Positions 1 through 64,000 of a stretch of DNA of 64,000 nt are shown here, piece by piece. Made by a program: the position numbers and the translations under genes. Below the pieces are notes generated by a model. That model was not told where the DNA came from. It was given only the letters and a program-made list of their open reading frames with translations, and searched no databases. Location: the NCBI RefSeq assembly GCF_900291475.1, contig NZ_OLMM01000005.1, positions 500,639 through 564,638 of the forward strand. The letters are read 5' to 3'. Source of the stretch: Acidaminococcus hominis. Lineage in GTDB: Bacteria > Bacillota > Negativicutes > Acidaminococcales > Acidaminococcaceae. Numbering within the stretch: the stretch's first letter is position 1; each line of letters opens with the position of its first letter.

Positions 1-62
1 GCCGGCTCAACCATCCGGCAGAGCTTTTGGCTGAATCTCTTAATGGCCTACTAGTGCGGTGG

Positions 63-124
63 GGTGGTAAAAGAATTCCGAGAAGGTGGTAAAAAAAGTC
101 CGTGCAGACGGTAAACTTACACCG
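63..124. repeat. Three 18-bp direct repeats, IS21-like element end
   Basis: Three related 18-bp units begin at 63, 85 and 107, a regular 22-bp period. Each runs GGTGGTAAAA or CGGTAAAC and ends in CCG. Spaced repeats of a GGTGGTAAAA...ACCG type are characteristic of IS21-family termini, and a CA dinucleotide at 132-133 could be the element tip. The 62 bases to the left hold no recognisable transposase end, so the element itself would lie outside the window. The family assignment is an inference. Confidence 0.45.
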
Positions 125-300
125 ATTTATGCAATCCCCACTTTCACTAAACCTCTATGAATAACAATCATAGAAACTTTTCGTTAGGAATGCAACGAGA
201 AAATTTGACGAAACCGTGAAAAATTATGAAATCCCTCTCTGGGGGATAGGAAATTTATTATAAAACCATTATTATGTAAAAAGGAGAAAAAAGTCAACTC

Positions 301-328
301 TTGTAATTTTATAGTTTAGGGCTATGAT
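301..328 (+). promoter_or_regulatory. Putative promoter of the TetR-family gene
   Basis: A -35-like TTGTAA (301-306) and a -10-like TATGAT (323-328) are 16 bp apart, followed by an AT-rich leader and the ribosome site AGAAAGGAGG just before the start at 370. Bases 133-300 are AT-rich and hold no gene I can support. Confidence 0.4.
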
Positions 329-369
329 AACAATGGGAGAATTTATTTTTTAGAAAGGAGGTTTGCGCC

Positions 370-990
370 ATGCTTTTCAAGGAACGGACCAAAAGTCTGT
401 TTGCAGATGCGCTGACCCGACTGTTGGAAAACAAAAGCCTAGACAAGATACGGGTGTTGGATATGGCTAAAGAATGCGGCGCAACGCCTCAAACGTTTTA
501 CTATCATTTTCATGATAAGTACGAACTGTTAGCCTGGATGTTTTTACGGGACTTCATGGGCTTTATGGGGCTCTCCCGCATTACACTGTCTGCCCAGCGC
601 CTCACGGCGATGATGCAGGAATTGGAAGAGAAACGCGGCTTTTACCAAAAAGCGCTGCCGGAGGAATTGATTCCCCAGGTGTATCCCTATGTGGCTGCTT
701 TTATGGAACAGGTGACAGAAAAAGCGCTGACCCAGCAAAAAGGAGCAGAAGCTTCGCTGGAGGAACGCTTGGACATCCGCTACCATATTTATGGCACCAT
801 TGGGTTATTGGCCGATTGGATCCATGGGCGGATTCCTCTGTCCGCAGCTGAACTGCAGCAGGTTTTTACGGCCCATACGCCGGCAGAGCTGCAGGCTGCA
901 TTGGACAACACGGTTTATTTTCCCGGGGATCTTGCGTTAAACAAAAGTAAAAATAAGAAGGAAATCGAAGGGAAACGGGGAAATAAATAG
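370..990 (+). CDS. TetR/AcrR-family transcriptional regulator
   Basis: This 206-residue protein is a TetR-type DNA-binding repressor. A helix-turn-helix lies at about residues 28-50, with the family's TPQTFYYHFHDKYELL recognition helix and following segment. The remainder is a helical ligand/dimerisation domain of DhaS/TetR_C type, ending in a lysine-rich tail. The start is well supported by AGAAAGGAGG 8 bases upstream. The next gene downstream, on the same strand, is a flavin reductase whose upstream region carries a perfect dyad at 1012-1029, a plausible binding site for this protein. The ligand cannot be read from the sequence. The family call is firm; the target is an inference. Confidence 0.85.
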   Translation: MLFKERTKSLFADALTRLLENKSLDKIRVLDMAKECGATPQTFYYHFHDKYELLAWMFLRDFMGFMGLSRITLSAQRLTAMMQELEEKRGFYQKALPEELIPQVYPYVAAFMEQVTEKALTQQKGAEASLEERLDIRYHIYGTIGLLADWIHGRIPLSAAELQQVFTAHTPAELQAALDNTVYFPGDLALNKSKNKKEIEGKRGNK

Positions 991-999
991 TAGAGCATG

Positions 1000-1029
1000 T
1001 TGTGCGTAAGTTATGTACAAGAGTACATA
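1000..1029 (+). promoter_or_regulatory. Candidate promoter with overlapping dyad operator
   Basis: A perfect inverted repeat TATGTAC-AAGA-GTACATA occupies 1012-1029. It overlaps a possible -10 (TACATA, 1024-1029), 18 bp downstream of TTGTGC (1000-1005). An operator over the -10 region suits repression by the TetR protein encoded just upstream. Both the promoter and the regulator assignment are inferences. Confidence 0.4.
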
Positions 1030-1120
1030 GACAACCAAGGGTTTAGCCGCTTCCTATGAGGCCAAGCGGAAAATCCGAAGCTCCTTTGCATGGATTTATA
1101 GCCAAACGAGGAGGGTTATT

Positions 1121-1822
1121 ATGGAATTTACGAAAACAGTTCTCACGAAGATTGTCCAGGAAACCAGTGATACCTATAGCTTTATCATGGACGTGCCCGC
1201 AGGTTTTACCTGGAAGGCCGGCCAGCATGTAGCCTGGCAGATTCCTGGTTTTCAGCTGGATCCGGAAGACCGGAATACCCGTGTCTTCACCATTGCTTCT
1301 GCTCCGGAAGATGGGTATCTGATGTTTACCACCCGGATTGCAGAACCCCATACCAGCCTGAAAGAAGTGCTGCTGCACCAGATCAAACCGGGGGCAGAAA
1401 TTGGTGTTGCCAAACCCATGGGCAAATTTGCCCTGGATACAGAGCACTACAAGGAAACCCTGATTTTGGCCGGGGGCATTGGGGTAACGCCCATTCGTTC
1501 CCTGCTGCGGCACTATATGGAACAGCCGGTAAACGGGCACAAGATTACCCTTTTGTATTCCGATGACCGGGGCGAATTTGCCTACGGGGATTTCTGGAAG
1601 GAATTGGAAAAACGGGTACCGGGGCTGGACCTGAAATTGATCTCTGTGCGGGATGAATTTACTGACGGCACCGATGCCTATGCCAAAGCTCAGGGCAATG
1701 CTGCAGAGTACCTGGTAGCCGGGTCTCCGGGCATGAACAAAGCCTTTACGGAACGCCTGGAAAAACTGGGCGTAGCTGCAGAAAATATCAAGACCGATGT
1801 GTTCATGGGCTACAAAGACTAA
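1121..1822 (+). CDS. FAD/NAD(P)-binding ferredoxin-reductase-like oxidoreductase
   Basis: A 233-residue protein of the ferredoxin-NADP+ reductase superfamily, expected to pass electrons between NAD(P)H and a partner through bound FAD. The FAD motif is RVFTIAS (residues 54-60), in the position of the family's RxYS/T signature. The nucleotide-binding GGIGVTP is at 118-124 and a C-terminal AGSPGM substrate loop follows. There is no 2Fe-2S domain, so it is the reductase module alone and would need a separate carrier. GAGGAGGG upstream supports the start. It lies downstream of a TetR regulator and ends in a strong hairpin. The redox partner is unknown. Confidence 0.8.
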   Translation: MEFTKTVLTKIVQETSDTYSFIMDVPAGFTWKAGQHVAWQIPGFQLDPEDRNTRVFTIASAPEDGYLMFTTRIAEPHTSLKEVLLHQIKPGAEIGVAKPMGKFALDTEHYKETLILAGGIGVTPIRSLLRHYMEQPVNGHKITLLYSDDRGEFAYGDFWKELEKRVPGLDLKLISVRDEFTDGTDAYAKAQGNAAEYLVAGSPGMNKAFTERLEKLGVAAENIKTDVFMGYKD

Positions 1823-1890
1823 CACCATGTGCTGTGCGTATGAAACTGCATAATTGATAGGTATTATACATATGCCAAAACCTGAACTAC

Positions 1891-1921
1891 AATAGAGATG
1901 CCAAAGGCATCTCTATTTGTT
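1891..1921 (+). terminator. Rho-independent terminator
   Basis: A perfect 12-bp stem AATAGAGATGCC/GGCATCTCTATT with an AAA loop, followed by TGTTTAT. It ends the reductase transcript and separates it from the fusion gene that follows. Confidence 0.7.
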
Positions 1922-1970
1922 TATGCCTAGGGGATGCTGAGAAATACAAGTTTGTGGGGGAGTGAGCAGG

Positions 1971-3413
1971 GTGAACAAACAAATGCAAAAAATTGCCGGA
2001 CTGGTGCTTACGGTTTTGGTGGTGGGAGGCCTGGCCTGGGGGATTCGGGCTTACCAGCAGAAGCCGGCGGAAACCTCTGGCAGCGGGGCAGCGCCCAGTA
2101 CCCAGGCACAGGACGGACTGGTGCTGATTCCCCAGGGAACGTTTACCATGGGCAGCCCGGACAGTGAACGCCAGCGGGAAAAGGACGAAACCGCCCATGA
2201 GGTTTCCGTAAGTGCCTTTTATTTGTCCCCTACGGAAGTGACCCAGGAGCAGTACCAGCAGGTCATGGGGGAGAATCCCAGCCATTTTCAGGGCCAACAG
2301 CTTCCTGTGGAGAACGTGACCTGGTATCAGGCCGTGGAGTTCTGCAACAAGCTGAGCAGCCAGAAAGGCCTGACGCCGGCCTATCAGGTAAACGGAAATA
2401 CGGTAACCTGGGACCGGAGTGCGGATGGGTACCGGCTGCCTACGGAAGCGGAATGGGAATATGCCGCCCGGGCAGGAACCCATTCCATCTACTATTTTGG
2501 GAATCAGATTAACAGTGATCAAGCCAATTTTGAAGGGGACTATCCCTACCTAATCGAAGAAAACTACGTGGTGCAAAGGGACCCCAAGGTGGTGCCTTCC
2601 GCCAACCGGGGCAAAACTATTCCGGTGGATCAGTTGCCGGCCAATGCATTTGGTCTGCACAATATGCTGGGCAACGTATCCGAATGGGTTTTTGATTACT
2701 ATGGACCCTATGGGACTTCGCCGCAAAAGGACCCGGCAGGGGCGGAAAAAGGGTCGCTTCGGGTTAACCGGGGCGGGGGCTACAACGATTTTGGCAAGCA
2801 CCTGCGGGCAGCCTACCGCTCGGCCACGAATCCCCTTGACCATGACCAGAACCTGGGCTTTCGCATCTGCCGCAACGCCCAGCCGGGAAAAGGCCTGGTA
2901 AAAACCACGGCCAGTCTGCAGCCGGCTATGCCCGCCCAGCCCCGGGTGCTGATTGCCTATTTCTCCTATTCGGGCAATACCCGGAAGGCGGCCCAGCTGC
3001 TGCAGGAAAAGACTGGGGCGGACCTGTATGCCATTACCATGGCCCAGCCCTATACAGGAGATATCTACGAGGCTTCCCAAAAGGATCTGATGCAGAACGT
3101 GCACCCGGCTTTGGCAGGGGCCATGCCGGATCTGTCCCGCTACGATGTGATTCTCTTGGGCTATCCCACCTGGTGGGCCACCATGCCCATGCCGGTGTTT
3201 ACCTTCCTGGAAAGCGGGGACTTTAGCGGTAAGCTGCTGTTTTCCTTCAGCTCCCACGGGGGTAACCGGTTTGGGGACAGTGTGTCCGACCTGGCCAAGG
3301 AGATTCCCCAGACTTATGTGGGACGGCCCTTTGAATTCCATTATTCCGGGGGCAGCAGCCTGTCCCAGGAACTGTCTGCCTGGCTGGCCCAGTGCGGCCT
3401 AAAGGAGAAGTGA
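1971..3413 (+). CDS. Exported SUMF1/FGE-like domain fused to flavodoxin
   Basis: About 480 residues: a short N-terminal membrane anchor, a low-complexity linker, a formylglycine-generating-enzyme-like (SUMF1/EgtB/PvdO) domain at roughly 49-292, and a flavodoxin domain at about 324-480. The FGE fold is shown by IPQGTFTMGS, RLPTEAEWEYAARAG, GNVSEWVFD and RGGGYNDFGKHLRAAYRS ending in LGFRI. True FGEs have two catalytic cysteines in the RGGSY loop; here that loop has none, so sulfatase activation is unlikely. The flavodoxin part has the FMN-phosphate loop SYSGNT and a YPTWW loop. I chose GTG 1971 because GGGGGAG sits 8 bases upstream; GTG 1962 is also in frame. A DUF4405 gene starts 4 bases after the stop. 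The N-terminal anchor implies both domains are outside the cytoplasm, which is odd for a flavodoxin. Confidence 0.75.
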   Translation: MNKQMQKIAGLVLTVLVVGGLAWGIRAYQQKPAETSGSGAAPSTQAQDGLVLIPQGTFTMGSPDSERQREKDETAHEVSVSAFYLSPTEVTQEQYQQVMGENPSHFQGQQLPVENVTWYQAVEFCNKLSSQKGLTPAYQVNGNTVTWDRSADGYRLPTEAEWEYAARAGTHSIYYFGNQINSDQANFEGDYPYLIEENYVVQRDPKVVPSANRGKTIPVDQLPANAFGLHNMLGNVSEWVFDYYGPYGTSPQKDPAGAEKGSLRVNRGGGYNDFGKHLRAAYRSATNPLDHDQNLGFRICRNAQPGKGLVKTTASLQPAMPAQPRVLIAYFSYSGNTRKAAQLLQEKTGADLYAITMAQPYTGDIYEASQKDLMQNVHPALAGAMPDLSRYDVILLGYPTWWATMPMPVFTFLESGDFSGKLLFSFSSHGGNRFGDSVSDLAKEIPQTYVGRPFEFHYSGGSSLSQELSAWLAQCGLKEK

Positions 3414-3417
3414 AACG

Positions 3418-4053
3418 ATGCGAAAGTTGAAAATTACCGTGGATATCCTGATGCTGGGGCTGTTTCTGTACCTGCTCAGCTACCACCCGGGAATGGGCCT
3501 TTTGGCCCACGGCATCTGCGGTATGGGCTTTTTTACCCTGGTCCTGCTGCACAACTGGCTAAATCGGAGCTTTTATAAGGTGCTTTTTAAGGGAAAATAC
3601 CCTTTTCGGAGAAAAGTGCTGGTAACGGCGGATGTATTGCTGCTGTTGGCAACTCTGGTGCTGGCCCTGAGTTCTTATATGCTGGCAGGCATGGTTTTCC
3701 CCCTTGCCATTTTCCCCTTTGCCCCGGAATGGGGACGGGTCCATGGGGTGGCGGCCTACTGGGCGTTTTTGCTGATCGCTTTCCATTTGGGTCTGCATCT
3801 CCAGGGAGTATTGGGCAAGCTGGAACGGCGCTGGCACGATACGGCCTTTGAATATGCCGGGTACTTTTTGGAGTTTCTAGTACTGCTGCTGGGGCTGTAT
3901 TGCTTTTTTGACAGTGGAATCTGGGCTCGGCTGGGTCTTCCCCTGGGCCGGGGACCGCACCCGGCTTTAGGGGCCTTTTATGGGGAAATGGCGGCCATCC
4001 TATTGGGGATGACCGTCCTGACCCACGGGTTCCTGGTGCTCACAGACCGCTAA
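3418..4053 (+). CDS. DUF4405-like multi-helix membrane protein
   Basis: A 211-residue integral membrane protein with about five predicted helices. The N-terminal half has the histidine-bearing helices typical of DUF4405/cytochrome b-like proteins (HGICGMGFF, LLHNWLNR, RVHGVAAYWAFLLIAFHLGLHLQG), where paired histidines could hold haem b. It begins 4 bases after the SUMF1-flavodoxin gene and AAGGAG lies just upstream, so the two are almost certainly co-translated. A membrane cytochrome next to a flavodoxin suggests electron transfer across or at the membrane; this is an inference. The family assignment rests on the helix and histidine pattern. Confidence 0.65.
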   Translation: MRKLKITVDILMLGLFLYLLSYHPGMGLLAHGICGMGFFTLVLLHNWLNRSFYKVLFKGKYPFRRKVLVTADVLLLLATLVLALSSYMLAGMVFPLAIFPFAPEWGRVHGVAAYWAFLLIAFHLGLHLQGVLGKLERRWHDTAFEYAGYFLEFLVLLLGLYCFFDSGIWARLGLPLGRGPHPALGAFYGEMAAILLGMTVLTHGFLVLTDR

Positions 4054-4056
4054 AAG

Positions 4057-4096
4057 AAAATCCCCCGAGGAGAAGTGCTCTTCGGGGGATTTTTTT
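4057..4096. terminator. Bidirectional terminator between convergent genes
   Basis: A 12-bp stem AAAATCCCCCGA/TCGGGGGATTTT with A-tracts and T-tracts on both sides. It serves the DUF4405 gene on the plus strand and the UvrA-like gene on the minus strand. Confidence 0.85.
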
Positions 4097-4099
4097 GTG

Positions 4100-6373
4100 C
4101 TATTGGGACATGCTTTTGAGAAAATGGCCGGTTTTGGAATTGGTGCAGGAAAGCAGCTGTTCCGGGGTGCCCTGGAACAGGATTTCTCCGCCCCTGGTGC
4201 CTCCTTCCGGGCCCATATCGATGACCCAGTCCGCCTGGGCAATCAGTTCCAGCCGGTGGTCCACAATCACCACGGTGTTGTGGTTGTCCACCAGCTTGCG
4301 CAAAAGGGCGTACAGGGTTTCTACGTCCCGGTTGTGCAGCCCGGTGGTGGGCTCGTCCAGAATATAGATATTGCCCTTTTTCTGGAGTTCGCTGGCCAAC
4401 TTTACCCGTTGGACCTCGCCGCCTGACAGGGTGCTGGTGGGCTGACCCAGGGTCAGGTAGCCCAGGCCCACGTCCAAAAGGCTTTGCAGGGAGGTGCGGA
4501 TCTTTTTGTCCTGGAAAAAGTCCATGGCCTGTTCAATGGTCAGGTCCATGATATTTTCAATGTTCCGGCCCTGGAACTGGTAGCTGAGCGCGGTGGGGTT
4601 GAACCGGTGCCCGCCGCATTCCTCGCAGACCTCTTCCACCGCATCGGCAAAGGCCATATCGTAGGTGATTTTCCCTTTGCCGTGGCAGACCGGGCAGGCT
4701 CCTTTGGAATTGGAGCTGAACCAGCTGGCCGGCACGTTGTTTTCCTTGGCGAACAGCTTGCGGATCTGGTCCATGATGCCGGTGTAGGTGGCCGGGGTGG
4801 ACCGGATGGAGGTGCCAATGGGTTTCTGGTCGATGACAATGGCCTCTGGATAGCGGCTGGCAAATTCTCCGCAGACCAGGGAGGTTTTTCCAGAGCCGGC
4901 TACCCCGGTTACCGCCGTGAAAACGCCTTGGGGGATTTTCACGGTCAGGTTCTTCAGGTTGTGGAGGGTGGCATTTTCTACCAGAAAGGCTTCGCTCCAG
5001 GGTTTGGGCTGGCGGTTAATTTGGATTTTATGGAAAATGGCCTGGCCGGTCAGGGTTCCGGCCTGCTTCAGGCCGGCCACATCGCCCTGGTAGACAATCT
5101 GGCCCCCGTGGGAACCGGCCAGGGGGCCCAGTTCGATGACCTGATCTGCCAGTTCAATCATCTGCCGGTGGTGCTCCACAATCAGCACGTTGTTGTGCTG
5201 GTCCCGCAGCTGGAGCAGCAGGTGGCCAATGCGCTGGGCATCTGCGGGATGGAGGCCGGCAGTGGGCTCATCTAGGATATAGGTAATGTTGTTGAGGCTG
5301 TTGCCCAGGTGACGCACCAGCTTCAGCCGCTGGCGCTCTCCGCCGGACAGGGTGTCCGTGGGCCGGCCCAGGGAAAGATAGCCAATGCCCAGGTTCACCA
5401 TGCGTTCCAGGGTATAGGAAAGCTGCCGGGCCAGGGAAATGCCCATGGGGCTTTGGATGGCTTCCAACAAAGGCAGCAGTTCGCTGACGGAAAGGTTCTG
5501 GTAGTCCACAATATTGTAGCCGTTGATTTTGGAGGCCAGAGCCTTGGCGTTGAGCCCGGTGCCGTGACAGCTGGTGCAGGGGCCTTTGTGGACGTGGGTC
5601 ATAATTTCGTCCTGAAGGCTCTTTTTTAGTTTGCTGATGTCCCGGTTCAGGTACAGCCGGCGGAAACGGGGGAGTACCCCTTCGTAGTCCACATAGTCCA
5701 CCCGGCCGGTCTTGTTGGAGCGAATCTCGATTTCCGTTTTTTCCGGGGTACCGTTCCGGAGTATTTCCCATTCTTCCGGGGAGAAGTCCCGGAGTTTTTT
5801 GTCCGGATCCAGGTACTGGTTGGTTACATACAGGTCCGCCTGCCAGCCTGCAGCAAATTGGCTGAAGCAGATGGCGCCCTCCCGCAGGGTCTTGTTCTCG
5901 TCAAACAGGCTGTCCTCGTCCAGGGTCAGCCGTTCTCCCAGGCCGGTGCAGTCCGGGCACATCCCCAGGGGATGGTTGAAGGAGTAGGCCATGGAGCCCC
6001 CGGCACTGGGGACCCCAATGCGGGAAAACAGCAGCCGGAGCAGGGGCGCAGCGTCCACGGCGGTTCCCACGTTGGAACGGCTGCTGCTGCCCAGGGTCCG
6101 CTGGTCCACCACTACGGCCGGGGTCAGGTTTTCGATAAAGTCCACCTTGGGCCGTTCATAATGGGGCATCCGGTTCCGCAGGAACAGGGGGTAGGAGGCC
6201 TGCCATTCCCGGCTGCTTTCCACCGCAATGGTGTCGAAGGCCAGGGAACTTTTGCCGGAGCCGGAAACGCCGGTAAAGACCACAATCTTGTCCTTGGGAA
6301 TATCCACATCAATATTTTTCAGGTTATTTTCAGAAGCTCCGCGGATGCGGATCACATCTTCCTGGTTTGGCAT
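4100..6373 (-). CDS. UvrA-like ABC ATPase (UvrA2/DrrC type)
   Basis: A 757-residue tandem ABC ATPase of the UvrA family. It has two Walker A motifs ([12 protein letters not shown] and [12 protein letters not shown]), two ABC signatures ([23 protein letters not shown]), two Walker B/D-loops ([22 protein letters not shown]), and zinc-binding CxxC pairs (CPDC, CTSC, CPVC with CEEC). Canonical UvrA is about 940 residues; the missing length corresponds to the UvrB-binding and insertion regions. This therefore resembles the UvrA2/DrrC paralogues linked to drug or DNA-damage tolerance rather than core excision repair. ATG 6373 is preferred over TTG 6379 because GAAAGGAAG is then well spaced. It is transcribed alone. 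Confidence 0.88.
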
Positions 6374-6488
6374 ATACAATCTTCCTTTCAGCAGTTATTC
6401 CAATGCTATTTTAGCATAGCAAAAGAAAGTTCCCAGGAATTGACCCGGAATCCTGCATCCTTTGCCGCAGCTCATTTCTTAGAAAAAA

Positions 6489-7049
6489 GGGGGTGTGAAA
6501 TAATACCCCCGTAAGCAAAAACGGCTTGCGAGCTCAAAAGAGTTCGCAAGCCGTTTTTGTTATTCTTTATAACCGTATCCTAATAAACTTCCTCAGTCAG
6601 TCCTGCGGACTGACTGCCCACACGCTTTGCGCTCATATCCAATTCTCAAGGCTGTATGCCGCAGAGAATTGGTTAATATGAGCCATGTGATAGCGGCCTG
6701 CAAAGTGAACCTGGAAGGTGAAGCTGAGCAGCATGCCGCGAACCACTCAGGGGCCAGTCTTAGGCCTATACGAGTCATGTGCAAAACGGGTATAGCAAAG
6801 GAGCATAGTTTGTAAATACCTGCACTACCCTAGTCTATTGCTTGACCAGTAGCGGCATAGAAGGCTTCCTGAGTGGTTCGCCGTGCTCCGTTCTCCTTCA
6901 CCCTGCGGGTTCGGCTCACGGACGGCTATCACATAGGTCGCATATTCCAAATGTCATCGGGAAACTGATTGACATTTGGATGCGACCGTAAAGCGTGAAG
7001 GAAGTGTCGCCGTAAGGCGACGATAGAAGTTTCCTTATTTCACACCCCC
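6489..7049. repeat. 560-bp inverted element of paired hairpin modules
   Basis: This non-coding stretch is bounded by perfect 15-bp inverted repeats (GGGGGTGTGAAATAA at 6489-6503, its complement at 7035-7049). Inside, 6585-6751 and 6868-7032 are two inverted modules sharing a fixed order of boxes: AAACTTC, a short hairpin (6594-6616; 7006-7021), CACGCTTTRCG (6621-6631; 6987-6997), a two-part hairpin with a 3-base bulge (6632-6682; 6936-6987), CATGTGATAGC (6684-6694; 6925-6935) and CGAACCACTCAGG (6739-6751; 6868-6880). The hairpin arms differ between modules yet pair perfectly within each. I see no protein in it. It could be a MITE-like element or a structured RNA; I do not recognise the family. 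Confidence 0.7.
6516..6559. terminator. Strong bidirectional terminator hairpin
   Basis: A perfect 16-bp stem (CAAAAACGGCTTGCGA and its complement) with a 12-base loop, A-rich on the left and T-rich on the right in either reading direction. It lies in the left arm of the inverted element and is the first clear terminator downstream of the minus-strand rlmD gene. Confidence 0.8.
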
Positions 7050-7056
7050 AGATTTT

Positions 7057-8442
7057 TTAGGAATTTTCACTGCGGCTGAACAGGGCCACGCTTTCCACAT
7101 GGCAGGTGTGGGGGAACACGTCCACGGGCTGGACTTTGCGCAGCACAAAGCCGTGGTCCCGGAGAATGGCGGCATCTCGGGCCAGAGAGGCCGGATTGCA
7201 GGATACGTACACCACCCGTTTGGGGCGCACCTGGGCGATGGCGTCCAGAACACGCTTTTCGCAGCCGGCCCGGGGCGGATCCAGCACCACCACATCGGGG
7301 CGGCTGCCGTGACGCACCAGGTCAGGCAGTTCCTTGGCGGCATCGGCGCAGATGAACTCCGTATTGGTTACGTGGTTGTGTTTGGCGTTTTCGTGGGCGT
7401 CGTGGATGGCGGCGGGCACAATTTCAATGCCCAGGGCCCGGCGGGCCTTTTGGGCCAAAAACAGGGTAATGGTTCCTGTGCCGCAGTAGGCATCGATGAC
7501 GTTTTCCTTGCCGGTCAGAGCGGCGTACTGGAGGGCGGTTTCGTACAGCAGTTCCGCCTGCTCTGTGTTTACCTGGAAGAAGGAATGGGGAGAAATGGCA
7601 AAGGTGAATTTGCCCAGTTGGTCATGGATGAAGCCGGGGCCCCAGATGACCTTGTTTTTCTGGCCCATGATTACGTTGGTATGCCGGGTATTGATGTTCT
7701 GGACCAGAGTGGTGAAACCGGGAATCTGGGCCCTCAGCAGCTGGGCCAGTTCCTTCAGGTGGGGCACCACAGATTCGTTGGTGATGAGCACCGCCATCAC
7801 TTCCCCGGTTTTTACCCCGGTGCGGCCCATAATGTGACGGACCAGGCCCTTCCGGCTGTCCTCTTCCAGCGCGGCAATATGGTATTGGGTCATCCACTCC
7901 CGGGTAATCTGGGCGATTTTGTTGTTGGTTTCCTGCTGAATCAGGCAGTCTTTCACATCGATGACCTGATGGGTTCCAGCGGCAAAGCAGCCAATCCGCA
8001 GCTGGTGGTTTTTGCTTTGTGCGACGGGCACCTGCATCTTGTTCCGGTAATGCCAGGGGTGAAGGGCTCCCAGGGTGTCCAGGACCTGCACCTTGTGGAA
8101 ATGGCCAATCCGTTCCAGGGCATCTACCACGGTCTGCCGTTTATTGGCCAGCTGGGCCGGGTAGGACAGATGCTGGAGCTGGCAGCCCCCGCATTGCTTG
8201 TACACCGGGCAGGGCGGTTTTTCCCGGTCCGGGGAGGGTACCAGTACCTTTACCAGCTTGGCCTGGCCGTAGCTCTTTTTTACCAGGGTAACCTGGGCCT
8301 GCACCCGTTCCCCCGGCAGGGCACCGGGAATAAAGAAGGTGAAGCCGCTGACTTTGCCCACTCCTTCGCCGGAGCTGCCCAGGCCGTTAATGGTGCATTC
8401 GATATTTTCTTTGGGTTTAAATTGCATATGTGTATGTTCCAT
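7057..8442 (-). CDS. rlmD: 23S rRNA (uracil-5-)-methyltransferase RlmD/RumA family
   Basis: A 461-residue SAM-dependent RNA m5U methyltransferase, acting on 23S rRNA in the cytoplasm. It has an N-terminal TRAM domain (residues about 7-65), a 4Fe-4S cluster site beginning CPVYKQCGGCQLQ, the SAM motif VIDAYCGTGTITLFLA, and the catalytic-cysteine motif VSCNPASLARD near the C-terminus. Firmicute proteins of this family may also modify other 23S positions (RlmCD), so the exact uridine is not certain. A promoter TTGCGT-N17-TATAAT puts the transcript start only a few bases before ATG 8442; either the message is nearly leaderless or translation begins at the in-frame ATG 8427. The stop is 8 bp from the inverted element. 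Confidence 0.9.
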   Translation of the reverse strand: MEHTHMQFKPKENIECTINGLGSSGEGVGKVSGFTFFIPGALPGERVQAQVTLVKKSYGQAKLVKVLVPSPDREKPPCPVYKQCGGCQLQHLSYPAQLANKRQTVVDALERIGHFHKVQVLDTLGALHPWHYRNKMQVPVAQSKNHQLRIGCFAAGTHQVIDVKDCLIQQETNNKIAQITREWMTQYHIAALEEDSRKGLVRHIMGRTGVKTGEVMAVLITNESVVPHLKELAQLLRAQIPGFTTLVQNINTRHTNVIMGQKNKVIWGPGFIHDQLGKFTFAISPHSFFQVNTEQAELLYETALQYAALTGKENVIDAYCGTGTITLFLAQKARRALGIEIVPAAIHDAHENAKHNHVTNTEFICADAAKELPDLVRHGSRPDVVVLDPPRAGCEKRVLDAIAQVRPKRVVYVSCNPASLARDAAILRDHGFVLRKVQPVDVFPHTCHVESVALFSRSENS

Positions 8443-8451
8443 AGTCCTTCT

Positions 8452-8480
8452 ATTATACCTGTGCGGCCCCTGGGACGCAA
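8452..8480 (-). promoter_or_regulatory. Promoter of rlmD
   Basis: On the minus strand, TTGCGT (8475-8480) and a consensus TATAAT (8452-8457) are 17 bp apart. The expected start site is near 8445, giving almost no leader before ATG 8442. Confidence 0.6.
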
Positions 8481-8575
8481 CCGCAGGGCCGGGGAATTAT
8501 TGGCAGCAGCCGGAATTCCCCTTCAGTGCATGAAAAAACGGGAAAAAGAAAGAAAAGAAGAATGATTATCAGGAA

Positions 8576-8649
8576 TTGACAGATACCCTGTGGAATTGGT
8601 ATGATAAAAACAGCAAGGACGCTGCCGGCTGTCGCAGCGCCCGTTTTTT
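8576..8649 (+). promoter_or_regulatory. Consensus promoter followed at once by a terminator hairpin
   Basis: TTGACA (8576-8581), an 18-bp spacer and TATGAT (8600-8605) form a strong promoter. A GC-rich hairpin (8617-8642, GGACGCTGC/GCAGCGCCC with one mismatch) and six T residues (8644-8649) follow from about the sixth transcribed base. A dyad GGGGAATT/AATTCCCC (8491-8498, 8514-8521) lies upstream. The stretch 8443-8723 otherwise holds only the two divergent promoters and the crcB leader. Confidence 0.55.
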
Positions 8650-8723
8650 CAAATCAGGGCGGCAGCTGAAAGAGTTCTTAGGAGGCGGTTATTGGATGGC
8701 AAAAGCATAGAGGAGGAACTACC

Positions 8724-9110
8724 ATGGAAACGGATTTTCTTTTGTTGGTCTGCATTGGTCTGGGGGGTGCCCTGGGCTCCGTGTGCAGGTATTTGGCCGC
8801 AGCGGCGCTGAAGGGCGTTTGGGGCCACCATTTCCCCTGGGAAATGATTTTCGTCAATACCTTGGGCTGCGTGCTCATTGGCTTTTTCGCTTCGTATTTG
8901 TATGTCAAACTGCCCCATCCCCGTTGGGCGGCGTTTTTCTACTGGGGTTTTATCGGGGGCTTTACCGCGTTTTCTTCCTTCATTAAGGAGGGCATGCATT
9001 TCTTTTTGCATGGGGATCATGTGAGCGGATTTTTATATTTACTGCTGCAGAATACACTGGGGCTGCTGGCGGCTGGCCTGGCCTTTTGGGCCGGACGTTC
9101 GCTGCTCTGA
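8724..9110 (+). CDS. crcB: Fluoride exporter CrcB/Fluc
   Basis: A 128-residue, four-helix membrane protein of the CrcB/Fluc family, which forms a dual-topology dimeric channel that lets fluoride leave the cell. Family motifs are present: GGALGSVCRY in the first helix, NTLGCVLIGF in the second, and the pore-lining GGFTAFSSF in the third. The length is typical. AGAGGAGG 8 bases before ATG fixes the start. Only one crcB gene is present here. I could not find a fluoride riboswitch consensus in the leader; instead there is a promoter-terminator arrangement at 8576-8649. A weak hairpin follows the stop codon. Confidence 0.92.
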   Translation: METDFLLLVCIGLGGALGSVCRYLAAAALKGVWGHHFPWEMIFVNTLGCVLIGFFASYLYVKLPHPRWAAFFYWGFIGGFTAFSSFIKEGMHFFLHGDHVSGFLYLLLQNTLGLLAAGLAFWAGRSLL

Positions 9111-9124
9111 TGCTTGGATATAGG

Positions 9125-9148
9125 GGGACTGCCAAGGGCGGTCCCTTT
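9125..9148 (+). terminator. Weak terminator-like hairpin after crcB
   Basis: GGGACTGCC/GGCGGTCCC (one G-T pair) with a 3-base loop, followed by only three T residues. It may partly terminate the crcB transcript before the phosphoesterase gene. Confidence 0.4.
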
Positions 9149-9183
9149 CTCACTTATAGGGAAATCTAGAAAGAAGGCAAAAA

Positions 9184-10260
9184 ATGAATCGATTTTTTCT
9201 CACCGTATTGGTGCTGGGCCTGGGCGGCTCGGCAGCGGTATGGAGTATGTACCGGACCGGGCTGTCCTTCCTCCGGCCCTGGTGGACGGCGCTGATTTTT
9301 CTCGTAATGCCGCTGCTTTTTGTGTTTAGCAATGTGTACCTGAATCTGCTGCCCCGGAGCATTACCCGGTTTCTGGCCTGGCTCAGCGGCCTGTGGGCGG
9401 GCTTTTGGTACTATTCCATCCTGACCCTTTTGGTATTTTTGCTGGTTTGGCTGGTGGGCTGGGTTGGCCATTTTCCCAAGGCAGCGCCTATGGCAGCCCG
9501 GCTGCTGTTTGCCCTGAACCTGGTGGTTGTAGTGGTTGGCTGCTGGCGGGCCACCCATCCGGTGGTCCGGGAGGAAACCTACCATACGGATTTGGCCCTT
9601 TCCGCACCCTACAAGGTGGTCTTTGTGTCCGACCTGCATTACGGCGGTTTGTTTGGCCGGGCTGATGCAGACCGTATGGTGCAGCGGATCAATAGCCTAA
9701 AACCCGACCTGGTGCTCCTGGGTGGGGATATGGTGGACGGGAATCTACTGCTTGTGCAAAAGGAAGGCACCCTGGATGCCCTGAAAAATCTCCAAAGCCG
9801 GGATGGGGTATACGCCGTGTACGGCAATCACGACCGGCGGATGGGTACGGGTCCCCTGGAACGGAAAATGCTGGAGCAGGACGGCATTCATTTCCTGGTG
9901 GATGAAAACCAGGAGGTAAATCCCCAACTGTCCCTGACCGGCCTGGACGATTACCTGTTTGGGGACAGACGGGTGCAGTTTGCTCCGGCTCCCGGCAAGT
10001 TCAATATTTTTCTGGAGCATGAGCCCCGGCATATTGAGGAAGCGGCCAAGGCGGGGTACAACCTGTATTTTGCCGGCCATACCCATGCAGGCCAGCTGTT
10101 CCCCAATCGCCTGATTACGAAAAAAATGTACTTCCTGGATTACGGCAGCCAAAAGGTGGACCAGCTGCTGGCCACCGTTTCCAGCGGCTACGGCCTGTGG
10201 GGCATTCCGGTACGGACGGGCCCCATGCCGGAAATCGTAGTGGTGAATATCGAAAAATAG
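9184..10260 (+). CDS. Membrane-anchored metallophosphoesterase (YaeI/YkuE-like)
   Basis: A 358-residue protein with about four N-terminal membrane helices (residues 5-120) and a calcineurin-like phosphoesterase domain from about 143. The dinuclear metal site is complete: SDLHYGG (Asp150, His152), GGDMVDG (Asp182), YGNHD (Asn215, His216), LEHEP (His279) and GHTHAGQ (298-304). Relatives include YaeI and YkuE, cell-surface phosphodiesterases. LpxH also belongs to this superfamily, but it lacks the multi-helix N-terminus, and this genome encodes LpxI for that step. The start has an adequate AAGAAGG site. The substrate is unknown. Confidence 0.82.
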   Translation: MNRFFLTVLVLGLGGSAAVWSMYRTGLSFLRPWWTALIFLVMPLLFVFSNVYLNLLPRSITRFLAWLSGLWAGFWYYSILTLLVFLLVWLVGWVGHFPKAAPMAARLLFALNLVVVVVGCWRATHPVVREETYHTDLALSAPYKVVFVSDLHYGGLFGRADADRMVQRINSLKPDLVLLGGDMVDGNLLLVQKEGTLDALKNLQSRDGVYAVYGNHDRRMGTGPLERKMLEQDGIHFLVDENQEVNPQLSLTGLDDYLFGDRRVQFAPAPGKFNIFLEHEPRHIEEAAKAGYNLYFAGHTHAGQLFPNRLITKKMYFLDYGSQKVDQLLATVSSGYGLWGIPVRTGPMPEIVVVNIEK

Positions 10261-10263
10261 AGA

Positions 10264-10318
10264 AAACAAAGCTCCCTTCCAAGGTGCGCCAAACACCTGG
10301 GAAGGGAGCTTTGTTTTT
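10264..10318. terminator. Bidirectional terminator
   Basis: A perfect 16-bp stem AAACAAAGCTCCCTTC (10264-10279) and its complement (10301-10316), with T-tracts on both strands. It separates the convergent phosphoesterase and DNA glycosylase genes. Confidence 0.88.
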
Positions 10319-10321
10319 CTG

Positions 10322-10933
10322 TTACAGCAGGCCAAAGGCCTTGAAAAAATCCTGGTAGGCTGCGGCCTTCTTCTCCAGCTTCAGGGGGTAGGCCCGGGAA
10401 GTGGAGGGAAGGCGGGACAGGGTGTAGTGCCGGCCGCCCAAGGTAATGGGTACGCTGGCTCCCGATTTGGGCAGGGCCGGGGGATTTTCGCACTGGGCCA
10501 GCACTAGTTCCGTGGCTTTTTCCCCGGTGGTGGCCAGGGCCTGGCACTGGGGCAGCTGGTGCAGCATAGCCTTTAGGTCCGCCGGTTCTACTACCTGGAG
10601 AAATTTGTCGCTGGCGTTGCCCTTTTCCCGGATGGCCCGGAGCACGGTGGGGCCCAGGGCGATGCCCAGCCGGGACAGTTCCTGCTGGATTTTTTGGGGG
10701 TCAAAGGCCTTTGCTTCCCCTTTGCGGAAATAATCCGGGTTCTGGAAGAAAATCAGTCCCATAATCCGCCACATATCGTTTTGGAAGTTGGGATAATAGA
10801 AGTCCATGGCCCGCTTGCCGGCAGCCGGGGGAAAGGTGCCCAGCACCAGTACCCGGGCCTGGGGCGGCAGAAAGGGCGGAAAGGGATGGGTTTCGATGAC
10901 AGGTTCTGTGGGTATTTTGGTCATGGCCGCCAC
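10322..10933 (-). CDS. Uracil/hypoxanthine-DNA glycosylase superfamily protein
   Basis: About 200 residues with the uracil-DNA-glycosylase fold: VLVLGTFPPAAG near the N-terminus (the catalytic-loop position), FYYPNFQNDMWRIMG, and ATTGEKA where other families carry their helix motif. These motifs resemble the DNA-deoxyinosine (hypoxanthine) glycosylase branch more than Ung or Mug. It would excise deaminated bases from DNA. GTG 10933 directly abuts the stop of the Crp/Fnr gene; ATG 10924 is an alternative. The gene is the second in a two-gene operon behind that regulator, which may tie repair to a redox or stress signal. The fold call is fairly firm, the substrate less so. Confidence 0.7.
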   Translation of the reverse strand: MAAMTKIPTEPVIETHPFPPFLPPQARVLVLGTFPPAAGKRAMDFYYPNFQNDMWRIMGLIFFQNPDYFRKGEAKAFDPQKIQQELSRLGIALGPTVLRAIREKGNASDKFLQVVEPADLKAMLHQLPQCQALATTGEKATELVLAQCENPPALPKSGASVPITLGGRHYTLSRLPSTSRAYPLKLEKKAAAYQDFFKAFGLL

Positions 10934-11599
10934 CTACTCCGCATCCTTTAACAGATGGAATTCTTCCTTATGGTAATCCAGGATGCCTTCCTTTTTCATT
11001 TTGCTGAGCTCGCTGCTTAACGCGCTTCGGTCCACGCTGAGATAATCCGCCATCTGCTGTCGGTTAAAGGGCACGGTGATCCTGTCTTTTTTCTGCTTGG
11101 CGGCCAAGAAGGATAGGTAGGCAATGACCCGTCCCCGGATGGACTTGGACGAGGTGTGGAGAATCCGCCGGGACAGGGCCAGGTTTTTCCGGGCCAAGAT
11201 GTGCAGCAGGTTTTCGATAATCTGGGTGTGCTGGGGGCAGCTGTGGGAGCAGGTGCGCATGACCTTGCTCAGGTCCATCATCAGCACGGTGGTGTCTTCC
11301 TCTGCCAGCACGTTGATCAAAAGCGGCTCGTTTTCCACGCAGGCGTAGGCTTCCGCAAACAAGGAGCCGGGTTCCGCCTGGCCGAGAAGGGTCCGGTTGC
11401 CCCAGACATCGTCGGTTTCGATAATCACCCGGCCGGTAAGCACCATGCTGACGGTGTGGACAATATCTCCGGCGTAGTGGATATAGGTGCCTTTTTTATA
11501 GGAACGTTCTACCCCGCCCAGGCAGTTCATCCGGCAAAGGATTTCCTGGGGCGGAACGTTTTTGAACAGGGCGGTTTTGCTTAGAAATGCAGTATCCAT
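10934..11599 (-). CDS. Crp/Fnr-family transcriptional regulator
   Basis: A 221-residue regulator with an N-terminal cyclic-nucleotide-binding-type beta-barrel (about 15-125) and a C-terminal winged helix (about 150-215) containing RQQMADYLSVDRSALSSELSKMKKEG. Cysteines are present, but there is no N-terminal Fnr-type cluster that would indicate a 4Fe-4S sensor, and the effector pocket is not diagnostic. ATG 11599 is preferred because AGGAGGAGC lies just upstream; an upstream extension lacks a ribosome site. A 7-bp inverted repeat at 11613-11628 sits 14 bp before the start and may be an autoregulatory site. The glycosylase gene follows with no gap. Confidence 0.85.
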   Translation of the reverse strand: MDTAFLSKTALFKNVPPQEILCRMNCLGGVERSYKKGTYIHYAGDIVHTVSMVLTGRVIIETDDVWGNRTLLGQAEPGSLFAEAYACVENEPLLINVLAEEDTTVLMMDLSKVMRTCSHSCPQHTQIIENLLHILARKNLALSRRILHTSSKSIRGRVIAYLSFLAAKQKKDRITVPFNRQQMADYLSVDRSALSSELSKMKKEGILDYHKEEFHLLKDAE

Positions 11600-11612
11600 A
11601 GCTCCTCCTTTT

Positions 11613-11628
11613 CGTTGTTTTAACAACG
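11613..11628 (-). promoter_or_regulatory. Dyad operator candidate before the Crp/Fnr gene
   Basis: The inverted repeat CGTTGTT-TT-AACAACG lies immediately upstream of the ribosome site. Crp/Fnr proteins bind dyads of about this size (FNR TTGAT-N4-ATCAA; CRP TGTGA-N6-TCACA), so autoregulation is plausible but inferred. Confidence 0.4.
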
Positions 11629-11683
11629 TTTCTTTTCTCCAGTATACAACGGCTCCGGAAAGAAAGCAAGGCGGGTAAACCAC

Positions 11684-11712
11684 TTGACGGGAAAACCATT
11701 CTGTGGTAAATT
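11684..11712 (+). promoter_or_regulatory. Promoter of the metA T-box transcript
   Basis: TTGACG (11684-11689) and TAAATT (11707-11712) with a 17-bp spacer, ending about 10 bp before the T-box leader begins. Confidence 0.55.
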
Positions 11713-11724
11713 GTAAGCAATTTC

Positions 11725-11982
11725 ATATGACATGAGCGATGAAAAGAAGAGTACCTTCGGCGCTGCGGCACAGAGAGCTTCTGTTTTGGTGAGAGGAAGA
11801 GCGGGCAAAGAGGAGAACATGGCCTTGGAGCTGATGGCTGAAGTGCAGTAAGCCGTCTGGGTGTGCCCATTACAGCACTGGAGTATCCGACCAAGTCACG
11901 TACTCGAGAGGCTTGGCCTGGCCAAGCGAAGCTGGGTGGTACCACGATGCTTTCGTCCCTGCAGGGGGCGGAGGCTTTTTTT
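11725..11982 (+). promoter_or_regulatory. T-box leader, methionine-type, upstream of metA
   Basis: A T-box riboswitch that senses uncharged tRNA. The landmarks are in order: AGAGTACC, the stem I AGAGAGC element (11773-11779), GGTGAGAGG, the conserved antiterminator box GGGTGGTACCACG (11934-11946), and a terminator hairpin with a run of seven T residues around 11976-11982. A likely specifier is ATG at 11819-11821, following GAGAAC, which fits tRNA-Met. The downstream gene makes the methionine precursor O-acetylhomoserine, so uncharged tRNA-Met should permit readthrough. The exact specifier register is inferred by position. Confidence 0.85.
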
Positions 11983-12005
11983 ATTGCAGAAAAGGAGTGG
12001 AAATT

Positions 12006-12929
12006 ATGCCAATTAAAATTGCGAGTCATCTGTCGGCAAAAGCCAAACTGGAAGAGGAAGAAATTGTTACCATAGATAGCGATCGGGCTGCAACCCAGGA
12101 TATCCGTCCTTTGCGTATTCTGATTCTCAACCTGATGCCCTTAAAGAAACCTACGGAATTACAGCTGCTGCGCCTTTTGGGTAATTCCCCCCTGCAGCTG
12201 GAAGTGGACTTCTGCCGGCCGGTAAGCCGGGTGGGCACCCATACGGACAATTCCTACCTGGAAAGCTGCTACCTGGAATTTAACGATATCAAGGACAAAT
12301 ACTACGATGGCTTCATTGTCACCGGGGCTCCTGTAGAAAAGCTGGAGTTTGAGGAAGTGGAATACTGGCCGGAAGTGGTGGAGTATTTTGAATGGGCCCG
12401 GGACCATGCCTACTCCGTGCTCCATTACTGTTGGGGCGCACAGGCCGGCCTGTACTATTACTATGGGGTTGCCAAACGGATGCTGCCCCAGAAAATCTGC
12501 GGCATTTATCCTTACGGCCTGACGGTGCGCAACCATCCGCTGCTCCGGGGCTTTGACGACCGGTACTTTATTCCCCAATCCCGGTACACCTCCGTGGATG
12601 ACCAGGCGGTAGATGCTTCTGACAAACTGGATGTGCTCAGCCGCAGCGTGGAAAACGGCATCAATATCTGCTGCAGCCACGATATGCGCCATATTTTCGT
12701 TATGGGGCATTTTGAATACGAACGGAATTCCCTCCAGGATGAATACATCAGGGATAAGAATAAGGGCCTGAATCCTGCCCTGCCGGCCTTCTATTATCCG
12801 GACAACGACAGTAGCCAGCAACCCTGCTTCAAGTGGTGCAGCTATGCCCACCTGTTCTACCTGAACTGGCTGAACCGGGTGTACCAGGATACGCCCTATG
12901 ATTTGACCAAACTTACCCGGAAAGAGTAA
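12006..12929 (+). CDS. metAA: Homoserine O-acetyltransferase (MetA family)
   Basis: A 307-residue MetA-family acyltransferase that activates homoserine for methionine synthesis. The catalytic cysteine is Cys142 in HYCWGAQA, and MGHFEYE supplies the catalytic histidine and glutamate. Specificity in this family tracks residue 111: glycine for succinyl-CoA, glutamate for acetyl-CoA. Counting from this start gives Glu111 in GAPVEKLEF, so acetyl-CoA is predicted despite the usual succinyltransferase annotation. ATG 12006 is preceded by AAAGGAG at proper spacing; in-frame upstream codons fall inside the T-box terminator and are rejected. tadA follows after 28 bases and may be cotranscribed. Confidence 0.9.
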   Translation: MPIKIASHLSAKAKLEEEEIVTIDSDRAATQDIRPLRILILNLMPLKKPTELQLLRLLGNSPLQLEVDFCRPVSRVGTHTDNSYLESCYLEFNDIKDKYYDGFIVTGAPVEKLEFEEVEYWPEVVEYFEWARDHAYSVLHYCWGAQAGLYYYYGVAKRMLPQKICGIYPYGLTVRNHPLLRGFDDRYFIPQSRYTSVDDQAVDASDKLDVLSRSVENGINICCSHDMRHIFVMGHFEYERNSLQDEYIRDKNKGLNPALPAFYYPDNDSSQQPCFKWCSYAHLFYLNWLNRVYQDTPYDLTKLTRKE

Positions 12930-12957
12930 GAGGCCCTTGGAGAAGAAAGGACATTCC

Positions 12958-13428
12958 ATGGAAGCACTAGCCGCAAAGGAAGATCTGTACTATATGGACC
13001 TGGCTCTGGAAGAAGCCCGGCAGGCGGCCCGGGAGGGGGAAATCCCCGTAGGGGCGGTGCTGGTTGTGGACGGGGCGGTCATTGCCCGGGACCACAACAG
13101 ACGGGAACAGCTGCCCGATGCCACGGCCCATGCAGAGCTGCGGGTAATCCAGGCGGCTTGCAGCAAGCTGGGCCGCTGGCGGCTGCCGGACGCCGTGCTG
13201 TACGTGACCCTGGAACCCTGTCCCATGTGCGCCGGAGCCATCTGGAACGCCAGAATCGGCCGGGTGGTGTACGGGGCCTACGATAGTGCAGCGGGCTGCT
13301 GCGGCTCCCAGTTTAATTTTCCTGGGCAGCCTTCCCTCAGCGTAGGCACCCAGGTTACCGCCGGCGTCCGGGAAGAGGAGTGCCTTCAGGTACTCCAGGA
13401 GTTTTTCCGGGCCCGGCGGTCCGAATAG
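12958..13428 (+). CDS. tadA: tRNA adenosine(34) deaminase TadA
   Basis: A 156-residue cytidine-deaminase-fold enzyme that converts A34 to inosine in the wobble position of tRNA-Arg(ACG). The zinc and catalytic motif is HAE (His58, Glu60) with PCPMC (Cys88, Cys91). The product matches TadA in length and in the helix-rich ends (MDLALEEARQAAREGEIPVGAVLV). The ATG at 12958 has GAAAGGA 6 bases upstream and is preferred to an in-frame TTG at 12937. It follows metA closely. The substrate tRNA is not in this window. Confidence 0.92.
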   Translation: MEALAAKEDLYYMDLALEEARQAAREGEIPVGAVLVVDGAVIARDHNRREQLPDATAHAELRVIQAACSKLGRWRLPDAVLYVTLEPCPMCAGAIWNARIGRVVYGAYDSAAGCCGSQFNFPGQPSLSVGTQVTAGVREEECLQVLQEFFRARRSE

Positions 13429-13479
13429 GGGTGCAGTAATTCAAGAATTTTAGATTTGTTTTCTTTCTAACAATTGTGT

Positions 13480-13485
13480 TATAAT
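13480..13485 (+). promoter_or_regulatory. -10 element of the tRNA-Ser(CGA) promoter
   Basis: A consensus TATAAT begins 16 bp before the tRNA. The matching -35 is weak (TTGTTT, 13456-13461, 18-bp spacing). Confidence 0.5.
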
Positions 13486-13495
13486 GAGAACTCAC

Positions 13496-13583
13496 GGATG
13501 GGTGTCCGAGTGGTCGAAGGTGCTTGACTCGAAATCAAGTATACCGCAAGGTATCGTGGGTTCGAATCCCACCCCATCCGCCA
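13496..13583 (+). tRNA. tRNA-Ser (anticodon CGA)
   Basis: The acceptor arm GGATGGG/CCCATCC closes a class II tRNA with a long variable arm (TACCGCAAGGTA region). The anticodon stem CTTGA/TCAAG holds the loop CTCGAAA, with CGA at 13530-13532. GGTTCGAATCC forms the T arm. The discriminator is G13580 and CCA is encoded (13581-13583). It reads UCG codons. Confidence 0.97.
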
Positions 13584-13599
13584 ATATTTGTTACGTAAG

Positions 13600-13680
13600 A
13601 CCGGAAATTCTTTTTTCCTGCAAGCCAGGCTGTCTGCGGCTGTTTGGCTTTTGCAGGGAAGGGAGAGTTTCCGGTTTTTG
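13600..13680 (+). other. Nested hairpin downstream of tRNA-Ser
   Basis: An outer helix ACCGGAAA (13600-13607) with TTTCCGGT (13668-13675), followed by TTTT, encloses an inner hairpin CCTGCAAGCCA/TGGCTTTTGCAGG. It probably terminates the tRNA transcript, but it is larger than a normal terminator and could be a small RNA. Confidence 0.45.
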
Positions 13681-13694
13681 GCATTTTGGGGGGA

Positions 13695-13807
13695 ATTGTG
13701 CGCACAAGCTGCGCACAATGGACAAAAGGCCCTGCCAGAACAGCACACTTTTTGACGGAAGCCGGAGATGGAAAAAACTTGAACCTGCCCAAAGACTTTG
13801 CTATGAT
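13695..13807 (+). promoter_or_regulatory. 10-bp-arm dyad and alr promoter
   Basis: A perfect dyad ATTGTGCGCA-CAAGC-TGCGCACAAT spans 13695-13719. Downstream, TTGAAC (13779-13784) and TATGAT (13802-13807) with a 17-bp spacer form a good promoter for alr. Together with the nested hairpin at 13600-13680 these are all I see in the 336-bp gap before alr. Confidence 0.5.
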
Positions 13808-13919
13808 AAAGGATAACAGTGCGGGGACGTGTTTTGTATGCAAGCACCTGCCCGCTGGATTCTGGCTGGTCCACGGCAGATTCCGTGACCGCCAATTTTA
13901 GGAGAACGGTGGCGTCCAA

Positions 13920-15065
13920 ATGAGAGTAAGAAATGTCTGGGCGGAAGTGGATTTATCCGCAATTGCCCATAACGTGCAGGTGACCCGGAAGGTATTGAAA
14001 CCGGGAACAAAAATCTGTGCAGTGGTCAAGGCCGATGCCTATGGCCACGGAGCTGTGCCTGTTGCTACGGCAGCATTGGCCGCCGGCGTCAATTACCTGG
14101 CGGTTTCCATGACCCAGGAAGCCGTGGAACTGCGGGAAGCGGGGATTATGGCCCCCATCCTGATTCTGGGCACCATGACCCCGGAACACGAAAAAGCCAT
14201 TGTGGATTATCAGATTACCCAAACGGTGTACGACCTGACAACGGCCCAGGCCCTTTCGGCCATGGCCTTGCAGGAAAATAAGACGGTGAAGGTCCATTTG
14301 GCCGTGGATACGGGGATGAACCGGATTGGCTGCCGTCCATCGGAAGCGGCGGATTTGGCCGAAGCCATCAGCCATCTGCCCCATGTGGAGCTGGAAGGCC
14401 TGTTCTCCCATTTTGCCACTGCTGATGAAACCAACAAGGATTACGCCCAGCATCAGGTTGCCTTGTTTAACCAGGCCGTGGAAAGCATCAAGGCTCGGGG
14501 CATTGAGATTCCCCTGATCCATTTGGATAACAGCGCCGGCATTACGGAAATGCCCGGCACGGAATTCAATATGGTGCGGCAGGGCATTACCCTTTACGGC
14601 TGGTGGCCTTCCAAGGAAGTGAAGCAGTGCCTGGACATTCGGCCGGTGATGAGCCTCAAGGCCGAAGTGGTCTTTGTAAAGCAGGTTCCCGCCGGGGAAA
14701 AGGTCAGCTACGGCTGCACCTACGAAACCAAGGAACCTACCCTGATTGCCACCCTGCCCCTGGGCTATGCGGACGGGGTTTCCCGGAAGCTGTCCAATAA
14801 GGGCTATGTGAGCATCCGGGGGTATAAGGCACCCATTATTGGACGGATCTGCATGGATCAGTTCATGGTGGATGTAACCCACGTGCCCAATGTGCACGCA
14901 GGGGATGAAGCCGTGATCTTTGGGGATGGCGCCATTTCCCTGGATCAGGTAGCGGATTGGTGTGGGACCATCGGGTATGAGGTGCTATGCTTACTGAGCA
15001 CCCGGATTCCCCGGAAATATACGTACCACTATACCATCCGCCATTATGTGAACAACCATTTCTGA
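13920..15065 (+). CDS. alr: Alanine racemase
   Basis: A 381-residue PLP-dependent enzyme that interconverts L- and D-alanine for peptidoglycan. The PLP lysine is Lys37 in CAVVKADAYGHG, and the second catalytic tyrosine lies in the VSYG segment shortly before LPLGYADGVSR. IGRICMDQFMVDVT, near the substrate pocket, is also conserved. The length is typical. The GGAGAA ribosome site is rather far (about 12 bases) from ATG, but no better in-frame start exists. A TTGAAC-N17-TATGAT promoter precedes it. The GlcD-type oxidase follows 63 bases later with no terminator between, so cotranscription is likely. Confidence 0.95.
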   Translation: MRVRNVWAEVDLSAIAHNVQVTRKVLKPGTKICAVVKADAYGHGAVPVATAALAAGVNYLAVSMTQEAVELREAGIMAPILILGTMTPEHEKAIVDYQITQTVYDLTTAQALSAMALQENKTVKVHLAVDTGMNRIGCRPSEAADLAEAISHLPHVELEGLFSHFATADETNKDYAQHQVALFNQAVESIKARGIEIPLIHLDNSAGITEMPGTEFNMVRQGITLYGWWPSKEVKQCLDIRPVMSLKAEVVFVKQVPAGEKVSYGCTYETKEPTLIATLPLGYADGVSRKLSNKGYVSIRGYKAPIIGRICMDQFMVDVTHVPNVHAGDEAVIFGDGAISLDQVADWCGTIGYEVLCLLSTRIPRKYTYHYTIRHYVNNHF

Positions 15066-15128
15066 GAAGTGGCTGGCGTAGGAAAGCAGGAAGGCGCAGG
15101 ACAGTAAGCAGAAAGGCAGCAAAGCAGC

Positions 15129-16529
15129 ATGGAAAACTACAATCCAATTACCCAAGAAGTGCTTGAAAAATTAAACGCCCTGGTGGGCGAAAAGTATGTA
15201 TGGACGGATCCGGACCATCTGGAGCAGTATAAAACCGATGAGGAAACGGATCCCCGGCTGTTCCGGACCCCTGAAGCGGTGGTGGCTCCGGAAACTACGG
15301 AGCAGGTGGCAGCCATTATGAAGCTGGCCAACCAGTACGGTTTCCCGGTTACGCCCCGGAGCGGGGGCACCAGTGTTTCCGACGGAGCCATTGCCGTGTG
15401 CGGCGGGCTGGTACTGCTGCTGGAACGGCTGGACAAGATTGAAAAAGTGGACGCGGACGGGATGTACCTGATTGCCCAGGCCGGGGTTCCCACGGTGAAG
15501 GTCCAGGAAGCAGCCCGGGCCGTAGGCCTGTTCTACGCAGGAGATCCCTGCAGCGCCGACAGCTGCCTGATTGGGGGCAACCTGGCCACCAATGCCGGGG
15601 GCGACAAGGCCGTACGCTACGGCACCACCCGGAACCAGGTCCACGCCATCGAAGTGGTGCTGCCCAACGGCGAAATCGCCAACCTGGGCACCCGGAGCAA
15701 GAAAAACAGCACCGGCTACTGCCTGGACCAGCTGGTGATCGGCAGCGAAGGCACCCTGGGCATCATTACCAAGGCAACCCTGAAGCTATTGCCCCTGGCA
15801 CCGTATAAGGCGGACGTACTGGCGGTATTTACCGACCAGGAAAAGGCTGTCAGCCTGGTACCCATTTTACTGAAGGCAGGCCTAAATCCCACCAGCGTGG
15901 AATTTATGGACAATGGTTTCGTAAGGTCTGCCAGCGATTATTCCAAAATCCGGCTGGCCCATTACGAGGACGGCTCCTATGTGATTCTTACCCTGGAAAC
16001 CTTTGATGAGGACGAACTGGAAAAGAAGCTGGAAAAGCTGGATGAACTGTGCCGGGAAAACGGCGCCGACGATGTGATGATTGCCGACGACCGGGTTTGG
16101 ACGGTGCGGAAGAATTGTTTGGAAAGCGTCCGGGTACTGAGCAAGGTAATGACCAGCGACGATTTTGTGGTGCCCCTGGACAAGATTGCCCAGACCATCA
16201 ACGAACTGTCCAAGGTAGCGGAATCCTATCCCTTCCAGGTATTTACCCTGGCCCATGCCGGGGACGGGAATCTGCATTTCTCCATTCTGAAGGGGAATAT
16301 GACAGATGAAGCCTGGGAAAAGGCCCTTCATGATTTCCATGCAGAAGCCTATCCCTATATTTACGCCATGGGCGGCAAACTCAGCGGCGAACACGGCATC
16401 GGCGCCAAGAAGGTGAAGCAGCTGGCTTCCCTGGCAGATCCTGGGGAATTGTACATGATGCAGACCATCAAAAAAGCCCTGGATCCCAAGGATGTTTTGA
16501 ATCCGGGCAAGGTGCTGGCCCAATACTAA
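15129..16529 (+). CDS. GlcD-type FAD-linked 2-hydroxyacid oxidase/dehydrogenase
   Basis: A 466-residue flavoprotein of the glycolate oxidase GlcD/D-lactate dehydrogenase family. The N-terminal PCMH-type FAD-binding domain (about 40-220) carries VTPRSGGTSVSDGA, DPCSADSCLIGGNLATNAGG and GSEGTLGIIT. The C-terminal half (about 225-466) has HAGDGNLHFSI and GKLSGEHGIGAKK, the metal and substrate site. Members oxidise D-lactate, glycolate or 2-hydroxyglutarate and often pass electrons to an ETF or an iron-sulfur partner. No partner gene is adjacent. In a glutamate fermenter, 2-hydroxyglutarate or lactate would be plausible substrates, but the sequence does not settle it. Confidence 0.85.
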   Translation: MENYNPITQEVLEKLNALVGEKYVWTDPDHLEQYKTDEETDPRLFRTPEAVVAPETTEQVAAIMKLANQYGFPVTPRSGGTSVSDGAIAVCGGLVLLLERLDKIEKVDADGMYLIAQAGVPTVKVQEAARAVGLFYAGDPCSADSCLIGGNLATNAGGDKAVRYGTTRNQVHAIEVVLPNGEIANLGTRSKKNSTGYCLDQLVIGSEGTLGIITKATLKLLPLAPYKADVLAVFTDQEKAVSLVPILLKAGLNPTSVEFMDNGFVRSASDYSKIRLAHYEDGSYVILTLETFDEDELEKKLEKLDELCRENGADDVMIADDRVWTVRKNCLESVRVLSKVMTSDDFVVPLDKIAQTINELSKVAESYPFQVFTLAHAGDGNLHFSILKGNMTDEAWEKALHDFHAEAYPYIYAMGGKLSGEHGIGAKKVKQLASLADPGELYMMQTIKKALDPKDVLNPGKVLAQY

Positions 16530-16535
16530 GAAATA

Positions 16536-16574
16536 AAAAACGCTTTCTCGCAGGTTTGGCGGGAAAGCGTTTTT
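16536..16574 (+). terminator. Rho-independent terminator after the GlcD-type gene
   Basis: Perfect 12-bp stem AAAAACGCTTTC/GAAAGCGTTTTT with a 15-base loop, starting 7 bases after the stop codon. Confidence 0.85.
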
Positions 16575-16607
16575 GATTAACTCAGGCTGAAGTGGGGGAG
16601 CGGCAAC

Positions 16608-16645
16608 AAAAAAAGCCTGCAAACCGAAGTTCACAGGCTCTTTTT
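16608..16645 (-). terminator. Terminator of the SRP RNA gene
   Basis: On the minus strand, AGCCTG...CAGGCT is followed by seven T residues (16608-16614). It also has T residues on the plus side, so it can act in both directions. Confidence 0.75.
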
Positions 16646-16650
16646 ATTTT

Positions 16651-16776
16651 CCCGGCGGGCTGCAGCAACAGGCACCCCTGCGGCACATGAAGGGATCTGC
16701 TTATTGCTGCTTCCTTCCGGACCTGACAAGGTTCACAGGACTCCATTGCGCAGGACCCGCCGCTGCAGTCCGCCGG
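16651..16776 (-). ncRNA. ffs: Signal recognition particle RNA (4.5S type)
   Basis: Read on the minus strand, the ends pair (CCGGCGGACTGCAGC with GCTGCAGCCCGCCGG) and the tip carries the conserved SRP domain IV core with GTCAGGTCCGGAAGG and AAGCAGCA. This short single-hairpin RNA binds Ffh to target membrane proteins. Length is about 126 nt. It lies downstream of tRNA-Ser(GGA) on the same strand and is followed by a terminator. End points are set by the base-paired termini and are approximate. Confidence 0.93.
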
Positions 16777-16802
16777 AAAAATAAAAGCCGCTTGACGCGG
16801 CT
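16776..16802 (-). terminator. Hairpin between tRNA-Ser(GGA) and SRP RNA
   Basis: AGCCGC-GTCAA-GCGGCT on the minus strand, followed by TTTTATTTTTC. It probably terminates or helps process the tRNA transcript. If it terminates fully, the SRP RNA would need a promoter within a few bases, and I do not see one. Confidence 0.6.
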
Positions 16803-16813
16803 GACAGACAAAA

Positions 16814-16903
16814 TGGCGGAGAGTGAGGGATTCGAACCCTCGATACGGTTTCCCGTATACACGCTTTCCAGGCGTGCTCCTTCAACCGCTCGGACAACTC
16901 TCC
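16814..16903 (-). tRNA. tRNA-Ser (anticodon GGA)
   Basis: On the minus strand, GGAGAGT/ACTCTCC acceptor arm, a long variable arm (ATACGGG...CCGTAT) and GGTTCGAATCC T arm. The anticodon stem CACGC/GCGTG encloses CTGGAAA, giving anticodon GGA. A CCA end is encoded at 16814-16816. It reads UCC and UCU codons and is the second serine tRNA in the window. Confidence 0.96.
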
Positions 16904-17006
16904 AGGTTGAATTGCTTAGATAAAGCTATTCAATTGTTTGCAGTAGTCTTGAAGACAACCACGAGGTACAGTATAACCAATTTGCGCTCACTTGTCAACA
17001 TTTTAG

Positions 17007-17036
17007 TTGAATTTTTTTAGGGAAAAAAGGTATAAT
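17007..17036 (+). promoter_or_regulatory. Promoter of dnaX operon
   Basis: TTGAAT (17007-17012), an 18-bp spacer and consensus TATAAT (17031-17036), about 40 bp before the dnaX start. Confidence 0.65.
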
Positions 17037-17079
17037 AGCTAAAGCACATTGTTCAGATAGAACAGAAAGGATGGAAAGT

Positions 17080-18993
17080 ATGGCATACGTTGCTCTGTAT
17101 CGCACCTGGCGGCCGCAGACCTTCGAGGATCTGGTGGGGCAGGCGCATATCAAAACGGCCCTTTCCAACGCCCTGGAATCGGGAAGAATTTCCCATGCGT
17201 ATCTGTTTACAGGGCCCAGAGGGTCAGGGAAGACCAGTACGGCCCGGATTTTGGCCAAGGCCCTGAACTGTGAGCACGGCCCCACAGCCCACCCCTGCAA
17301 CGAATGCACCCTGTGCCGGGAAATTACCGAAGGCACAGCCCCCGATGTCATTGAAATCGACGGGGCCTCCAACCGGGGCATTGAAGAAATGAAAAAGCTC
17401 CGGGATCAGGTGTTTTTTGCCCCGGCAGCCTGCCGTTATAAAGTCTATATCATCGACGAAGTCCATATGATTACCACCGATGCCTTCAATGCGCTGCTGA
17501 AGACCTTGGAGGAACCGCCGGAGCACGTGGTGTTCATATTGGCCACCACGGAGCCCCAGAAGATTCCGGCCACCATCCTGTCCCGGTGCCAGCGGTACGA
17601 TTTTCACCGGGTAACGGTGCCAGAGATTGCCGAGCATCTGGAAAAGGTGGCGGAAGGCAGCCATATTCAGGCGGAAAAGGAAGCCCTGCGGCTGATTGCC
17701 ATCCAGGCGGATGGGGGCATGCGGGACGCACTCAGTCTTTTGGACCAGTGCAGCGTCATGGCCAGTCCCATTACGGCCGAAGCGGTGCGCCAGATGATTG
17801 GCTCCGCCGGCCGGGAAAAAATCCGGCTTCTGACCGAGCAGATCGGCAAACAGGATTTGGCCGGCGCTTTGGCTACCCTGAACGCTCTTTTGGAGCAGGG
17901 CAAGGAGCTAGAGCAGATTTTGGCGGAGCTGATGGAATATTTCCGGGCTCTCCTGCTGTATCAGGTGGACCCGGCCTATCAGGATATTTACGTAACCGAT
18001 GAGGAAACGGAACTGGCCCGGCTGGCCCCCTTGTTCAGCCGGCCCCAGCTGATGGCCAGCGAAGAAAAGCTGCACCAGGCAGCGGCCGAATGCAAGCGGT
18101 CCCTGCGCAAGAAAATCGTGGGGGAGCTTTGCCTGTATGACCTGTGTAAGCACCAGGGGTCGTCAGAAGCGGCTTTGGAAGCCCGGATCCGCAGCCTGGA
18201 AGAACAGGTGGCGGCCCTGACCGCCGGCGGCTTTACGGCTCCGGCAGCGGCACCCTTAGGCGGCAGTGCGCTTCCGGCAGCCCCGGCTTTTGCTTCGCCG
18301 GCAGCGCCGGCCTTTACGCCTAAAACTGCCAGTGTACCTGACGCACCGGCGGTGCCAGCCTGGACGCCGGAACCGGCCGTTTTCCCCAAGGCAGAGCCCA
18401 AGCCCCCGGCAGCTCCGGTGGTGCCTAGTGCGCCAGTGGTTCCTACGGCTGCGCCAGCAGCTGCTGCCGCAAATGTCACACCTCTGTCACGAGAAGGGGT
18501 TGCACAAGGGGAAGAACTATGGCAGACTGTGATACAGGGGCTAAAGCAGCGCCGGAAACGGGCGTTTTTGGTATACGCCAAAATGGCCCAGGTGGGCTCT
18601 TTTGCCAACCAGGTGCTGACTTTGGTAGTGGATTCGGAAAGCCTGAAAGAGCGCTTTGAAACCCCGGATCTGCACAATCTAATGACGGATATTTTAAAGG
18701 AGCGCACGGGACAGCCCATTGGGCTAGCCGTGGTGCTCCAGGCTGGAGGTTTGCCTCCGGAACCGGCCCGCTGGGCGGCGCCCCAAACGCCTCCCCAGCC
18801 CGCAGCTCCGGTTGCGCCCAAGGCCGCTCCCCAGGCAGCCCCGGAGCCTGCGCCTCAGGCAGCAGCTCCGGCCCCGGCCGTAAATGAGCAGCCAGCCGCC
18901 AAGGAAAAGCCGGCGGAACCGGAGGAATTGCCTCCGGGCGTAAAAAAGGCGCTTTCGGTATTTGGCGGTAAGGTATATAAAGAAGAACCATAA
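17080..18993 (+). CDS. dnaX: DNA polymerase III subunit gamma/tau
   Basis: A 637-residue clamp-loader subunit. The AAA+ part carries Walker A GPRGSGKT (Lys51), a four-cysteine zinc site (Cys64, 73, 76, 79) and a DEVH Walker B. After residue about 380 come an alanine/proline-rich linker, a short folded segment (about 485-565) likely to contact the polymerase, and a second Ala/Pro-rich tail. ATG 17080 gives the family N-terminus MAYVALYRTWRP and good AAAGG spacing; ATG 17071 is also possible. An in-frame A AAA AAG heptamer at 18942-18948 lies too near the end to make a gamma form. ybaB and recR follow, a very common bacterial order. Confidence 0.95.
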   Translation: MAYVALYRTWRPQTFEDLVGQAHIKTALSNALESGRISHAYLFTGPRGSGKTSTARILAKALNCEHGPTAHPCNECTLCREITEGTAPDVIEIDGASNRGIEEMKKLRDQVFFAPAACRYKVYIIDEVHMITTDAFNALLKTLEEPPEHVVFILATTEPQKIPATILSRCQRYDFHRVTVPEIAEHLEKVAEGSHIQAEKEALRLIAIQADGGMRDALSLLDQCSVMASPITAEAVRQMIGSAGREKIRLLTEQIGKQDLAGALATLNALLEQGKELEQILAELMEYFRALLLYQVDPAYQDIYVTDEETELARLAPLFSRPQLMASEEKLHQAAAECKRSLRKKIVGELCLYDLCKHQGSSEAALEARIRSLEEQVAALTAGGFTAPAAAPLGGSALPAAPAFASPAAPAFTPKTASVPDAPAVPAWTPEPAVFPKAEPKPPAAPVVPSAPVVPTAAPAAAAANVTPLSREGVAQGEELWQTVIQGLKQRRKRAFLVYAKMAQVGSFANQVLTLVVDSESLKERFETPDLHNLMTDILKERTGQPIGLAVVLQAGGLPPEPARWAAPQTPPQPAAPVAPKAAPQAAPEPAPQAAAPAPAVNEQPAAKEKPAEPEELPPGVKKALSVFGGKVYKEEP

Positions 18994-19017
18994 CACAATT
19001 TCAGGAGGAATGAACCA

Positions 19018-19350
19018 ATGTTTAAAGGCGGAATGGGTATGAACAACATGCAGGGCATGCTGAAGAAAGTACAAAAAATGCAGAGCGAAATGAGCAAGCT
19101 CCAGGAAGAGCTGAAGGAGCGCACCGTAGAAGCCACTTCCGGCGGTGAAGCCGTAAAGGTCGTGGTCAACGGCAACAAGAACCTGGTAAGCCTGACCCTG
19201 TCCCCGGACGCAGTGGATCCGGAAGACGTAGAAATGCTCCAGGACCTGATTGTGACGGCTGTCAACGAAGCCATGAAAATGGTGGACGACATGACCGAAA
19301 AGGAATTGGGCAAGGTTACCGGCGGCATGAAACTGCCCGGCATGTTTTAA
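19018..19350 (+). CDS. ybaB: YbaB/EbfC nucleoid-associated protein
   Basis: A 110-residue DNA-binding protein of the YbaB/EbfC family, which dimerises like tweezers and coats DNA. It has an N-terminal methionine- and glutamine-rich helix (MLKKVQKMQSEMSKLQEEL), then the conserved VEATSGGEAVKVVVNGNKNLVSLTL sheet region and a C-terminal helix. CAGGAGGA upstream gives a firm start. It sits between dnaX and recR, the standard synteny, in the same operon. Confidence 0.95.
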   Translation: MFKGGMGMNNMQGMLKKVQKMQSEMSKLQEELKERTVEATSGGEAVKVVVNGNKNLVSLTLSPDAVDPEDVEMLQDLIVTAVNEAMKMVDDMTEKELGKVTGGMKLPGMF

Positions 19351-19359
19351 GGCAAAATC

Positions 19360-19956
19360 ATGCGAATGGTAAAACCCATGGCCCGGCTGTACGAACAGCT
19401 GCGGAAGCTGCCGGGCATCGGGTCCAAGTCCGCCCTGCGGCTGTCCTACCATGTGCTGGACATGAAGCAGGAGGATGTAGAGGCTCTGGCCCAGGCCCTT
19501 TTGGATGCGAAGAAGCACGTCCATCTGTGCCGGCAGTGCTTTGATTTGTGCGAAGGGGACCTGTGCGAAATCTGCCAGGACGCCAAGCGGGACCAAAGCC
19601 TGGTGTGCGTGGTGGAACAGCCCCAGGATGTAGCTGCCATGGAACGGACCCGGGGCTACCAGGGCCTGTATCACGTGCTCCACGGAGTCCTGTCCCCCCT
19701 GGATGGTATTGGGCCGGACCGGCTGAAAATCCGGGAACTGCTCCGCCGTCTCCAGGACGGAAAAATCAAGGAAGTGATCCTGGCCACCAATTCCGATGTG
19801 GAAGGGGAAGCAACGGCCAATTATTTGGCCGGATTGATCCGTCCCACCGGGGTGAAGGTCAGCCGGATTGCTCATGGTCTGCCGGTAGGCGGGGACCTGG
19901 AATATGCGGACGAACTGACCCTGTATAAAGCGCTGGAAAACCGGCGTGAGTTATGA
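19360..19956 (+). CDS. recR: Recombination protein RecR
   Basis: A 198-residue recombination mediator that works with RecO (and RecF) to load RecA at gaps. It shows a helix-hairpin-helix (LRKLPGIGSKSALRLSYH), a four-cysteine zinc finger (CRQCFDLCEGDLCEIC) and a Toprim domain (VCVVEQPQDVAAMERT...VILATNSDVEGEATA), followed by the C-terminal VSRIAHGLPVGGDLEYAD motif. It begins 9 bases after ybaB. ATG 19366 is an in-frame alternative, with the AAGGC site favouring 19360. Confidence 0.96.
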   Translation: MRMVKPMARLYEQLRKLPGIGSKSALRLSYHVLDMKQEDVEALAQALLDAKKHVHLCRQCFDLCEGDLCEICQDAKRDQSLVCVVEQPQDVAAMERTRGYQGLYHVLHGVLSPLDGIGPDRLKIRELLRRLQDGKIKEVILATNSDVEGEATANYLAGLIRPTGVKVSRIAHGLPVGGDLEYADELTLYKALENRREL

Positions 19957-19969
19957 AAGGTGAAATACC

Positions 19970-20215
19970 ATGGAAGTTTGGGCTGTAGGCGCTGCGGCGC
20001 TGGTTGTGCTCTTTATTGTCATCAATATGTTTTCCCTGTCCCTGAAGCTTTTGTGGAACGGCTTCTGCGGCATGGTGCTGTTGTGGATTTTCAATATGGT
20101 AGGCTCCCTGGTGGGCGTAACGCTGCATATTGATGTGGTTTCCGCCCTGGTAGCCGGTTTCTTCGGCGTCCCCGGGGTTGTCCTGCTGCTGCTGTACCAG
20201 CTGGCGGGGCACTGA
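19970..20215 (+). CDS. BofA-family small membrane protein
   Basis: An 81-residue protein with two to three hydrophobic helices and the BofA-family C-terminus (VVSALVAGFFGVPGVVLLLLYQL). In spore formers BofA restrains the SpoIVFB protease and is found downstream of recR, the same position as here. In an organism presumed non-sporulating its role is unknown and may be a relic or a general intramembrane-protease modulator. GAAAGGTG before ATG supports the start. The GtrA gene starts 4 bases after its stop. Confidence 0.78.
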   Translation: MEVWAVGAAALVVLFIVINMFSLSLKLLWNGFCGMVLLWIFNMVGSLVGVTLHIDVVSALVAGFFGVPGVVLLLLYQLAGH

Positions 20216-20219
20216 GCCT

Positions 20220-20615
20220 ATGGAACTGCATAAATCGGATAACGAAAAAGTCCGGATTTTGTGCTACCTGATGATCGGCGGCACTGCGGCCCTGTTTGAA
20301 TGGGCGCTGGTTTACCTGTTTAGTCAGGTCTGGGGCTGGAATTATCTTCTGGCCACAGCCCTGGCCTATTTCTGTTCCACAGTCTGCCACTACCTGGCCA
20401 CCAATATCTGGGTTTTTACCAGTGGTGTCCGGTACAGCAAATCCAAAGAGTTTTCCCTGGTGCTGCTGGTTTCCACCATGGGATTGGTACTGAATGTGCT
20501 GCTGATGCGAATTTTCGTTGGAGCCCTGGGCTACAGCGTAATGCCGTCCAAAATTGCAGCCTCTGCCCTTGTGACAGTTTGGAACTATTGTTCCAGGAAA
20601 AAATGGATTTACTAA
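20220..20615 (+). CDS. GtrA-family membrane protein
   Basis: A 131-residue, four-helix protein of the GtrA family, thought to help move undecaprenyl-linked sugars across the membrane. Family-typical segments are present: YLMIGGTAALFEWALVYLF, YFCSTVCHYLATNIWVF and the final WNYCSRKKWIY. I chose ATG 20220 (MELHKSDNEK), since an upstream in-frame start would run through the end of bofA. It has a poor ribosome site and may depend on translational coupling. It is followed by lipid genes, consistent with envelope work, but no glycosyltransferase is adjacent. Confidence 0.75.
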   Translation: MELHKSDNEKVRILCYLMIGGTAALFEWALVYLFSQVWGWNYLLATALAYFCSTVCHYLATNIWVFTSGVRYSKSKEFSLVLLVSTMGLVLNVLLMRIFVGALGYSVMPSKIAASALVTVWNYCSRKKWIY

Positions 20616-20630
20616 AGGAGTAAGTTTGCC

Positions 20631-21575
20631 ATGCTTCGTCAAATCGTAGACATCGATGCATTTCACAAGGTGCTGCTGGTGCACAATTATAGTGCCGGAA
20701 AACAGACCTTTTTCAGCGGCATCCACAAAAACGTGGATAAGATGGCCAAGCAGCTGCTGCAGCTGTACGGACCGGATCGGTTCGAATACGTCCAGGTCTC
20801 TACTTTTGCCGCCACCCAGGAAGTGGGCCGGCGGATCTGCGAAGAAAAGGTGGAGTGGGTGATTGTGGCCGGCGGGGACGGGACCCTGCGGGCTTTGGTG
20901 GAAGTTTGTGTGGATGCGGATTACTGGCCCTATGTCAGTATCTATCCGGCAGGCACTGTGAACCTGGTGGCCAAAGAGCTCCAGCAGCGCACCGACGTGA
21001 ACAACTGGATGTTCCAGGTTTCCAAGGGCTTTACCACCCCGGTCTGCCTGGGCCGGGCCAACGACAGGATTTTCCTGACCGTGGCCGGGATTGGGGTGGA
21101 CTCCCTGGTGGTGGATAAGGTGACCCCCAAGGAAAAGAAATATCTGTCTACGCTGGCCTATGTGCGCCAGAGCGGCAAGGTGGTGGGCAGCGAAATGCTC
21201 CTTCATAACTGGAAGTACCGCTTCCAGGTAATGATTGATGATGATGGGGTTTGGCACGAGGCCAGCTCCGCCATTGTTACCAAAAGCCGCTACTATGCCG
21301 GCCGGTTCTCCCTGGTGAATGGGGGCTCCCTGTCCAATCCTGTGCTCCACGTGTGCCTGTTTACCAAGGACCGGTGCGTGGATTTCCTGCGCTATACGGC
21401 CCTGATTGCAGCCGATATGCTGAGCCTGGACAAAAGCGTGGAAATCTACCCGGCGTCCCGGGTAGAAATTCGCTGCAACGTGAAGCAGTTTGCCGCAGAG
21501 CTGGACGGAGACGCGGTGGTCACGTCGCCGTTGTCCATTTCGCTGCTTCCCAAAGCACTCCAATTTATTTCGTAA
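20631..21575 (+). CDS. Diacylglycerol kinase-family lipid kinase
   Basis: A 314-residue soluble lipid kinase of the DAGK catalytic family (DgkB/YegS-like). The nucleotide loop VAGGDGTLRALVE (about 82-94) is diagnostic, and the C-terminal beta-sandwich is present (SLSNPVLHVCLFT and ELDGDAVVTSPLSISLLP). It phosphorylates diacylglycerol or a related lipid. TAAAGGAG upstream supports the start. The next gene is an LTA-synthase-like transferase, whose Gram-positive relatives release diacylglycerol, so the pair may form a recycling unit. The exact lipid is not shown by the sequence. Confidence 0.82.
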   Translation: MLRQIVDIDAFHKVLLVHNYSAGKQTFFSGIHKNVDKMAKQLLQLYGPDRFEYVQVSTFAATQEVGRRICEEKVEWVIVAGGDGTLRALVEVCVDADYWPYVSIYPAGTVNLVAKELQQRTDVNNWMFQVSKGFTTPVCLGRANDRIFLTVAGIGVDSLVVDKVTPKEKKYLSTLAYVRQSGKVVGSEMLLHNWKYRFQVMIDDDGVWHEASSAIVTKSRYYAGRFSLVNGGSLSNPVLHVCLFTKDRCVDFLRYTALIAADMLSLDKSVEIYPASRVEIRCNVKQFAAELDGDAVVTSPLSISLLPKALQFIS

Positions 21576-21587
21576 GGAGCGGCTACT

Positions 21588-23621
21588 GTGAAAAAAATAT
21601 CTCTTGGGGGACTGATCGTACTCCTTTTTTTGGCAATTGAATTCGTCTACAACTGGACCCTGGTCCAGGACATTCGCCCCTTTCCCTGGGCAGAATGCTG
21701 GTACCATGCCCTGAATGGCTTCCTCCGGGACCTGCTGCTTATGGGGGTGGCCCTGTTCCTGTACCGGGAGCGGCGGAGAATCAAGGACAGAACCCTCCGG
21801 TATTTTCCGGTGGTAGTGGTGGGCATTCTGTATCTGCTGGATGCGGTGTTTATGGTCACCTACCTGGAAATGGATACGGGCTTTATGACCGTCCTTTCCG
21901 TAATTACCGGGCTGTTCAACAATATTGTCCTGGTACTGCTGTGCGCCATGCTGTACCACCACTGGCCCAACCGCCCTATGAAGGCCCTGTATTTCCTGGC
22001 GTACTATTTCACCTGCATCATTATGCTGGGGGACGCCATTTACTTCTGGAATACCTCCATGCACGTGGAAAGCGTGCTGTTTGAGAACCTGAACTGGTAT
22101 GCGGCCAAGGGCATTCTGGAAACCACAGCACCCTGGCAGCTGGCCGTAATCGCAGTGGTGCTGCTGGCCTTTATTCCCCTTTTCCGGGTGGTGCATCCCA
22201 AACGGAAAAAGCCCAACCTGCCCTGGTCCCTGCTGTGCCTGGTGATGTTTGCCATGGGCCTGAATGTGGCCTATGCGCTTTTGGCGGAAGGCACCTACAA
22301 GGCCATTGACAGCGTCAGCGGCCTGGATATCGAGGTGGACCTGGAAAAGACCCGGAAACCTACCCGCAACAGCATTGCTTATCCCATTAACGTGAACTTT
22401 GTGGGCAAGGCCCTGTTCAAGACGGATAAGGTGGTCAAGGAGCCCTGGAAGTATACGGAACGGACCTTGACGGACCAGGATAAGGAAGCCCTGTCCAAGC
22501 TGGGCATCTATCCCAAACCGGAAGCGGTGCCCCGGCAGCAGCCGGCCTACGACCGGGTGGTGCTGCTGATTTTGGAATCCGTGCACCGGGACTACATTCA
22601 TTACTACAATTCCAATATTCCGGCGGAAACCACTCCATACCTGGACTCCCTGCTGAAACGGTATCCCAAGGTGGACCATTACTACTCCTCGGCGGTGCCT
22701 ACCACCCAGGGCCTGAATGCCACCTTCCGCTCCCAGCTGATCTACGATGGGGACCTGCCGGGAGAAAACCAGCCGTCCCTGTACCGCTCTATGCAGGGGG
22801 CGGGCTACACCGGCTATTTCCTCAGCGCCTCCAGCCGGTACTACAACAATGAGTACCGGGAGTATCCGGCCCAATTTGGCATGGAACATTACCTGGCCAA
22901 GGAAGACATTGCCGGTATGGGCTACAAGGGTGCTAGCGGCTGGGGCTTTCACAATGATGTGATGTACGATGCCGCCCTGCGGATCTTGAATGAGCACAAA
23001 AACGACAAGCTGCTGCTGGTCTGCAAGACCCTGGATATGCATCAGCCCTATCCCTATTACGGCTACAGCTATGCAGAAATGCCGGAATCCGTACGGGATC
23101 AGGGAACGGCCACGGTCTGCGGCATGTACTGGGTGGACAAGACCTTGCAGCACTTCTTTGCGGAAGCAGATGCGGAAGGACTGATGGATGACCGGACCCT
23201 GTTTATCGTTACGGCGGACCACAACCCCCATTCCGGGGGTGAATACAAGACCCTGGTGGATAATCCCCAGGATAAGCAGAGTGTAGCTCCCATTCCCTTG
23301 CTCTTTATCTCCAAAAATTTGGCGCCGCTCTTCCAGCTGGACGAAACCATGTATGCCAGCCAGGAAGATTTGGCACCTACCCTGCTGACCCTGGAAGGCC
23401 AGCAGGTGCCCAAGGAATTCATGGGCCGGGATCTGCTGACGACCGCAGCTCATCCCTATGGTTTGGGATACTTTGGAGGCAAGGCCTACTACTATGCAGC
23501 CGATGATTACATCATTGCCACCTTGGACGAGGAGCATCCGGATACGGAAGCCAAAGATGCCCTTGCCAACTACATTATGTACAACTACATCAATCGGCAT
23601 ATTGAATTTCAACCTAAATAA
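21588..23621 (+). CDS. LTA synthase-like sulfatase-fold transferase
   Basis: A 677-residue membrane enzyme with about five N-terminal helices (residues 5-240) and an extracytoplasmic alkaline-phosphatase/sulfatase-fold domain from about 320. Catalytic features are LLILESVHRDY (metal glutamate), SAVPTTQG (nucleophile threonine) and TADHNPHSGG (metal Asp-His and His). The family includes LtaS (phosphoglycerol from phosphatidylglycerol) and phosphoethanolamine transferases. In a diderm lacking classical LTA it may decorate LPS or another surface polymer. The start is GTG 21588 with AAGGAGC upstream. Its stop codon overlaps the structured leader of the next gene, and a DAG kinase gene lies directly upstream. 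Confidence 0.82.
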   Translation: MKKISLGGLIVLLFLAIEFVYNWTLVQDIRPFPWAECWYHALNGFLRDLLLMGVALFLYRERRRIKDRTLRYFPVVVVGILYLLDAVFMVTYLEMDTGFMTVLSVITGLFNNIVLVLLCAMLYHHWPNRPMKALYFLAYYFTCIIMLGDAIYFWNTSMHVESVLFENLNWYAAKGILETTAPWQLAVIAVVLLAFIPLFRVVHPKRKKPNLPWSLLCLVMFAMGLNVAYALLAEGTYKAIDSVSGLDIEVDLEKTRKPTRNSIAYPINVNFVGKALFKTDKVVKEPWKYTERTLTDQDKEALSKLGIYPKPEAVPRQQPAYDRVVLLILESVHRDYIHYYNSNIPAETTPYLDSLLKRYPKVDHYYSSAVPTTQGLNATFRSQLIYDGDLPGENQPSLYRSMQGAGYTGYFLSASSRYYNNEYREYPAQFGMEHYLAKEDIAGMGYKGASGWGFHNDVMYDAALRILNEHKNDKLLLVCKTLDMHQPYPYYGYSYAEMPESVRDQGTATVCGMYWVDKTLQHFFAEADAEGLMDDRTLFIVTADHNPHSGGEYKTLVDNPQDKQSVAPIPLLFISKNLAPLFQLDETMYASQEDLAPTLLTLEGQQVPKEFMGRDLLTTAAHPYGLGYFGGKAYYYAADDYIIATLDEEHPDTEAKDALANYIMYNYINRHIEFQPK

Positions 23622-23743
23622 AAGGGCAGCAGGCCCCGCCGTTGGCGGCCCGCAGGCTGGGGGATACGTCCCCGGGAGGGTGTGCAGGCTGCGCACCCTC
23701 TTTCTTGTACCTGGCAGGTTCCAGACGGAGGCTGTTGCCCTTT
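23621..23743 (+). ncRNA. Structured leader RNA before the MATE gene
   Basis: The ends pair over 12 bp with one G-U (AAAGGGCAGCAG, 23621-23632, with CTGTTGCCCTTT, 23732-23743). Inside are CCGCC/GGCGG, GGGG-GATACG-TCCCC, a long hairpin GAGGGTGTGCA/TGCGCACCCTC followed by TTTCTT, and CTGG/CCAG. A closed multi-branch fold ahead of a transporter gene suggests a cis-regulatory RNA. I could not assign it to a known riboswitch class. Confidence 0.55.
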
Positions 23744-23772
23744 CTGCTTATTTTTACCAAGGAGGTGTTTGC

Positions 23773-25137
23773 GTGGAAAACAGCAGCAGGGAAGGAACCT
23801 TTACTTCCCGGTTACGGCGCATCATGAGCGTTATGGTGCCCATCCTGATTACCCAGATGGCCATCCAGGGGCTCAGTTTGTTTGACACGGTCATGAGCGG
23901 TCACGCGGGCACCAATGAACTGGCCGGCGTGGCCATTGGCGCCAATATCTGGATGCCCCTGTTTACCGGTTTAAACGGCATCCAGCAGGCCCTGACCCCC
24001 ATTGTGGCCAACTACCGGGGGGCCGGGGAGAACAAAAGCATTGCCGGAGCTGTGTTCAGTGGGCTGGTGCTGTCCTGCCTCCTGACGGTGCTGGTCATTA
24101 CCGCGGGGATTCTCTTTTTGCCGTCCATTTTGGGCACCATGAACCTGACCCCGGAAGTATACCGGGTGGCCTACCGCTACCTGGGTTTTTCCGCTTTCAG
24201 CGTTCTGCCCCTTTTTGCCTCCAATATGCTCCGCTGTTTTGTAGACAGCATGGGCTATACCCAGGTGACCATGCGGCTGTTTCTTTTGACGGTGCCCATC
24301 AACGCCGCCATGAACTATATCTTTATCTTTGGCAAGCTGGGAGCCCCGGCCCTGGGCGGACCCGGCGCCGGGGTGGGGACCTCCATTTCCTGCTGGATCC
24401 TGCTTTTATGCTTTGTGGTGGTGTTAAAACGCCTGAAAGTGTTTGCCGGCTACCGGATTTTTGATCCTTCCGGTTTTTCCTTTGCCCATTTGCGGGAACA
24501 CCTCCGGGTGGGACTTCCCATGGGCGTGGGAATCTTCCTGGAAACCAGTATTTTCGGGGTGGAATGTTTGTTTGTGGCCCGCTTTGGCACCATCGCTGTA
24601 GCTGCCAACCAAGCCGCTATGAGCTTTTGCAGTATGCTGTACATGATTCCTTTGAGCTTTTCCCTGGCGCTCACCATTTTGGTGGGGGCGTATGTGGGGG
24701 CGGCGGACTTTCGGCTAGCCAAAAAGTACGCCTCCACGGGCCGGCTGGCCAATCTGATGACCGGAGCCTTTTTCGCCGCTGTGCTGCTTTTGGGCCGGGA
24801 CTGGATTGCGGCCCTGTACACCACGGATCCCAGCCTCATTGGACCCATCAAGCATTTCCTGATTTTTGCGGTAGCCTTCCAGTTCTGTGACAGTACCGCC
24901 GCCCCCATTCAGGGGGTACTCCGGGGCTACAAGGACGTAAAGGCCACCTTCTATTCGGCTCTGGCGGCCTACTGGCTGATTTCCCTGCCGGCGGGGCTGT
25001 TTTTGGACCACGGGGTGCACCTGGGTCCGGACGGCTACTGGCTGGGGCTGATTACGGGCATCTTTTTCTCCGCCCTGTTTCTGACCTTGCGGCTCCGGTA
25101 TATTGAGCGCAAGTTCAGTGGGCCGGCGCTGGAGTAG
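23773..25137 (+). CDS. MATE-family multidrug/toxin efflux transporter
   Basis: A 454-residue transporter with twelve predicted helices of the MATE family, which expel drugs or metabolites using a sodium or proton gradient. The first helix begins MVPILITQMAIQGLSLFDTVMSGHAG, and the repeat in the second half shows VGLPMGVGIFLETSIF. It resembles NorM-type members. The start is GTG 23773 with AAGGAGG 9 bases upstream; longer in-frame starts overlap the preceding gene and are rejected. A structured leader (23621-23743) precedes it and may control expression. The substrate is not predictable. Confidence 0.88.
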   Translation: MENSSREGTFTSRLRRIMSVMVPILITQMAIQGLSLFDTVMSGHAGTNELAGVAIGANIWMPLFTGLNGIQQALTPIVANYRGAGENKSIAGAVFSGLVLSCLLTVLVITAGILFLPSILGTMNLTPEVYRVAYRYLGFSAFSVLPLFASNMLRCFVDSMGYTQVTMRLFLLTVPINAAMNYIFIFGKLGAPALGGPGAGVGTSISCWILLLCFVVVLKRLKVFAGYRIFDPSGFSFAHLREHLRVGLPMGVGIFLETSIFGVECLFVARFGTIAVAANQAAMSFCSMLYMIPLSFSLALTILVGAYVGAADFRLAKKYASTGRLANLMTGAFFAAVLLLGRDWIAALYTTDPSLIGPIKHFLIFAVAFQFCDSTAAPIQGVLRGYKDVKATFYSALAAYWLISLPAGLFLDHGVHLGPDGYWLGLITGIFFSALFLTLRLRYIERKFSGPALE

Positions 25138-25165
25138 GGAGCGTGTTCCAAAGCACGGCTGTCCT

Positions 25166-25175
25166 ATGGTATACT
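25166..25175 (+). promoter_or_regulatory. Extended -10 promoter of the PH-like gene
   Basis: TGG-TATACT (25167-25175) is an extended -10 element about 75 bp before the start. No clear -35 is visible. Confidence 0.4.
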
Positions 25176-25249
25176 AGAAAACATACTAGAGAACGGACGG
25201 GCCGGGGCGGAAACCCTGCGCCCGGCTGGCAGAGAAAGGGAGAGCTATC

Positions 25250-25657
25250 GTGGGATTATTTGATGCGTTAAAGGGTGCCGGTAAGGACGAAGCCATGCGG
25301 CCCAGCCCGGTACGGGAATTTCTGGGAGAAGAATTGTATGCGGTGGACTGCCGGGGCGCCAATTTGTATGTGCACCAAAATGCCGTGGTCATCGACAAGA
25401 CCGGCGGCGGACTGTGGAACCTGGGGGACAACAATTTCAAGGTGATTCCCTTCCGGTCCATTGTGGCTATCCAGGCCAAGCTGGAATCCACAGTGCTAAG
25501 CGGCTATATCGAGTTTGAGACAGCCAACAGCCCCTTAAGTGTGGGCAGCGACAACGCAGAACGCTCCAGTGAAAACAGCGTCATCCTCAGCGGCAGTAAG
25601 GAAAGGTATGCCCAAGCCAAAGAGGCCTTGCAGTATATTTTTAGTCATATTTGTTAG
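25250..25657 (+). CDS. Bacterial PH-like domain protein
   Basis: A 135-residue soluble protein without signal peptide or membrane helix. The core looks like a bacterial pleckstrin-homology-like beta-sandwich: LYVHQNAVVIDKTG, FKVIPFRSIVAIQAK, LSGYIEFETANSP and a C-terminal helix YAQAKEALQYIFSHI. Such domains (DUF4429/SHOCT-associated) are common and mostly of unknown function, possibly protein or lipid binding. The start is GTG 25250 with GAAAGGGAGA upstream. It is a single-gene transcript between its own promoter and a strong terminator. Confidence 0.6.
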   Translation: MGLFDALKGAGKDEAMRPSPVREFLGEELYAVDCRGANLYVHQNAVVIDKTGGGLWNLGDNNFKVIPFRSIVAIQAKLESTVLSGYIEFETANSPLSVGSDNAERSSENSVILSGSKERYAQAKEALQYIFSHIC

Positions 25658-25690
25658 TCCTAGCGGATGCGCCGGAAAAGGCGTTTCGGA

Positions 25691-25734
25691 GCATAAAAAA
25701 ATCGGAAGCCTGGGAGCTTCCGATTTTTTTATGC
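25691..25734. terminator. Bidirectional terminator
   Basis: A perfect 19-bp stem starting GCATAAAAAAATCGG and ending CCGATTTTTTTATGC with a 6-base loop. It serves the PH-like gene and the convergent EamA gene. Confidence 0.9.
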
Positions 25735-25740
25735 CTGTTT

Positions 25741-26634
25741 TTAGCTGTGGGCTTCCGAGACCTGCAGCGTTTTTTCTTTCCGGGGCCAGTTTACGTAGAG
25801 CATTCCCGCCAGAATGCAGGCTGCTCCGATAAAGCCGTTGGTACCAAAGGTTTCCTGGAACACCAGGGTGCCCAGAATGGAGGCGGACAGGGGAGTGATG
25901 GCGCAGAACATACCGGCTTCGTCGCTGGGTACGTACTGCTGGGCCACTGGCTGGAAGGTAAAGCCAAAGCAGCTGCACATCAGAATCAGCACGGTCAGGC
26001 TCAGCAGGGTGGGGGTGTGGGTGGGAAGGGCTACTACACCCTGGAAGGCGGCAGCCCCCAGGCTGAGCAGACCCATCATGCCCATTTGTAGGATGCCCAG
26101 GGAGAAGGCATCGCTGTGTTCCACGGTAATCCCCGTGGCCACAATGTAGGCCCCGTAAAACAGCCCGGAACCAATGGCGAACAGGTCCCCTGCGGCAAAG
26201 CTCAGGGAGGCGCCGCCCAGGGTCAGGAAGCCTACGCCGGTAAGGATGGCCAGAACTCCAATGACGATGTGCCGGTCCGGCAGCCGCCGGTAGATGATGG
26301 CGTTCAGGATGGGGACAAAGGCCAGGGCCGTATTTTCCAAAAAGGCCACCATGTGCACGGCGGAAGTCCGCAGGCTCATCATTTCACAGCCCATAACAAA
26401 GAACAGGGTCAGTCCCAGAAGAAAGCTTTTGGGCAGCAGCTGAGAATCCGCTTTCAGTTCCCGGTACAGGTGACGGCAGAAGATCAGGGACAGGATCAGA
26501 CAGGAAATGGTAAAGCGAATGCCCAGCACCATGAAGGGGGCCAGTTCCTGTAAGGAGATTTTGGAAAAAATAAAGGCACAGCTCCGGGTCAGGATAACAA
26601 AAGCCAGCAAAATTTTCGCAGCTCGGGTACTCAT
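25741..26634 (-). CDS. EamA/DMT-family permease
   Basis: A 297-residue, ten-helix drug/metabolite transporter of the EamA (RhaT/YdcZ) type, with the two internal repeats (LAFVILTRSCAFIFSK... and GIGSGLFYGAYIVATG...). Members export amino acids or metabolites. AAGAAGGAA upstream supports ATG 26634. It is divergent from a LysR regulator, with only 129 bp between starts; this pairing is a classic regulator-target layout. The substrate is unknown. Confidence 0.85.
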   Translation of the reverse strand: MSTRAAKILLAFVILTRSCAFIFSKISLQELAPFMVLGIRFTISCLILSLIFCRHLYRELKADSQLLPKSFLLGLTLFFVMGCEMMSLRTSAVHMVAFLENTALAFVPILNAIIYRRLPDRHIVIGVLAILTGVGFLTLGGASLSFAAGDLFAIGSGLFYGAYIVATGITVEHSDAFSLGILQMGMMGLLSLGAAAFQGVVALPTHTPTLLSLTVLILMCSCFGFTFQPVAQQYVPSDEAGMFCAITPLSASILGTLVFQETFGTNGFIGAACILAGMLYVNWPRKEKTLQVSEAHS

Positions 26635-26685
26635 GGAACATTCCTTCTTTTCCTTAAATTTTCTCTATTATAAATCCAAAAAGGT

Positions 26686-26720
26686 ATTGTGTAAAACGCA
26701 ACTTATACAATATAATTGTG
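26686..26720. promoter_or_regulatory. LysR promoter with three ATTGTRT half-sites
   Basis: Three related half-sites lie in tandem: ATTGTGTAA (26686-26694), TTATACAAT (26703-26711) in inverse orientation, and ATTGTGT (26714-26720). They overlap a promoter TTGTGT (26687-26692), 18-bp spacer, TATAAT (26711-26716) for the LysR gene. An autoregulating LysR protein that also controls the divergent EamA gene would fit. Confidence 0.5.
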
Positions 26721-26763
26721 TGGAATCCGCATAATGAGCTGCTTCCTAAAGGGAGATGGAATC

Positions 26764-27675
26764 ATGGAAACCAATAAATATAAAGCCCTGCTGAAGGCGG
26801 TGGAACTGGGCAGCATTACGGCAGCCGCCCAGGAGCTGGGCTATTCCCCTTCCGGGCTGACCCGGCTATTGGACGGGCTGGAAAAAGATCTGGGATTTCC
26901 CGTACTGACCCGGGGGCCCCAGGGGGTGGGCTTTACCCACGAAGGGGAGGAGCTGCTGCCGGTGTTTCGGGAGCTGTTGCATTGGCAGGGCCGGTTAAAT
27001 GAGTACTGCGCTGCCATCCGGGGGCTGGAGCAGGGGGAATTGTTTGTAGGCAGCTACTACAGCATTGCTGCCCGCTGGCTGCCCACCATCCTCCAAAAAT
27101 TCCAGCGGGATTATCCGGGCATCCGGATCCACGTCCAGGAGGCTGGCAACAGCCGGCTTTTGGAAGGCTTGCAGGAGCGGCGGCTGAGCTGCGTTTTGTT
27201 CAGCCGGCCCCAGAATTACAGTGGGGAATGGCTGCCTCTCTACAGCGACCGCTATGTGGCCTGGATTCCCGAAAGCTTTCCCCAGGCCCGGCAGGCAGCC
27301 ATTTCCCCTGAGGAGATTGCCCAGCTGCCCTTTATTGAACCCTTTCCCCACCAGGGAACCACCATCGAGGCTTTTTTCAAGAAGTACCATATCCAGCCGG
27401 ATGTGCGATTTACCACCAGCGATATGTACACCTGCTGGTGCCTGGTGGAAGCGGGGCTGGGCGTTTCCATGGACAATGAGCTCAGCTCTTCCCGCTGGCA
27501 GGGCAGGGTCAAGGTGCTGCCCTTTACCACCGGGGAAAAATTGGAACTGGGCATTGCCCTGCCTTCCTACCGGGATGCGTCCCCAGCCCTTAAAAAATTC
27601 ATTGAGTATGTCCAGAATTTTGTGGCTGAGGTCAAGGCAAAAGAAAGAACCGCCGGCAAAGTCCAGCAAAAATAG
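26764..27675 (+). CDS. LysR-family transcriptional regulator
   Basis: A 303-residue LysR-type regulator. The N-terminal winged helix-turn-helix (KYKALLKAVELGSITAAAQELGYSPSGLTRLLDGLEKDLGFPVLTR) covers about 4-48 and the periplasmic-binding-protein-like effector domain about 92-290. ATG 26764 has GGGAGATGG upstream; a longer in-frame start would fall inside the operator. It is divergent from the EamA permease and probably controls it. The inducer is not known. Confidence 0.9.
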   Translation: METNKYKALLKAVELGSITAAAQELGYSPSGLTRLLDGLEKDLGFPVLTRGPQGVGFTHEGEELLPVFRELLHWQGRLNEYCAAIRGLEQGELFVGSYYSIAARWLPTILQKFQRDYPGIRIHVQEAGNSRLLEGLQERRLSCVLFSRPQNYSGEWLPLYSDRYVAWIPESFPQARQAAISPEEIAQLPFIEPFPHQGTTIEAFFKKYHIQPDVRFTTSDMYTCWCLVEAGLGVSMDNELSSSRWQGRVKVLPFTTGEKLELGIALPSYRDASPALKKFIEYVQNFVAEVKAKERTAGKVQQK

Positions 27676-27677
27676 GC

Positions 27678-27706
27678 AAAAAAATTCCGCCGGGGTATCG
27701 GCGGAA
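27678..27706 (-). terminator. Terminator of the chrA pair
   Basis: TTCCGCCG/CGGCGGAA stem. On the minus strand it is followed by a T-tract (27678-27684 region), so it ends the chrA transcript; the plus side lacks T residues. Confidence 0.7.
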
Positions 27707-27716
27707 GGAAAAACGC

Positions 27717-28286
27717 TTACATCGAAAAATGGAACACAATGCCCACCACGGCAGAAGCTGCCAGGAACGCAATGGGGTGGACGCTTTTAAAGCGCCGGGT
27801 CAGGTACACAAGAATCAGGGCTACCAAAAGGGCCCGGCCGTTAAACAGGGCCATAACGTTTCCTGTGCCCCAGGCTTCCGGATGGAACAGGGTGACCTTG
27901 GCTACCAGGAAACCTGCCGCGGCAATCAGGCCCGCAGAAGCTGCCCGAAGCCCGTACATGACGGCCTTCACGTATTTGCTGTCGCCAAATTTTTTCAGAA
28001 ACTGGAAAATAATCAGGATGACAATGACGGACGGGGTAATAAGCCCCAAAGTAGCAATCAAGGCACCCTGGAAACCGGCAATGTGGTAGCCCACATAGGT
28101 AGCGGTGTTGACGCCGATGGGGCCGGGGGTGGATTCGGATACGGCAATCATATTCAGCAGATCCGTTTCCGTAAACCAGCCGGTGGTGGAGGCCAGTTTG
28201 GTCAGAAAGGGAATGGTGGCCATGCCGCCCCCAATGGCAAATAGGCCAATTTTGGCAAATTCATAGAACAGTCGAAGCAGCAGCAT
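27717..28286 (-). CDS. Short-chain chromate transporter-family protein (ChrA-like, second half)
   Basis: A 189-residue membrane protein of the CHR family, short-chain type with a single CHR domain and about six helices. The family's FAKIGLFAIGGGMATIPFL and ESTPGPIGVNTATYVGY motifs are present. Short CHR proteins work as pairs of opposite topology. Its ATG overlaps the stop of the neighbouring chrA by TGATG, which indicates coupled translation. CHR proteins export chromate in some bacteria; here the natural substrate is unknown. Confidence 0.8.
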   Translation of the reverse strand: MLLLRLFYEFAKIGLFAIGGGMATIPFLTKLASTTGWFTETDLLNMIAVSESTPGPIGVNTATYVGYHIAGFQGALIATLGLITPSVIVILIIFQFLKKFGDSKYVKAVMYGLRAASAGLIAAAGFLVAKVTLFHPEAWGTGNVMALFNGRALLVALILVYLTRRFKSVHPIAFLAASAVVGIVFHFSM

Positions 28287-28828
28287 CAGAGTTCACCTCT
28301 CACTTTCTTGGCAGCCAAGCCCACAATCCCGGCCAGGACTACCAGATAAGCTGGGGAAATATCCACGAACAGGTTCACCAGCATAATGACCAGAAATAGC
28401 CCAACGGTGAGTTTGTCCACCAGGGCGCTTTTGGCCAGCTTGAAGACGGCATTGAAAATCAGGACACAGACGCAGATCCGGATGCCGGCAAAGGCATCTT
28501 TTACAATCAACAGGTCTGCAAAGTTGGACAGGAATGCGGCAATGGCCGTAATGATGATCACCGAGGGAGTGGCAACCCCCAGGGTAGCCACAATGCCGCC
28601 GATGGGTCCTCTGCGCTTATCCCCAATGAAAGTTGCCGTGTTCACGGCAATGACCCCGGGAGTGCACTGGCCTACGGCAAAGTAGTCTGCCAGCTCTGCT
28701 TCCGTGGCCCAGTGGTATTTTTCCACCACTTCCGCCTGGAGAATGGGCAGCATGGCATACCCGCCGCCAAAGGTTACCGCCCCAATACGGGCAAAAACAA
28801 GAAATAATTGGATAAGTTCAGACATCAT
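28286..28828 (-). CDS. Short-chain chromate transporter-family protein (ChrA-like, first half)
   Basis: A 180-residue partner of the next gene, with the same CHR domain: FARIGAVTFGGGYAMLPIL and QCTPGVIAVNTATFIGDKRRG. The two are homologous but diverged, as expected for a heterodimeric pair encoded in tandem. GGAGGTGC lies just before the ATG ATG start; the second ATG (28825) gives better spacing. The pair forms an operon on the minus strand, divergent from the wecA promoter. Confidence 0.8.
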   Translation of the reverse strand: MMSELIQLFLVFARIGAVTFGGGYAMLPILQAEVVEKYHWATEAELADYFAVGQCTPGVIAVNTATFIGDKRRGPIGGIVATLGVATPSVIIITAIAAFLSNFADLLIVKDAFAGIRICVCVLIFNAVFKLAKSALVDKLTVGLFLVIMLVNLFVDISPAYLVVLAGIVGLAAKKVRGEL

Positions 28829-28960
28829 GCACCTCCGTTAACTTCCTTCAGTGTAACACCCAGGAAAGAAGCTGTAAATATAGAAACAGGTACAGCTGCG
28901 GACTGACAAAATATTTTCGCAAAAAATCACAAATTTGTCCGGGGAATCTCCGGGAAAAAA

Positions 28961-28989
28961 TTGTAGATTTGTTCAAACTGTACTATAAT
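28961..28989 (+). promoter_or_regulatory. Promoter of wecA-wecB-atp operon
   Basis: TTGTAG (28961-28966), 17-bp spacer and consensus TATAAT (28984-28989). The -10 overlaps an in-frame ATG at 28988, which therefore cannot be the translation start. Confidence 0.65.
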
Positions 28990-29044
28990 GAACCTGTATA
29001 AGCTGAAGAAATTTGTAGGCGGTGTTCCGCAGAAAGGCTGCTTT

Positions 29045-30058
29045 GTGAAAACATATTTATTGGCGTTGACCATTTCGTTGATTTTAAGCTGGCTGCTTAC
29101 TCCTTTTGTAAAGAAACTGGCATTCCGCGTAGGGGCGGTGGACCGTCCCAATGCCCGTAAGGTGCACCACCGGATTATGCCGAGAATGGGCGGCCTGGCC
29201 ATTTTTATCGGCTTTATGGCGGCGGCGCTGACCTGTATGGAACTCACCCGGGACGTGGTGGGCATCCTGCTGGGCGGCACGGTGATTGCTCTTGTGGGCA
29301 TCTTGGATGATATGTTCCAGCTGGCCGCCAAAGTTAAGCTCCTGGGGCAGATTGTGGCAGCTCTGGTACCGGTATTTTTCGGGGTCCGGATTGAATGGCT
29401 GAACAATCCTTGGGGTGGTTATTTTTATTTGAACTACTTATCCATACCGTTTACGGTATTTTGGATTGTCAGCTTCACCAATGTGGTGAACCTGATTGAT
29501 GGCCTGGACGGTCTGGCAGCCGGCGTTTCCGCCATTGCCTCCGTTACGGTAATCATGGTTGCCCTGCAGCAGGGAATGTATCCGGTGGCTGTTCTTACGG
29601 CGGCCCTGGCCGGCGGCATCATCGGCTTTATCCGGTACAATTTCAACCCGGCCACCATTTTCATGGGGGATACCGGGAGCCTGTTTTTGGGCTATATGCT
29701 GGCGGCCATTTCCATTTTTGGTGCGGTAAAGAGCGCGGCTACGGTTGCCCTTCTGGTACCGGCCATTGCTTTGGGCCTGCCCATTATGGACACGGCCTTT
29801 GCCATTGTCCGCCGCTACAAAAATGGCCATCCCATTTTCAGCCCGGACAAGGGTCATATCCACCATCGCCTGCTGGCCATGGGCTTTAGCCAGCGGCAGG
29901 CTGTAATCTTTATGTATTTGATCAGCGCCGGCCTGTGCCTGACGGCTGTGCTGCTGACGGAAATGGAAGGGATGTATGCCGTGGGCCTGCTGGTATTCCT
30001 GCTGGCAGTGATTTTCATCGGCGCAAAGAAAATAGGTATCTTACAGGATAGATCTTGA
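29045..30058 (+). CDS. wecA: Undecaprenyl-phosphate GlcNAc-1-phosphate transferase (WecA/TagO family)
   Basis: A membrane enzyme of about 337 residues in the MraY/WecA family, which moves a sugar-1-phosphate from a UDP-sugar to undecaprenyl phosphate to start surface polysaccharide synthesis. It has around ten helices and the family motifs RPNARKVHHRIMPRMGGLAIF, NVVNLIDGLDGLAAG, MGDTGSLFLGY and KGHIHHRL. GTG 29045 is chosen because AGAAAGG is well placed and the promoter at 28961-28989 excludes the longer reading frame. wecB follows 19 bases later, and the ATP synthase genes come next without a terminator. Confidence 0.9.
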   Translation: MKTYLLALTISLILSWLLTPFVKKLAFRVGAVDRPNARKVHHRIMPRMGGLAIFIGFMAAALTCMELTRDVVGILLGGTVIALVGILDDMFQLAAKVKLLGQIVAALVPVFFGVRIEWLNNPWGGYFYLNYLSIPFTVFWIVSFTNVVNLIDGLDGLAAGVSAIASVTVIMVALQQGMYPVAVLTAALAGGIIGFIRYNFNPATIFMGDTGSLFLGYMLAAISIFGAVKSAATVALLVPAIALGLPIMDTAFAIVRRYKNGHPIFSPDKGHIHHRLLAMGFSQRQAVIFMYLISAGLCLTAVLLTEMEGMYAVGLLVFLLAVIFIGAKKIGILQDRS

Positions 30059-30077
30059 TATAAGGGGCGCGAGTGTT

Positions 30078-31241
30078 ATGAACAAATTGAAAGTCATGAT
30101 GATTTTCGGTACACGGCCGGAAGCTATTAAAATGTGTCCGCTGGTACTGGAAATGAAGAAGTATCCGGATTATTTGGAACCCATTGTAGCCGTTACGGCC
30201 CAGCATCGGGAAATGCTGGATCAGGTGCTGCAGCTGTTCCAGATCAAGCCGGACTATGATCTGAATATCATGACGGCCGGACAGACTTTGTACGACGTAA
30301 CGGACAAAGCCCTGATGGGCCTGAAGGCTGTGCTGGAAGAAGCCAAACCGGACCTGGTACTGGTCCATGGGGATACCACCACCACCTTTGTGGGGGCGCT
30401 GGCTTCCTTCTATAAGCAGATTCCCGTGGGCCACGTGGAAGCGGGCCTGCGCACCGGCGACAAATATTCTCCTTTCCCGGAGGAAATGAACCGGAAGCTC
30501 ACCGGCGCCATTGCCGACTACCACTTTGCTCCTACGGAAACCGCCAAGAGCAACCTGTTAAAGGAAAACATCAGCCCGGAAGGCATCTACGTTACCGGCA
30601 ACACGGTTATTGATGCCTTAAAGACCACGGTGCGTCCTGGCTTTGATTTCCATAATCCTAAACTGGAGGAGGCCATCCGCAGCGACCATAAGCTGATTCT
30701 GATGACCACCCACCGCCGGGAGAACCTGGGTGCTCCCATGCGCCATGTGTACACGGCCCTGAAGGAAGTACTGAAGGACCACCCGGAAGCGGAAGCCATT
30801 TTCCCCATGCATAAGAATCCCAAGGTGCGGGAAGTGGCCGAACAGGTCCTGGGCAAAATGGACCGGGTACACCTGATTGAGCCCATGGACTATGAACCCT
30901 TTGTAAACCTGATGGCCGAGGTGGACATTGTTCTCACCGATTCCGGCGGCATTCAGGAAGAAGCCCCGGCACTGGGCAAACCTGTGCTGGTGCTACGCAA
31001 TACCACTGAACGGCCGGAAGCCGTTACAGCCGGTACCGTAAAACTCATCGGCACCGGGAAGGAAGATGTATATGCGGCTACCAGCCGCCTGTTGGGAGAT
31101 CCCAAATACTACAAACAAATGTCTGAAGCAGTCAATCCCTATGGGGACGGCAAAGCCTCCCAGCGGATTGTTTCCTTCCTGCTTCACACCCATGGATATC
31201 CGGTGGAACTGATGCCGGAGTTTACCACGGAGAAAAAATAA
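30078..31241 (+). CDS. wecB: UDP-GlcNAc 2-epimerase (non-hydrolysing)
   Basis: A 387-residue cytoplasmic enzyme of the WecB/MnaA family, converting UDP-GlcNAc to UDP-ManNAc. Motifs include MIFGTRPEAIKMCPLV, LVHGDTTTTFVGALA, GHVEAGLRTG, TTHRREN and TDSGGIQEEAPALGKPVLVLR. Length is normal. It works with WecA to feed surface polymers. It ends 11 bases before atpI, an arrangement common in Firmicutes. Confidence 0.95.
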   Translation: MNKLKVMMIFGTRPEAIKMCPLVLEMKKYPDYLEPIVAVTAQHREMLDQVLQLFQIKPDYDLNIMTAGQTLYDVTDKALMGLKAVLEEAKPDLVLVHGDTTTTFVGALASFYKQIPVGHVEAGLRTGDKYSPFPEEMNRKLTGAIADYHFAPTETAKSNLLKENISPEGIYVTGNTVIDALKTTVRPGFDFHNPKLEEAIRSDHKLILMTTHRRENLGAPMRHVYTALKEVLKDHPEAEAIFPMHKNPKVREVAEQVLGKMDRVHLIEPMDYEPFVNLMAEVDIVLTDSGGIQEEAPALGKPVLVLRNTTERPEAVTAGTVKLIGTGKEDVYAATSRLLGDPKYYKQMSEAVNPYGDGKASQRIVSFLLHTHGYPVELMPEFTTEKK

Positions 31242-31252
31242 GCTGGTGAAGG

Positions 31253-31684
31253 ATGGTCACGAAACAATTGGGTACTTTTGAACCCCAGGGCATTAGCCCT
31301 GCCGCTCAAAAAAATCTGAATTTACAGTTGAGACAGATTATGATCCGCCAGGGCCTGCTGGCTCTAGTGGCAATCCTGGCGGGTGCTTTGGTCTGGCACA
31401 CCATAGCCGGTGCCCTGTGGGGCGCTCTGGCCGGCTTGGGAGACAGCGGTCTGGTCCTTTGGGGCATTGCCCGGGGTATGCGGAAAACGCCGGAGCGGGC
31501 TGCCGCGTATATGCGGCGTATGATGTTTACCCGCCTGGCTTATCTGCTGTTCCTGACGCTGCTGTCCCTGAAGCTCCAGGGTCAAACGGCGCTGGTGCTG
31601 CTGGGCTTTGTCTTTTTCAACGTTACCCTGTTGGTTCACATGGCCGTCTGCCATATAGAAATCTACAAAACAAAAAGGAAGTGA
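31253..31684 (+). CDS. atpI: ATP synthase subunit I-like protein
   Basis: A 143-residue membrane protein with about four helices, matching the ATP synthase I/AtpI group in size and position at the head of the atp operon. These proteins assist assembly of the c-ring. There is little sequence identity to judge by; the call rests on helix layout and context. The start ATG 31253 closely follows GGTGAAGG. Confidence 0.7.
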   Translation: MVTKQLGTFEPQGISPAAQKNLNLQLRQIMIRQGLLALVAILAGALVWHTIAGALWGALAGLGDSGLVLWGIARGMRKTPERAAAYMRRMMFTRLAYLLFLTLLSLKLQGQTALVLLGFVFFNVTLLVHMAVCHIEIYKTKRK

Positions 31685-31691
31685 TTGCGGT

Positions 31692-32405
31692 ATGGGAATT
31701 GCAGAAGCTGCAAGTTCGGGAGTCATCGAGTACGGGACTACCGAAGTGCTGCCCGGCATTACACTGAACATGCAGACGCTCTACATGTCCTGGCTTACCA
31801 TGTTTATTGTGGCAGCAATTGTTTTTGCAGCCACGCGGCGGGTACAAATGATACCCTATGGGATTCAGAACCTGGTAGAGATGTTTATTGAATGGCTGGA
31901 TAAATTGATGGATGCCAACCTGGGAATCGAGGGACGACGGATTTCAACCCCGTTTGTGATTACCTTGTTCCTGTACATCTTTATTGGCAACGAATTGGGC
32001 ATGATGCCTTCCATTTTTGTGCATCTGACCTCTCCCACCAACGATATCAACGTGGCTTTGGGCTTGTCTCTGACAGTTGCCGTGGCAACGTATATTATTG
32101 GTATCATCCAGCAGGGGCCGAAGTATTTCAAGCATTTGGTTTCCCCCTTTGCCTTGATGCTTCCCCTGAATTTGATCGAGGAATTGTCCAAACCGCTGAC
32201 CATGGCCCTTCGTTTGTTTGGCAACATTCTTGCCGGTGAAATTTTGCTGGTAGTGCTTTACAAGCTGGTTCCCTGGGTTGTGCCCAACCTGTGGATTGGG
32301 TTCAGCTTGATCATCGGGTTCCTGCAGGCTTTCATCTTCACCATGCTGACGGTGATTGCCCTGGCGCCTATCTTTAAACAAGTGCATCACGAAAAAGAAA
32401 AATAA
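31692..32405 (+). CDS. atpB: ATP synthase Fo subunit a
   Basis: A 237-residue, multi-helix subunit forming the ion half-channels beside the c-ring. The essential arginine lies in KPLTMALRLFGNILAGE, and the last helices end in AFIFTMLTVIALAPIFKQ. NELGMMPS in the first half marks a conserved loop. The length is normal and GGAAGTG supports the start. Confidence 0.95.
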   Translation: MGIAEAASSGVIEYGTTEVLPGITLNMQTLYMSWLTMFIVAAIVFAATRRVQMIPYGIQNLVEMFIEWLDKLMDANLGIEGRRISTPFVITLFLYIFIGNELGMMPSIFVHLTSPTNDINVALGLSLTVAVATYIIGIIQQGPKYFKHLVSPFALMLPLNLIEELSKPLTMALRLFGNILAGEILLVVLYKLVPWVVPNLWIGFSLIIGFLQAFIFTMLTVIALAPIFKQVHHEKEK

Positions 32406-32432
32406 AAATTTTGCTGGAAAGGGTGTATAAAC

Positions 32433-32690
32433 ATGATTGACAACAACACGCTTATTATCGTAGCTTCCATTCTGGGAGCAGCTTTGATTGGGGTAGGTGC
32501 TTCCCTGGCAGCTAGCCGCGGGGACTCTACGGTAGCTTCCAAGGCTTTGGAATGCATGGCTCGTCAGCCGGAACAGGCCGGCAGCTTCCAGGTAAACATG
32601 CTGATTGGTATCGGCCTGGTTGAATCCATTCCTATCATTGCTTCCGTTATTGCCATTGTGCTGATTTTTGCCAATCCTTTTGTCCATTAA
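32433..32690 (+). CDS. atpE: ATP synthase Fo subunit c
   Basis: An 85-residue hairpin protein that forms the rotor ring. The ion-binding glutamate is Glu64 in GLVESIPII, and the loop ARQPE joins the helices. Ser65 follows the glutamate as in sodium-type rings, but the position matching Gln32 of Ilyobacter is Asp31 and the Tyr70 equivalent is isoleucine. The coupling ion is therefore ambiguous from sequence. GGAAAGGG precedes the start. Confidence 0.96.
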   Translation: MIDNNTLIIVASILGAALIGVGASLAASRGDSTVASKALECMARQPEQAGSFQVNMLIGIGLVESIPIIASVIAIVLIFANPFVH

Positions 32691-32736
32691 TGGGCCGTTT
32701 TGAACCCCATAGGGAGAAAGGAAGTGTCGGTAAAGA

Positions 32737-33228
32737 ATGGTAAGTATTAACTATACATTGATTGCGCAGATTGTGAACTTCATCATCCTCCTGTGGATTT
32801 TGGCCAAGTTTGCCTACAAACCGCTGCTGAAAACCATGGATGACCGCCGGACCAAAATCGTCAAGGATATGGACTCGGCAGAACAATCCCGGCAGCAGGC
32901 AGAACAACTGAAGGAAACCTATGCCAACCAGCTGAAGGAAGCCAAACAGCAGGCCAACGCCATTGTGGCCCAGGCCAATACCATGGCCCAGCAGCTCCAT
33001 GACGAAGCCCTGGCAGCTGCCCAGAAGGAGCGGGAAGAACTCCTGGCTACCGGCCGGGAAACCGTGGAACTGGAAAAGAAAAAGGCCCTTCTGGATGTGC
33101 GGGAACAGATTATTGCGCTGAGCACGGAAATTGCCGGCCGGGTACTGGAGCAGAAACTGAATTCTGCCGAAGACCAGGCTCTCATCGCCAAAGTAACCGA
33201 TGAGACAATGGCAGAGCAAAAGAAATAA
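32737..33228 (+). CDS. atpF: ATP synthase Fo subunit b
   Basis: A 163-residue subunit with one N-terminal helix (ALIAQIVNFIILLWIL region) and a long charged coiled coil rich in Ala, Gln, Glu and Lys. It forms the peripheral stalk as a dimer. It is an ordinary length, with no delta domain at its end, so the mycobacterial b-delta arrangement is not present. The next gene carries the delta C-terminal domain fused to alpha. Confidence 0.93.
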   Translation: MVSINYTLIAQIVNFIILLWILAKFAYKPLLKTMDDRRTKIVKDMDSAEQSRQQAEQLKETYANQLKEAKQQANAIVAQANTMAQQLHDEALAAAQKEREELLATGRETVELEKKKALLDVREQIIALSTEIAGRVLEQKLNSAEDQALIAKVTDETMAEQKK

Positions 33229-33270
33229 CAAAAGTCCCTGTAAAAAGGAACTGTGGAGGCAGTAAAACCT

Positions 33271-35154
33271 ATGAACAGTGAAAATAAGGCAGCTCTGTGG
33301 AAACAGATCCTGGATCGCGTGACCCTCACTGACGATGACAAGGCTCTGTTTGAGAGGCAATCCATCCTGCCGCTCACAGTCAGTACGGCACAGCCTTTGT
33401 CGGCTGAGGAAGTGAAGCTGCTCCAAAGCCTGCTGGCCGAGAAGTTTGGCAAGCCGGTGATTTTGGACAGCCAAAAGGTGGATCCCAAGCTGGTAGGTGG
33501 TGTGCTGGTGCAGTATGGCGACCATATTTTTGACGCCAGCATGAAGCGGCAGCTGGAAAAGATGGACAACATCATGAAGGCCATCCACCTGAGCAACCAG
33601 GATTTGGATGCGTCCCAAAGCATAACGGATTCCCTGGCCAAAGGGGTCCAAGAGTATCAAGATAAGGTTGACCTGGAAGAAATTGGCGTGGTCGAAAAGG
33701 TGGGCGACGGTATTTGTACCGCCAGCGGCCTGGGCGGCGCCATGAGCGGCGAATTGGTAGCCCTCCGGGACGGCGTTTACGGCATGGTCCAGAACCTGCG
33801 GGAAAAAGAAGTAGGTATCGTGCTTTTGGGCGGCGCCGATAAGATTAAAGAAGGCGACATTGTGCGCCGGACCGGCGAAGTTATGGAAATCCCTGTGGGT
33901 TCCGAAATGCTGGGCCGGATCATTGACCCGCTGGGCCAGCCCCTGGACGGCAAGGGTGCCATCAAAACCACCGCGTTCCATGCCATTGAATCTCCCGCTC
34001 CGGGCATTGCCGCCCGGCAGCCTGTAGACGTACCGCTGCAGACCGGCCTCAAGGCCGTGGATGCCCTGGTACCTATTGGCCGGGGGCAGAGAGAACTGAT
34101 TATCGGGGACAGAGGTACCGGCAAGACGGCCATCGCCATCGATACCATCCTGAACCAGAAGGATCAGAACGTTATCTGCATTTATGTGGCCATTGGCCAG
34201 AAAGCATCTTCTGTGGCCCGGCTGGCCCATACCTTTGAAAAGTACGGGGCTGCCGGCTACACCCTGATTGTGGCGGCTACCGCTGCTGATACGGCACCTA
34301 TGCAGTATCTGGCACCCTATGCCGGTGCCGCAGTAGGGGAATATTTCATGGACCAGGGCAAGGATGTGCTGATTGTCTATGATGACCTGAGCAAGCACGC
34401 AGTGGCCTACCGTGCCATGAGTCTGCTGCTGCGCCGTCCCCCCGGACGTGAAGCCTACCCTGGCGATGTATTCTACCTGCACTCCCGGCTTTTGGAACGG
34501 GCCTGCCGGAGAAATGCCCGCCACGGCGGCGGCTCCATGACGGCTCTGCCCATTATTGAGACCCAGGCCGGGGACGTCAGCGGATATATTCCCACCAACG
34601 TAATTTCCATTACCGACGGCCAGATTTATCTGGAAACCGACCTGTTCAACTCCGGTGTCCGTCCGGCTATCAACGCCGGCCTGTCCGTATCCCGGGTAGG
34701 CGGCGCAGCCCAGACCAAAGCCATGAAATCCGTGGCCGGTACCCTGCGGCTGGCTCTGGCCCAGTATCGGGAACTGGCCGCTTTTGCCCAGTTCGGTTCC
34801 GATTTGGACAAAGCCACCAAGGCCCAGTTGGACAGAGGCGCCCGGGTAACGGAAATGCTCAAGCAGGGCCAGTACCATCCCATGAGCATGGCCCAGCAGG
34901 TTATTTCCCTGTATGCCGTAAACAACGGCTTCCTGGACGAAGTGCCTCTGGAAGATGTGACCCGGTATGAACATGAAATGCTGACCTATATGGAAAGCCA
35001 TTGCGCCATTATCCTGACCCGGCTGACCAAGGAACAGAAAATGGCCGATGACCTGAAGCAGCAGCTGGAAGAAGCCCTGGACGAATTCGGCAAGCTGTTT
35101 GCACCTTCCAATCCGGACGCTGTACCCAGCGCTGCTGCCCCTGAAAGAGGGTGA
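33271..35154 (+). CDS. atpA: Fused ATP synthase delta C-terminal domain and alpha subunit
   Basis: A single reading frame of 627 residues. Residues 1-38 are a short charged helix; about 39-105 match the C-terminal domain of the delta/OSCP subunit ([43 protein letters not shown]). From about 110 a full alpha subunit follows: [15 protein letters not shown], Walker [23 protein letters not shown] and the arginine-finger region VSRVGGAAQ. The six-helix N-terminal delta domain (about 105 residues in other species) is absent, and no separate atpH lies between atpF and atpG. ATG 33271 follows GGAGG by 11 bases; GTG 33253 is an alternative. No convincing internal ribosome site precedes the alpha part. 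Confidence 0.9.
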
Positions 35155-35159
35155 GCCCA

Positions 35160-37557
<2,398 letters not shown>

Positions 37558-37558
37558 T

Positions 37559-37999
37559 ATGGCCAAGTTAATGAAATTGGAAGTCCTGACTCCGGATAAA
37601 TTATTGGTCCGTAGAGAGGATATTTCCTATGTGTTGTTGAATACAGTCAACGGCGGCATCGGCGTTTTGGCCAACCATGGTCCGCTGATTGCCGTTTTGG
37701 GAGAGGGGACGCTGAAACTCCAGGACGCCCACAGCCAGGTGATCCTGGTGTACGTGGAAGGTGGTTTCGCCGAGGTCAAGGATAACGTGGTTACCATCCT
37801 GACGCCTCGGGCCCAGTATGCGGAAAACATCGATGTGGCCCATTATCAGGCGGTCCAGGCAGAAGCCCAGGCCCGTTTGGACCACCCGGATGCCCTGACC
37901 GATATTGAACAGACGGAAAAAATCTTGCGGCGGGCTGAGGCCCGGCTGAAGACGGCTTCTCTCATTGGCAAAGTGAAGCCCTATCCCATTAGCGAGTAA
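37559..37999 (+). CDS. atpC: ATP synthase F1 subunit epsilon
   Basis: A 146-residue subunit with an N-terminal beta-sandwich (KLEVLTPDKLLVRREDISYVLL...GGIGVLANHGPLIAVLGEG) and a C-terminal helical pair (AEAQARLDHPDALTDIEQTEKILRRAEARLK). It binds gamma and can inhibit ATP hydrolysis. The start is one base after the atpD stop, so it is translationally coupled. It ends the core operon; a small coiled-coil gene follows. Confidence 0.94.
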   Translation: MAKLMKLEVLTPDKLLVRREDISYVLLNTVNGGIGVLANHGPLIAVLGEGTLKLQDAHSQVILVYVEGGFAEVKDNVVTILTPRAQYAENIDVAHYQAVQAEAQARLDHPDALTDIEQTEKILRRAEARLKTASLIGKVKPYPISE

Positions 38000-38055
38000 C
38001 ACAGATGTAAGCTCATTTGCAGACGGATGCGGCAGGCAGGAGAGGGGGAGCCGCC

Positions 38056-38247
38056 ATGGACTTCATCAGTAAAATGGCTGCCAGTAAAATGGGGCAGCTG
38101 CGGTTGGAATTGGTTGAACTCAATGAAAGATTGGCTGCAGCCAGTACGGACGAGCAGAAAAAGAAACTACGCAAGACCATTCAGGAAAAAGAAGTGTATT
38201 ACAATATTTTGGCTGACCGCCTGCGGATGCATACATCACGTTTTTAA
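38056..38247 (+). CDS. Small charged coiled-coil protein of unknown function
   Basis: A 63-residue protein, MDFISKMAASKMG at the start and otherwise a single heptad-like helix rich in Leu, Glu, Lys and Arg. It has no signal peptide or membrane helix. GGAGAGGGGGAG before ATG is a strong ribosome site, and a terminator directly follows, so it is expressed at the end of the atp operon. I do not recognise a family. Position suggests a link with ATP synthase assembly or the peripheral stalk, purely by context. Confidence 0.6.
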   Translation: MDFISKMAASKMGQLRLELVELNERLAAASTDEQKKKLRKTIQEKEVYYNILADRLRMHTSRF

Positions 38248-38252
38248 AACGG

Positions 38253-38302
38253 GAGCTGTGGAACAAAAGGCTTTTCCTTTTGTCCACGGCTCTTGTTTTT
38301 TT
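38253..38302 (+). terminator. Terminator of the atp operon
   Basis: A long stem GAGCTGTGGAACAAAAGG/CCTTTTGTCCACGGCTC with small mismatches, followed by TTGTTTTTTT. It ends the transcript that starts at the wecA promoter. Confidence 0.85.
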
Positions 38303-38341
38303 AGGGTGTTCCTGCCATTTGTTTCCGCAAACAGGTACAGG

Positions 38342-38352
38342 TATGGTATAAT
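38342..38352 (+). promoter_or_regulatory. Extended -10 promoter
   Basis: TGG-TATAAT (38344-38352) with no strong -35. It is the likely promoter for the membrane coiled-coil gene and murA. Confidence 0.5.
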
Positions 38353-38416
38353 ATTTTAGTTACAAAATTAGCGAGCGAAAAGTGGCCAGCAGTACCGTAG
38401 ACATTCGAGGTGGGAG

Positions 38417-38854
38417 GTGCCGTACGGATTGCACAATTTTATCATTTTATTGATTACTGTCCTGCTCACGTGGTTTGTTTATGTGGATAGCCACAGACTG
38501 CCCATGAAGCACCGGAACTTTTGGATTATCGGCACCTTTTTAATGGCGCCGTTGGTATTTTTGGTGTATTTGATCCGCCGGGCACAGGTGAAGCATCATC
38601 AGGCCCTGTCCAAGCGGCAGCAGCGGGAAGCTGCGGCCCGGGAACGGTCCCGGCAGAGAAAGCAGCGGGCGGACCAGGCCCGGGCTTTGTGGAAGGAAAG
38701 ACACCGTCAGCAGCTGGAAGCGCATCCTGAACTGGAAGCCCAGCGGAAGGCGGAGACTTATAAAGAACAGCATGAAATGCGATTACGCCTGGATGAACAA
38801 TTGAGCACGCAGCAAGCGCGGCATGCCAAACAGATGGGCCTCAATAGCAAGTGA
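38417..38854 (+). CDS. Membrane-anchored, Arg/Gln-rich coiled-coil protein
   Basis: About 145 residues. Two hydrophobic helices ([16 protein letters not shown] and [19 protein letters not shown]) are followed by an approximately 90-residue highly charged helix rich in Arg, Gln, Lys and Glu. The first hydrophobic segment could be a signal anchor. I do not recognise the family. GTG 38417 follows GAGGTGGGAG; a TTG at 38429 is an alternative. It precedes murA and an MreB-like gene, so an envelope or cell-shape role is possible by context only. Confidence 0.5.
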
Positions 38855-38892
38855 TTTCAAGTAAGAGATGTAAGAAAGGTGTGGAACAAGGC

Positions 38893-40152
38893 GTGGAGAA
38901 ATTGGTTGTAAGAGGTGGGCATCGTTTAGAGGGAACGGTGCGGGTCAGCGGGGCAAAAAATGCCGTGCTGCCGATTATTGCGGCATCAGTTTTGGGTACG
39001 GAAGGAAGTACCATTTTGGAAGTGCCGGAACTGGAAGACGTAGCCACCATTTGTAAAGTATTGGAATGTCTGGGTATGAAGGTTACCCATCCCCAGCCTC
39101 ATGCACTAAAGATTGACAGCCGGACGATTACCAGCTGGGAAGCTCCCTATGAACTGGTAAGCACCATGCGGGCCTCCTTCCTGGTGATGGGTTCCCTGCT
39201 GGCCCGGGTAGGCCGGGCAAAGATTTCCCAGCCCGGGGGCTGTGCCATTGGCACCCGTCCCATTGACATCCATCTGAAGGGCTTTGAAGCCCTAGGTGCA
39301 AAAATTGAGCAGGGCCATGGCTATATTGAAGCTACGGCGCCCAACGGTCTGGTGGGCACCACCATTTATCTGGATTTTCCCAGCGTAGGCGCTACGGAAA
39401 ACCTGATGATGGCGGCTTCCATGGCCAAAGGCACCACCATCATTGAAAACGCTGCCCAGGAACCGGAAATCGTGGACCTGGCCAACTACATCAATGTGAT
39501 GGGGGGTAAGGTCCGGGGAGCCGGTACCACTGCCATCCGCATTGACGGGGTGGAAAGCATGAAGGGCGGGGAACACACGGTAATTCCCGACCGGATTGAA
39601 GCAGGTACCTTTATGGTGGCCGGCGCCATGACCCAAGGGGATATCAAGGTAGAAAATGTTCTGTGTGAACATCTGAAGCCCCTGATTGCCAAACTCCGGG
39701 AAGCAGGAGCCATTGTAGAAGAAGGCATCAACGATGTCCATGTGGTGGGCCCTAAGGAATTGCAGCCCATCACCATCAAAACCCTGCCCTATCCGGGCTT
39801 TCCTACGGATATGCAGGCTCAGGTAATGGCCATGATGTGCATTGCCAAGGGCCAGAGCTCCGTTCTGGAAACAGTATTTGAAAATCGCTTCATGCACGTA
39901 GATGAACTGCTGCGCATGGGTGCCAATATCAAAACCAGCGGCGGCCGGGCTGCCCTGGTAGAAGGCGTTCCCAAGCTGTATGGCTGCCAGGTGCGGGCTA
40001 CCGACCTGCGGGCCGGGGCTGCCATGGTGCTGGCCGGACTGGTGGCCGATGGAGTCACCGAAGTGACGGATATCCATCACATTGACCGGGGCTACGAAAA
40101 CCTGGTAGAAAAGCTGACCAAGCTGGGAGCCGATATCAAGCGGACAAAGTAA
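38893..40152 (+). CDS. murA: UDP-GlcNAc 1-carboxyvinyltransferase MurA
   Basis: A 419-residue enzyme for the first committed step of peptidoglycan synthesis, adding enolpyruvate from PEP to UDP-GlcNAc. Lys22 (SGAKNAVLP) and the catalytic Cys117 ([12 protein letters not shown]), the residue that fosfomycin modifies, are present. GTG 38893 gives the normal MEKLVVRGG start and typical length; upstream in-frame GTG codons at 38851 and 38881 are less well placed. It shares an operon with the MreB-like gene, 9 bases downstream. Confidence 0.94.
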
Positions 40153-40161
40153 GGTGGAAGT

Positions 40162-41190
40162 ATGAGAAAACGGATGGAGAGAAGTTTCTTTTCCCGTCTT
40201 TTGCATCAGACAGACGTGGGGATTGATCTGGGGACCTACCATATCCGGGTATACATGAAAAACCGGGGCATTGTCCTAAGGGAACCCTCCGTGGTTGCCT
40301 TTGATGACAGGCAGGGAAAAGCCGTGGCCATTGGGGCCAAGGCAGCCGCTATGGCTGACAAGGACTCTCCCCATATCCGGGTAATCCGGCCCTTGGTAAA
40401 CGGGGTCATTGCCGAGTTTGACGGGGCCCAGGCTCTTTTGGAGGCGGCCCTGACCCGGGTGGTGGGACGGAATTTGTTCTTCAAGCCCCGGGTAATGCTG
40501 TGCGTGCCTACGGACGCCACCGGCGTGGAACGCCGGGCGGTCACGGAGGCTGCCATGCAGGCCGGTGCGTCCAAGGCCTATCTGCTGGAGGAGCCGTTAG
40601 CGGCGGCTCTGGGGGCGGGCCTTGCGGTACAGAAACCCCTGGGCTGCCTGGTGGTGACCCTTGGGGCGGAAACCACGGAAGCTGCGGTGCTCAGTATGGG
40701 GCAGCTGGTCAGCTCCGCTTCCCTGCGGCTGGGAGGGCAGGCCTTTAACCAAAGCCTGTCCCGATATATGAAAAACCACCTGAATATCCAGGTGGAGGAT
40801 GCTTTGACGGAAGAAATCAAATTGGAAATTGGCACGGTGAATCCGGCTGCGGCCCGGGGCAATCTCATTGTCAAAGGCCGGGACATGATTACCGGCCTTC
40901 CCACCAGCCTGCGGCTGGACTCCCGGGATACGGCCCGGGGCATGCAGGAAGCCCTGGAAATGGTGCTGTCCTGTATCCATCGGGCGCTGGAAAAAATCCC
41001 GCCAGAACTGGCGGCGGATGTTCTGGCCCAGGGTATGGTCCTTACCGGCGGAGGCGCCCAGCTGGACGGCCTGGCACAGGTGCTGGGCGAGCAGCTGCGG
41101 ATGCCCGTCCGGGTGACAGAACGGCCGGAGGACTGTGTGGCCATTGGAACAGGCCGGGCTTTGGACGAAGGACTTACCTTTCAGGAATAA
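40162..41190 (+). CDS. Divergent MreB/Mbl-like actin homologue
   Basis: A 342-residue actin-fold protein of the MreB family. It retains VGIDLGTYHIRVYMKNRGIVLREPSVVA (phosphate 1), the EEPLAAALGAGL segment and the adenosine motif LTGGGAQLDGLAQVL. The phosphate 2 loop, VVDIGGGTTE in canonical MreB, here reads VVTLGAETTE (164-173), so an otherwise invariant Asp and a Gly are replaced. Canonical TANTLVY is replaced by TYHIRVY. These changes suggest weak or altered ATP hydrolysis. It could be a second, specialised MreB rather than the main one. AAGGTGGAAG precedes the start. Confidence 0.8.
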   Translation: MRKRMERSFFSRLLHQTDVGIDLGTYHIRVYMKNRGIVLREPSVVAFDDRQGKAVAIGAKAAAMADKDSPHIRVIRPLVNGVIAEFDGAQALLEAALTRVVGRNLFFKPRVMLCVPTDATGVERRAVTEAAMQAGASKAYLLEEPLAAALGAGLAVQKPLGCLVVTLGAETTEAAVLSMGQLVSSASLRLGGQAFNQSLSRYMKNHLNIQVEDALTEEIKLEIGTVNPAAARGNLIVKGRDMITGLPTSLRLDSRDTARGMQEALEMVLSCIHRALEKIPPELAADVLAQGMVLTGGGAQLDGLAQVLGEQLRMPVRVTERPEDCVAIGTGRALDEGLTFQE

Positions 41191-41205
41191 TGAAAACAAT
41201 TTTGG

Positions 41206-41230
41206 GGTGCTGCTGCGGCAGCACCTTTTG
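41206..41230 (+). terminator. Terminator after the MreB-like gene
   Basis: GGTGCTGC/GCAGCACC with a TGCG loop and TTTTG. It lies only 17 bases before the next start, so readthrough into the AMIN-NAGPA gene is possible. Confidence 0.65.
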
Positions 41231-41247
41231 TCTTAGGAGGCATACAA

Positions 41248-42678
41248 GTGAAGAAACGGTACACCAAATGGATGGGGCGGCTGCTTTTGGCCGGCCTTCT
41301 GCTGGGTGCGCCCTTGGGCGCCCAGGCAGCGGATATTGAGGCCATGCGGGGCGGGGTTACCCCCAAGCGGGCCCGAATCGTGCTGAGCCTGGACAAAACG
41401 GTAAAATACACGGCCCGCACCTCGGGCCGGCAGCTGATTATAGATTTCAAGGGGGATACAGAGCGGACCCAGATGGTACGGCTCCGGGATCCCCGGGTGA
41501 AACGGGCCACGCTTTCCCCCAAGGGAAAGGATAGCCAGCTGGTCATTGAGTTCCGGCAGCCGGTACCGGAGTATAAGATTTTTGCTTTAGGACGGCCCAA
41601 ACGACTGGTGATTGATTTTCCCCGGGCTCCCGGGGACGAGAACCCTGCTGCGGCCAACTGGTCCAGCTCTTCCCAGTGGCTGGGCAAGGGCCTGACCTAC
41701 AAGCAGAGCACCGTAAATCTGGGAGCGGGGAATGTGCGTACCTATGTACTGACCATGACGCCTAACAGCGAATTTAAGCTGGACTTTATTCCGGGCTACG
41801 GAAAAACCATCCAAAAGGGTACCCTGTCCATGATTGCCCGCCGTTCCGGGGCAGTAAGCCTGGTGAACGCCTCCTATTTTGACAGTGATATCTGGGTGGT
41901 GGGAAACCTGAAAATCCAGAACAAATGGTTGGCTTCGGAAACTACGCCTAGAACGGGTCTGGTGATTGACGCCAAGGGACAGCCTTCCATTGAAACGGGA
42001 CTGGCCTACCAGGGTGTGGTGAAGGACCAGGAAGGGAACAGTATGCCCATCAGTGCGGTGAACCGGATGCGGCTGTCCAATGAACTGATTTTGTTTAACG
42101 ATGGCTACGATACGGCCACGGATACCAATTCCTACGGTACCGAGGTGCAGCTCAACGGCAACAGCCGGGTAACGGCCATCAGCTCCCGGGGGGATATGCC
42201 GCTTACTGCCGGCTACAGCGTCCTGTCCGGAAACGGCCAGGGGGCCCGGTTCCTTAACGGTCTGCGCCGAGGGGAGCAGCTTACCGTAACCCAAAGCCTG
42301 GGGAACGCCCGGGCAGATGAAGCCCCTTCGGTGGGCTCTGCAGGGCCGCTTTTGGTGTGGGACGGGCTGGTGGAAGTAACCGCTGCCCAGGAGGAGATTG
42401 CCCCCGATATTGCCCAAGGACGGGCGCCCCGGACGGGCGTGGGCATCAAAAAGGACGGCACGGTGCTGGTAGTGGTGGCGGACGGCCGTTCCGACGTCAG
42501 CGCCGGCATGAGCCTGACGGAATTTGCCCGCTATTTTGTGAGCCTGGGGGCCGACCGGGCCATGAATTTTGACGGCGGCGGCTCCAGTGAAATGGTGGTC
42601 AATGGCAAGGTGATGAATGATCCTTCCGATGGGGAAGAACGGCCGGTTCGGGTGGCGTTGGGCTTCTTCCGGAAGTGA
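41248..42678 (+). CDS. Exported AMIN plus phosphodiester glycosidase (NAGPA) domain protein
   Basis: A 476-residue exported protein. It has a signal peptide (cleavage near GAQA-ADI), an AMIN domain (about 30-125, VKYTARTSGRQLIIDFKGD, KRLVIDFPRA) that in other proteins localises to peptidoglycan or the division site, and a NAGPA-like domain (about 170-476) ending in MNFDGGGSSEMVVNGKVMN. Such domains cleave GlcNAc-1-phosphate diester bonds or act on exopolysaccharides. The start is GTG 41248 after TTAGGAGG. It follows murA and the MreB-like gene, suggesting a wall role. Confidence 0.82.
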   Translation: MKKRYTKWMGRLLLAGLLLGAPLGAQAADIEAMRGGVTPKRARIVLSLDKTVKYTARTSGRQLIIDFKGDTERTQMVRLRDPRVKRATLSPKGKDSQLVIEFRQPVPEYKIFALGRPKRLVIDFPRAPGDENPAAANWSSSSQWLGKGLTYKQSTVNLGAGNVRTYVLTMTPNSEFKLDFIPGYGKTIQKGTLSMIARRSGAVSLVNASYFDSDIWVVGNLKIQNKWLASETTPRTGLVIDAKGQPSIETGLAYQGVVKDQEGNSMPISAVNRMRLSNELILFNDGYDTATDTNSYGTEVQLNGNSRVTAISSRGDMPLTAGYSVLSGNGQGARFLNGLRRGEQLTVTQSLGNARADEAPSVGSAGPLLVWDGLVEVTAAQEEIAPDIAQGRAPRTGVGIKKDGTVLVVVADGRSDVSAGMSLTEFARYFVSLGADRAMNFDGGGSSEMVVNGKVMNDPSDGEERPVRVALGFFRK

Positions 42679-42684
42679 CACTTC

Positions 42685-42714
42685 TTGCATAAGAATGGCC
42701 ATTCGGTATATAAT
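42685..42714 (+). promoter_or_regulatory. Promoter of the exported sandwich-domain gene
   Basis: TTGCAT (42685-42690), 18-bp spacer and TATAAT (42709-42714), about 35 bp before the start. Confidence 0.6.
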
Positions 42715-42747
42715 ACTGGTACACTATAGAGAAACGAGGTGCTGATC

Positions 42748-43053
42748 ATGTTGAATAAATTCATGAAAAGCAAGAAGATATGGGCGGCAGCCTTGATGAT
42801 CGCCCTCCTGGCCTTTGGCATTGCCCAGGCCGCCGGCGGACGGCCCCAGAAAAGCAGCCTGTCCGGTCAGGTGGTGAGTACGGTGAACGTAGGCGCCCAG
42901 GTAACGGAAGGGGCGGTACTGGTTACCGTAAAGACTTTGGCAGGGACGGCACCCGCCGCCAGAGCCAATTGCAGCGGAAAGGTTGTTTCGGTAAGTGTAG
43001 CCCCCGGCGGACAAGTTTCGGCGGACCAAGTGGTTGCTGAAATCGAACCGTAA
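42748..43053 (+). CDS. Exported lone barrel-sandwich (biotinyl/lipoyl-like) domain protein
   Basis: A 101-residue protein with a signal peptide (KKIWAAALMIALLAFGIAQA) and one compact domain of repeated glycine-rich strands (GQVVSTVNVGAQVTEGAVLVTVKT and GKVVSVSVAPGGQVSADQVVAEIE). The pattern is that of a biotinyl/lipoyl barrel-sandwich fold. The usual modified lysine motif is absent; the turn has ANCSGK with a cysteine. Membrane-fusion proteins contain such domains but also have helical hairpins, which are lacking here. ATG 42748 has CGAGG at proper distance. The function is unknown. Confidence 0.6.
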   Translation: MLNKFMKSKKIWAAALMIALLAFGIAQAAGGRPQKSSLSGQVVSTVNVGAQVTEGAVLVTVKTLAGTAPAARANCSGKVVSVSVAPGGQVSADQVVAEIEP

Positions 43054-43064
43054 GACTTAGCGAA

Positions 43065-43092
43065 AAAGACCGACGCTTCGGCGCCGGTCTTT
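43065..43092 (+). terminator. Terminator-like hairpin
   Basis: AAAGACCG...CGGTCTTT with an inner CGC-TTCG-GCG; three T residues and an A follow. It lies 17 bases before the S55 gene start, so it is probably partial. Confidence 0.5.
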
Positions 43093-43109
43093 ACCTGTAT
43101 GGAGGGCAT

Positions 43110-44858
43110 ATGCACGTTTTGAACTGGAAGCGCATCTTGATTCTGACCCTGACAGGGTTTTTTGCTTTGGCGTCCCTGGTGTGGGCTGCCATTCCTACCA
43201 TTGCGGTGGAAGAATTGAAACCCGGCATGACGGGCTACGGCAAAACCGTCATTGAAGGTGCCAAAATCGAAACCTTCGATGTGGAGGTGCTGGGGGTCAC
43301 CGGTACGGAAACCGGCGGCTATAATATCCTGATCAAGGCCTCCGGGCCCCTGCTGCAAAAAAGCGGCGGCATTGCCCAGGGCATGAGCGGCAGTCCGGTG
43401 TACATCAACGGACGGCTGGCGGGCGCTGTGGCCTACGGCCAGGCCTTTTCCGACCCCAATTATTGTTTTCTTACCCCCATTGACGAAATGCTCCAGCTGT
43501 TTGCCCAGCCGGACCCCCGGCCTTCTGTGTTCCAGTCCGGCCAGCCCAGCCTGGCCAAGGGCACGCCGCTTATGGTCAGCGGCTTTACCACGGACGGGGT
43601 CAGCTACCTGAACGAACGGCTGAAGCCTTTTGGGCTGACTTCCTACGCCGTGCCTGCGGGAAATGCGGACCTGGACCAGGTAAAACTGGAGCCGGGCAGT
43701 TCCGTGGGGGTCTCCCTGGTACGGGGGGATATGGTGATCGGCGCCATCGGCACGGTAACCTGGACCGACGATGAGGGCCGGGTACTGGCCTTTGGGCACC
43801 CCTTCCTGCAGCATGGGGCTTCCGACTATTTTATGACCAATGCCTGGATTTTTGCTTCCGTGCCCAATATCCAGAGTGCCTTTAAGGTGGGCACCCTGGG
43901 CAAGACCCTGGGCCGGATCAGCCAGGACCGGTTGGTGGGTGTAGCGGGCCTAGAGGGGCAGAACGCCAACATCATTCCCATGTATGTTTCCGTAACCGAC
44001 AAGGACCGGGGCGTGCACAAAAGCACCAATGTCCAGCTGGTAACCGATGAGGATCTGGTGCCCTCCCTGGTGGACGGGGTTACCTACAATACGGTGAGCC
44101 TGGCCAAGGACAGAAAGGGCGGCGGCACCTCCCGAATCCGCTTTACCATTACGGCCCAGGACGACCAGGACAATCCCATCCAGCTGCGCCGGGAAAATAT
44201 GTTCTACAGTGCTTCCGATATTGGCAAGCTGACGGATTCCGAGCTGAACATCGCCACCGATATGCTGATGAACAACCGGTTCAACAAGGTGACCATCCAA
44301 GATGTCAACGTGGATGTGGAAACCACGGCCAGCTGCGAAGTGGCAGAGCTGGTAGGCGCTTCCATCCCTATGAAGCCAGTGGCTCCCGGAGACGTACTGC
44401 CTATTTCCGTAACCTTTAAACCCTACCGGGCAGAAGAAATTACTCGGACCATCAACTTCAAGGTGCCGGATAAGCAGCCCAGCGGGCCCATGACCCTGAT
44501 TGTCCGCAGCGGCAATGCCACCAGCTGGGTGACCCGGGCCATTTCCAGCCAGCAGAAGAAAAATAACAATGACGGAGATCAGCTGGTGACCGAGGATAAT
44601 CCCATGACCCAGCAGCCTCAGCGGAAACTGAAGGACTTTATTGATGAATTCAATACCATGGATGCCAACAACGAAGTAATTGTGGACCTGATGCCCAGCT
44701 ATGGCCCTTCCAGCCGGAAGAACCAGCAGCAGGAAATGGGGCTGACCAGTTCCTCCCTCAGCGGCATTCTGCGGGGCAGCAAGTACAAGCAGAAATTCCC
44801 CATGGACTTTATCATCAGTGGGGAAGCCACTATTACGGCCCGGGTAAAGGGCAAATAA
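43110..44858 (+). CDS. SpoIVB-like S55 peptidase family protein
   Basis: A 582-residue exported protein with an N-terminal signal anchor (about 8-27). The segment GGIAQGMSGSPVYINGRLAGAV carries the likely nucleophile serine (Ser95), and DEGRVLAFGHPFLQHG supplies a conserved histidine; both are hallmarks of the S55 family that includes SpoIVB. It lacks an obvious PDZ domain. The C-terminal half is beta-rich and of unknown function. In spore formers SpoIVB activates SpoIVFB processing; here the substrate is unknown. It follows a weak hairpin and ends before a good terminator. Confidence 0.78.
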   Translation: MHVLNWKRILILTLTGFFALASLVWAAIPTIAVEELKPGMTGYGKTVIEGAKIETFDVEVLGVTGTETGGYNILIKASGPLLQKSGGIAQGMSGSPVYINGRLAGAVAYGQAFSDPNYCFLTPIDEMLQLFAQPDPRPSVFQSGQPSLAKGTPLMVSGFTTDGVSYLNERLKPFGLTSYAVPAGNADLDQVKLEPGSSVGVSLVRGDMVIGAIGTVTWTDDEGRVLAFGHPFLQHGASDYFMTNAWIFASVPNIQSAFKVGTLGKTLGRISQDRLVGVAGLEGQNANIIPMYVSVTDKDRGVHKSTNVQLVTDEDLVPSLVDGVTYNTVSLAKDRKGGGTSRIRFTITAQDDQDNPIQLRRENMFYSASDIGKLTDSELNIATDMLMNNRFNKVTIQDVNVDVETTASCEVAELVGASIPMKPVAPGDVLPISVTFKPYRAEEITRTINFKVPDKQPSGPMTLIVRSGNATSWVTRAISSQQKKNNNDGDQLVTEDNPMTQQPQRKLKDFIDEFNTMDANNEVIVDLMPSYGPSSRKNQQQEMGLTSSSLSGILRGSKYKQKFPMDFIISGEATITARVKGK

Positions 44859-44870
44859 CAAAACCGCAGC

Positions 44871-44915
44871 GGCGGATATTTCCTGTCCCTGGATGGGAGA
44901 ATCCGCCCTGTTTTT
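44871..44915 (+). terminator. Terminator after the S55 gene
   Basis: GGCGGAT (44871-44877)/ATCCGCC (44901-44907), with further pairing in the loop, followed by GTTTTT. Confidence 0.7.
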
Positions 44916-44924
44916 GGCCAAGAA

Positions 44925-44940
44925 CTGACTGTACAGTCAG
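44925..44940. promoter_or_regulatory. Perfect palindrome CTGACT-N4-AGTCAG upstream of mlaE
   Basis: CTGACTGTACAGTCAG is a perfect 16-bp palindrome about 95 bp upstream of the mlaE -10. The same 12 outer bases recur at 47937-47952 just after the tolC promoter, suggesting a shared regulator. Confidence 0.55.
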
Positions 44941-45032
44941 CTCTTGAAGGGGGAAAATCCCTGCTGTGGTGCGGCTGAGAAGCCGTACAGAAAAAAACTT
45001 GTTTCTGTTTTCCTTTTTTGCCCTGAATGGGT

Positions 45033-45038
45033 TATAAT
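45033..45038 (+). promoter_or_regulatory. -10 element for mlaEFD
   Basis: A consensus TATAAT 47 bp before the mlaE start; the -35 (TTCCTT, 45010-45015) is weak, which would fit activator dependence. Bases 44941-45009 hold a hairpin-rich stretch but no gene. Confidence 0.45.
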
Positions 45039-45085
45039 ATTCTGTATATCAATTGACAAGCTGTAACAGTGTTAAGGAGAATTTT

Positions 45086-45868
45086 ATGGGGATACAACAA
45101 CTTTGCCGCTGGGTGGGCCGGAAAATGCTGGATCTGTGTGCCCGCACCGGCCGCGTAGTGAATTTGTTTCTGGAGACCTGCGCCCTGGTGCGCCAGGCGG
45201 ACCCCAAGGAAGTGGTGCGCCAAATGGGCAAACTGGGGGCGGACTCCCTGCCCATTGTGGGGATGACCATTTTGTGTACGGGCATGGTCATGTCGGTTCA
45301 GACAGCCAAGGAATTTGTCCGCTTTGGGGCGGCTGACTCCGTAGGCGGCATTGTGGCCATTGCCATGGGCCGGGAACTGGCCCCCATCCTGACCGGGGTG
45401 GTAGTGGCTGGCCGGATCGGCGCTGCCATTGCCGCTGAAATCGGCACCATGAAGGTGACCGAGCAGATTGATGCCCTGCGGGTGATGGCCGTAAGTCCGG
45501 TCCAGTATCTGGTGGCCCCCCGTTTTATTGCCATTATCCTGATGATGCCCATCCTGGTGGTCTATTCCAACCTGGTAGGGGATTTCGGGGGCTGGTTTGT
45601 GGCAGAAAATTATGCGGACATCAGCACCCAGATGTTCCTGGATTCCATCCAGGGCTTCATTGAGCCCTGGGATATTATCGGCGGGCTGATCAAGAGCACC
45701 TTTTTTGGTGCCATCATTGCCATCATCGGCTGCCACAAGGGCCTGACGGCCAAGCAGGGCGCCGAAGGCGTAGGGCTTGCTACCACGGCTTCCGTGGTGC
45801 TGTCCATTATCCTGATTTTTATCTGCAATTATTTCCTGTCCGTGATTTTGTACGTAAACGGAGGCTGA
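45086..45868 (+). CDS. mlaE: Mla phospholipid transport permease MlaE
   Basis: A 260-residue inner-membrane permease of the MlaE family, with around five helices. It shows ELAPILTGVVVAGRIGAAIAAEIGTMKVTEQIDAL, the family signature, and RFIAIILMMPILVVYSN. Together with MlaF and MlaD it forms an ABC complex that moves phospholipids across the periplasm. ATG 45086 follows TAAGGAG; an in-frame upstream ATG at 45053 lacks a site. mlaF begins one base after its stop. Confidence 0.94.
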   Translation: MGIQQLCRWVGRKMLDLCARTGRVVNLFLETCALVRQADPKEVVRQMGKLGADSLPIVGMTILCTGMVMSVQTAKEFVRFGAADSVGGIVAIAMGRELAPILTGVVVAGRIGAAIAAEIGTMKVTEQIDALRVMAVSPVQYLVAPRFIAIILMMPILVVYSNLVGDFGGWFVAENYADISTQMFLDSIQGFIEPWDIIGGLIKSTFFGAIIAIIGCHKGLTAKQGAEGVGLATTASVVLSIILIFICNYFLSVILYVNGG

Positions 45869-45869
45869 C

Positions 45870-46634
45870 ATGGAACAACCCATCATAGAATTTCAACAAG
45901 TGGATATGGCCTTTGGGCCTAAGGTGGTGCTGGACAAAGTCAGCTTTTCCGTGAAAAAGGGCGAAACCCTGGCGGTGATCGGCCCCAGCGGCACCGGCAA
46001 AAGTACGGTGCTGAAGCTGCTGATTGGCCTTTTGAAACCCCAGGGGGGGCACGTGGTAATCCAGGGCAAGAACGTGGAAAACTACGACGAGAAGCAGTGG
46101 AATGCCCTGCGCCAGCATATGGGCATGGTCTTCCAGTATTCGGCCCTGTTCGACTTTTTGGACGTCAGCGAAAACGTAGCCTTTGGCCTGCGGCAGCACA
46201 CCAAGCTGAAGGAAGACGCCATTCAGCAGCGGGTCAGTGCCCTTTTGGCCGCAGTGGGTCTTAGCGGCAACGAACATGTGTACCCGGCAGCCCTGTCCGG
46301 GGGGATGCAGAAGCGGGTGGGGCTGGCCAGGGCGCTGGCCCTGCAGCCGGATATCATTCTCTATGATGAGCCAACAGCGGGACTGGACCCCATTATGGCC
46401 ACCAACATCAGCCAGTTGATTTTGGAAGCCAAAAAGCGGCTGGGGATTACCTCCCTTTTGGTTACCCACGACATGGCTTCCGCCTTCTTGTGTGCGGACC
46501 GGGTGCTGATGCTCAGCGAAGGCCACATTGTATTTTCCGGTACGGTGTCCGAGGCCAAGCGGACCCAGCAGCCGCTAGTGCGGGCATTTATCCGCAGCGA
46601 TATTTATGAAGATACCGGTGAAGGGAGCAAATGA
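45870..46634 (+). CDS. mlaF: Mla ABC transporter ATPase MlaF
   Basis: A 254-residue ATPase with Walker A GPSGTGKST, Q-loop MVFQYSALF, signature LSGGMQKRVGLARAL, Walker B IILYDEPTAGLDP and a switch histidine in VTHDM. It powers MlaE. It overlaps the next gene by 4 bases (ATGA), so translation is coupled. GGAGGCTGAC supports the start. No MlaB-like STAS gene is seen. Confidence 0.95.
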   Translation: MEQPIIEFQQVDMAFGPKVVLDKVSFSVKKGETLAVIGPSGTGKSTVLKLLIGLLKPQGGHVVIQGKNVENYDEKQWNALRQHMGMVFQYSALFDFLDVSENVAFGLRQHTKLKEDAIQQRVSALLAAVGLSGNEHVYPAALSGGMQKRVGLARALALQPDIILYDEPTAGLDPIMATNISQLILEAKKRLGITSLLVTHDMASAFLCADRVLMLSEGHIVFSGTVSEAKRTQQPLVRAFIRSDIYEDTGEGSK

Positions 46635-47887
46635 TGAAAACAGATGAGGTAAAAGTCGGAGCCGTCACCCTGGGCGGCCTGGTGATCCTGGCGCTGATGC
46701 TGACCTTTTTGGGAGTATTCAGCTTTGCCGGCAAAACGTATAAACTGAATGTAATTTTTGACGATGTGAATGGCCTGAAGGCAGGCAACGAAGTCCGGTT
46801 CGCCGGGGTGCCCGTGGGCAAGGTGGAAGACATTGTGGTGGACGGCTCCAAGGTCAAGGTGGTCATGAAGCTGGACGAGAAGCAGAAAATCCCCCGCAAT
46901 TCCCAGTTCAGCATCGGCATGGACGGGGTTATGGGCACCAAATTTGTAACCATTGCACCCCCGCAAATCGCTACCGGGCTGAGCTTTAAGGCGGGCGAAA
47001 CCATTACCGGCCAGCAGTCCAGCGGTATCAGCAAGATGATGGATACCTCCGGCAAGGTACTGGATAAGCTGGAAGTGGTGGTGGATGCCTTCAGCAACGT
47101 GTTTGGGGACAAGGACGTGCAGAAATCCATGCGCCAGGGCTTTGTCCAGACCGGGGAAGTGGCCAAGAACCTGAACGACTTCACCCGTTCCCTGGCTGAA
47201 ATGTCCCAGCAGAACCAGGGAGATATCCACACCATGGTTACCCAGATGCGGGATATGTCCGTGCATATGAACAGCATTATGACCCAGGCGGATGCCAATG
47301 GGGCCACCGGCCAAAACGTGGCCGTTATGGCCGCCAATATGGCCGATGCCAGCCGGAAAATCAAACAGACGGCAGAATCCTTGAACAGTGTGGTTTCCGA
47401 CCCGGAGATGAAGAAAGAGCTCCAGGAAACGGTCCATCACGCCAAGGCCACCTCGGAAAAGGCGGATAAGATTCTGGGCATGGTTTCCGATGCCCAGCTC
47501 CAGGCCGATGTCCTGTACGGGGACAAAAAAGGTAAATGGCGCACGGATATGGGCGCCAAACTGCCCCTCAACAAGGATGACTTTGTCTACCTGGGAGTTT
47601 CCGATATCGGGGACCGGGACCGCTTGGATTTCCATTACAATAAACGGCTGAACAAATTTATGCTGGGCCGGGCCGGAGTTATAGAAGGGGACTTTGGTGT
47701 GGGCATGGATTGGAACCTGAGCCCCAAATTTAAATTGTTCACAGATTTTTACGATTTTGACGATGCCAAACTGAAAGTCGGCGCAGAATGGGCCTTCAGC
47801 CCCAATTTATCCCTCTTGGGCGAGAGTCTGGATGTGCTGGACAACGGTTCTGAGACCGCTTATGTGGGCCTTCGGGCACATTTCTAA
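46631..47887 (+). CDS. mlaD: MlaD-type MCE protein with C-terminal beta-barrel-like domain
   Basis: A 418-residue protein, more than twice the length of E. coli MlaD. It has an N-terminal helix (about 10-32), one MCE domain (about 38-115, LNVIFDDVNGLKAGNEVRFAGVPVGKVE), a long helical segment (about 125-285), and a C-terminal region (about 295-418) of alternating aromatic-hydrophobic strands ending in GLRAHF, which looks like an outer-membrane barrel. Published work on Veillonella parvula describes an MlaD with this layout as a one-piece envelope bridge. The start may be ATG 46631 or 46634. No mlaC or mlaA is nearby. Confidence 0.9.
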   Translation: MMKTDEVKVGAVTLGGLVILALMLTFLGVFSFAGKTYKLNVIFDDVNGLKAGNEVRFAGVPVGKVEDIVVDGSKVKVVMKLDEKQKIPRNSQFSIGMDGVMGTKFVTIAPPQIATGLSFKAGETITGQQSSGISKMMDTSGKVLDKLEVVVDAFSNVFGDKDVQKSMRQGFVQTGEVAKNLNDFTRSLAEMSQQNQGDIHTMVTQMRDMSVHMNSIMTQADANGATGQNVAVMAANMADASRKIKQTAESLNSVVSDPEMKKELQETVHHAKATSEKADKILGMVSDAQLQADVLYGDKKGKWRTDMGAKLPLNKDDFVYLGVSDIGDRDRLDFHYNKRLNKFMLGRAGVIEGDFGVGMDWNLSPKFKLFTDFYDFDDAKLKVGAEWAFSPNLSLLGESLDVLDNGSETAYVGLRAHF

Positions 47888-47899
47888 GCAGATTCTCAA

Positions 47900-47928
47900 T
47901 TGACTTTAAAAATCTTACTGTTTATAAT
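47900..47928 (+). promoter_or_regulatory. Strong promoter of tolC
   Basis: TTGACT (47900-47905), 17-bp spacer and TATAAT (47923-47928), near-consensus. tolC can thus be expressed independently of mlaEFD. Confidence 0.8.
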
Positions 47929-47936
47929 AAATAAGG

Positions 47937-47952
47937 CTGACTAAGTAGTCAG
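47937..47952. promoter_or_regulatory. Dyad operator CTGACT-N4-AGTCAG at the tolC start site
   Basis: CTGACTAAGTAGTCAG lies 9-24 bases after the -10, where a bound repressor would block transcription. It matches the mlaE-upstream palindrome (44925-44940) in all 12 outer bases. Confidence 0.6.
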
Positions 47953-47973
47953 GAAAAACAGGAGGGCATAAAC

Positions 47974-49278
47974 GTGAAGCACTTGCATACAAAGAAATTA
48001 TTACTGAGTGTGGCTATTATGAGCGCGCTTACTCTACATACTGCGGGCGCAGCGGCTCCGGAGACCGTCAATCTGGATCTGGGCAAAACCGTGCGCATGG
48101 CACTGGAAAACAATTCCGATGTGAAGATTTCCGCTGCCGAACTGGATGCGGCCAAGGCCCAGAAGGACCAGGCAGAAGGGGCTCGCTGGGGCACTGTTTC
48201 CTTTAACCATTACAGCGGCCGGGGCGGTCAATACCAGACCACTACCGGGCGGCCTCATTTCGCCAATTCCCATACCAACGAAGTGAGCATTTCCGTGCCT
48301 ATTTATTCCGGTGGTTCCCTGGAAGGCGCCATTGACCAGTCCAAGGAAAACCTGAAATACTACCAATACGGCATGGACAGTTCCTACCAGACCACCCGCT
48401 ACAACGCATCGAAGGACTACTACGATGTACTCCAGGCCGCCAATACGGTAACCCTGGACAAGGAAACCGTGGACCGGCTCAGCGAGCATTTGAAGAACAC
48501 CCAGGCCCAATACGCTGTAGGCGTGGTGGCCAAGGCTGACGTACTCCGTTCCCAGGTGGAACTGGTGGACGCCCAGCAGACCCTGACCCAATCCCAGAAC
48601 AGCTATGAAGTGGCGGTTTCCACCTTGAACAACGAAATTGGCCTGCCCACAGCTACCCGGCTGAACCTGAGCCAGGGCCTGGAATACAAACCCAATGACT
48701 ATAACCTGGACAACTGCGTAACCTACGCCATGGCCAACCGTCCGGAAATCCACCAGGCAGAAGCTTCCGTGAAAATGGCAGAAGCTGCCGAAAAGATTGC
48801 CAACGCTGGCAACCTGCCGAAACTGACCCTGGGGGCTTCCAACGAATGGAGCGATGATAATTTCCCCGGCAGCCACAAGAACAACTGGGCCGTAGGCGCT
48901 ACGGTGAGCATGAACATCTGGGACTACGGCGTAACCGCCGCCAAGGTACGGGAAGCCAAGGCCAACATCATCAAGGCCCAGGAAAGCTACCGGCAGATTA
49001 CCGATAATGTGCGCCTGGCCGTACGGACCAGCTACCTGAGCATGCGGGAAGCCGAAAAACGGATCAAGACCACGGAAGTGGCCGTTGCCCAGGCAGAAGA
49101 AGATTACCGTATTGCCCAGCTGCGGTACCAGGCCGGTGTGGGGACCAACACGGACGTAATGGATGCTTCCGTTTCCCTGACCACCGCCAAAAACAACTAT
49201 ATCCAGGCTTTGTATGACTACAACACCAATACGGCTCTCCTGGAGCAGTCCATGGGTGTTCCTGTCGAAAACCAATAA
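47974..49278 (+). CDS. tolC: TolC-family outer-membrane channel protein
   Basis: A 434-residue outer-membrane efflux protein. It has a signal peptide (about 1-26, cleavage near GAAA), two outer-membrane-factor repeats of long helices with short strand regions, and motifs such as AQYAVGVVAKADVLRSQVELVDAQQTL and QLRYQAGVGTNTDVMDA. It forms a trimeric tunnel for efflux or secretion. The start is GTG 47974 with AGGAGGGC upstream. It sits between mlaD and tamB and has its own promoter and operator. Its inner-membrane partners are not in the window. Confidence 0.92.
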   Translation: MKHLHTKKLLLSVAIMSALTLHTAGAAAPETVNLDLGKTVRMALENNSDVKISAAELDAAKAQKDQAEGARWGTVSFNHYSGRGGQYQTTTGRPHFANSHTNEVSISVPIYSGGSLEGAIDQSKENLKYYQYGMDSSYQTTRYNASKDYYDVLQAANTVTLDKETVDRLSEHLKNTQAQYAVGVVAKADVLRSQVELVDAQQTLTQSQNSYEVAVSTLNNEIGLPTATRLNLSQGLEYKPNDYNLDNCVTYAMANRPEIHQAEASVKMAEAAEKIANAGNLPKLTLGASNEWSDDNFPGSHKNNWAVGATVSMNIWDYGVTAAKVREAKANIIKAQESYRQITDNVRLAVRTSYLSMREAEKRIKTTEVAVAQAEEDYRIAQLRYQAGVGTNTDVMDASVSLTTAKNNYIQALYDYNTNTALLEQSMGVPVENQ

Positions 49279-49350
49279 TCACTTCTGCGCTCTGGACCCT
49301 GCGGTCCCAGTGCTGCCGCAGTGGTTTCAGCCTGACTAACGGAATAATAT

Positions 49351-49399
49351 ACCACCTGCATGAGCCACAAATTTGTGGACTTTTGCAGGTGGTGTTTTT
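49351..49399 (+). terminator. Terminator of tolC
   Basis: A perfect 10-bp outer stem ACCACCTGCA/TGCAGGTGGT and an inner palindrome CCACAAATTTGTGG, followed by GTTTTTA. Confidence 0.85.
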
Positions 49400-49415
49400 A
49401 TTTTCTGGCGGAGTC

Positions 49416-49424
49416 TGTTATACT
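49416..49424 (+). promoter_or_regulatory. Extended -10 promoter of tamB
   Basis: TGT-TATACT at 49416-49424, with a weak -35 region, about 40 bases before the tamB start. Confidence 0.45.
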
Positions 49425-49463
49425 TATAGGGTAAACAATGTCTGATTTTTCAGGAGGATGCAG

Positions 49464-52400
49464 ATGCGGGCCAAGAAAACAAAATGGCTGCTCGTCTGTG
49501 CTGTGATCCTGCTTGGCGTATATCTGTTTCTGTGGAAACTGATCCTTCCCGCAGGACTGAACCGGGCAATCCCGTTTGTGGAGCAGACTGCTGCCGAATA
49601 TATCAACGGACAATTGCAAATGAGCACGGTGGAAGTCAGTCCGGACCTGGCCTTTACCGTTAAAGATGTGGAACTGCGTACCACCCAGGGGGACCTGGTG
49701 GCCCAGATTCCGGCTCTGAAGCTGGAGCTGAATCCCTTTAAGCTGCTGGGAGGCAGCGGGGCCGTGGGAACCATTACCCATATTACCCTGGAACGGCCCC
49801 GGCTGCTCCTGGTCCAAAACGACCAGGAAGAATGGAACGTGGCAGGCTTATTAAAGCCCAGCCAGTCTTCCAGTACGGACTTTAAGGGCAAGGTAGCCAT
49901 CCGGGATGGGGAACTTTCCGTGCAGATGCCCTATGGACAGTGGACCATGGGCGTGGAGGGCGAAGTGGACCCGGCCCGGAATCCGGTGTTTGGTATTCAG
50001 ATGGCCCTTACCAAGGAGGACCAGACCATCCAGGTCACCGGCACCATCGATACGGACCGGCACGGCCAGATTACCATGGAAACAGGTCTGCTGCGGCTGG
50101 ATGATTTCCGCAGCCTGGCGGCTCACCTGCTGCCCCTTACCGGGCTGAAAGGCCAGGTAACGGATACGTCCATTACCTGGACGGGCACTGAGGACGGCAA
50201 TCATTTGTCCGGGAAGAGTACCCTGGGACAGGTGCAGGCTACCTATACCTATAACGATATCCCCCTGGACCTGACGGCCAGCGGCGATGTAGCTTTTGAA
50301 GACCTGAAGCTGACAGCCTCCGACCTGGATGCCACGGTAAACGGCCAGAAAGCCCATCTCCAGGGTTCTGTGGACCTGTCGGATATGGATAATCCCAAGG
50401 CCCAGCGCCTGACCGTGCAGGTAAGGCAATTGGATCTGTCCGCCCTGCCGGTGGAAGTGCCGGCCCAGGGCCTTGTAAATGCGGAGATTACCCTGAACGG
50501 GGACAAGGATAACCTGCTGGGAGACGGGGTGCTTACCAGTGACGCCCTGACCGTACAGGGCTATACCCTGACCCAGCTCCGGTTGCCCCTGTCCATTCAG
50601 GGCCAGAGAATAGAAGTAAACGGTGCGTCCGCAGAAGTGGGCGGCGGCAGGGCGGTGATTCATGCGTCCTACGACTGGAAGGAGCAGAGCGGCATTGGTT
50701 CCTTTGAAGCCCAGCAGATTGACCTCAGCAGTTTTGTGCCCCGGGCTGGAAGCCTGGGCCTGAACGGTACCCTGTACGCCCAGGGCAGCTACAACGACGG
50801 CACCCTGAAGCTGGAGACCGTAAGCAGTGACCTGGCCCTCCAGTGGAACGAGCTTTCCCTGAACCAGCTGGCGGTGGATGCCCTGATTACCGGCAGCGAT
50901 GTTGCGGTAACCCGGCTGTCCGGCTATACGGCTGAAGGGGGCGCCCTGGCAGGTACCGGTTCCTATATAGGCGAGGCTCTGAAAGCGGATTTGTACCTTA
51001 CGGATATTCCTATTACCCCGCTGCTGCGGCTGGCGGGCCAGGAAGGCAGCGGCAAGCTGTCCACCCACCTGACGGCTTCCGGCACTGCGGCCAACCCCTC
51101 GGTATTTGGCGCCTTCTCTTTGAAGGACGCAGAACTTATGGGCCTGAAAATCCAGGAAGTCCATGGGGCCCTGAACTGGGCGGACCAGAAATTGTCCTTC
51201 CATAAGGTGGAAGCTCTCATGGACCAGGGTACCCATGTGCTGGACGGTTCCCTGGACCTGAAACCGGAAGATCCGGTAGTGGATGCCACCTTGACTACCA
51301 CCGGCATTCGGCTGGAACCCCTGGCGGCCCTGGCCAAAGCGCCCATTGCCATTACCGGCAACCTGACCAATACCATTACCGTCCAGGGACCCTTGTCCAA
51401 CCCCAAATTCCACGGCCATGTCCATGCCTACGACGGGTCTGTGAACAAGTTCCTGGTGGATGAAGTGGACGGGGACTATACCTACGACGGCGTGGTCCTG
51501 AACTTGCAGAACTTTAAGCTCCAGGCGCTGTCCTGTACTGCTGCCTTTGCAGGGACCGTGACTCGGGACGGGGTGCTGAATCTGGGCCTGGATGCCCGGA
51601 ACCTCAATCTCCTGCGGCTGCCCTGGTTTAAGGACGAGGTGAGCCTGTCAGGCCTGGTGAACTTCAGCGGCAGCATTACCGGCCGCTACACCAATCCCCA
51701 GTTCCAGGGGGTTCTCACCTCTAACTCGGTTTTCATCAATAACGTGGAATTTACCGGCCTTGCCCTGTCCTTCCAAAGCCAGGGCGGCCATGTGAATTCC
51801 CTGCAAGGTACCTTCCAGCAAAAGACCGGCGGGGACTATTCCCTGAAGGCCTATTTCGATTTTGACCAGCGGCTGATCCAGTGGACGGCAGATGTGGAGC
51901 GGGGCAATGTGCGGAGCCTGCTGCAAATGGGCGGCCTGAATCTGGACATTGACGGCTACCTGTCCGGCCGGATTGAACTGAATCCCAAAGGCCGGGGTAC
52001 CGGCATGACCATCAAGGGCAAGGTGGAAGACGGCAAGGTCCGGGGCGTACCCTTTAGCGCTGCGGACTTTGATATCTACACCCTCCACGGCAACTGGCAG
52101 ATTCGCAAGCTTCAGGCCACAGAAGCCCAGGGCGGCATTCTGGCGGCCCAGGGCAATGTGGACCTGCGCAAGAAGACCGTTGACCTGGAACTGGCCACCA
52201 ACGCCGCCAGCGCCAAATTGTTAACGGTGGCCTTTGCCAATAATCCCCCGGACGTTACCGGCAAAATGAACATCGCCGCCCAGGTAAAGGGCCCGCTGGA
52301 TAACCCCAAGGGCAACTTCTCCCTGGAACTGGACGGAGGCAGCGTCAACGGCGTGGCCTTTGACAGCCTGTACGGCATGGTTACCCTCCGGGACCAGATG

Positions 52401-53795
52401 TTCAGCCTGGAACAGTTCCTGATTCAGCGGGATGTGTACAAGGTCAGTGCCTACGGTACCTTCCCCATGGACCTTTTGCGGGCCCCGAAGGACCGGAAGA
52501 ACCCCCATGCCCAGATGAATCTGGATGTCCATTTGGATAACGGCAACCTGGCCATCCTGCCCACCCTGACCAAATACGTGGATTGGGCGGAAGGCCCTAC
52601 CAGCGGCAACGTGGCCATTACCGGCACCTTGGAAAACTATGCGGTAAATGGCTCCATCGATATGGATAATGGCACGGTGAAGCTGAAACGCATCAACAGC
52701 ACCCTGGACAATATGAAATTCCATGCCCAGTTTGCCGGCAACACCATTACCCTGAAGGAATTTTCTACCACCGTGGGCAAGAACGGCAGCATTACCGCGT
52801 CCGGCTCCTACCAGCTCCACGATACCTCCGGCAAGCCCTATCAGCTGACGGCTGTGGTCAAGGACGTAGAGCCCGACTCCTCCCTGATTCGGGGGAAAAT
52901 CAACGGGAACCTGACCGTGGAGCAAAAGAACGCCATGCCCTTTGTGACCGCGGACTTCAAGCTGGAGGAAATCTACCTGGGCATCAGCTCCATTCCGGAC
53001 CTGTCCGGCGGCGGCTCCAACCTGGGCCTGGATGTGACCGTGGATCTGGGGGACGACCTGCACCTGTACAACGCTTCCTTCTTTGATATCCATGCCAGAG
53101 GCAAGATCCACGCCACCGGCACCACGGAAAATCCCTATATGAATGGCAGCAGCATCACGGTGAACAAGGGCAGCACCCTGAAATACCTGGGAACGCCCTT
53201 TAGAATCGGCTTTGGGCAGTTGACCTGGCCCATGCCCGGCACCTTTATCCCGGTATTGGATCTCACTGCCTTTACCCGGCTTGGCCAGTACAACATCTTG
53301 GCCAAGGCCAGCGGCCCCCTGAGCCTGGATGACCTGCAAATTCATCTGTCCAGTGACCCGCCCCAGAACGAGGATACCCTGAAGCGTTTCCTGACCCTGA
53401 AGACGGATAACGCGGACCTGACCAACGCAGATGTCCAGAGCCTGGTAGATGCGGGCTTGCAGCTCACCTATCTGGCCGACGTGGAAGACGCCATTAAGGA
53501 CGCTTTGGGCCTGGATGAACTGCGGATTTACAGCGGCAACCTTCAGACCGGCATCGGCTTCAGCCTGGATGCCCAGCGGGCCAATGAAACCAACCTCCAG
53601 GACCGCCGGGAGTACAACGTGCTGGTAAGCAAGTACTTCGGTAACAAACTGAAGGTGGGCTACACCACCCGGTTTGACGGGGAAGAATACAATACCTTTG
53701 CGGAATACTACATTGCCAAGAAGGTAAACCTGAGCTTCTCGGTGAACCAGGATCAGGAACATTGGTATGGCGTACAGTACCATACCCGGTTCTAA
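49464..53795 (+). CDS. tamB: TamB-family AsmA-like protein
   Basis: A giant 1443-residue protein with one N-terminal anchor helix (WLLVCAVILLGVYLFLWKLI) and a long series of beta-strand repeats predicted to form a hydrophobic groove across the periplasm. The C-terminal DUF490/TamB domain ends with QDQEHWYGVQYHTRF. TamB and its relatives (YhdP, YdbH) help lipids, and with TamA some proteins, reach the outer membrane. ATG 49464 follows AGGAGG by 6 bases, so the ATG at 49458 is too close. No tamA gene is adjacent; BamA, the next gene, may partner it. Confidence 0.93.
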   Translation: MRAKKTKWLLVCAVILLGVYLFLWKLILPAGLNRAIPFVEQTAAEYINGQLQMSTVEVSPDLAFTVKDVELRTTQGDLVAQIPALKLELNPFKLLGGSGAVGTITHITLERPRLLLVQNDQEEWNVAGLLKPSQSSSTDFKGKVAIRDGELSVQMPYGQWTMGVEGEVDPARNPVFGIQMALTKEDQTIQVTGTIDTDRHGQITMETGLLRLDDFRSLAAHLLPLTGLKGQVTDTSITWTGTEDGNHLSGKSTLGQVQATYTYNDIPLDLTASGDVAFEDLKLTASDLDATVNGQKAHLQGSVDLSDMDNPKAQRLTVQVRQLDLSALPVEVPAQGLVNAEITLNGDKDNLLGDGVLTSDALTVQGYTLTQLRLPLSIQGQRIEVNGASAEVGGGRAVIHASYDWKEQSGIGSFEAQQIDLSSFVPRAGSLGLNGTLYAQGSYNDGTLKLETVSSDLALQWNELSLNQLAVDALITGSDVAVTRLSGYTAEGGALAGTGSYIGEALKADLYLTDIPITPLLRLAGQEGSGKLSTHLTASGTAANPSVFGAFSLKDAELMGLKIQEVHGALNWADQKLSFHKVEALMDQGTHVLDGSLDLKPEDPVVDATLTTTGIRLEPLAALAKAPIAITGNLTNTITVQGPLSNPKFHGHVHAYDGSVNKFLVDEVDGDYTYDGVVLNLQNFKLQALSCTAAFAGTVTRDGVLNLGLDARNLNLLRLPWFKDEVSLSGLVNFSGSITGRYTNPQFQGVLTSNSVFINNVEFTGLALSFQSQGGHVNSLQGTFQQKTGGDYSLKAYFDFDQRLIQWTADVERGNVRSLLQMGGLNLDIDGYLSGRIELNPKGRGTGMTIKGKVEDGKVRGVPFSAADFDIYTLHGNWQIRKLQATEAQGGILAAQGNVDLRKKTVDLELATNAASAKLLTVAFANNPPDVTGKMNIAAQVKGPLDNPKGNFSLELDGGSVNGVAFDSLYGMVTLRDQMFSLEQFLIQRDVYKVSAYGTFPMDLLRAPKDRKNPHAQMNLDVHLDNGNLAILPTLTKYVDWAEGPTSGNVAITGTLENYAVNGSIDMDNGTVKLKRINSTLDNMKFHAQFAGNTITLKEFSTTVGKNGSITASGSYQLHDTSGKPYQLTAVVKDVEPDSSLIRGKINGNLTVEQKNAMPFVTADFKLEEIYLGISSIPDLSGGGSNLGLDVTVDLGDDLHLYNASFFDIHARGKIHATGTTENPYMNGSSITVNKGSTLKYLGTPFRIGFGQLTWPMPGTFIPVLDLTAFTRLGQYNILAKASGPLSLDDLQIHLSSDPPQNEDTLKRFLTLKTDNADLTNADVQSLVDAGLQLTYLADVEDAIKDALGLDELRIYSGNLQTGIGFSLDAQRANETNLQDRREYNVLVSKYFGNKLKVGYTTRFDGEEYNTFAEYYIAKKVNLSFSVNQDQEHWYGVQYHTRF

Positions 53796-53835
53796 AGCCC
53801 GGTGTCACACTCAAAAAAAGAAAAATTTACAAAAT

Positions 53836-53901
53836 AGTCCCGGAGAAAACAGCGAGTTCTGTTCTCCGGGACTGGAAATATCTACCGATAAAATGTATAA
53901 T
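53836..53901 (+). promoter_or_regulatory. Hairpin and promoter region before bamA
   Basis: A perfect 12-bp stem AGTCCCGGAGAA/TTCTCCGGGACT (53836-53873) without a T-tract on the plus side, then TGGAAA (53873-53878), 17 bp and TATAAT (53896-53901). The hairpin could end tamB weakly or cover the -35. Confidence 0.5.
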
Positions 53902-53968
53902 TAACTGGATATGTAACCTGGGCGTATGGTAGCTATAGATTGCCAAGCACCTATTTAGGGGGTAAGTT

Positions 53969-56203
53969 ATGAAGAATCATGTTAACTGGCGGCAGTTGTC
54001 CATTGCAGTTCTGGCTTCACTGGCACTGACCACACCAGCATATGCTGCACAGGAGTCCCATGGCTCCGTCATCGATCTGACCGGCCATAAGACCGTAACC
54101 AAAACTGACCAGGAAGTGGGAAAAATTGAAATCGGCACGGCCGAGGAAACTCAGTCCCAACAGCCGGACGCTGGGCAGCAGGCACAGAATTCGCAATCCC
54201 AAACGGGCACAACCGATACCCAAAAGGCTGCGGACGAAGATGCACCCCGTTACCGGGAAGTACGCCGCAATGGCGTAACCTACATTGAAAAAGTAGGCAA
54301 GGAAAAACTGGAAAAGGAACGGCAGCAGCAGGAAGCGGACCAGGAGCAGGAACAGGCCCGGGCCACCCAGCAAAAGGAAATTGAGGAAGCCCAGAACAAG
54401 CAGCTTCCCGGCCGCAGCATCCTGCAGCAGTCCGTATTGTCCGACTACGACATCAACAGCCAGGAAAGCCGCTATGATGCCCTGGCCAAAGCCTCCGACC
54501 CGTACGTGGGCCAAACGGTGACCAAGGTAACCTTTACTGGCAACACCCACGAGGACGCTTCCAAGCTCACCGATGTGCTGAAAATGCCCGCCGGCACCAA
54601 GTTTACCAAGGAAGCCCTCCAGGACGATGTCCGGGCCATTTACGAAACCGGCTGGTTCTATGATGTGAAGCCGGTGTTCACCAAAGTGCCGGAAGGGGTA
54701 CAGATTGCGTACCAGGTCCAGGAAAATCCTGTGCTTCAGGACCTGGAAATTGAAGGCAATACAAAAATCTCCACGGGAGATATCAAAAAGGCTCTGAACC
54801 TGCCCATCGGCCAGGTATTAAACTCCCGGGACGTAAGTATTGGCGCCCGGAAGGTGGAAAGCCTCTACAGCGAACAGGGCTACATTCTGGCCAAGGTCAG
54901 CGATGTGCGGATGCTGGATAACGGCACTCTGATTGTGCAGGTCAGCGAAGGCGTTATTGAAGACTACCGGGTGAAGGGCAACACCAAGACCAAGGATTAC
55001 GTCATCATCCGGGAAATGCGCATGAAGAAGGGTGAACCCTTCAATGCCAAACTGGCGCGCCGGAGCATGCAGAAGATCTACAACCTGGGCTACTTTGAAG
55101 ACGTGAACATCCGCCTGAACCCGGGCCAGATGCCCAACACCGTATCCGTGGAAATCTCTGTGGTGGAGACCAGCACCGGTACCTTCGGCATCGGCGCCGG
55201 CTACAGTGATGCCGACGGCTTCCTGGGCATGGTCAGCATCGGCGACAAGAACTTCCTGGGCATCGGCGACAGCGTCAACGCCCGTTGGGAATTCGGCGGC
55301 GACTCCGAAACCAAGTCCAACTTCGAAGTTTCCTACGTGAAACCCTGGATCGACGACAAGGAAACCACCGCTGGCCTGACGTTCTACAACATGACCAACG
55401 AATACATCGATTACAACCGGGACGGCAACGAAATCGCCCGTTACTACAAGAAACGCATTGGCGAAGAATTGTTCTTCAGCCGGGTAACCGATAACGAATT
55501 CATCACCAACATGATCACCCTGAAAAACCGGGACGACAAGTACAAGGGCCCGGTGGATGGGTATGACAACCACCAGTACTTCGAAGGCATCGATGATGGC
55601 GTAAGCCAGGGCGAATCCGTAGCTGAAGCCAGAAGAAAACGGAACTTCGGCAGCACCCGGAGCATTACCCTGTCCCGGATTCTGGATACCCGTGACAACA
55701 TCTACGATCCCAGAGAAGGCAAGCGTACGTCCTACTCTGTGGAAGTGGCCAACTTCGGCGGAGACTTCAACTTTGAGAAGTACCAGGCCGACTACCGCTA
55801 CTACTACCGGATGGGCAAGGATTACGTCTGGGCCCTGAACCTGGGCGCCGGCTACGCCAACGGGGATATGCCCCTGTCCCAGCGCTTTGCGGTGGGCGGC
55901 AGCGATATCCTGCGCGGCTACAAGGATGACCAGTTCAAGGGCAACAGCATGCTGAAGGGCTCCCTGGAATTCCGGTATCCCATCATCAAGAAGGTACAGG
56001 GCGTGTTCTTCACGGATACGGCGTATGCCTGGAGCAAGGATTACGATGAAACTGATTTCGACCTGAGCGATATGAAGCACTCCATTGGTTTGGGCCTGCG
56101 GATCAACTCCCCGTTAGGACCCATCAAACTGGACTACGGCTATCGTTTGGATGGAGATAATAGAGGCGGCCGCTTCCACTTCAGCTTTGGCGGTACGTTC
56201 TAA
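53969..56203 (+). CDS. bamA: Outer-membrane assembly factor BamA
   Basis: A 744-residue Omp85 protein that folds beta-barrels into the outer membrane. After a signal peptide (about 1-27) comes a Gln/Glu-rich, coiled-coil-prone segment (about 30-175), then three POTRA domains (about 182-255, 258-330, 332-405) in place of the five in E. coli, and a 16-strand barrel (about 420-744) with the RGY-type motif DILRGYKDDQ and a C-terminal FSFGGTF. The low-complexity N-terminal part may take the place of missing POTRAs. GGGGGTAAG precedes the start. It heads the cluster continuing to lpxI. Confidence 0.95.
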   Translation: MKNHVNWRQLSIAVLASLALTTPAYAAQESHGSVIDLTGHKTVTKTDQEVGKIEIGTAEETQSQQPDAGQQAQNSQSQTGTTDTQKAADEDAPRYREVRRNGVTYIEKVGKEKLEKERQQQEADQEQEQARATQQKEIEEAQNKQLPGRSILQQSVLSDYDINSQESRYDALAKASDPYVGQTVTKVTFTGNTHEDASKLTDVLKMPAGTKFTKEALQDDVRAIYETGWFYDVKPVFTKVPEGVQIAYQVQENPVLQDLEIEGNTKISTGDIKKALNLPIGQVLNSRDVSIGARKVESLYSEQGYILAKVSDVRMLDNGTLIVQVSEGVIEDYRVKGNTKTKDYVIIREMRMKKGEPFNAKLARRSMQKIYNLGYFEDVNIRLNPGQMPNTVSVEISVVETSTGTFGIGAGYSDADGFLGMVSIGDKNFLGIGDSVNARWEFGGDSETKSNFEVSYVKPWIDDKETTAGLTFYNMTNEYIDYNRDGNEIARYYKKRIGEELFFSRVTDNEFITNMITLKNRDDKYKGPVDGYDNHQYFEGIDDGVSQGESVAEARRKRNFGSTRSITLSRILDTRDNIYDPREGKRTSYSVEVANFGGDFNFEKYQADYRYYYRMGKDYVWALNLGAGYANGDMPLSQRFAVGGSDILRGYKDDQFKGNSMLKGSLEFRYPIIKKVQGVFFTDTAYAWSKDYDETDFDLSDMKHSIGLGLRINSPLGPIKLDYGYRLDGDNRGGRFHFSFGGTF

Positions 56204-56238
56204 CAAATTTGCAGCAATAAGGAAGCAGGGATAGGAAA

Positions 56239-56712
56239 ATGATGGAATTGGCCAATAAGAAAACCGTGAAATTGATTTCACTGGTAATTGCAGCCATTAT
56301 GGTTGTCGGTGTATTTGTCCTGGCCGTACAGGGTCACCTGGGCGGGGACACGGGCACCTTGAACTCCGCCATTGGCAAGATCAACTACAACCAGGTGATG
56401 TCCGCCGTACCCGGCATTGATGATGCCCAGCGGCAGATGCAGCAGGCAATGCAGGACAGCCAAAAGGAGTTTCAGGAAAAGAGTAAGGATATGAGTGATG
56501 CCGACAAGCAGAAACTCCAGCAGGAAACCCAGGAAAAGCTCCAAGCCAAGGAGAAGGAACTGGTAGAACCTCTGAAAAAGAAAGCGGATGATGCCATCCT
56601 GGCTGTAGGCAAGACCAAAGGCCTGACCGTCATCGTCAACGAAGGCGCAGTGGTGTACGGCGGCGTAGATGTTACCGCCGATGTACAGGCTGAGCTGAAA
56701 AAGGGTAAATAA
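56239..56712 (+). CDS. OmpH/Skp-family periplasmic chaperone, membrane-anchored
   Basis: A 157-residue Skp/OmpH-like protein. An N-terminal helix (VKLISLVIAAIMVVGVFVLAV) lacks a clear cleavage site and probably stays as an anchor. The rest is a Gln/Lys-rich coiled coil (QMQQAMQDSQKEFQEKSKDM) and ends in the family's VIVNEGAVVYGGVDVTADV strand motif. Skp trimers hold unfolded outer-membrane proteins. It is the first of three tandem homologues between bamA and lpxD. ATAGGAAAATG gives a usable start. Confidence 0.85.
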   Translation: MMELANKKTVKLISLVIAAIMVVGVFVLAVQGHLGGDTGTLNSAIGKINYNQVMSAVPGIDDAQRQMQQAMQDSQKEFQEKSKDMSDADKQKLQQETQEKLQAKEKELVEPLKKKADDAILAVGKTKGLTVIVNEGAVVYGGVDVTADVQAELKKGK

Positions 56713-56741
56713 TCCCACCCCGAAGATAGGAGGAATGTCTC

Positions 56742-57674
56742 ATGCGCCGGCTGATCGGTCTATTGCTGACAGGGCTTCTGCTTTTGGGCGGCTGTGGCTT
56801 TTCCCAGGCAAAACTGCCCTGGGAGCAGGAAAAACCCCGCTTTGCGGTGGTGGACTGGGATAAACTGGTCCAGCAGCATCCCAAGTACAAAGAATGGAAG
56901 CATCAGCAGGAAACGCTGGAGACAGCCAAATGGCTGCGGCAGCGGCAGATGGAAAATGGCCGCCAGCAGCTGGAACTCCTGGGGAAAATGAAGAACATCA
57001 AGAATCTGGGAGCCGACCAGTTCAAGCGGGCCCAGATTTCTGCCAAAATGGCGGAAAAGCAGTCCCAGGAAAACGACCTGCTCCGAAAAAAGCGGGAAGC
57101 CCTGGAGACGGAGGCAGAAGCCCAGGTAAAGCAGGACCGGGAGGCTGTGGAAGAAAAATACCGCATTCCCCTGTTCAACCTGCGACTGAAGCTGGGCAGC
57201 ATCAAGATGACCGAGGAAGCCCAGAAGGCGGTCCTCCAGGAACAGGATGAACTGCTGGCCAAACGCCAGAAGGATCTGGACGAAGTGAATGCCAAGAAGG
57301 AAGCCTGGCTGCAGCAGAAGCTGGGGGCGGACATTGCCGCTTCCCAGGCCCGGCTTCAGGCTTACGCCAAAGAGCTGGCGGACCAGGTAATCCAGGAACA
57401 AACCGGTTTCAAACTGGGACCCAAGGGCCTTGCGGCCTCTCCTGGGAAAGAGCAGCTGGACAAGCTGCTGGCCTCCATGGACAAACAGATCCAAAAGCAG
57501 GAAAGCGATGAACAGGCACTCAAGGACGATATCGACAGCGACATCCTCAGCGCCATCAAGAAAATCAACCTGACCCGGAAATACACGCTGATTTTCCGGA
57601 ACCCTCGGGCCAATATCAGCGCCGATGATATTACCGACCAGGTCAGCAGTGAAGTACAAAAAATAGTTCAGTAA
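56742..57674 (+). CDS. Long OmpH-like coiled-coil lipoprotein
   Basis: A 310-residue predicted lipoprotein: LLLLGGC gives a lipobox with Cys18 to be lipidated. It begins like OmpH (RFAVVDWDKLVQQHPKYKEW) but is twice as long, mostly coiled coil with a second unit ending in TRKYTLIFRNPRANISADDITDQV, similar to the OmpH C-terminal strand motif. This suggests a duplicated Skp-like structure in one chain. AGGAGGAATG supports the start. It lies 29 bases after the first Skp-like gene. Confidence 0.75.
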   Translation: MRRLIGLLLTGLLLLGGCGFSQAKLPWEQEKPRFAVVDWDKLVQQHPKYKEWKHQQETLETAKWLRQRQMENGRQQLELLGKMKNIKNLGADQFKRAQISAKMAEKQSQENDLLRKKREALETEAEAQVKQDREAVEEKYRIPLFNLRLKLGSIKMTEEAQKAVLQEQDELLAKRQKDLDEVNAKKEAWLQQKLGADIAASQARLQAYAKELADQVIQEQTGFKLGPKGLAASPGKEQLDKLLASMDKQIQKQESDEQALKDDIDSDILSAIKKINLTRKYTLIFRNPRANISADDITDQVSSEVQKIVQ

Positions 57675-57689
57675 GAGGGATGGAAAAAT

Positions 57690-58094
57690 ATGAAAAAAAT
57701 CTTTGTTCTGTGTATGCTCGTTATGGCACTCTTTTCTTTCGGCTGCGGCCGGAACGCCCAATTTGGCGTGGTGGATATGAACAAGGTCCAGCAGGAAAGC
57801 CAGGTATTCAAGGATGCAACGGCTGATCTCCAGTCCAAAGGCAAAGCCATGGAAGATGAGCTGAACCAGGAAACCGCCGGCAAGAGCCAGGAAGAAGTCC
57901 AGAAGATTGTTCAAGACAAGAGCGCCAAGATGCAGGCTCTTCAGGCAGATGCCCAGAACAAGGTTAAGAGCAGCTTTGACGCCGCTGCTGCAACGGTTGC
58001 CAAAGAAAAGAACCTGAGCGCCATTCTGGTTAAGGAAGCCGTGCCTCAGGGCGGGGTGGACGTTACCGACGACATCATCAAAGCCATGAAATAA
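57690..58094 (+). CDS. OmpH/Skp-family lipoprotein
   Basis: A 134-residue protein with lipobox FSFGC (Cys19), then a typical OmpH chain: FGVVDMNKVQQESQVFKDATADLQ at the start and LSAILVKEAVPQGGVDVTDDIIKAMK at the end. It is nearly identical in length to Skp but attached by lipid, unlike soluble E. coli Skp. It is the third in the Skp-like tandem. A terminator follows before lpxD. Confidence 0.82.
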   Translation: MKKIFVLCMLVMALFSFGCGRNAQFGVVDMNKVQQESQVFKDATADLQSKGKAMEDELNQETAGKSQEEVQKIVQDKSAKMQALQADAQNKVKSSFDAAAATVAKEKNLSAILVKEAVPQGGVDVTDDIIKAMK

Positions 58095-58103
58095 TGCTTT
58101 TGT

Positions 58104-58130
58104 AAGGGCGGACCTGGGTTCGCCCTTTTT
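58104..58130 (+). terminator. Intrinsic terminator inside the bamA-lpx cluster
   Basis: AAGGGCG/CGCCCTT with a 10-base loop and TTTTT, between the third skp-like gene and lpxD. No strong promoter is visible before lpxD, so it may set a lower level for the lpx genes by partial termination. Confidence 0.7.
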
Positions 58131-58162
58131 CCCGTACCATCACAAAACGAAAGGAAATTGAT

Positions 58163-59188
58163 ATGGAAAAAACTTTACAGGAATTGGCTGACGCACTGGA
58201 GGGGAAAATTCTGCAGGGAGACCCGCAGCTGGTGATTCAGGGAGTCAATGGGCTGGAAGAAGCCCAGGCCAACCAGATTTCTTTCGCTGTTCCGCCGTAT
58301 TTGGAAGTAGCAGGCAAATCCCATGCAGGGGCCATTATGATCCCCGCAGGAGCCCAATTTGAAGGTTCTCAGGCCATTATCGCCGTGGAGAATCCCCGGG
58401 CCTGCTTTGCCCGGCTGCTGGCCCTGTTCCGGCCCCCTGAAGAAGTGAAGGGCGGCATCAGCCAATACGCCTTCATCCATCCTTCTGCCCGGGTGGGCAA
58501 GAATGTGGCCGTACTGCCCTTTGCCTACGTGGCTGAGGATGCGGAAATCGGCGACAACACGGTCATCTACCCCCATGTATACGTAGGGCGGCACGTGAAA
58601 ATCGGCAGTGACTGCACCCTGTATTCCAACGTTACCGTCCGGGAAAACTGCGTGCTGGGGAATCGGGTAATCCTTCAGGCAGGTGCTGTTATCGGCGGGG
58701 ACGGCTTCGGCTACATTACCGCTGACGGCAAGCACACCAAGGTCCTCCAAACCGGCAACGTAGTGGTAGGAGACGACGTGGAAATCGGCTGCAACACCTG
58801 TATTGACCGGGCTACCGTGGACAGCACGGTCATTGGCAAGGGAACCAAAATCGACAACCTGGTCCATGTGGGCCACAACGATATTATCGGTGAAAACTGT
58901 ATCCTGGTAGCCCATGTGGGGATTTCCGGCAGCGTCACCGTAGGCAACAACACCACCTTCGGGGGGCAGGCCGCTACCGCCGGCCATTTGAAGATTGGCA
59001 GCAACTGCACCTTTGCCGGCCGCACCGGGATTATTTCCGATGTGCCTGACAACGTGATTTGGGCAGGCTTCCCGGCCCAGCCCCACGTGGAATGGCTGCG
59101 GGAACAGGCCCAGGTCCGGAAGCTGGGCGACCTGATGAAAAAGGTCCGCCGGCTGGAAAAGACCGTGAAGGAACTGGAAAAGAAATAA
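58163..59188 (+). CDS. lpxD: UDP-3-O-acyl-glucosamine N-acyltransferase LpxD
   Basis: A 341-residue trimeric enzyme that adds the second acyl chain in lipid A synthesis. The N-terminal uridine-binding domain (about 1-100) is followed by a left-handed beta-helix of hexapeptide repeats and the active-site segment KIDNLVHVGHNDIIGENCILVAHVGISG. VIGGDGFGY is also conserved. A C-terminal helix (RKLGDLMKKVRRLEKTVKELEKK) completes it. AAAGGAAATTG precedes the start. Confidence 0.95.
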   Translation: MEKTLQELADALEGKILQGDPQLVIQGVNGLEEAQANQISFAVPPYLEVAGKSHAGAIMIPAGAQFEGSQAIIAVENPRACFARLLALFRPPEEVKGGISQYAFIHPSARVGKNVAVLPFAYVAEDAEIGDNTVIYPHVYVGRHVKIGSDCTLYSNVTVRENCVLGNRVILQAGAVIGGDGFGYITADGKHTKVLQTGNVVVGDDVEIGCNTCIDRATVDSTVIGKGTKIDNLVHVGHNDIIGENCILVAHVGISGSVTVGNNTTFGGQAATAGHLKIGSNCTFAGRTGIISDVPDNVIWAGFPAQPHVEWLREQAQVRKLGDLMKKVRRLEKTVKELEKK

Positions 59189-59215
59189 CGGAAACTGTGA
59201 TAGGAGGCAAGCATC

Positions 59216-59821
59216 ATGAAAAAACAATTTTGGCTGACCCTTTGTCTGGGGCTGGCGCTTTTGCCCGCTAGTGCCCAGGCCAAAACCCTGACGGATGGTA
59301 CTTCCGGGATCATCAACGCCCCCAGCGGGTATGTTCGGCTGCCCGGCCATGTATCCGCCGGTTTGGATTGGACCAAGGATGCCAAGACCGTCCGGGGCAA
59401 CGTAGCCCTGCCTTTAGGCTTGGAAGTGGCTGGCAGCCACGTAAACCCCAAGCACGGGGATACATACAACACCGTCAGCGCCAAGTGGCAGGTTCTCCGG
59501 GAAACTCCGGTAACCCCCGCTATCGCCATTGGCGTCCAGGATATCAGCGACCAGAAGGACCGCCGGGGCTATATTGCTGCCAGCAAGGCCCTGCCTGCGG
59601 ACTTTAAGATTCACGCCGGCATCGGCACGGACCAGTATAAACATGGTTTCGCAGCCCTGGAAAAAGACGTGCACCTTTTGGGCTACAACGTGACCCTGAT
59701 GGGAGAATACGACGGCAGCCACTTCAACTACGGTGCCGCCGTGCCCGTAACCCGGTTCTTGCAGGCGGAAGTGGGCGTGCGCACCCATCACCTGTACGGG
59801 GGCGTCAACCTGACGTTCTAA
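59216..59821 (+). CDS. Small outer-membrane beta-barrel-like protein (YjbH-like)
   Basis: A 201-residue exported protein with a signal peptide (about 1-22, cleavage near AQA-KTL) and alternating beta strands ending in YGGVNLTF, typical of barrel C-termini. The opening GTSGIINAPSGYVRLPGHVSAGLDW resembles YjbH/short porin families. It sits between lpxD and lpxL, so its function may relate to LPS or outer-membrane quality. TAGGAGG upstream fixes the start. No known family is certain. Confidence 0.6.
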   Translation: MKKQFWLTLCLGLALLPASAQAKTLTDGTSGIINAPSGYVRLPGHVSAGLDWTKDAKTVRGNVALPLGLEVAGSHVNPKHGDTYNTVSAKWQVLRETPVTPAIAIGVQDISDQKDRRGYIAASKALPADFKIHAGIGTDQYKHGFAALEKDVHLLGYNVTLMGEYDGSHFNYGAAVPVTRFLQAEVGVRTHHLYGGVNLTF

Positions 59822-59848
59822 TTATCGTTTGAATGAGGAGGGACCTGG

Positions 59849-60748
59849 ATGGCTGCCTATAAACTCATGCAGTTTATCAGCTGGCTGGTCTGTCACCAGC
59901 CCCACTGCCTGAACCGGGCGCTGGCCTGGCTTTTGGGGCACCTGGGCTGGTATGTGGTGCCCAAATGGCGCCGCTATATGGCAAAGGAAAATATCAAGGA
60001 CTGCCTGGGGGTGGGGGACGCAGAGGCGGAAGCCATCGCCAAGGAAAGCGTTACCCGCTTTGGCCGGATGCTGATTGAGGTGCTGCGGTACCCGCTGCTG
60101 ACCAAGGACAACTTCCGGAATATTGTCCATTTTGAAGGCCTGGAAAATCTGGAAAAGGCCTATGCGGAAAACAAGGGCATCTGCATAGCTACGGCCCACT
60201 ATGGAAACTGGGAAATGCTGGGGGCTTCCATGGCCCTTTTGGGTTATCCCATCCTGTCCATTACCCGCAAGCAGAACAACGGGGCCATGGACCGGTTCAT
60301 CAACGACTACCGGCGCATGGTGGGACAGCACGTGACCTATAACCATGGGGGCAACAGTATGCTGGCCATTGGCCGCTACCTGAAGGAGAAACACCTGGTG
60401 GGTATTTTGTACGACCAGGATTCGGCCCACACCGGGGAGCATCTGCTGTTTTTTGGGAAACCTTCCCGGGTTCCCGACGGCGCTGCCCACCTGTCCCGAA
60501 TCTTTGGGGCGCCCATTGTGCCCCTGTTTATGCATAACAACCCGGACGGGACGCTGACAGCGCGGATATATCCGGCGCTGCATACTCCCAAGACCGCTGA
60601 CCGGGATGCAGATGTTAGTGGTATAATGAAAGAATTGATGGTCATCGCCGAGCGGGAAATCAAACTGGACCCAGCCATGTGGTTCTGGGTTCATGACCGC
60701 TGGAAGGATGGCCGGAAGCGGTACGAAAAATATATGAAAGGCGTGTGA
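59849..60748 (+). CDS. lpxL: Lipid A biosynthesis lauroyl/myristoyl-type acyltransferase
   Basis: A 299-residue member of the LpxL/LpxM (HtrB/MsbB) family, which adds secondary acyl chains to Kdo-lipid A at the inner membrane. The H-X4-E catalytic motif is His117-Tyr-Gly-Asn-Trp-Glu122, and a downstream YDQDSAHTGEHLLFFGKPSRVPDGAA region is also typical. One N-terminal hydrophobic helix anchors it. GAGGAGGGA supports the start. The chain length donated is unknown. Confidence 0.88.
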   Translation: MAAYKLMQFISWLVCHQPHCLNRALAWLLGHLGWYVVPKWRRYMAKENIKDCLGVGDAEAEAIAKESVTRFGRMLIEVLRYPLLTKDNFRNIVHFEGLENLEKAYAENKGICIATAHYGNWEMLGASMALLGYPILSITRKQNNGAMDRFINDYRRMVGQHVTYNHGGNSMLAIGRYLKEKHLVGILYDQDSAHTGEHLLFFGKPSRVPDGAAHLSRIFGAPIVPLFMHNNPDGTLTARIYPALHTPKTADRDADVSGIMKELMVIAEREIKLDPAMWFWVHDRWKDGRKRYEKYMKGV

Positions 60749-60751
60749 TGG

Positions 60752-62107
60752 ATGACCGTGGAAAAACAACATACCCTGAAGCAGGCGGTATCCTGCGACG
60801 GCATTGGGCTCCACTCTGGAAAAATGGTGGTGATGACCCTCTTGCCGGCACCGGCGGATACGGGCATTGTCTTTATTCGGACGGATATGGAAGGACGGCC
60901 CCAAGTCCATGCTGTGGCTTCTAATATTACGGCAACCACCCGGGCCACTACCCTCAGTGAGAATGGCGCCAGCGTAACCACCATTGAACACGTGATGGCT
61001 GCTTTTGCCATTTTGAAGGTGGACAACTGCTACGTGGAAATGTCTTCTGCCGAGCCCCCTGTAGGCGACGGCTCTGCCCAGTCCTTTATCGATCAGATTC
61101 AGTCCGTGGGCCTGGCGGAGCAGGCTGCAGAACGTCAGGTGTACCATGTGAACCGGTCCTTTTCCTACTACGATGGGGACCGTTCCATTGTGATCCTGCC
61201 CTACGAAGGTTACCGGGTTACCTTTACTTCCATCAATCCCCATCCCCTGCTGGGGACCCAGGTGTTTGACGTGGAAGACAAAGGGGACAACCTGCTTAAA
61301 GAAATTGCCTCAGCCCGTACAGTGGCTTTTGAGGACGAAATTGCCCAGCTGCAAAAAATGGGCCTGGGCCTGGGCGGCAACCTGGACAACGTGGTGGTAT
61401 TCGGCAAGGACAAGATCCTGTCCGTACCCCGTTTTCCGGATGAACTGATCCGCCACAAGATTCTGGATGTCATCGGTGACCTGTATTTGCTGGGCCCCAT
61501 TCATGCCCATATCATCTGCATGAAATCCGGTCATGCCTTGAATGACCATATTTCCCGGCAGATTGATGAATACAGACGCGTCCATGAGCATCACCATGAA
61601 TACCACCACGAAGCCCCCGAGGCTTCCGGTATGAATACAAGCGAGAACGCGGTAAGGAGCAAGGACATGATTACATTAGATATTCAGGAAATCCAAAAAA
61701 TTCTGCCTCATCGGTATCCCATGCTGCTGGTCGACCGGATCATTGAGCTGGAACCCATGAAGAGAGCCGTTGGCATCAAAAACATCACCATGAATGAACC
61801 CCAATTTATCGGGCACTTCCCTGGCAACCCCATTATGCCCGGGGTGCTGCTCATCGAAGCCATGGCCCAGGTAGGCGGCGTAACCCTGCTGTATCCTGAA
61901 GAAAACCGGGGCAAGATTGCCGTCTTTGGCAAAATTGATAAAGTGCGTTTCCGCCGTCCCATTAAACCCGGGGACCAGCTGGTAACCACGGCCATCATTA
62001 CGAAAATCAAAGGAAATATGGGTATCGCCCACTGCGAAGGAACGGTGGACGGCGAGCCGGCGTGCGAAGGGGACTTCTTCTTTGCCCTGGCCGAGAATAA
62101 ACAATAA
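60752..62107 (+). CDS. lpxC: LpxC-FabZ fusion: deacetylase and 3-hydroxyacyl-ACP dehydratase
   Basis: A 451-residue bifunctional protein. The LpxC part (about 1-280) carries the zinc histidine in TTIEHVMAAF (His80) and later SGHALNDHIS; it commits UDP-3-O-acyl-GlcNAc to lipid A. A His-rich linker (RRVHEHHHEYHHEAPEASG) leads to FabZ (306-451) with HRYPMLLVDR, the catalytic GHFPGNPIMPGV histidine and LIEAMAQ glutamate. FabZ competes with lipid A synthesis for hydroxyacyl-ACP, so fusion couples the two. Such fusions are known in Bacteroidetes and other diderms. An in-frame ATG at 61667 with AAGGAG upstream could also yield free FabZ. Confidence 0.94.
   Translation: MTVEKQHTLKQAVSCDGIGLHSGKMVVMTLLPAPADTGIVFIRTDMEGRPQVHAVASNITATTRATTLSENGASVTTIEHVMAAFAILKVDNCYVEMSSAEPPVGDGSAQSFIDQIQSVGLAEQAAERQVYHVNRSFSYYDGDRSIVILPYEGYRVTFTSINPHPLLGTQVFDVEDKGDNLLKEIASARTVAFEDEIAQLQKMGLGLGGNLDNVVVFGKDKILSVPRFPDELIRHKILDVIGDLYLLGPIHAHIICMKSGHALNDHISRQIDEYRRVHEHHHEYHHEAPEASGMNTSENAVRSKDMITLDIQEIQKILPHRYPMLLVDRIIELEPMKRAVGIKNITMNEPQFIGHFPGNPIMPGVLLIEAMAQVGGVTLLYPEENRGKIAVFGKIDKVRFRRPIKPGDQLVTTAIITKIKGNMGIAHCEGTVDGEPACEGDFFFALAENKQ
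61654..61669 (+). promoter_or_regulatory. Internal ribosome site and ATG for the FabZ domain
   Basis: AAGGAG (61654-61659) lies 7 bases before an in-frame ATG (61667) that begins exactly at the canonical FabZ N-terminus MITLDIQEIQKILPHRYP. A separate FabZ product is thus plausible. Confidence 0.55.
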
Positions 62108-62122
62108 AGGTGGAGTGAAAAA

Positions 62123-62932
62123 ATGACAGCAGATTCTACAATGATACATGAGACCGCCATCATTGCACCGGGTGCTGAGATTGGCCCCAATGTCAAAATC
62201 GGCCCGTACTCTGTAATTGGGGAACATGTCAAGATTGGCGAAGGTACGGTGATTCATCCCCATGTGGTTGTTACCGGACGGACGATCGTTGGCAAGAATT
62301 GCGAATTCTTCCAGGGCGCCAGTGTCGGTGAAGTGCCCCAGGACCTGAAGTACAAGGGTGAAGACACCACCACCATCATTGGTGACCATGTAACCATCCG
62401 CGAATGCGCCACCGTCCATCGGGCTGTAGGCGAAGGCAACGAAACCCGCATCGGCAACAACGTACTGATGATGGCCTATACCCATGTGGCCCATAACTGC
62501 ATTGTGGGCAACAACGTGATCATGAGCAACGTAGCAACTCTGGCCGGCCACGTAATCGTGGAAGACCGGGCAGTTATCGGCGGGCTCACTGCCGTGCACC
62601 AGTTCACCAAAATCGGCCGCAACGCCATGTGCGGCGGTATGAGCCGGATTTCCCAGGACGTGCCTCCCTTTGTGATTGTAGCCGGCAACCCCGCTTACGT
62701 AGCAGGGCTCAACAGCGTAGGTATTTCCCGGGCTGGGATTTCCCTGGAAGTCCGGAAAGAACTGAAAAAAGCCTATAAGATTCTCTACAAGAGAGGCCTG
62801 TCCCTGCCGGAAGCCATTGAAACCATGGAACAGGAACTGAACAGCTACGAAGAAGTGGAACATTTCATGCGCTTCCTGCGCACGGTAGAAAGAGGCATTT
62901 GCCGTTCTTCTTCCCGGGGTCTGCGGGAGTAA
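62123..62932 (+). CDS. lpxA: UDP-GlcNAc acyltransferase LpxA
   Basis: A 269-residue hexapeptide-repeat trimer that starts lipid A synthesis by acylating UDP-GlcNAc. The catalytic base is His124 in AYTHVAHNCIVGNN (equivalent to E. coli His125). A C-terminal helical part follows (LRKELKKAYKILYKRG region). AAAGGTGGAG upstream supports the start. It follows the LpxC-FabZ gene by 15 bases. Confidence 0.96.
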   Translation: MTADSTMIHETAIIAPGAEIGPNVKIGPYSVIGEHVKIGEGTVIHPHVVVTGRTIVGKNCEFFQGASVGEVPQDLKYKGEDTTTIIGDHVTIRECATVHRAVGEGNETRIGNNVLMMAYTHVAHNCIVGNNVIMSNVATLAGHVIVEDRAVIGGLTAVHQFTKIGRNAMCGGMSRISQDVPPFVIVAGNPAYVAGLNSVGISRAGISLEVRKELKKAYKILYKRGLSLPEAIETMEQELNSYEEVEHFMRFLRTVERGICRSSSRGLRE

Positions 62933-62938
62933 AAAGGC

Positions 62939-63745
62939 ATGGATAAAATCTTAGGCGTACTGGCCGGTGTAGGCCACCTGCCGGTGGATGTGGTCCGGGG
63001 CGCCAAAAAGGAAGGGTACCGGACCGTGGTGATTGCCCTGGTGCCCGGCACCCATGAAGACCTGCCCAAAGAAGCAGATGCGTTCTACGCCATCAACATC
63101 GGCAAGGTAGGGAAAATCTTTAAGACCCTCCAGCAGGAAAAGGTGGCCCAGGTCACCATGATCGGCAAGGTCACCAAGGAAATCCTCTACTCCGGGGGCG
63201 TCCTGGTGCCCGACTGGCAGGCGGTGAAACTGCTGATGTCCCTGCCGGACCGCCACGACGATACCATCATGAATGCCCTGGTAAAGAAGCTGGAAGACCT
63301 GAACATCCACGTTATGGACCAGACCCTGTTTCTCCAGGACCTGATGCCCAAGGCCGGTGTGCTCAGTAAACGCAAACCCACCCAGGAAGAATGGGCGGAC
63401 ATGGAATACGGCTTTGACATGGCTAAGAAAATCGGCGGCCTGGACATTGGCCAAACCGTAGTGGTAAAGAACAAAGCCATTTTGGCCGTGGAAGCCATTG
63501 AAGGCACCGATGCCTGCATCCTCCGGGGCGGCAAGCTGGGCAAAAAGGCCATTGTGGCCAAAACCGCCAAGCCGGCCCAGGATAACCGGTTCGATATGCC
63601 GGGGGTGGGCGTGCGGACCATTGAATCCATGATTGAATCCGGCTGTGCCGGGATTGTCATGGAAGCAGGCCGGACCCTTTTGGTAGAACGGGAAAAAGCC
63701 CTGAAACTGGCAGACGACCACAACATTACCGTGGTAGCCAAATAA
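62939..63745 (+). CDS. lpxI: UDP-2,3-diacylglucosamine pyrophosphatase LpxI
   Basis: A 268-residue DUF1009/LpxI enzyme, hydrolysing UDP-2,3-diacylglucosamine to lipid X. The N-terminal domain (VAGVGHLPVDVVRGAKKEGYRTVVIAL) and C-terminal catalytic domain with EAIEGTDACILRGG and DMPGVGVRTIESMIESGCAGI are characteristic. It takes the place of LpxH or LpxG. The ATG follows AAAAGGC directly after lpxA, 6 bases away. It is the last lipid A gene before the terminator. Confidence 0.94.
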   Translation: MDKILGVLAGVGHLPVDVVRGAKKEGYRTVVIALVPGTHEDLPKEADAFYAINIGKVGKIFKTLQQEKVAQVTMIGKVTKEILYSGGVLVPDWQAVKLLMSLPDRHDDTIMNALVKKLEDLNIHVMDQTLFLQDLMPKAGVLSKRKPTQEEWADMEYGFDMAKKIGGLDIGQTVVVKNKAILAVEAIEGTDACILRGGKLGKKAIVAKTAKPAQDNRFDMPGVGVRTIESMIESGCAGIVMEAGRTLLVEREKALKLADDHNITVVAK

Positions 63746-63762
63746 AGCATTGCATAAAACAG

Positions 63763-63795
63763 AAGGGTCATGGCTGCGGCCATGGCTCTTTTTTG
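63763..63795 (+). terminator. Terminator of the lpx cluster
   Basis: A GTCATGGC/GCCATGGC stem (tip loop TGCG) with flanking pairs, then CTCTTTTTTG. Confidence 0.8.
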
Positions 63796-63839
63796 CTTAA
63801 TTTGGAACAGAAATTCGACTGTCTTTCTAGGATATTCTG

Positions 63840-63848
63840 TGGTACAAT
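63840..63848 (+). promoter_or_regulatory. Extended -10 promoter of the nitrilase-family gene
   Basis: TGG-TACAAT, 35 bases before the start at 63883. Confidence 0.45.
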
Positions 63849-63882
63849 AGCCCTAATCTAATATACCATGGGAGGGTATGCT

Positions 63883-64000
63883 GTGAAGGAACTTGAAACC
63901 ATCTGTAAAATTGCTTTGATTCAGGCCACCCCGGTGATGTTTGACAAAACCGCAGGCCTCAAAAAGGCCCTTCAGCTCATTGATACCTGTGCCGCCAAGG
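63883..64000 (+). CDS. Nitrilase/carbon-nitrogen hydrolase family protein (5' part)
   Basis: Only the first 39 codons are in the window. KIALIQATPVMFDKTAGLKKALQLIDTCAAK matches the N-terminal strand-helix of the nitrilase superfamily, including the opening (V/I)A-x-I/V-Q motif. The glutamate of the catalytic Glu-Lys-Cys triad would lie just beyond the edge. GTG 63883 has GGAGGG 6 bases upstream. A promoter precedes it, so it is a separate transcript from lpxI. The substrate (nitrile, amide or omega-amide) is unknown. Confidence 0.75.
   Translation, partial: MKELETICKIALIQATPVMFDKTAGLKKALQLIDTCAAK

Follow-up and report, generated by a model that had tools for sequence, protein, structure and literature searches.

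The bacterial repeats that come closest to the element described here fall into several groups. REP sequences and BIMEs, which are linked to RAYT, are short interspersed imperfect hairpins that occur in inverted pairs, carry a conserved foot motif and are non-autonomous. Two hairpins, foot boxes, mismatches and duplication-free insertion are features of the REP/IS200/IS605 family. The Mega resistance element reportedly inserts at the 3' end of rumA. Repeats of the ERIC/RU, BOX and RUP kinds are about 100-170 bp long, intergenic, foldable and presumed to be moved in trans. Outside bacteria, selfish-looking palindromes pile up in the non-coding DNA of Volvox organelles (PMC2670323). The small mobile sequences of bacteria are the subject of a review (PMC2229807).

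Here we analyse positions 6489-7049 of a window from Acidaminococcus hominis, the window being the whole stretch of 64,000 nucleotides. The locus contains two copies of a hairpin cassette that resembles the REP/BIME, ERIC-type and organellar repeats in the traits just named, duplication-free insertion and movement in trans being putative for it. In contrast to REP/BIME, the cassette is a two-hairpin unit of ~120 bp, is nested in hairpins and has its sequence replaced while the fold is kept; moreover, the A. hominis genome has no Y1 match and Y1 shows no association with the cassette. Unlike ERIC/RU, BOX and RUP, it crosses genera and families with covarying stems, nests in hairpin tips in its own genome and lies at gene 3' ends elsewhere. 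It differs from the Volvox palindromes in having fixed boxes and a two-hairpin fold that is kept between bacterial families. We recognised no published account of the cassette in the literature outside subscription papers. It is filed here with the small mobile bacterial sequences (REP, ERIC, BOX and similar) and is not assigned to any named family, since the search turned up no defining mover of any of these kinds.

Architecture of the locus

Comparison within the genome identifies 6489-7049 as one copy of a composite repeat (Table 1). Around its perfect 15-bp terminal inverted repeats, a repeat scan finds a wider 30-nt inverted pair of 80% identity, and an end similar to the left terminal repeat, GGGSTGTGAAATAAT, is found again at other copies of the base element. 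Two modules lie inside, head to head, the second on the minus strand with its boxes and hairpins in the same order as the first.

Table 1. Features of the composite repeat and its edge, in window coordinates
Feature	Position	Strand	Evidence and remarks
A-tract before left terminal repeat	6483-6488		sequence
Left terminal inverted repeat, base element	6489-6505	+	GGGGGTGTGAAATAA 6489-6503; 15 bp perfect against 7035-7049
Terminator-like hairpin, base element	6516-6559	.	20-nt arms, 95%; also in other copies
Left-arm hairpin CAGTCAGTCC/GGACTGACTG	6594-6616	.	sequence and fold
Box CACGCTTTGCG, start of module 1	6621-6631		sequence
Hairpin cassette 1 (TGCG...GAACCACT), left hairpin-tip site	6628-6747	+	model match 6622-6747, 126.8 bits; exact ends deduced by comparison with nested copies
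Hairpin A of cassette 1	6632-6682	+	7-bp stem, 3-nt bulge, 9-bp stem; covariation
Conserved box CATGTGATAGC between hairpins A and B	6684-6694	+	GTG pairs with CAC 6744-6746
Hairpin B of cassette 1, with internal loops	6687-6746	+	fold and covariation
Box GAACCACT, end of module 1	6740-6747		sequence
Base-element core, weak predicted structure	6749-6868	+	own-genome matches, alignment A2
Hairpin cassette 2, right hairpin-tip site	6872-6990	-	model match 6872-6996, 129.7 bits
Hairpin A of cassette 2	6936-6987	-	7 bp, 3-nt bulge, 11 bp
Right-arm hairpin TCGCC/GGCGA	7007-7020	.	sequence
Right terminal inverted repeat, base element	7035-7049	-	TTATTTCACACCCCC; sequence

Folded alone as DNA, hairpin A reaches a z-score of -6.3 in cassette 1 and of -7.4 on the minus strand in cassette 2, with 0 of 200 shuffles as good in either case and the bulge on the same side in both. 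The whole modules fold with z-scores of -4.1 and -4.6 (0 of 200 shuffles as good in each). The core folds no better than chance (z -0.7, 53 of 200 shuffles as good). The entire element reaches z -16 (0 of 100 shuffles as good), in part because the two inverted modules can pair together. Sequence and z-scores thus confirm the inverted modules with hairpins between 15-bp inverted repeats of the preliminary description, and the paired arms that it had reported, with a 3-nt bulge on the same side, are recovered in the folds as 7 and 9 bp against 7 and 11 bp. Its statement that the shape fits neither a terminator nor a BIME is correct for the modules, but the base element does have a terminator-like hairpin. 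This hairpin is near-palindromic and is reported on the plus strand by the terminator scan; it is the only place in the element where a G+C-rich stem is followed by a T-run as in an intrinsic terminator, and the scan reports no terminator on the cassettes.

The right neighbour is a TrmA/RumA-family gene (7057-8442, minus strand, PF05958), with 7 nt between its stop codon and the end of the element. The left neighbour is a UvrA-like ORF (4100-6379, minus strand) of only 759 aa with a match to the UvrA DNA-binding domain. Elsewhere in the window, Rfam places a T-box leader at 11730-11963, an SRP RNA at 16663-16762 and tRNAs at 13496-13580 and 16817-16903.

A base element that is filled at its hairpin tips

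The base element is ~330 bp long and consists of the 15-bp terminal inverted repeats, the terminator-like hairpin and a core of ~120 bp. In the own-genome stretches examined, the core gives 32 matches above 100 bits plus weaker relics; three partial cores were left out of alignment A2. Under strict filters the core model matches one of 300 class genomes, that of A. hominis itself, and none of the 299 others. A BLAST search of the genome with the window copy returns 143 pieces. To map this mosaic in 30 own-genome stretches, we cut the window copy into its two arms, its two cassettes and the core between them, and the order of these parts proved modular. Base elements with nothing but left arm, core and right arm occur three times in L060 and also in L061 and L065. 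Other base elements hold a cassette at the left junction, at the right junction or at both, in either orientation. The cassette-free junctions are hairpin tips, for example CTTCCTGCA-AGCG-TGTAGGAAG and GGCCCCTACA-CGCTTGCAGGGGCC.

The base element resembles MITEs in its terminal inverted repeats of 15 bp, its copy number of about 30 and its size of a few hundred bp. It may differ from them in that we recognised no target duplication at its ends when flanks were read by eye, and found no longer partner with the same ends by exact match, except for one copy that carries an insertion. In the exact end-sequence search, all 13 matches to GGGTGTGAAATAA lie at base elements. Comparison with the congeners revealed no empty orthologous site. 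In L044 (3444-5380), an insertion with transposase ORFs (rve domain) occupies the right-arm hairpin TCGCC/GGCGA of a base element; this insertion is partly repeated around an N in the assembly. An IS256-type transposase was considered as mover of the base element and rejected, the genome having no PF00872 match.

In two of eight congeners, a short terminator-like palindrome GGTGTGAA...TTCACACC with the terminal sequence of the base element lies downstream of the homologous TrmA-family gene (L342 3129-3166 and L344 3126-3151). Its likeness to the joined terminal repeats is a lead only: a simple terminator hairpin may have been the starting point, with the base element itself growing within its loop.

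The cassette family in the A. hominis genome

The cassette is about 105-130 bp long and comprises two hairpins flanked at the foot by short conserved boxes, in the order TGCG - hairpin A - CATGYGATAGC - hairpin B - GCGAACCRCT. The pattern GATAGC-N30-58-GCGAACC matches the genome 118 times (78 forward and 40 reverse, one of the listed matches, C7:180209, looking like chance), while the reversed control gives 0 and 1. A hammerhead-like reading of GATAG...GAAC was dropped; a second cassette family has AAAA...TGAC instead. The covariance model finds 132 cassettes in 49 own-genome sources, partial ones counted. Cassettes also interrupt cassettes, near the GA of the second hairpin, in L058, L068 and L069. 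Alignment A1 has 66 rows and leaves out L047:3374-3501 and four partial or interrupted cassettes.

The two halves of the cassette are partly shuffled against each other. Among 121 of the 132 cassettes, the remainder having been dropped for a length below 115 nt or a missing central box, clustering at 80% identity yields 15 A-half types, 16 B-half types and 46 combinations. The halves share 1.75 bits, against 0.91 when shuffled and about 3.4 for full linkage, and thus have been exchanged often but not freely. On contig C8, a unit of 791 bp that contains two cassettes and a relic of the core is present in three tandem copies (L323 10091-12123, G000:C8 ~66.1-68.1 kb). Among the ORFs of at least 180 aa near the multi-cassette arrays of this contig, inspection by eye reveals no evident mover apart from one transposase-like ORF.

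Homologues in other genomes

The preliminary description had made its reading depend on homologues with covariation in other genomes, and a model search finds them. At E<=0.001, model R1 matches 63 of 380 class genomes, which is 62 of the 379 other than that of A. hominis, and 41 of these others reach E<=1e-8. The matching genomes span 21 of 102 genera, with the genus of A. hominis counted. The search used strict filters and scored only nine candidates per genome, so that copy numbers in class genomes are lower bounds, and many matches in genus g52 comprise the second hairpin only. Under the same strict filters, the model finds the cassette in none of eight congeners. Plasmids and phages were considered as carriers and rejected: the window cassette matches no plasmid, the Butyrivibrio cassette has one weak plasmid match and no phage match, and the cassette pattern occurs in one viral contig.

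A pattern scan of named genome contigs gives 76 stretches, of which 45 carry one and the same cassette sequence. The 31 others come from Lachnospiraceae, Butyrivibrio, Peptococcaceae, Limosilactobacillus, Ligilactobacillus, Konateibacter, Streptococcus thoraltensis and Thermacetogenium, some genomes contributing several. In 12 of these 31 stretches the C-terminus of a TrmA-family protein can be read into the cassette, and 19 show no such frame, five of the 31 being covered for less than 380 nt upstream. PF05958 confirms the family for L178; for the others it is assigned by motif. Read by eye, the first arm of hairpin A re-encodes the gene end (HVE-xVxLL) at these tails, and a second copy of the gene 3' end follows the cassette.

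The fixed sequence is found in L105 (3328-3458) and 44 further stretches from streptococci, Gemella, Gardnerella, Carnobacterium and others. The mef ORF of the L105 locus passes the NCBIfam cut-off for Mef(A); farther on lies a partial Msr-family ORF, which does not reach its own cut-off. This mef ORF is present in 35 of the 45 loci (36 of the 45 with more than 1,400 nt downstream), so the fixed cassette seems to travel with Mega. A TrmA-type motif lies upstream in 13 of the 45. A text search counts no occurrence of 'hairpin' in the paper on Mega. Unlike Mega, the TrmA-family gene of S. thoraltensis (L167) holds a related cassette without the fixed Mega sequence.

Other surroundings are diverse. 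Class copies lie after 23S rRNA, and the L181 copy lies between 23S and 5S rRNA according to Rfam. In L232 (1856-2451), tandem cassettes with a period of 118 bp stand at the end of a 72-aa ORF that by eye looks like a metal-binding protein, and the L234 cassette is at the end of what looks like groEL (by eye). The L198 cassette (1501-1609) sits inside a cobalamin riboswitch (1359-1655) that still scores above the Rfam cut-off.

Covariation and the form of the fold

Among the 102 foreign matches, 93 of them distinct, each of the 34 stem pairs shows changes in both partners. Such both-side changes amount to 775 cells, compared to 201 in shuffles, and 93.7% of stem cells are paired, compared to 25.9-37.9% with partners slid. 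Alignment A4, in which identical rows are counted once, was fitted to the model, and the 93.7% therefore leans upward; the slid and shuffled controls share this alignment. In the MAFFT alignment of own-genome copies, both-side changes affect 25 of 34 pairs, and 97.4% of cells pair, a figure that likewise leans upward as the structure is the RNAalifold consensus of the same alignment. The GTG/CAC and GCG/CGC pairs covary as well, the middle pair being UA in 43 and CG in 18 of 66 own-genome rows. One of five measures points in the opposite direction for own-genome copies: further pair types number 50 against 59 when shuffled, a value reached by 500 of 500 shuffles. Our reading is that stems have few non-Watson-Crick pairs, so that shuffling creates more types.

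Taken together, the pair covariation in foreign and own-genome copies strongly supports the earlier view that the fold rather than the sequence is selected. What has to be withdrawn is the notion of compensatory change within one locus. The two modules are paralogues from a family of more than 100 copies, and compensation is hence a property of this family.

The stems contain few G.T pairs. Among own copies, G.T or T.G occupies 26 of 2242 stem cells, and among foreign ones 48 of 3002 (1.2-1.6%), compared to 109 of 1446 (7.5%) in 66 distinct tRNAs from the examined loci as paired by ARAGORN. Cassette-stem G.T is thus about 5- to 6.5-fold rarer than in tRNAs, a comparison between related sequences for which Fisher values are not probabilities. 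RNA stems usually tolerate G.U, a tolerance not expected of DNA stems or of arms that are copies of one another. In foreign copies G.T outnumbers A.C by 48 to 12. In own copies the counts are 26 and 23, 14 of the A.C being at one column; the tRNA set has no A.C pairs, which may only reflect the pairing rules of ARAGORN. The excess of G.T over A.C in foreign copies suits one folding strand, either ssDNA or RNA, rather than a symmetrical cruciform. From the rarity of G.T together with this excess, we consider a single strand of DNA the likelier form under selection, with RNA as its chief competitor. Rfam 15 at the gathering threshold places no family over the cassette in the window, in 12 named loci and in 15 class loci, and the relaxed threshold gives nothing credible for it.

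Insertion sites and the search for a possible mover

In genome G248, two spacers after 23S rRNA have no cassette and read CTTTCAAAGC and CTTTCAGAGC, and the filled spacer reads CTTT-TGCTGACC...GACCGC-CAAGAGC. With two further single-base differences in its near flanks, the filled site reads as an insertion without target duplication. It is the sole filled site outside the A. hominis genome for which the comparison draws on empty sites from its own genome, another copy in G248 (L219) differing too much to compare. Within the A. hominis genome, the reading of nested and empty sites likewise suggests that no target duplication arises.

Flank complementarity was tested with sites of identical flanks merged and sites too near to contig ends left out. 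In the A. hominis genome, 43% of 112 distinct sites reach a score of at least 6, compared to 12% with swapped flanks. In other genomes (n=88) the measure does not exceed its control, with 3.33 against 2.99 for swapped flanks and a largest value of 3.37 in 300 shuffles, and we therefore claim hairpin-tip targeting for the A. hominis genome only. A version of the test with narrower offsets, which could not reach the own-genome stems, shows no excess in the A. hominis genome (2.65 against 2.57) and a slight one elsewhere (3.04 against 2.65, with 2.91 as the maximum over 200 shuffles); outside the A. hominis genome the two versions thus give conflicting results. Relative to neighbouring ORFs, which were called crudely, cassette orientation shows no clear bias, with 18 co-directional and 13 anti-directional upstream and 23 and 26 downstream.

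Searches for Y1 transposase, for reverse transcriptase and with the base-element ends yielded no candidate enzyme for the cassette. Y1_Tnp (PF01797) has no match in the A. hominis genome, the richest in cassettes among the genomes seen, and occurs in 17 of 40 cassette-positive and 18 of 40 other genomes. RVT_1 is found in 14 of 40 cassette-positive and 12 of 40 other genomes. Neither domain is associated with the cassette, and the reverse transcriptase counts give no support to a derivation from group II introns.

Discussion

The preliminary description left a choice between a structured RNA and a MITE with DNA hairpins of importance. Interspersed copies in large number and in both orientations, nesting in hairpin tips and in other cassettes, and stems that avoid G.T tip the balance towards the second option, although the locus is not one MITE: a lineage-specific base element with terminal inverted repeats holds an inserted, far more widespread cassette. 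We consider it somewhat probable that the modules are copies of a non-autonomous mobile DNA hairpin cassette that is recognised by shape, inserts cleanly and is moved in trans. The shape of one folded strand, rather than its sequence, would be recognised by a putative structure-recognising enzyme acting in trans. The unit would insert cleanly, without target duplication and preferably into DNA that is already palindromic. In the A. hominis lineage, the cassette would have spread into the hairpin tips of the repeat with terminal inverted repeats, giving rise to the nesting seen at 6489-7049. Copy number, both orientations, nesting, filled and empty sites, wide distribution and compensatory change in all stem pairs are shown here, and movement, a DNA hairpin as substrate and the enzyme are inferred. 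A broader reading is put forward more tentatively. The cassettes may belong to an undescribed superfamily across much of the Bacillota, in which a mover of folded strands inserts into hairpin tips and into TrmA/RumA tails and elements grow by nesting; the Mega resistance element would carry one such cassette near an end.

The main rival regards the cassette as a functional structured RNA, acting in stability, processing or termination in transcript 3' ends and rRNA spacers and dispersed by selection. Covariation of every stem pair, internal loops that look conserved by eye, the excess of G.T over A.C in foreign copies (48 to 12) and copies that are co-directional at gene 3' ends (a TrmA-family reading in 12 of 31 non-Mega stretches) or follow 23S rRNA are what such an RNA would display. 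On the other hand, tRNAs contain G.T pairs about 5 to 6.5 times as often, orientation shows no clear bias towards neighbouring ORFs as called crudely, eight of eight congeners have no match and Rfam has none either. In addition, cassettes stand in opposite orientations inside one base element, so that a transcript through the 6489-7049 copy holds one of them antisense. We regard a functional RNA as unlikely. Template switching at palindromes could perfect and extend the arms without any enzyme, with homologous recombination spreading the copies, and it would account for mostly Watson-Crick stems with few G.T and for halves partly shuffled around a shared central box. Clean insertion of whole units at unrelated sites, including those beside rRNA, is hard to obtain in this way alone, and we give such an origin little credence.

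Two further rivals keep a mobile cassette and name a different mover. As a REP/BIME-like element moved by RAYT or by an IS200/IS605-type Y1 transposase, the cassette would be a PATE with end hairpins. The fold does have end hairpins, and two hairpins, foot boxes, internal mismatches and insertion without target duplication would all fit. The absence of PF01797 from the most cassette-rich genome and the lack of association across 80 genomes nevertheless make this quite unlikely. A recombinase acting on TrmA/RumA 3' ends could alternatively have left the cassettes as minimal attachment-site satellites that later adapted to other palindromes. The re-encoded C-terminus and the second copy of the gene 3' end, both read by eye, recall the attL/attR of gene-tail integrators, and tandem arrays exist (L232), but most counted copies lie away from TrmA genes (19 of 31 non-Mega stretches without a frame). 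To our judgement, such an origin is improbable.

If the reading as a mobile, shape-recognised hairpin cassette is true, a tiny element that is maintained by its shape has spread among Firmicutes, where it sits beside rRNA, inside a cobalamin riboswitch, in the tails of genes and near the streptococcal mef. It would be mobile DNA that is recognised by structure rather than by sequence, a logic comparable to that of integron attC sites. The search for the enzyme would become concrete, with strains that differ in recent cassette copies as the material. For annotation, the family holds a warning, as foldable and covarying repeats can pass for regulatory RNAs.
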